The notes under the pieces were generated by a model. That model made no database searches. It had not been told where the DNA came from and worked only from the letters and a program-made list of their open reading frames with translations. Both the position numbers and the translations under genes were made by a program. 14,891 nt of DNA from Sulfurovum sp. (GTDB taxonomy: Bacteria > Campylobacterota > Campylobacteria > Campylobacterales > Sulfurovaceae): NCBI GenBank assembly GCA_030626265.1, contig DAOUPF010000005.1, forward strand, positions 1 to 14,891. The letters run 5' to 3'. Positions 1 to 14,891 of this stretch are shown here, one piece after another. Numbering within the stretch: the first letter of the stretch is position 1; each line of letters begins with the position of its first letter.

Positions 1-830
1 GTGGCATCCTTGTGTATCAGAGAGAAAGGTCCTATAACTGGTAATTTTATAGGTAGGTAGTTGGGATTGTCAAGGGATTGTAGGGCTTGGTTATCAGCTT
101 GTTCTCTACCTACTACTAGCTTGGCTCCATCAGGTAGTCTGAAGTGTCGTCCAAATTTTAGTAGATCTATATCATCAACTGTAAACTCTTCATGCTTGAC
201 AAACTCTGTAATCTTTTGACTGTAGATGGGCTCTGTCAACAGACATCCCCCACCTGGACTCTGATAATCTTCCCAGCCATACTGTTCTACCAAAGAGAGC
301 TGTCTATCACGACTCCTGCCTGAGATATCCAGTAACTTCTCTCTATCTACCCAACACTCTATCTCTGGTGTAGTAGGCTCCATAAGCTTTGCTGATAGTG
401 GACGGAGGATTAGCTTGTCATCTTTGTCATTTGCTAGTTTGCTGACCTGCTTTAGTGCATCAGCTCTCTGGCTCATAGGTCTCTGACCTAGCACTTCACC
501 AGTGACTAGAAATGAAGCTCCTAGCTCTTTCATCATAGACTTTGCTATTGTAAACATATAACCATGACAATCAATACATGGATTGAAATTTTTGCCATAC
601 CCATATACTGGGTCAAACAGGATATTTTGAATATACTCTTCACGAACATCTACTATTTTGAAATCCGCACCTGCTATTTTGGCTCGTCTCTCCATCTCTT
701 GGCTACTATCTTTTGTGCCTGCAAAACCTATCTTGATATGCAGTGCTGTTACATCGATACCCTGTTCACACATTAGCTTGATAGCAATCATACTATCAAG
801 CCCTCCACTAAATAAAGAAATTGCTCTCAT
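1..830 (-). CDS. PP-loop ATP pyrophosphatase with NFACT-R-like tail, probable tRNA thiolation enzyme (partial)
   Basis: The gene is read leftwards from an ATG at 830-828 and runs off the left edge, so only about 276 N-terminal codons are visible and the C-terminus is missing. An SGGLDS PP-loop (residues 8-13) is the ATP pyrophosphatase signature of the MnmA/ThiI/argininosuccinate synthase superfamily. A C-x2-C pair (NPCIDC, C85 and C88) and a PGGGCLLT motif (C196) are cysteines of the kind sulfur-transfer enzymes use. From about residue 222 the LLKFGRHFRLPDGAKLVVGR stretch resembles the NFACT-R (DUF814) RNA-binding domain. Family knowledge suggests adenylation and thiolation of a tRNA base; the exact base is not known. 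The first 23 bases overlap the 3' end of dnaG, which implies translational coupling. It is not MnmA itself, because the motif order differs. The family call is solid and the substrate is inferred. Confidence 0.8.
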   Translation of the reverse strand, partial: MRAISLFSGGLDSMIAIKLMCEQGIDVTALHIKIGFAGTKDSSQEMERRAKIAGADFKIVDVREEYIQNILFDPVYGYGKNFNPCIDCHGYMFTIAKSMMKELGASFLVTGEVLGQRPMSQRADALKQVSKLANDKDDKLILRPLSAKLMEPTTPEIECWVDREKLLDISGRSRDRQLSLVEQYGWEDYQSPGGGCLLTEPIYSQKITEFVKHEEFTVDDIDLLKFGRHFRLPDGAKLVVGREQADNQALQSLDNPNYLPIKLPVIGPFSLIHKDA

Positions 831-2475
831 ATGGTACTAACTCTCCTCGTTTTATTCTTGGAATGATATCTTTTTGTATCTTATTTCTCATATATACTTT
901 TTTGTCAAATGCTATCTCTCTATTTTGCATGACAGATTTGAACTTTTTGAGATAATACATCTCTAACTGCTTTAGAAGTGCTCGTCGTAGCTCCTCTTCA
1001 TTGAGAGTTGGTATCTTCTCATCTATACTAAGCCTCATGATATGCGGATGCTCATGCTCACCACGCATAAGTGCTCCTAGAGTATCCTGATACACGCCTA
1101 CCATATCATCGGAGAGTACATTGAGTACCTCATCTACTAGACGACTATTCTCTATCAATGTCTTTAGTATACTTTGCCACTCTGGATCCTCTTTTGTACT
1201 CTCACCTATAAACTGCTGCTTCAGATGAGTGTTGTCACGGTGTGAGCCAAAGAGTGTAGAGGATACTCCTAGTATAGTGGCAGCTATAGGGATATAAGCA
1301 TCTTTGATGATAGGGCTTAGTGTTGATAGATATGTTTTCATCTCTGCAAATGCAGCCTCTTTTTGGTTGGGGTTATTTAGATCATACACCGCTGATATCT
1401 CCTCCAAAACAAAAGGAATCAGAGGCTTCGCTCCTCGTAATAATACAGCTACTTTTTCACTATCTCCTGAAGCTATCATATCTGCTGGGTCTTGACCATT
1501 TGGGAAGAGTACTACTCCTCCTTCAAAACCATGAGAGCCTAGCAGTCGTGCAGCTTTTAGTGCTGCTCCTACCCCTGCTTTGTCTCCATCATATGCTAGT
1601 ATGACTTTTGGTTCACCCTTTCTAATCAGTGGTAAATGCTCATCAGTGAGTGCTGTTCCTAGTGTAGCTACAGCCCCTTTGAAACCTGCTTGATGGAACA
1701 TGATGACATCTAAGTATCCCTCACAGATAATAATCTCTTTTTTTGAATAGATACTATCTTTTGCTCTATGATAGCCATAGAGTAGTCTTGATTTGTTGAA
1801 TAATTTTGTCTGAGGAGAGTTGATGTATTTGGCAGGATGGTTACTCATCGTACGCCCACCAAAGCCAACTAGTGCTCCACTAGGCGAATAGATAGGAAAA
1901 GTTATCCTCTGTGAAAGCCTTGCATAATATCGACCATCTTCACCTTGGGCTACAATCCCTGCTTCTACTGCTTGTGGTAGTGGTATGTGCTGAGCATTTA
2001 GATGATCCATTACTTGGCTGCCATCAGGCACAAACCCTACACCAAACTCCTCTACAGAGTGCTGTGCTATCCCTCTATTATGAAGATACTCTTGTGAATC
2101 CCTACTTTTATCTAGGCTATTTTTATACCATTTTTGTAGTACTTCTAGTACTCTTTTAGACTCACTATAATCGCTACTTCCCTTAGTATATCTCAGTGAA
2201 AAATTATACATAGAGGCCAATTTTTCTATGGCTTCTGGATAATTTATCTTCTCTGTCTCCATCACAAATTTGATGGCATCTCCCCCTACTCCACAACCAA
2301 AGCAGTGGTATATCTGCTTGGATGGACTCACTACAAAACTTGGTGTTTTTTCACCATGGAACGGACAATTTGCCTTATAGTTGGCACCCGCTTTTCTAAG
2401 CTCTATGTAGTTGCCCAGCACATCAACAATATCTACACTACTTTTAAGTGATTCTATGGAGGATTGATCAATCAT
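808..2475 (-). CDS. dnaG: DNA primase DnaG
   Basis: DnaG makes the RNA primers for replication, working with the DnaB helicase. The protein has 555 residues from the ATG at 2475. It carries an N-terminal CHC2 zinc finger (C37, H40, C58, C61 in CPFH and CFGC), then the TOPRIM catalytic core with E252 in ICEGYLD and the metal-binding pair D296/D298 in AYDGD. The C-terminal helicase-binding part shows little recognisable sequence, as is usual. The reading frame stays open upstream to an ATG at 2517. The 2475 start is preferred because MIDQSSIESL followed by DIVDVLGNYIEL matches primase N-termini, and because an extended -10 box lies only seven bases upstream. No Shine-Dalgarno sequence precedes this ATG, so the mRNA may be leaderless. 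The gene is divergent from the TPR-rnhA-rnc-aroC operon, and its stop lies inside the following PP-loop gene. Confidence 0.96.
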   Translation of the reverse strand: MIDQSSIESLKSSVDIVDVLGNYIELRKAGANYKANCPFHGEKTPSFVVSPSKQIYHCFGCGVGGDAIKFVMETEKINYPEAIEKLASMYNFSLRYTKGSSDYSESKRVLEVLQKWYKNSLDKSRDSQEYLHNRGIAQHSVEEFGVGFVPDGSQVMDHLNAQHIPLPQAVEAGIVAQGEDGRYYARLSQRITFPIYSPSGALVGFGGRTMSNHPAKYINSPQTKLFNKSRLLYGYHRAKDSIYSKKEIIICEGYLDVIMFHQAGFKGAVATLGTALTDEHLPLIRKGEPKVILAYDGDKAGVGAALKAARLLGSHGFEGGVVLFPNGQDPADMIASGDSEKVAVLLRGAKPLIPFVLEEISAVYDLNNPNQKEAAFAEMKTYLSTLSPIIKDAYIPIAATILGVSSTLFGSHRDNTHLKQQFIGESTKEDPEWQSILKTLIENSRLVDEVLNVLSDDMVGVYQDTLGALMRGEHEHPHIMRLSIDEKIPTLNEEELRRALLKQLEMYYLKKFKSVMQNREIAFDKKVYMRNKIQKDIIPRIKRGELVPYESNFFI

Positions 2476-2481
2476 AGAGAA

Positions 2482-2487
2482 ATTATA
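2482..2487 (-). promoter_or_regulatory. extended -10 promoter box of dnaG
   Basis: Read on the minus strand this is TATAAT preceded by TGG, a perfect extended -10 (TGnTATAAT). No good -35 is seen at normal spacing, which is common in Campylobacterota sigma-70 promoters. Seven bases downstream of the box is position 2475, the A of the preferred dnaG start codon, so a leaderless transcript is predicted. Confidence 0.65.
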
Positions 2488-2500
2488 CCAAATAATTTGA

Positions 2501-2506
2501 TATAAT
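2501..2506 (+). promoter_or_regulatory. extended -10 promoter box of the TPR-rnhA-rnc-aroC operon
   Basis: TATAAT preceded by TGA gives a second extended -10, facing away from the dnaG box with only 13 bases between the two hexamers. The expected start site is near 2513. That leaves a leader of about 20 nt containing AAAGG at 2522-2526, six bases before the TTG start codon at 2533. Confidence 0.6.
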
Positions 2507-2532
2507 TGCATCAACAAAAATAAAGGCCTTCT

Positions 2533-3576
2533 TTGGATAGTTTTTTACCACACTATAATGATCCTCTTTTTAGTATCATTCTTATTGTTTTTATCACTCT
2601 AGCTATCGCTATGGTTACTTATTGGTGGAGCATCTATATGCAACAGAGGCAAAAGAGCCAGTTGATGGAGTTCTTGGATAAGTTTGATGGTACACAGTGT
2701 GTACTTGATGAGACGGATATGCCTTATGATGAGAGTATGAACAGACCTATGTTGCTACTTGCAAAAGCTTTTGAGACAAGCGGAGAGTATCACAAAACCA
2801 TCAGTATATACCTCTATCTCATACGGTATACAAAAAGTCCCGAGCTTCTAGAACAGCTAGGGAAGATATATCTAACAGCTGGTTTTTTAGAGCGTGCAGA
2901 GTCTATATTTTTAGAGATTTTATCAAAACAACCTAGGGACAAAGCTATACTTTACCAGCTAGGCGTTGTTTATGAGATGTTGCAGGAGTATGACAAAGCT
3001 ATAGAGACTCTGGAGCCTCTGGAGATACTAGGTGAAGATACAGATATGTTAAAAGCTTTTTGGGAATTTGAAAAACTTCAAAAAAACACTACTCTATCAT
3101 CAGAAGAAAAAGAGACAGCTCTTCTAAATATCCCCAAAGTACATCCAAAGCTATATAGACATACTATCTCTGCACTATTTGAGCTTCTCCCACAAAAAGC
3201 ATGGAAGTATCTACAGCAAGACCGCCTAAGCGAGTCTCTAGATCTCTTATGGTATTTACCCAAATCCCAACTTGATTTTGATATAATCCAAACAAGTAGT
3301 AGCCTAACAAAGATATATTTTGCTAAAGGCATTCTAGACAAGATTAGTACTAAAGATTTGAAAGTATCTAGTGGCATTGTGAGCATTGATATTTTGGCAG
3401 CTGCTAGATCAAATGGTGAGAATAGAGGTGATATCTCCTTCTCTTATCTATGCTCTAGTTGCAAACAGAGTTTTCCTATCTCATTCAAGCGATGTCCTAG
3501 CTGTCTAGCTATAAACTCAGTAACTGTAGAGGAGCACATAGTAAAACATGAAGAAAGAGATTACTCTATATTCTGA
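2533..3576 (+). CDS. membrane-anchored TPR protein with C-terminal zinc ribbon, LapB (YciM)-like
   Basis: The 347-aa protein has one N-terminal membrane helix (about residues 12-34), then a short linker and TPR-like helical repeats (clearest at about residues 70-165). It ends in a four-cysteine zinc ribbon (C307, C310, C321, C324; CSSC and CPSC). This architecture is that of LapB/YciM, a 389-aa inner-membrane protein which in E. coli controls LpxC turnover through FtsH and so lipopolysaccharide synthesis. Whether this homologue does the same here is inference. The start is TTG, chosen because AAAGG lies six bases upstream and because the next in-frame ATG would destroy the membrane helix. It heads the operon and its last 29 bases overlap rnhA. 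The middle region (about 165-290) has weak repeat character. The architecture is confident, the function moderate. Confidence 0.8.
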   Translation: MDSFLPHYNDPLFSIILIVFITLAIAMVTYWWSIYMQQRQKSQLMEFLDKFDGTQCVLDETDMPYDESMNRPMLLLAKAFETSGEYHKTISIYLYLIRYTKSPELLEQLGKIYLTAGFLERAESIFLEILSKQPRDKAILYQLGVVYEMLQEYDKAIETLEPLEILGEDTDMLKAFWEFEKLQKNTTLSSEEKETALLNIPKVHPKLYRHTISALFELLPQKAWKYLQQDRLSESLDLLWYLPKSQLDFDIIQTSSSLTKIYFAKGILDKISTKDLKVSSGIVSIDILAAARSNGENRGDISFSYLCSSCKQSFPISFKRCPSCLAINSVTVEEHIVKHEERDYSIF

Positions 3577-3979
3577 TGGCTCTAGCTTGGGCAATCCTGG
3601 TCCTGGAGGCTACGGTGGCATACTAGAGTTTAGAGGCAAACGCAAAGAGTACTGCGGTGCAGATGCACATACCACAAACAATAGAATGGAACTCATGGGA
3701 GTCATAGCAGGACTAAGACTACTCAAAGAGCCTTGCAAGGTAGAGGTCATATCTGATAGCTCTTATGTAGTAAAAGCCATAAATGAGTGGCTAGAGGGCT
3801 GGATAAAAAAAAGCTTCAAAAAAGTAAAAAATATTGACCTATGGGAAGCATATATAGAAGCTGCAACCCAACATGAAGTAAGAGGCACTTGGGTACGAGG
3901 ACACAATGGTCACCCAGAAAATGAACGCTGTGACGAGCTAGCTAGAGATGAAGCAGAAAGGATAAAGGCATCACTATGA
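3548..3979 (+). CDS. rnhA: ribonuclease HI
   Basis: RNase HI cuts the RNA strand of RNA-DNA hybrids, removing R-loops and primer RNA. The 143-aa length is normal for the family. All four acidic catalytic residues are visible: D10 (YSDGS), E48 (NNRMELMG), D70 (ISDSSYV) and D129 (ERCDELAR, matching D134 of E. coli), plus the active-site-loop H119 in [10 protein letters not shown]. The basic handle region ([11 protein letters not shown]) is present. The start ATG lies inside the upstream TPR gene (29-bp overlap) and the TGA stop overlaps the rnc ATG in an ATGA motif. Both overlaps suggest translational coupling. The rnhA-rnc-aroC order is also found in Helicobacter pylori. Confidence 0.97.
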
Positions 3980-4671
3980 AAGATAACATAAAAATGAGTG
4001 ACTATACTAATCTTGAGAAGAGATTAAAATATATATTCAAAGATAAGCAGTTGATTATTGAGGCTTTGACTCACAAAAGTTATAAAAAGCCTTACAATAA
4101 TGAGCGGCTAGAATTTTTGGGTGATGCTGTACTAGACTTGATAGTGGGAGAGTTTCTATTTTTGGAGTTTCCTGAAGAAGCGGAGGGAGTACTCTCCAAG
4201 ATAAGAGCCTCTCTAGTCAATGAGAGTGGATTTACAAAACTAGCCAAACAGTTGAAGCTAGGCAAATATATATATCTATCCCCTGCAGAAGAGAGCAACG
4301 AAGGTAGAGAGAAGCCATCTCTACTATCTAATGCTTTTGAAGCAATTATAGGTGCTATGTATCTAGAAGCTGGACTAAAAACTTGTCAAGAGATAACTAT
4401 CAACCTTCTCAAAGAGACATACCCAAAGATAGACCTCAACACTCTATCCAAAGACTACAAAACTGCCCTCCAAGAGCTAACCCAAGCAACTCATGGTGTC
4501 ACACCTATATATGATATGATAGGTTCTAGTGGTCCTGACCATAAAAAAGAGTTTGAGATAGAAGTAGTTCTAAATGGTGAGTCCATAGCAAAAGCTCGTG
4601 GCAAAAGCAAAAAAGAGGCTCAGCAAAAAGCTGCCAAGATAGCACTTAAAAAACTAAAGGCAAATGCATGA
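3976..4671 (+). CDS. rnc: ribonuclease III
   Basis: RNase III cuts double-stranded RNA, processing rRNA precursors and structured mRNAs. The 231-aa protein has the family signature [11 protein letters not shown] at residues 42-52, catalytic D50, and E122 in [17 protein letters not shown]-terminal double-stranded RNA-binding domain (about 158-229) ends in the usual basic helix ([16 protein letters not shown]). N119 stands where many homologues have Asp, a known variant. The ATG at 3976 overlaps the rnhA stop. A second in-frame ATG at 3994 is possible and would give a more typical short N-terminus. The stop overlaps the aroC ATG in ATGA. The nearby minus-strand transcript at 6194-6461 is predicted to form long RNA helices, a natural type of substrate for this enzyme. 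Confidence 0.97.
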
Positions 4672-5741
4672 ATACTTTTGGAAAAAAGCTAACCCTCACT
4701 ACATTTGGAGAGTCTCATGGCAAAGCTTTGGGCTGTGTCTTAGATGGTGTACCTGCTGGGCTAGCTATAGATGAAGCATATATACAAAGTGAGCTAGATC
4801 GTAGAAAACCAGGAAAAAGCGAACTAGAAACTGGACGCAAAGAAGCTGATAGAGTAGAGATACTCTCTGGGGTATTTGAGGGATTGAGCACTGGTACTCC
4901 TATTGCCATGGTTATATTTAATACCAATCAAAAATCCAAAGATTATGACAATGTCAAAGATCTATTTCGTCCTGGACATGCTGACTTTACTTATTATCAC
5001 AAGTATGGTTTGCGTGATTACCGTGGCGGGGGGAGAAGCTCTGCGAGAGAAACTGCTGCTAGAGTCGCAGGCGGTGCTATAGCCAAATTAATCTTAGCAG
5101 AGATAGGTGTGGCTATCCAGAGTGGAGTTTGTGAAGTAGATGGAATCTCAGGTGAGATACAAGATTTTGAATATGCCAAAGGCTCCAAACTATACGCACT
5201 AGATCCAAATGTGGAGAAAGCTCAAGAGAGTGCTATCCTAACTGCCAAGAACAACCACAACTCTGTAGGTGGCGTAGTACTGACTACCGCTACTGGCGTA
5301 CCAATAGGTCTAGGTGAGCCTATATACTACAAACTTGATGCTACCCTAGCAGAAGCTATGATGGGAATAAATGCTGCAAAAGCGGTAGAGATAGGTGATG
5401 GAGTAGCCAGCACTCATCTCAAAGGTAATGAAAGTAATGATGAGCTGAATAATCAAGGGTTTGTAAGCAATCATGCTGGTGGTATACTAGGCGGCATCAG
5501 TAATGGTGACACTGTCATAGTAAAAACCCACTTCAAGCCCACCCCCTCTATCTTCCAAGAGCAAGATACTATTACAACGGATAACCAAGAGGTAAAGTGT
5601 AACCTAAAAGGTCGTCATGACCCTTGTGTAGCCATACGAGGCTCCATAGTATGTGAAGCAATGATGGCACTAACTCTAGCTGATATGGTACTACTAAATA
5701 TGGGTAAGAAAATGGAACATTTGAAGAGTATCTATAGTTAA
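4668..5741 (+). CDS. aroC: chorismate synthase
   Basis: AroC converts 5-enolpyruvylshikimate-3-phosphate to chorismate, the last shikimate-pathway step and the branch point for aromatic amino acids and folate. The 357-aa length is typical. All three family signatures are present: GESHGKALG near the N-terminus with H17, [17 protein letters not shown] near residue 125, and the C-terminal [10 protein letters not shown]. The enzyme needs reduced FMN; whether this one reduces its own flavin cannot be told by eye. The start overlaps the rnc stop by 4 bp. The TAA stop directly abuts, with zero bases between, the stop of the convergent yaiI gene, so there is no room for a separate terminator. Confidence 0.97.
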
Positions 5742-6191
5742 TTATCGAAAATATTTAGCTAAAAAAGCATTAAATTGATTTGCAAAAGCATGGGCATCTT
5801 TTGTTCCAAATGCTTTTGGTCCTCCTGTCATCTCTCCACTCTCTCTGATACTCTCCATGAGATTTCTCATAGCTAGATACTGCTTGATATTTTCTACACT
5901 GTATAGTTCACCTCTGTGATCTATGGCATGAGCATCTTTGCTGATGATATGATCTGCTAGAGGGATATCAGCAGTGATGACCAAGTCACCTTTTTCTGCT
6001 AGTTCTACTATATGTTTGTCCGCTTCATCTGCACCTTGCTCTACAATTATGTATTCTATATACTTTGATTTCCCAATATTTATCTTTTTGTTTGCTATAA
6101 CTTTTGTGCTGATTTTCAAACGCTCAATAGCTTTGAGGACTATAGGTTTGAGAAGGTTTGGAAAGGCATCACCATCTATAAATAAAGTCAA
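5742..6191 (-). CDS. YaiI/YqxD family protein (DUF188, PIN-like)
   Basis: The 149-aa protein matches the DUF188 family of small PIN-like proteins. It starts MTLFIDGDAFPNLLK, with the acidic pair D6/D8 typical of a metal-binding nuclease-like site. Other landmarks are QGADEADKHIVEL, the ITADIPLADHII strand and RGELYSVENIKQYLAMRN. The biochemical function of the family is not settled; a nuclease role is inferred from the fold. The start is TTG at 6191: an in-frame TGA sits two codons upstream, so no longer version exists, and MTLFIDGD aligns with family N-termini. A GAGGTGG ribosome site lies just upstream, inside the left arm of the 33-bp inverted repeat, so its access may depend on RNA folding. 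Confidence 0.88.
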   Translation of the reverse strand: MTLFIDGDAFPNLLKPIVLKAIERLKISTKVIANKKINIGKSKYIEYIIVEQGADEADKHIVELAEKGDLVITADIPLADHIISKDAHAIDHRGELYSVENIKQYLAMRNLMESIRESGEMTGGPKAFGTKDAHAFANQFNAFLAKYFR

Positions 6192-6193
6192 TT

Positions 6194-6226
6194 GTCACCA
6201 CCTCATCTATATACAGTAAGCTTTAA
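6194..6226 (+). repeat. left terminal inverted repeat, 33 bp
   Basis: It begins GTCACCACCTCATCTATATA and ends GTAAGCTTTAA. It differs from the reverse complement of 6429-6461 at three positions (6202, 6210, 6217). The ribosome-binding site of yaiI lies inside it on the minus strand. Confidence 0.9.
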
Positions 6227-6407
6227 TGCTGTGATTTTGTTCATAATCAAGGCAGGTTTTTAAAGGACTCGCCTTAGCGAATTCAAGAAAATCTAACGCG
6301 GAGTATGGGCGAAAGCACTGCACCCTACGGGAAGAAAGAGAAGAAGCAATCTGCAAGTAAAATAATCTTTGAATTAACCAGTTAGTCCTACATATTATTT
6401 TACTCAC
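6207..6407 (-). CDS. doubtful 66-aa ORF inside the inverted-repeat element
   Basis: A GTG at 6407 is preceded by AGGAG at 6418-6414, six bases upstream, which looks like a proper ribosome site. The frame runs 66 codons to a TAG inside the left terminal repeat, 15 bases before the yaiI start codon. Against it being a gene: the ribosome site and start both lie in an arm of the predicted 35-bp stem, the protein has no recognisable motif, and the frame simply follows the inverted-repeat arms. It may be a by-product of the element's structure, or a small element-borne peptide whose translation is controlled by folding. Confidence 0.2.
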   Translation of the reverse strand: MSKIICRTNWLIQRLFYLQIASSLSSRRVQCFRPYSALDFLEFAKASPLKTCLDYEQNHSIKAYCI

Positions 6408-6428
6408 AGCTCACTCCTTCTCTTTCTT
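6332..6428 (-). other. 35-bp nested stem-loop (predicted RNA structure)
   Basis: On the minus strand the arm 6428-6394 faces the arm 6366-6332 across a 27-nt loop. The outer 12 bp and inner 11 bp are perfect. In the middle 12 positions the DNA repeat matches at only six, but five of the six differences become G-U wobbles if transcribed leftwards, leaving one mismatch. Transcribed rightwards they would be A-C mismatches. The bias points to a structured RNA made in the same direction as ywbE and yaiI. Confidence 0.6.
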
Positions 6429-6461
6429 TTAAAGCTTGCTGTATTTAGATGAAGTGGTGAC
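6429..6461 (-). repeat. right terminal inverted repeat, 33 bp
   Basis: Read on the minus strand it begins GTCACCACTTCATCTAAATA and ends GCAAGCTTTAA. It encodes the last ten residues (VTTSSKYSKL) and the stop codon of the ywbE gene. A 13-bp palindrome, AGTGGT-G-ACCACT, spans the outer junction at 6453-6465. Confidence 0.9.
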
Positions 6462-6650
6462 CACTATCTCTTTTACTCTGCCTACCTCTTTGGTATCTAA
6501 TCGTACTTTTATACCATGAGGATGCATAGCAGAGTTGGTAAGTATTCTCTGGACGATACCATAAGTGATATAGCCTGAGCTTTGGTCTTCTTTGAGGACG
6601 ATACCTACATTTAGACCTACTTTTATATCCGCTCTTTTTGTACCTACCAT
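6429..6650 (-). CDS. ywbE: YwbE family protein (DUF2196), C-terminus supplied by a repeat element
   Basis: The 73-aa protein matches the small DUF2196/YwbE family: KRADIKVGLNVGIVLKEDQ, then GIVQRIL, then HPHGIKVRLDTKEVGRVKEI. The molecular function of the family is unknown; the KOW-like basic beta character suggests nucleic-acid binding, but that is inference. Known members end at about the GRVxEI position (residue 62 here). The extra VVTTSSKYSKL is therefore unusual, and its last ten residues are encoded entirely by the 33-bp terminal repeat of the adjacent element. The ATG at 6650 lies one base after the stop of the 165-aa gene, with an AAAGAG ribosome site inside that gene, so the two are co-translated. 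Confidence 0.82.
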   Translation of the reverse strand: MVGTKRADIKVGLNVGIVLKEDQSSGYITYGIVQRILTNSAMHPHGIKVRLDTKEVGRVKEIVVTTSSKYSKL

Positions 6651-6651
6651 T

Positions 6652-7149
6652 TTAGCTCTTTGATTTATAGTTTAGTATTTTCTTGGTATTATCTACTGAA
6701 CAGAAAAACAGCATATCAAAGATTGGGGTAAGTTTGGTGCTTGTCTCACTAACAATCTCAAATGGCTGAAACATAAAACCATCACCATCTTCTCTATGAG
6801 CAGGTTTGACTGTAAATACTATAGGCTTCATAGTTCTAAGTAAATTTAATACTTTTTTATAGCCTTTTGTATCTATTTTAGGTAGCAGATTTCCCTGCTT
6901 ATTTCTATCTGTTCGAGCTTTGATGAGTAGCTGTAGCTTATCGTTAAATATCACTTTATTCCACTTGACTTTAGCAACCCCTACTGTAAATTCTCTATTT
7001 GCTGATATAAGTGGGTGAGGTTTTGTCTCTCTGATGGCTTCTAAAAGCTGGAGGAAGAAGTTTACTCCTCCTATACTCTTGGCATAATTGTTTAGCTGCT
7101 CGCAGTACTGTTCTTTCTCTTCGTCACTTAGGCTATTAAAATCGCACAT
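6652..7149 (-). CDS. conserved-looking hypothetical protein, 165 aa
   Basis: I do not recognise this protein. It is soluble (no signal peptide or membrane helix), basic, with an acidic N-terminal stretch (SDEEKEQYCEQLN), a helical segment (VNFFLQLLEAIRET) and a likely beta-rich middle (EFTVGVAKVKWNKVIF, KLQLLIKART). A GDGFMFQPF motif follows at about residues 122-130. The start ATG has AAAGAGAT just upstream and a TATAAT box at 7176-7181, so it is very likely expressed. It is followed after one base by ywbE, which suggests a shared function or at least coupled translation. Confidence 0.75.
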   Translation of the reverse strand: MCDFNSLSDEEKEQYCEQLNNYAKSIGGVNFFLQLLEAIRETKPHPLISANREFTVGVAKVKWNKVIFNDKLQLLIKARTDRNKQGNLLPKIDTKGYKKVLNLLRTMKPIVFTVKPAHREDGDGFMFQPFEIVSETSTKLTPIFDMLFFCSVDNTKKILNYKSKS

Positions 7150-7175
7150 TTTATCTCTTTGTATTTAGTTGTGAC

Positions 7176-7181
7176 ATTATA
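7176..7181 (-). promoter_or_regulatory. -10 box for the 165-aa/ywbE genes
   Basis: Minus-strand TATAAT preceded by CGGG, in the 52-bp gap downstream of recA. The predicted start near 7169 gives a 20-nt leader with AAAGAGAT as ribosome site. No hairpin terminator is visible after recA, so read-through from recA is also likely. Confidence 0.5.
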
Positions 7182-7201
7182 CCCGAAATATATATTAGGG
7201 A

Positions 7202-8239
7202 TTAGTCGTCCTGCATCTCACTCTCATCTACAGTTAGCCCTGCACCGTAGCCCAATGCCTCTTTAATCTTCTGCTCTATCTCTGCCATCATCTCTGGATT
7301 CTCTTTGATAGTTATTTTTGCATTCTCTTTTCCTTGACCTAGCTTCTCAGAGCCATAGCTAAACCAAGCACCTGATTTGTCTACTATATCCATCTTGACA
7401 CCATAATCTATAAGCTCACCTACAAATGATATACCCTCACCAAACATGATATCAAACTCCGCTTGCCTAAATGGAGGAGCTACTTTATTTTTGACAACCT
7501 TTGCTTTGACACGATTTCCTATAGAGGAGTCGCCTTGCTTTAGTGTAGCTATTCGCCGTACATCTATACGCACAGAGCAGTAAAACTTCAGAGCATTTCC
7601 ACCAGTAGTAGTCTCTGGGCTTCCATATCCCATTGTGCCTATCTTCATACGAATTTGATTGATGAATATGACCGTTGTGTTTGTCTTGTGTAAGATAGCT
7701 GTGAGTTTACGAAGGGCTTGTGACATGAGTCTAGCCTGCAGACCTACATGAGTATCACCCATATCTCCCTCTATCTCACTCTTTGGTGTCAATGCCGCAA
7801 CAGAGTCTACTACTATGAGATCTACTGCCCCAGAGCGAGTAAGAGTCTCTAGTACATCAAGTGCCTGCTCACCAAAATCTGGCTGAGATACTAGTAGGTT
7901 GTCAGTATCCACTCCAAGGTTTTTAGCATATACAACATCTAGAGCATGCTCTGCATCTATATATGCACATACCATGTCCTCTTTTTGTGCTGATGCTATA
8001 GCTTGAAGTGCCAGTGTAGTCTTACCCGAAGACTCTGGACCATATATCTCTACTATACGCCCTCTAGGAATACCACCAATCCCCAAAGCCATATCTAGTC
8101 CTAGTGATCCTGTAGAGATAGCTTCGATAGGCTCAAACTCTTTATCTCCCAATCTCATGAGAGTACCTTTGCCAAATGCTTTATCTATCTGCTTAATCGC
8201 CATATCCAATGCTTTTTGTTTGTTTGCATCCATTGCCAT
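7202..8239 (-). CDS. recA: recombinase RecA
   Basis: RecA forms filaments on single-stranded DNA and drives homologous recombination and recombinational repair. The 345-aa protein has Walker A GPESSGKT at residues 67-74, Walker B in [11 protein letters not shown], the L2-region motif [18 protein letters not shown], and an acidic C-terminal tail (ESEMQDD), the typical layout. The start at 8239 (MAMDANK) is preferred over the second ATG at 8233 because AAGGAT lies at good spacing. A TATAAT box at 8271-8276 is the likely promoter. No CTG-N10-CAG LexA-type box is seen upstream, consistent with the absence of LexA control in Campylobacterota. Confidence 0.98.
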
Positions 8240-8270
8240 TTTCTATCCTTGATATTGAAGTTCTAATAGC

Positions 8271-8276
8271 ATTATA
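8271..8276 (-). promoter_or_regulatory. -10 box of recA
   Basis: Minus-strand TATAAT with a predicted start near 8264, giving a leader of about 25 nt containing AAGGAT. No -35 box at 16-18 bp is convincing; an A/T-rich stretch lies there instead. Confidence 0.55.
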
Positions 8277-8298
8277 ATAGGTTTTTTTCCAAAGAGGC

Positions 8299-8325
8299 AA
8301 AAATATGTCAAATTGTCATATTTTT
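8299..8325. promoter_or_regulatory. AT-rich 9+9 bp palindrome between recA and the ABC transporter operon
   Basis: AAAAATATG and CATATTTTT are perfect inverted arms separated by nine bases. The core also holds the direct repeat TGTCA-AAT-TGTCA. It has no GC stem, so it is a poor terminator and better fits a regulator-binding site shared by two divergent promoters. Confidence 0.35.
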
Positions 8326-8366
8326 ATTTTATAACCAAGGTGTAACAGATTTTTTATCTAAAATTT

Positions 8367-8390
8367 AATTAGCTCTAATTTAACCATAAT
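8367..8390 (+). promoter_or_regulatory. candidate operator and -10 of the livK-like operon
   Basis: AATTAG-CT-CTAATT (8367-8380) is a perfect 6+6 palindrome. It lies just upstream of CATAAT at 8385-8390, the best available -10, with a predicted start near 8397. The dyad would overlap RNA polymerase, as repressor sites often do. The promoter itself is weak by eye. Confidence 0.3.
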
Positions 8391-8445
8391 TTTAGATTTT
8401 TTCATGTAAAGTAATCCAAATTTAAAACCTGGGAGATATATTTTG

Positions 8446-9618
8446 ATGAATTTGATGAAAAAGATTACATTATCATTGATGTTGGTTATGTTTGGCACAC
8501 TTAGTGCTTTTGGTGCGGAGTCGGTAAAGATAGGTATGATTACTACATTATCTACAAAAGCTGGTTATCTTGGTGAGGATATTCGTGATGGATTTAAACT
8601 TGCTATTGCACAAGGAGATGGCAAGCTTGGAAGCATTCCTGTAGAACTAATAGTTGAAGATGATGGAAGAAAGCCTGGAAAAGGCAAGCAGATCGCAGAT
8701 AGATTTATAAAGCGAGACAAAGTACAAATACTTACTGGTATCGTATTTTCCAATGTTGCAATGGCTGTTATTCCAAAAGTTGTGCGCTCAAATGTATTTT
8801 ATGTCAGTCCAAATGCAGGCCCTTCTAAGCTAGCAGGAAAAGGATGTCACGAAAACTATTTTAATGTAGCATGGCAAAATGATAACCTACATGAAGCAGT
8901 AGGAGAGTATGTAACTGAAAAGAAATTCAACAATGTATATCTAATAGCACCTAACTATCCTGCTGGGAAAGATGCAATCACAGGATTTAAAAGGTTTTAC
9001 AAAGGTAATATCGCTGGTGAAATATATACTACACTAGGGCAATCAGATTATGCTTCAGAGCTATCAGCCCTAAAAGCGAAAAAGCCTGATGCTGTCTATT
9101 TCTTTTTGCCAGGTGGTATGGGAATTAACTTTATCAAGCAGTATGCACAAGCTGGGCTAAACAAAAAAATCCCACTTTTTGGACCTGCATTCTCATTTGA
9201 TGAGAGAATACTAAAGGCAGTTGGAGATGCAGCAGTAGGTGTGATCAATGGCTCTCAGTGGAGCTCTGACCTAGACAACCCTGCTAACAAAGAGTTTGTA
9301 GCAGCATTTAAAAAGACTTATGGCAGAACTCCTACACTATATGCTAGCCAAGGGTATGATGGAGCACTACTCATAGGTAGTGCACTCAAGGCAGTCGGTG
9401 GTGATATGAAAAAAGCAGATGCATTTAGAGAGGCTCTCAAAAAAGCAGATTTCCCAAGTGTGAGAGGCAACTTTGCTTTTGGGGCAAATAATCATCCAGT
9501 ACAAGATATCTATGTAAGAGAAGTTATAAAAGATGAAAATGGTAAATTTACAAATCGTATAGTAAAAAAAGTATTTACAAATCACATAGACGCTTATGCC
9601 AAGGAGTGTGCTAAATAG
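8446..9618 (+). CDS. HAAT-type ABC transporter periplasmic substrate-binding protein (LivK-like)
   Basis: This is the solute-capturing component of the importer encoded by the next four genes. The roughly 390-aa protein begins with a signal peptide (MNLMKKITLSLMLVMFGTL, small residues to about residue 24, then ESVKIG). The mature part has Peripla_BP_6 features: VKIGMITTLS, DGFKLAI, a conserved SPNAGPSKLAGKGC segment, and a second lobe with YASQGYDGALLIGSALK. The ATG at 8446 is chosen over the TTG at 8443; GGGAGA is about ten bases upstream. The family binds branched-chain amino acids, amides, urea or aromatic acids, and the ligand cannot be assigned here. Two cysteines (in GKGCHEN and the C-terminal KECAK) may pair in the periplasm. 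Confidence 0.9.
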   Translation: MNLMKKITLSLMLVMFGTLSAFGAESVKIGMITTLSTKAGYLGEDIRDGFKLAIAQGDGKLGSIPVELIVEDDGRKPGKGKQIADRFIKRDKVQILTGIVFSNVAMAVIPKVVRSNVFYVSPNAGPSKLAGKGCHENYFNVAWQNDNLHEAVGEYVTEKKFNNVYLIAPNYPAGKDAITGFKRFYKGNIAGEIYTTLGQSDYASELSALKAKKPDAVYFFLPGGMGINFIKQYAQAGLNKKIPLFGPAFSFDERILKAVGDAAVGVINGSQWSSDLDNPANKEFVAAFKKTYGRTPTLYASQGYDGALLIGSALKAVGGDMKKADAFREALKKADFPSVRGNFAFGANNHPVQDIYVREVIKDENGKFTNRIVKKVFTNHIDAYAKECAK

Positions 9619-9624
9619 CCAAAG

Positions 9625-10551
9625 ATGCTTCTTTTTATTGAACAACTTTTCAATGGGTTGCAGCTGGGTGTGATGCTGTTTCTCATGTCTGCTGGGCTGA
9701 CGCTTGTGTTTGGTATCATGCAGGTGATAAATCTGGCACATGGAAGCTTCTATATGATAGGTGCTTTTGTCGCTGCGACGGTGACTCTCCATAGTGGTAG
9801 TTTTTTACTGGGGATGGTGGCTGGGTTGTCAGTGGCTGGTATCATAGGTATGATTGTTGAGATGACCATTCTACGGCAGCTATACAACCGTAACCACCTC
9901 GATCAAGTCCTAGCTACTTTTGGACTGATTTTCTTCTTTAATGAACTTACTAGAATCATTTGGGGTAGACAGCCTCTGTTTATGGATATACCTTCATGGC
10001 TTGATGGTACGGTAGAGATATTTGCAGGGATTGAGTATCCACTGTATAGGTTGGCTATTATTTTTGTAGGATTCATTGTGGCTCTATTTTTGTATCTACT
10101 CTTCTCTCGTACACGCTTGGGCATGCAGATAAGAGCAGGAGCTACAAACAGAGATATAGTAGCTGCACTAGGTGTCAATATAAAGCTACTGTATACTCTA
10201 GTATTTGGTCTAGGTGTCATGCTCGCAGCTCTGGCTGGTGTGATGGCTGGGCCTATATTGGCAGTAGAGGTTGGTATGGGTGAGTCTATCCTCATCTTGA
10301 CTTTTGTTGTAATTATCATAGGTGGTATCGGCTCTGTCAAAGGTGCATTTGCAGGGGCACTGCTAGTCGGGATGGTCGATACTTTGGGTAGAGCATATCT
10401 ACCGACTATCTTATCATTACTCCTCAGCTCAGAGCTAGGGGAGACTTTGAGTGCTCCTATAGCTTCCATGTCTATCTATATGATGATGGCACTTATATTG
10501 GCATTCAAACCCAATGGTCTTTTCCCTATCCAGAGTAGGCTTGACTCATGA
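9625..10551 (+). CDS. livH: ABC transporter permease, LivH type
   Basis: One of two inner-membrane channel subunits. The 308-aa protein has about eight membrane helices and the LivH N-terminal pattern LFNGLQLGVMLFLMSAGLTL then GIMQVINLAHGSFYMIGAF. The cytoplasmic coupling segment is RAGATNRDIVAALGVN, which contacts the ATPases. IIGGIGSVKGAFAGALLVG near residue 240 is the usual late motif. It starts six bases after the binding-protein stop, and its TGA overlaps the livM ATG (ATGA). The symbol marks the subfamily, not proof of branched-chain amino acid transport. Confidence 0.92.
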   Translation: MLLFIEQLFNGLQLGVMLFLMSAGLTLVFGIMQVINLAHGSFYMIGAFVAATVTLHSGSFLLGMVAGLSVAGIIGMIVEMTILRQLYNRNHLDQVLATFGLIFFFNELTRIIWGRQPLFMDIPSWLDGTVEIFAGIEYPLYRLAIIFVGFIVALFLYLLFSRTRLGMQIRAGATNRDIVAALGVNIKLLYTLVFGLGVMLAALAGVMAGPILAVEVGMGESILILTFVVIIIGGIGSVKGAFAGALLVGMVDTLGRAYLPTILSLLLSSELGETLSAPIASMSIYMMMALILAFKPNGLFPIQSRLDS

Positions 10552-11537
10552 AAAATCTCCTTACTTTTAATAGAAAAACTGTAGTCAATAGCATCGGATT
10601 GATACTATTTTTAATCTTGCCATTTTTGACAAAGAGTTTTGAACAGGAGTATCTCATCTCATTCTTCTCCATGATTTTAATCTATGGATTAGCAGCTGCT
10701 AGTCTGGATTTGATATTGGGCTTTGGTGGTATGATTAGCCTTGGTCATGCAGTTTTCATGGGTATTGGTGGCTATAGTGTCGGTGTTTTGGCTTTTCACA
10801 AGTACGAATCATCATCAATATTTGGCTTTGATGGTACAGAAAATGCACTCATCACATGGGGTGTGGCTATCCTGATAGCAGGGGTGTTTGGGCTACTTAC
10901 TGGTGCAGTTAGTCTGCGTACCAAGGGTATGTCCTTTATCATGATCACTTTAGCTTTTGCACAGATGGGGTATTACTTTTTTGTATCACTATCCAAATAT
11001 GGCGGTAGTGATGGGCTGAGTCTATACAATCGTAATGAGCTGCTAGGATTGGACTTGGGTGACGATGTTACATTTTACTATATCTGTCTGGCTATTTTAG
11101 TTCTGTTTTTGCTCATAGCCCACAGAGTAGTAAATTCTCATTTTGGTAAAGTGATAACAGCATCTCGTCAAAATGAACAGAGAGTGCAGGTGCTAGGAGT
11201 CGCTAGCTACCGATACAAGCTTGCTATCTATACATTTGCCGCAGCAGTTGCTGGTTTGGCTGGAGCACTCATGACCAATCAAAATGAGTTTGCTAGCCCA
11301 GAGCTCATGCACTGGACAAAATCTGGTGAGCTTATGGTCATGGTACTACTAGGTGGTATGGGTACGCTGTTTGGCCCTGTGCTGGGGGCTGCTATACTAC
11401 TGCTCATGGAGTATTTTTTGGCTATGTATACAGAGCACTGGATGGTTGTGTTGGGTCCTTTTCTCATCATAGTAGTTCTTTTTGCCAAAAATGGACTATA
11501 TGGACTACTAGTAGGCTCAAAGGATAAAAATGTCTAA
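10548..11537 (+). CDS. livM: ABC transporter permease, LivM type
   Basis: Second channel subunit, 329 aa, with eight or more membrane helices. It shows the LivM hallmark LDLILGFGGMISLGHAVFMG near residues 54-73, the coupling segment ITASRQNEQRVQVLGVASYR, and LLGGMGTLFGPVLGAAIL near the end. The start overlaps livH by 4 bp and the stop overlaps livG by 8 bp. It would form a heterodimer with the LivH-type subunit. Confidence 0.92.
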   Translation: MKNLLTFNRKTVVNSIGLILFLILPFLTKSFEQEYLISFFSMILIYGLAAASLDLILGFGGMISLGHAVFMGIGGYSVGVLAFHKYESSSIFGFDGTENALITWGVAILIAGVFGLLTGAVSLRTKGMSFIMITLAFAQMGYYFFVSLSKYGGSDGLSLYNRNELLGLDLGDDVTFYYICLAILVLFLLIAHRVVNSHFGKVITASRQNEQRVQVLGVASYRYKLAIYTFAAAVAGLAGALMTNQNEFASPELMHWTKSGELMVMVLLGGMGTLFGPVLGAAILLLMEYFLAMYTEHWMVVLGPFLIIVVLFAKNGLYGLLVGSKDKNV

Positions 11538-12294
11538 TATCATCCTACAAGCCAAATCTATCAACAAACAGTTTGGAGCAGTAAAGGTATGCCAAAACTT
11601 TAATCTAGAGATAGAAAAAAATAGCTTACACGCCCTTATAGGCCCCAATGGTGCGGGCAAAACCACCGCCCTAAATCTACTAACAGGGCTCATAAAACCC
11701 ACCAGTGGTAGTATCTCTCTAAATGGCAATGACATCACCAAGAAGAGCGTCAATGTCCGAAGCCAGCTAGGTCTAGCACGAGTTTTTCAAATCACTTCAC
11801 TGTTCAATGAGTTTAGTGTGAGGGAGAATCTCATGTTGGCAGCTGGGGCTCATCAAAAAACTGGATATCGCTTCTGGACAAATGTAAATAGAGATAAAAG
11901 ATTACTAGAAGTTGCTGATGAGTTTTTGGAAAAGGTGGGTTTAAATCAAAGGTCAAGTATCCTCGCAGGAAACCTGTCTCATGGTGAACAGAGACAGCTA
12001 GAGATGGGTATGGCACTAGCCACCAGACCAGATATACTACTCCTAGATGAGCCTATGGCAGGTCTAGGACCTGGTGGCTCTGCAAAACTGAGTGAGCTTA
12101 TACTGGAGCTAAAACATAAGATGACTATCTTGTTGGTAGAGCATGACACTCATGCTGTGTTTTCACTAGCAGATACTGTATCGGTCATGGTACATGGAGA
12201 GGTGATAGCTACCAACACTCCAGAGGTGATAAAAAATAACCAGAGAGTTCAAGAGGCTTATCTGGGTGGGGTATCTGGAGGTGCAGAGTGTTGA
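11530..12294 (+). CDS. livG: ABC transporter ATP-binding protein, LivG type
   Basis: One of two ATPases powering the importer at the inner face of the membrane. The 254-aa protein has Walker A GPNGAGKT (residues 38-45), Q-loop FQITSLF, the LivG-type signature LSHGEQRQLEMGMAL, Walker B DILLLDEP with the PMAGLGP extension, and the switch histidine in LLVEHD. All catalytic elements are intact. The start has AAAGGAT upstream within livM. The final 7 bases overlap livF. Confidence 0.95.
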   Translation: MSNIILQAKSINKQFGAVKVCQNFNLEIEKNSLHALIGPNGAGKTTALNLLTGLIKPTSGSISLNGNDITKKSVNVRSQLGLARVFQITSLFNEFSVRENLMLAAGAHQKTGYRFWTNVNRDKRLLEVADEFLEKVGLNQRSSILAGNLSHGEQRQLEMGMALATRPDILLLDEPMAGLGPGGSAKLSELILELKHKMTILLVEHDTHAVFSLADTVSVMVHGEVIATNTPEVIKNNQRVQEAYLGGVSGGAEC

Positions 12295-12989
12295 GCATAC
12301 AGAATATAGAGACAGGGTACGATGCAGGGCTGGCACTGTTTGGAGTGAGCCTTGAGGTACGCAGTGGAGAGGTCGTATCACTACTAGGACGAAATGGCAT
12401 GGGAAAGAGCACAACTATCCGCTCTATCATAGGGCTAAACCCTCCACGCTCTGGGAAGATATTTTTCAATGGAAAAGAGATTCAAGATCTTCCTAGTTAT
12501 GAGATTGCTAGATTGGGTATTGGATTGGTTCCTGAGGGTAGACATATCTTTCCTACACTGAGCGTGATAGAGAATCTCTTGGTGGTAGAGTCCAACCATA
12601 CCAAAAAAGAGAATCCTTATGATGTAGAGCATATCTTCTCTATCTTCCCAAAGCTTGAGAAGCTGCAAAAACGCCTAGGAGGTAATCTATCTGGTGGTGA
12701 GCAGCAGATGCGGGCTATCGGTCGTGCACTGATGACAAATCCAACACTACTACTACTAGATGAAGCTACAGAGGGCTTAGCGCCACTAGTATGTGAAGAG
12801 ATATGGAGAGGACTAGAGATATTGAAAAGTCGAGGGCTGTCTATCTTGGTAATCGACAAGGATGTACAGACCTTGACATCTATCAGTGACCGCACATACA
12901 TCCTAGAGAAAGGCAAAGTAGTATGGAGTGGAGAGAGTAACGAAGAGAATCTTAATAGAGATATTATGGCTCGCTATCTTGGAGTGTAA
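12288..12989 (+). CDS. livF: ABC transporter ATP-binding protein, LivF type
   Basis: Second ATPase of the importer, 233 aa. It has Walker A GRNGMGKS (residues 34-41), the LivF-specific VPEGRHIFPTLSVIENL, the signature LSGGEQQMRAIGRAL, and Walker B LLLLDEATEGLAP. The switch position, usually VEH or VEQN, reads VIDKDVQ here, so neither His nor Gln is at the expected site. This should make one of the two ATP sites weaker. The start GTG at 12288 is chosen because GGAGG lies six bases upstream; TTG at 12291, overlapping the livG stop as TTGA, is an alternative. The partner LivG keeps its histidine, so an asymmetric ATPase pair is likely. Confidence 0.92.
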   Translation: MLSIQNIETGYDAGLALFGVSLEVRSGEVVSLLGRNGMGKSTTIRSIIGLNPPRSGKIFFNGKEIQDLPSYEIARLGIGLVPEGRHIFPTLSVIENLLVVESNHTKKENPYDVEHIFSIFPKLEKLQKRLGGNLSGGEQQMRAIGRALMTNPTLLLLDEATEGLAPLVCEEIWRGLEILKSRGLSILVIDKDVQTLTSISDRTYILEKGKVVWSGESNEENLNRDIMARYLGV

Positions 12990-13003
12990 AGCCATGTAAT
13001 TAT

Positions 13004-13031
13004 TTGACTCTTTGTCCCCTTATGATAAAAT
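13004..13031 (+). promoter_or_regulatory. sigma-70 promoter of mqnD
   Basis: TTGACT (13004-13009), a 16-bp spacer, then TAAAAT (13026-13031), with a predicted start near 13038. AAAGAG at 13048-13053 is the ribosome site. A 9-bp inverted repeat (ACTCTTTGT at 13007-13015, ACAAAGAGT at 13046-13054) links the -35 region to that ribosome site. Confidence 0.6.
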
Positions 13032-13058
13032 ACGCATACTATAAAACAAAGAGTAAAT

Positions 13059-13925
13059 ATGCCAAAAACAATACAACTAGCCCACTCGCCAGACGCTGAT
13101 GATATCTTTATGTACTTTGCTATCAAGTTTGGCTGGGTAGATACCAGAGGTTATGAGTTTACAAATATTGGACTAGATATTGAAACCCTCAACGTGAAAG
13201 CTCTGAAAGGTACTTATGATGTAAGTGCCATTAGCTTTGGAATGTACCCTCTCATTCGTGACGAGTATGCACTTCTGCGTACTGCTGTGAGCTTTGGTGA
13301 GGGGTATGGGCCAAAACTCATACGACGAAAAGATAAAAAGCTCAAACGAAACTTCAGAGTAGCACTATCTGGCAAGTACACTACAAATGCTATGCTATTT
13401 CGTATCTATTATCCAGATGCTCGTCCTGTGTATATGGATTTTCTCGAGATTGAAGAGGCTGTAGTGAGTGGTGCTGTAGATGCTGGTGTGCTTATCCATG
13501 AGTCTATCTTGGATTTTGATGATAGTCTAGAAGTAGAAAAAGAGCTATGGGATATATGGGTTGAGCTAGCTGGAGAGGGATTGCCTCTGCCACTAGGGGG
13601 TATGGCTATACGCAGGAGTCTACCACTAAACCGTGCTATAGATATAGAAAATATCCTCATAGATGGTGTCAAAGTAGCCAATGACAGAAAAGAGGAGCTA
13701 TGCACTAAACTAGAAGAAGATAATCTAGTTCGTATCTCCAGTGATATGTTAAAGAAATACCTAGATATGTATGCCTCAGATGAGTCAGTTGAACTTTCAG
13801 AGCTACAACTCAAAGCCCTAGACACACTATATGAGCTAGGCTTTAAACATGGGCTTTGGGATACACCTATAAAAACTGAGGATTATTTGATACCTATAGA
13901 GTATAATGAGGTGAGAAATAGCTAG
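13059..13925 (+). CDS. mqnD: 1,4-dihydroxy-6-naphthoate synthase (futalosine menaquinone pathway)
   Basis: MqnD converts cyclic de-hypoxanthine futalosine to 1,4-dihydroxy-6-naphthoate in the menaquinone route used by Campylobacterota instead of the Men pathway. The 288-aa protein belongs to the MqnA/MqnD family. The N-terminal LAHSPDADDIFMYF motif (residues 7-20) and ISFGMYPLI point to MqnD rather than MqnA. Other marks are YGPKLIRR and the DAGVLIHES segment, whose histidine (H147) lies where an active-site histidine is described in the Thermus enzyme. It has its own promoter and is not coupled to livF. Its stop codon directly abuts the ATG of the KAP NTPase. Confidence 0.9.
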   Translation: MPKTIQLAHSPDADDIFMYFAIKFGWVDTRGYEFTNIGLDIETLNVKALKGTYDVSAISFGMYPLIRDEYALLRTAVSFGEGYGPKLIRRKDKKLKRNFRVALSGKYTTNAMLFRIYYPDARPVYMDFLEIEEAVVSGAVDAGVLIHESILDFDDSLEVEKELWDIWVELAGEGLPLPLGGMAIRRSLPLNRAIDIENILIDGVKVANDRKEELCTKLEEDNLVRISSDMLKKYLDMYASDESVELSELQLKALDTLYELGFKHGLWDTPIKTEDYLIPIEYNEVRNS

Positions 13926-14891
13926 ATGAGCAATACTCAACAAATAAAAGAATCTCTTAAGAAGTTAATAAACGATGATAGAGAATTTGTTGCTATGCTT
14001 TCTGGTGAGTGGGGAATTGGGAAAACTTATTTCTGGAATGAGTTCAAAAATAATCATCTAAAAGACAAAGATGTAGTTTATATTTCCTTATTTGGTAAAA
14101 ACTCTCTAGAAGATATTGAATCTGAAATAGTAACAAGACTTTATAAATACAATAAAGGTTTAAAAAAATATACAAGGCATTTGGATGTTGTTGGTAACCT
14201 AGGCTCAAAGGCTCTAGGGTTGCCACTTAATATTTCAATAGGTTCTTTGTTGTCTCTTTTTAACCCTAGTGATTTTAAAAATATTGTAATTTGTTTTGAT
14301 GATTTTGAACGTCTATCAGAAAAAGTATCTTTGAAGGATATTATGGGATTAATTTCTCAATTCAAAGAACAAAAGAAATGTAAAATCATTATGATACTTA
14401 ACGAAAAAGAGCTAGATAAACTTTCAGATATTGATGGAAAAAAACATGATGAAATATTTGCCCTTTATAAAGAGAAGATAGTGGACTATAGTTTCCATTA
14501 TAGTCCAAGTCAAGAGGAGTTATTTGAAGCCATACAAGAAGATATTGAAAAAGTAACCTTCTGTGACTCTGAACCAATATATAGCTTTTTTGTGAAAATA
14601 AACTTAAAAAATATTCGTATTATGAAACAAGCTCTTTATTCATTGGAAAAGTTTTCTTTTATCAAAGGATATAAATATGATGAAAAAGTTATTAATGAAT
14701 TTGTAGAGATTGCTTTGAATCTTTTTGTATTTAAAGCTAAAAGTAACTATTCATATTCTGATTTTGAAGACATGATAGAATATACCCCATATGAGCAACA
14801 AATGTACTTAGATGGACTAAATAGCGATAATAATCTAGATGTTAAAAAGAATGAAAAACATGAAAAAAATTTACCCTATTACTTTAGTGAA
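13926..14891 (+). CDS. KAP-family P-loop NTPase (partial, C-terminus beyond window)
   Basis: An ATG at 13926, immediately after the mqnD stop, opens a frame that stays open for 322 codons to the right edge. Walker A is GEWGIGKT (residues 27-34), followed by the family-typical YISLFGKNSLEDI. Walker B is IVICFDD (120-126) with FERLS after it, then a KIIMILNEKEL strand. This layout is that of KAP/P-loop-fold NTPases, many of which sit in phage-defence or other accessory loci. KAP proteins often carry membrane helices, but none is clear in the visible part. A GAGGTG ribosome site at 13908-13913 lies inside mqnD. The gene is much richer in A and T, with TTA/TTG leucines replacing the CTA/CTC of its neighbours, which suggests horizontal acquisition. 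The function is not assignable from this part. Confidence 0.78.
   Translation, partial: MSNTQQIKESLKKLINDDREFVAMLSGEWGIGKTYFWNEFKNNHLKDKDVVYISLFGKNSLEDIESEIVTRLYKYNKGLKKYTRHLDVVGNLGSKALGLPLNISIGSLLSLFNPSDFKNIVICFDDFERLSEKVSLKDIMGLISQFKEQKKCKIIMILNEKELDKLSDIDGKKHDEIFALYKEKIVDYSFHYSPSQEELFEAIQEDIEKVTFCDSEPIYSFFVKINLKNIRIMKQALYSLEKFSFIKGYKYDEKVINEFVEIALNLFVFKAKSNYSYSDFEDMIEYTPYEQQMYLDGLNSDNNLDVKKNEKHEKNLPYYFSE

Follow-up and report, generated by a model that had tools for sequence, protein, structure and literature searches.

Nezha of the cyanobacteria is a MITE of the IS630/Tc1-mariner type, and the proteobacterial ERIC and Correia (NEMIS) elements are single palindromes of approximately 100 to 160 bp with a TA duplication, the Correia RNA being cut by RNase III. 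REPIN and REP-BIME hairpins have a size of 20 to 40 nt and are connected to a RAYT (Y1) transposase, and intervening sequences (IVS) in rRNA are known from Campylobacterota. An element of 268 nt with 33-bp inverted ends, at positions 6194 to 6461 of a stretch of 14,891 nucleotides from Sulfurovum sp. (contig DAOUPF010000005.1, all of it referred to as “the window”), shares features with each of these systems. Like the IS630/Tc1-mariner MITEs, the family of this element is short and gene-less, has terminal inverted repeats and a TA duplication, and a like-ended IS630-family element exists in one relative; unlike them, the family is divergent over a phylum, is of near-constant length, and has a covarying two-arm interior with no shown IS origin, and no partner was found in most bearers. 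It shares the intergenic imperfect palindrome and the TA duplication with ERIC and Correia but forms a four-way junction in which the two arms are related to each other. REPINs and REP-BIMEs likewise contain two inverted hairpins, each with its own strand, but the arms of the window family are about 97 nt long instead of 20 to 40 nt and are accompanied by long terminal repeats and the TA duplication. As with the rRNA IVS, family members are located inside three 16S genes of one genome (G136), but elsewhere the family is found mostly between protein genes.

The window copy is located between ywbE and yaiI and not in an rRNA gene (Table 1). The preliminary description had claimed inverted ends with 30 matches in 33 positions, and this was confirmed by re-reading of the sequence and by an inverted-repeat search, which gave 3 mismatches between 6194-6226 and 6429-6461. 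That description was correct for the ends but missed a second inverted repeat of 35 bp inside the element (6332-6366 and 6394-6428, 83%), the two-arm interior, and the wide recurrence of the fold. In the family, the left terminal repeat begins with ATTACCGCACCAA, and in the window copy, it begins with GTCACCACCTCAT. The only open reading frame of at least 60 aa that is wholly within the element is a mechanical 66-aa frame, and the element is therefore without a transposase, as had been stated before. The internal loop of arm 1 is composed of AAGGC (6249-6253) and TAACGC (6294-6299), and its tip helix of GGACT (6265-6269) and AATTC (6280-6284), with one G.U and one C.A opposition. In the vicinity, a probable RNase III gene (rnc, as judged by eye) is present at window positions 3976 to 4671, approximately 1.5 kb from the element, and a 165-aa open reading frame upstream of ywbE (6652 to 7149) has no Pfam match.

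Table 1. Features of the element and its neighboring genes in the window
Feature	Position	Strand	Basis or remark
yaiI / DUF188 (PF02639), downstream gene, start 2 nt outside the element	5742..6191	-	ORF and Pfam
Left terminal inverted repeat, 33 bp	6194..6226	+	Pairs with 6429-6461 in folds
Arm 1, 96-nt hairpin	6227..6322	+	Folding, alignment, covariance model R1
Mini-hairpin CCC-TAC-GGG, 9 nt, third branch of the four-way junction	6323..6331		Structure and covariation
Arm 2, 97-nt hairpin, oriented opposite to arm 1	6332..6428	-	Inverted repeat, strand folding
Right terminal inverted repeat, 30/33 to the left one	6429..6461	-	Inverted-repeat search, alignment
ywbE / DUF2196 (PF09962), upstream gene	6462..6650	-	ORF and Pfam

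The ywbE frame now extends into the element by 10 codons, with its end at 6429. When positions 6194 to 6461 were cut out, ywbE read KEIVN, followed by a TGA inside TTGA, so that the earlier arithmetic of a TGA overlapping the TTG start of yaiI was correct. In relatives without a gap, the last codons of ywbE are directly followed by the TGA that overlaps the yaiI start, and in the same-genus genomes G001 to G003, ywbE ends with KEIV or KEIL and then the stop codon; the extra N of KEIVN therefore looks like a remnant left by the insertion. When 60 genomes were searched for ywbE, 30 loci were obtained, the window's own among them, and yaiI was found downstream of ywbE in 18 of the 29 other loci and not nearby in 11. 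The element was absent from the junction in all 18 relatives with both genes together. The gap between the genes was 8 nt or less in 13 of the 18, 17 to 30 nt in 3, and 92 or 199 nt in the remaining two; among four same-genus genomes, the junction was tight and overlapping in three, with a 17-nt gap in one. Since the element is absent from the same-genus junctions, the insertion most likely postdates the split of the window's species from these relatives. The gaps of 92 nt (L069 in G014) and 199 nt (L070 in G031) were filled with other sequence, which looks palindromic by eye, and neither genome had a BLAST match to the element. Given these other inserts, the junction appears as if it were a favored landing place.

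The preliminary description had proposed that a small non-autonomous element was inserted at a gene junction and had suggested looking for the empty junction in relatives. This reading is supported by the 18 empty junctions together with the dispersed full copies that have the same ends. Of the two features named there as speaking against mobility, the single copy holds for the window's own genome, which has one full copy in an assembly of 489 contigs with 80.6% completeness, and conservation at this junction in distant relatives does not. A 52-bp relic of arm 2 on another contig of this genome (L003:1501-1552, G000:C91) suggests that a second copy probably once existed.

BLAST detected kin of the element in 32 of the 98 other genomes searched, spread across further genera and families of this order, with some matches being partial and some stopping at contig ends. 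Full-length copies were cut from 35 of 50 loci, including that of the window, and 15 loci without recognizable ends were skipped; 31 of the 35 copies formed the alignment A1, from which four were left out as near-duplicates or for their odd lengths. Other genomes have full copies with the same ends at unrelated places, and the best identity of related elements to that of the window is 83% (global) or 85% (BLAST). A pattern scan of named genomes gave at least 120 stretches, and the 80 listed were all titled Campylobacterota or Epsilonproteobacteria, including Sulfurovum, Nitratifractor, and Sulfurospirillum. The exact end pattern ATYACCGCACCAA was present in 21 of 60 genomes, with some matches in genes, compared to 4 matches in all for the reversed-pattern control, and the 15-mer GGGCACCTCTAAWAA was present in 16 of 18 chosen genomes and its control in none. 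The 14-mer GACTTCTTGCAAAA occurred in 70 of 298 genomes, 53 times in G324, with most of the 70 having one or two matches that are possibly due to chance. The same two-arm architecture was found with other ends, namely, GGGCACCTCTAA, GACTTCTTGCAAAA, AAGTCCTTAAT, AAGTACCTA, TAAGTAATGAGG, ATACCA, and more; six such elements had a global identity of 64 to 68% with that of the window, compared to 56 to 60% for shuffled sequences. R1, a covariance model of arm 1 built from 24 arm-1 sequences, matched 51 of 298 Campylobacterota genomes, the window's own included, and 20 of 59 genera; at most 13 candidates were scored per genome, so that copy numbers are minima.

The window element had no match in plasmid or phage records, two other family members had none in plasmid records and one member none in phage records, and the exact core pattern was not found in viral contigs. 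Member L240 matched one record of the plasmid collection, Sulfurovum mangrovi NZ_CP087125.1 (77.7% over half the query, E value of 2e-36). The two-arm copy on this record (L421:1494-1699), with R1 scores of 64.2 and 25.6 bits on opposite strands, is itself unannotated and is located in the gap between the annotated genes icd and mdh for isocitrate and malate dehydrogenase. Open reading frames extended across the joined flanks in 12 of 35 loci, which first suggested gene interruption; the two loci that were read closely (L245 and L259) are instead junctions of two tandem genes. A short element of about 130 bp with GGGCACCTCTAAAAA ends and a different interior was seen near one family copy (L012:1762-1893).

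Five copies in the complete genome G034 are 97 to 99% alike at different places, which points to recent movement, and five copies in G026 are 89 to 94% alike. The edges of the window copy are TG and CC instead of TA. The earlier statement that no target duplication is visible stands for this copy, whereas three other copies show a TA duplication when compared with empty sites. Such sites were sought for ten insertions, and 13 comparisons over five insertions were read, leaving out L264, L033, L037, and L038. The duplication was clean in three of these five insertions, L263 compared to G042 (96% identity) and G368, L261 compared to G042, and L036 compared to G374. L262 and L268 had empty counterparts and no clean TA, and the six other comparisons of L036 and that of L263 with G367 were too diverged to read. 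The L265 site in G042 was not empty, having two matches approximately 160 bp apart with other sequence between them. TA was present at both edges in 57 of 87 distinct elements compared to 4.6 expected, a count raised by the self-complementarity of TA within a stem, so that the empty sites are the evidence. The 16S members of G136 have no TA at their edges.

A candidate for the mobilizing enzyme comes from G061, which contains a 1,113-bp IS630-family element (DDE_3, L226:1466-2578) with the ends ATTACTCCACTAACTAAATAC and T and A as left and right flanks, respectively. A second IS630-family copy in this genome (Pfam DDE_3) begins with ATTACCGCACCAATTAAAT, the same 13-mer, which also starts a 101-bp element without genes or arms at seven sites (L207 to L213). 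Ends shared with an IS630-family element were seen in G061 only. DDE_3 was found in 14 of the 298 phylum genomes, 7 of them over the cut-off, and in 8 of 51 model-positive compared to 6 of 247 model-negative genomes (Fisher P = 0.0006), or 4 compared to 3 over the cut-off (P = 0.018), both values being uncorrected for kinship. Only 4 of 30 chosen genomes had DDE_3 over the cut-off, and none was found in the window's own genome (80.6% complete) or in the complete genome G034; most hosts therefore lack a recognizable mobilizer, which may have been lost. Ten exact 13-mer matches in G034 were known copies or one site in a gene, with no larger transposase-bearing element. When the open reading frames in 20 stretches around GACTTCTTGCAAAA sites were read by eye for an autonomous partner, no transposase was recognized, and several of these sites were the ends of elements of about 134 bp. 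A 3,969-bp facing pair of GGGCACCTCTAAAAA was rejected as one unit because other genes lie between the two ends, the left of which has a closer partner at a distance of 121 bp.

The reading preferred here, with a probability of roughly 0.7, is that positions 6194 to 6461 are an old copy of a TA-inserting non-autonomous element that was moved in trans by an IS630 transposase and whose interior is kept for its single-stranded arms. The element would insert at TA dinucleotides and duplicate them. A Tc1/mariner-like IS630 transposase, supplied in trans, would recognize the outer 13 bp or so (of the TTACCGCACCAA type) and move the element. The interior would be retained because each arm matters in its single-stranded form: in a transcript crossing from either side, the well-pairing arm would emerge first, and the ends would close a duplex of approximately 33 bp. 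The RNA of the element may be a substrate of RNase III and be trimmed out of the host RNA or isolated within it, which would explain why the element is tolerated at operon junctions and, in the case of one genome, within 16S rRNA.

Arm 1 of the window folded with -30.8 kcal/mol on the plus strand and -15.8 kcal/mol on the minus strand, and arm 2 with -43.0 kcal/mol on the minus strand and -27.2 kcal/mol on the plus strand. Arm 1 was better on the plus strand and arm 2 better on the minus strand in 46 of 46 elements, the 31 A1 copies and 15 divergent ones; 16 divergent loci were given, L244 was dropped for its length, and one-armed and direct-arm elements were left out. With inverted arms of opposite strand bias, a transcript from either side meets the well-pairing arm first. 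R1 scored arm 1 with 106.4 bits at 6224-6322 on the plus strand and arm 2 with 27.4 bits on the minus strand and 9.5 bits on the plus strand; the hairpin shape alone gives some R1 score, because the reverse strand of arm 1 of the window scored 30.8 bits. The second arm was found by R1 in 25 of 27 divergent loci, 24 times on the opposite strand and once on the same strand (L249), and not in L256 and L289. In plain DNA alignments of arm 1 with the inverted arm 2 in six copies, 0, 11, 16, 44, 53, and, for the window, 223 of 300 shuffles scored as high, and the consensus arms scored 27 compared to a shuffle mean of 15 (standard deviation of 2.6, maximum of 28 in 1,000). Arm 2 is an inverted relative of arm 1, as judged by the structure model rather than by the weak plain DNA alignment. 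Solitary hairpins of approximately 120 nt (L395 to L400, L402 to L408, and others) in f10, f8, and f20 genomes have, by eye, an AGGC/AACG internal loop; they are model matches of 113 to 121 nt in other genera with up to 10 per genome (G271), and two of them (L405 and L407) are located in a 16S-23S spacer.

Arms that are related, inverted in 24 of the 27 loci, and strand specific in all 46 elements would also be expected of a REPIN-like system, in which the two inverted arms are the mobile unit, an HUH/Y1-type single-strand enzyme reads each hairpin, and the terminal repeats are secondary. The arm fold common to elements with other ends and the occurrence of this internal loop in solitary arm-like hairpins of other genera agree with this, but the empty sites place the TA duplication at the terminal repeats and not at the feet of the arms, the arm-less 101-bp element has the same kind of ends at its seven G061 sites, and the arms of L249 are in direct orientation. 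Such a system appears unlikely.

The whole element has a fold energy of -106.2 kcal/mol on the plus strand and -109.8 kcal/mol on the minus strand for its 268 nt, compared to averages of -55.2 and -57.8 kcal/mol for 200 dinucleotide shuffles, none of which was as good (z of -11.3 and -10.8). The terminal stem of 33 bp, arm 1 (96 nt), the mini-hairpin (9 nt), and arm 2 (97 nt) together form the four-way junction. In A1, 96.8% of the cells pair, and two-sided changes were present in 70 of 104 pairs compared to 34.5 in the shuffles, none of which (0 of 500) was as high, a count favored by the derivation of the consensus structure from the same alignment; sliding the partner columns by one to three positions decreased pairing to 38 to 48%. 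Among single-sequence folds of 79 distinct elements of 255 to 280 bp, 72 on the plus strand and 67 on the minus strand had three branches enclosed by the terminal stem, with branch sizes of typically 96 to 97, 9, and 99 nt and no unpaired junction base among the folds listed. The length was 263 to 276 bp in 79 of 87 distinct copies, which rests partly on searches favoring 255 to 280 bp; independently of this preference, 13 of 14 pairs of facing GGGCACC ends among the matches listed for G034 were 265 to 266 bp apart and one 129 bp. Shorter relatives had 177 bp (L235) and 209 bp (L255), and others had 160, 167, and 177 bp. Selection acting on the fold itself is the simplest explanation for why one fold and nearly one length are kept while sequence and ends change.

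Rfam contained no family at the gathering score for window positions 5700 to 7000, and in 24 loci, only rRNA and tRNA reached this score. A known RNA family was rejected, as the best scores were those of microRNA models that fit the long stem, far under gathering; integron attC and retron RNA were considered and dropped. The strong covariation and the nearly constant length in divergent genomes, together with the strand-specific folding, might nevertheless indicate a multicopy noncoding or regulatory RNA, the fold of which reflects a host function while mobility is incidental. One terminator-like site at the right end on the plus strand (6453-6465, compared to 0.2 expected) would agree with such an RNA, but a promoter scan of 6150-6510 gave 1 site compared to 0.7 expected, the positions are scattered, the ywbE-yaiI junction of close relatives is without the element, and model matches occur in only 51 of the 298 genomes, with no Rfam family. 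This explanation is judged to be quite improbable. A chance palindrome or an assembly artifact at the junction, which the single full copy in a fragmented assembly of 489 contigs might suggest, has next to no probability, being already refuted by relatives that share the ends and the fold and reach 83% (global) or 85% (BLAST) identity, and by the fold z of about -11.

In G136, all three copies found (L284, L285, and L286; C1) are inside 16S rRNA genes and represent a 270-bp member; in the Rfam 16S alignment, 272 nt take the place of 7 nt of the model near its position 210. By their position, these members are an intervening sequence. The reading as a TA-inserting element moved by IS630 may be extended further only in a tentative manner, with the odds somewhat against it: the interior would be an ancient strand-specific pair of related hairpins, maintained as a single fold over the phylum (20 of 59 sampled genera) with several TA-inserting ends and surviving by RNA excision, and the Campylobacterota 16S IVS would be members of this family.

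Small gene-less repeats are usually seen as short-lived leftovers of transposons, and this family keeps its fold and a near-constant length instead. It provides a large collection from nature in which to study how a parasite can remain harmless through the shape of its own RNA, and a testable answer to the origin of the rRNA intervening sequences. If this is true, the insertions in 16S rRNA would be a mobile family caught at a place where RNA excision makes an insertion into rRNA harmless.
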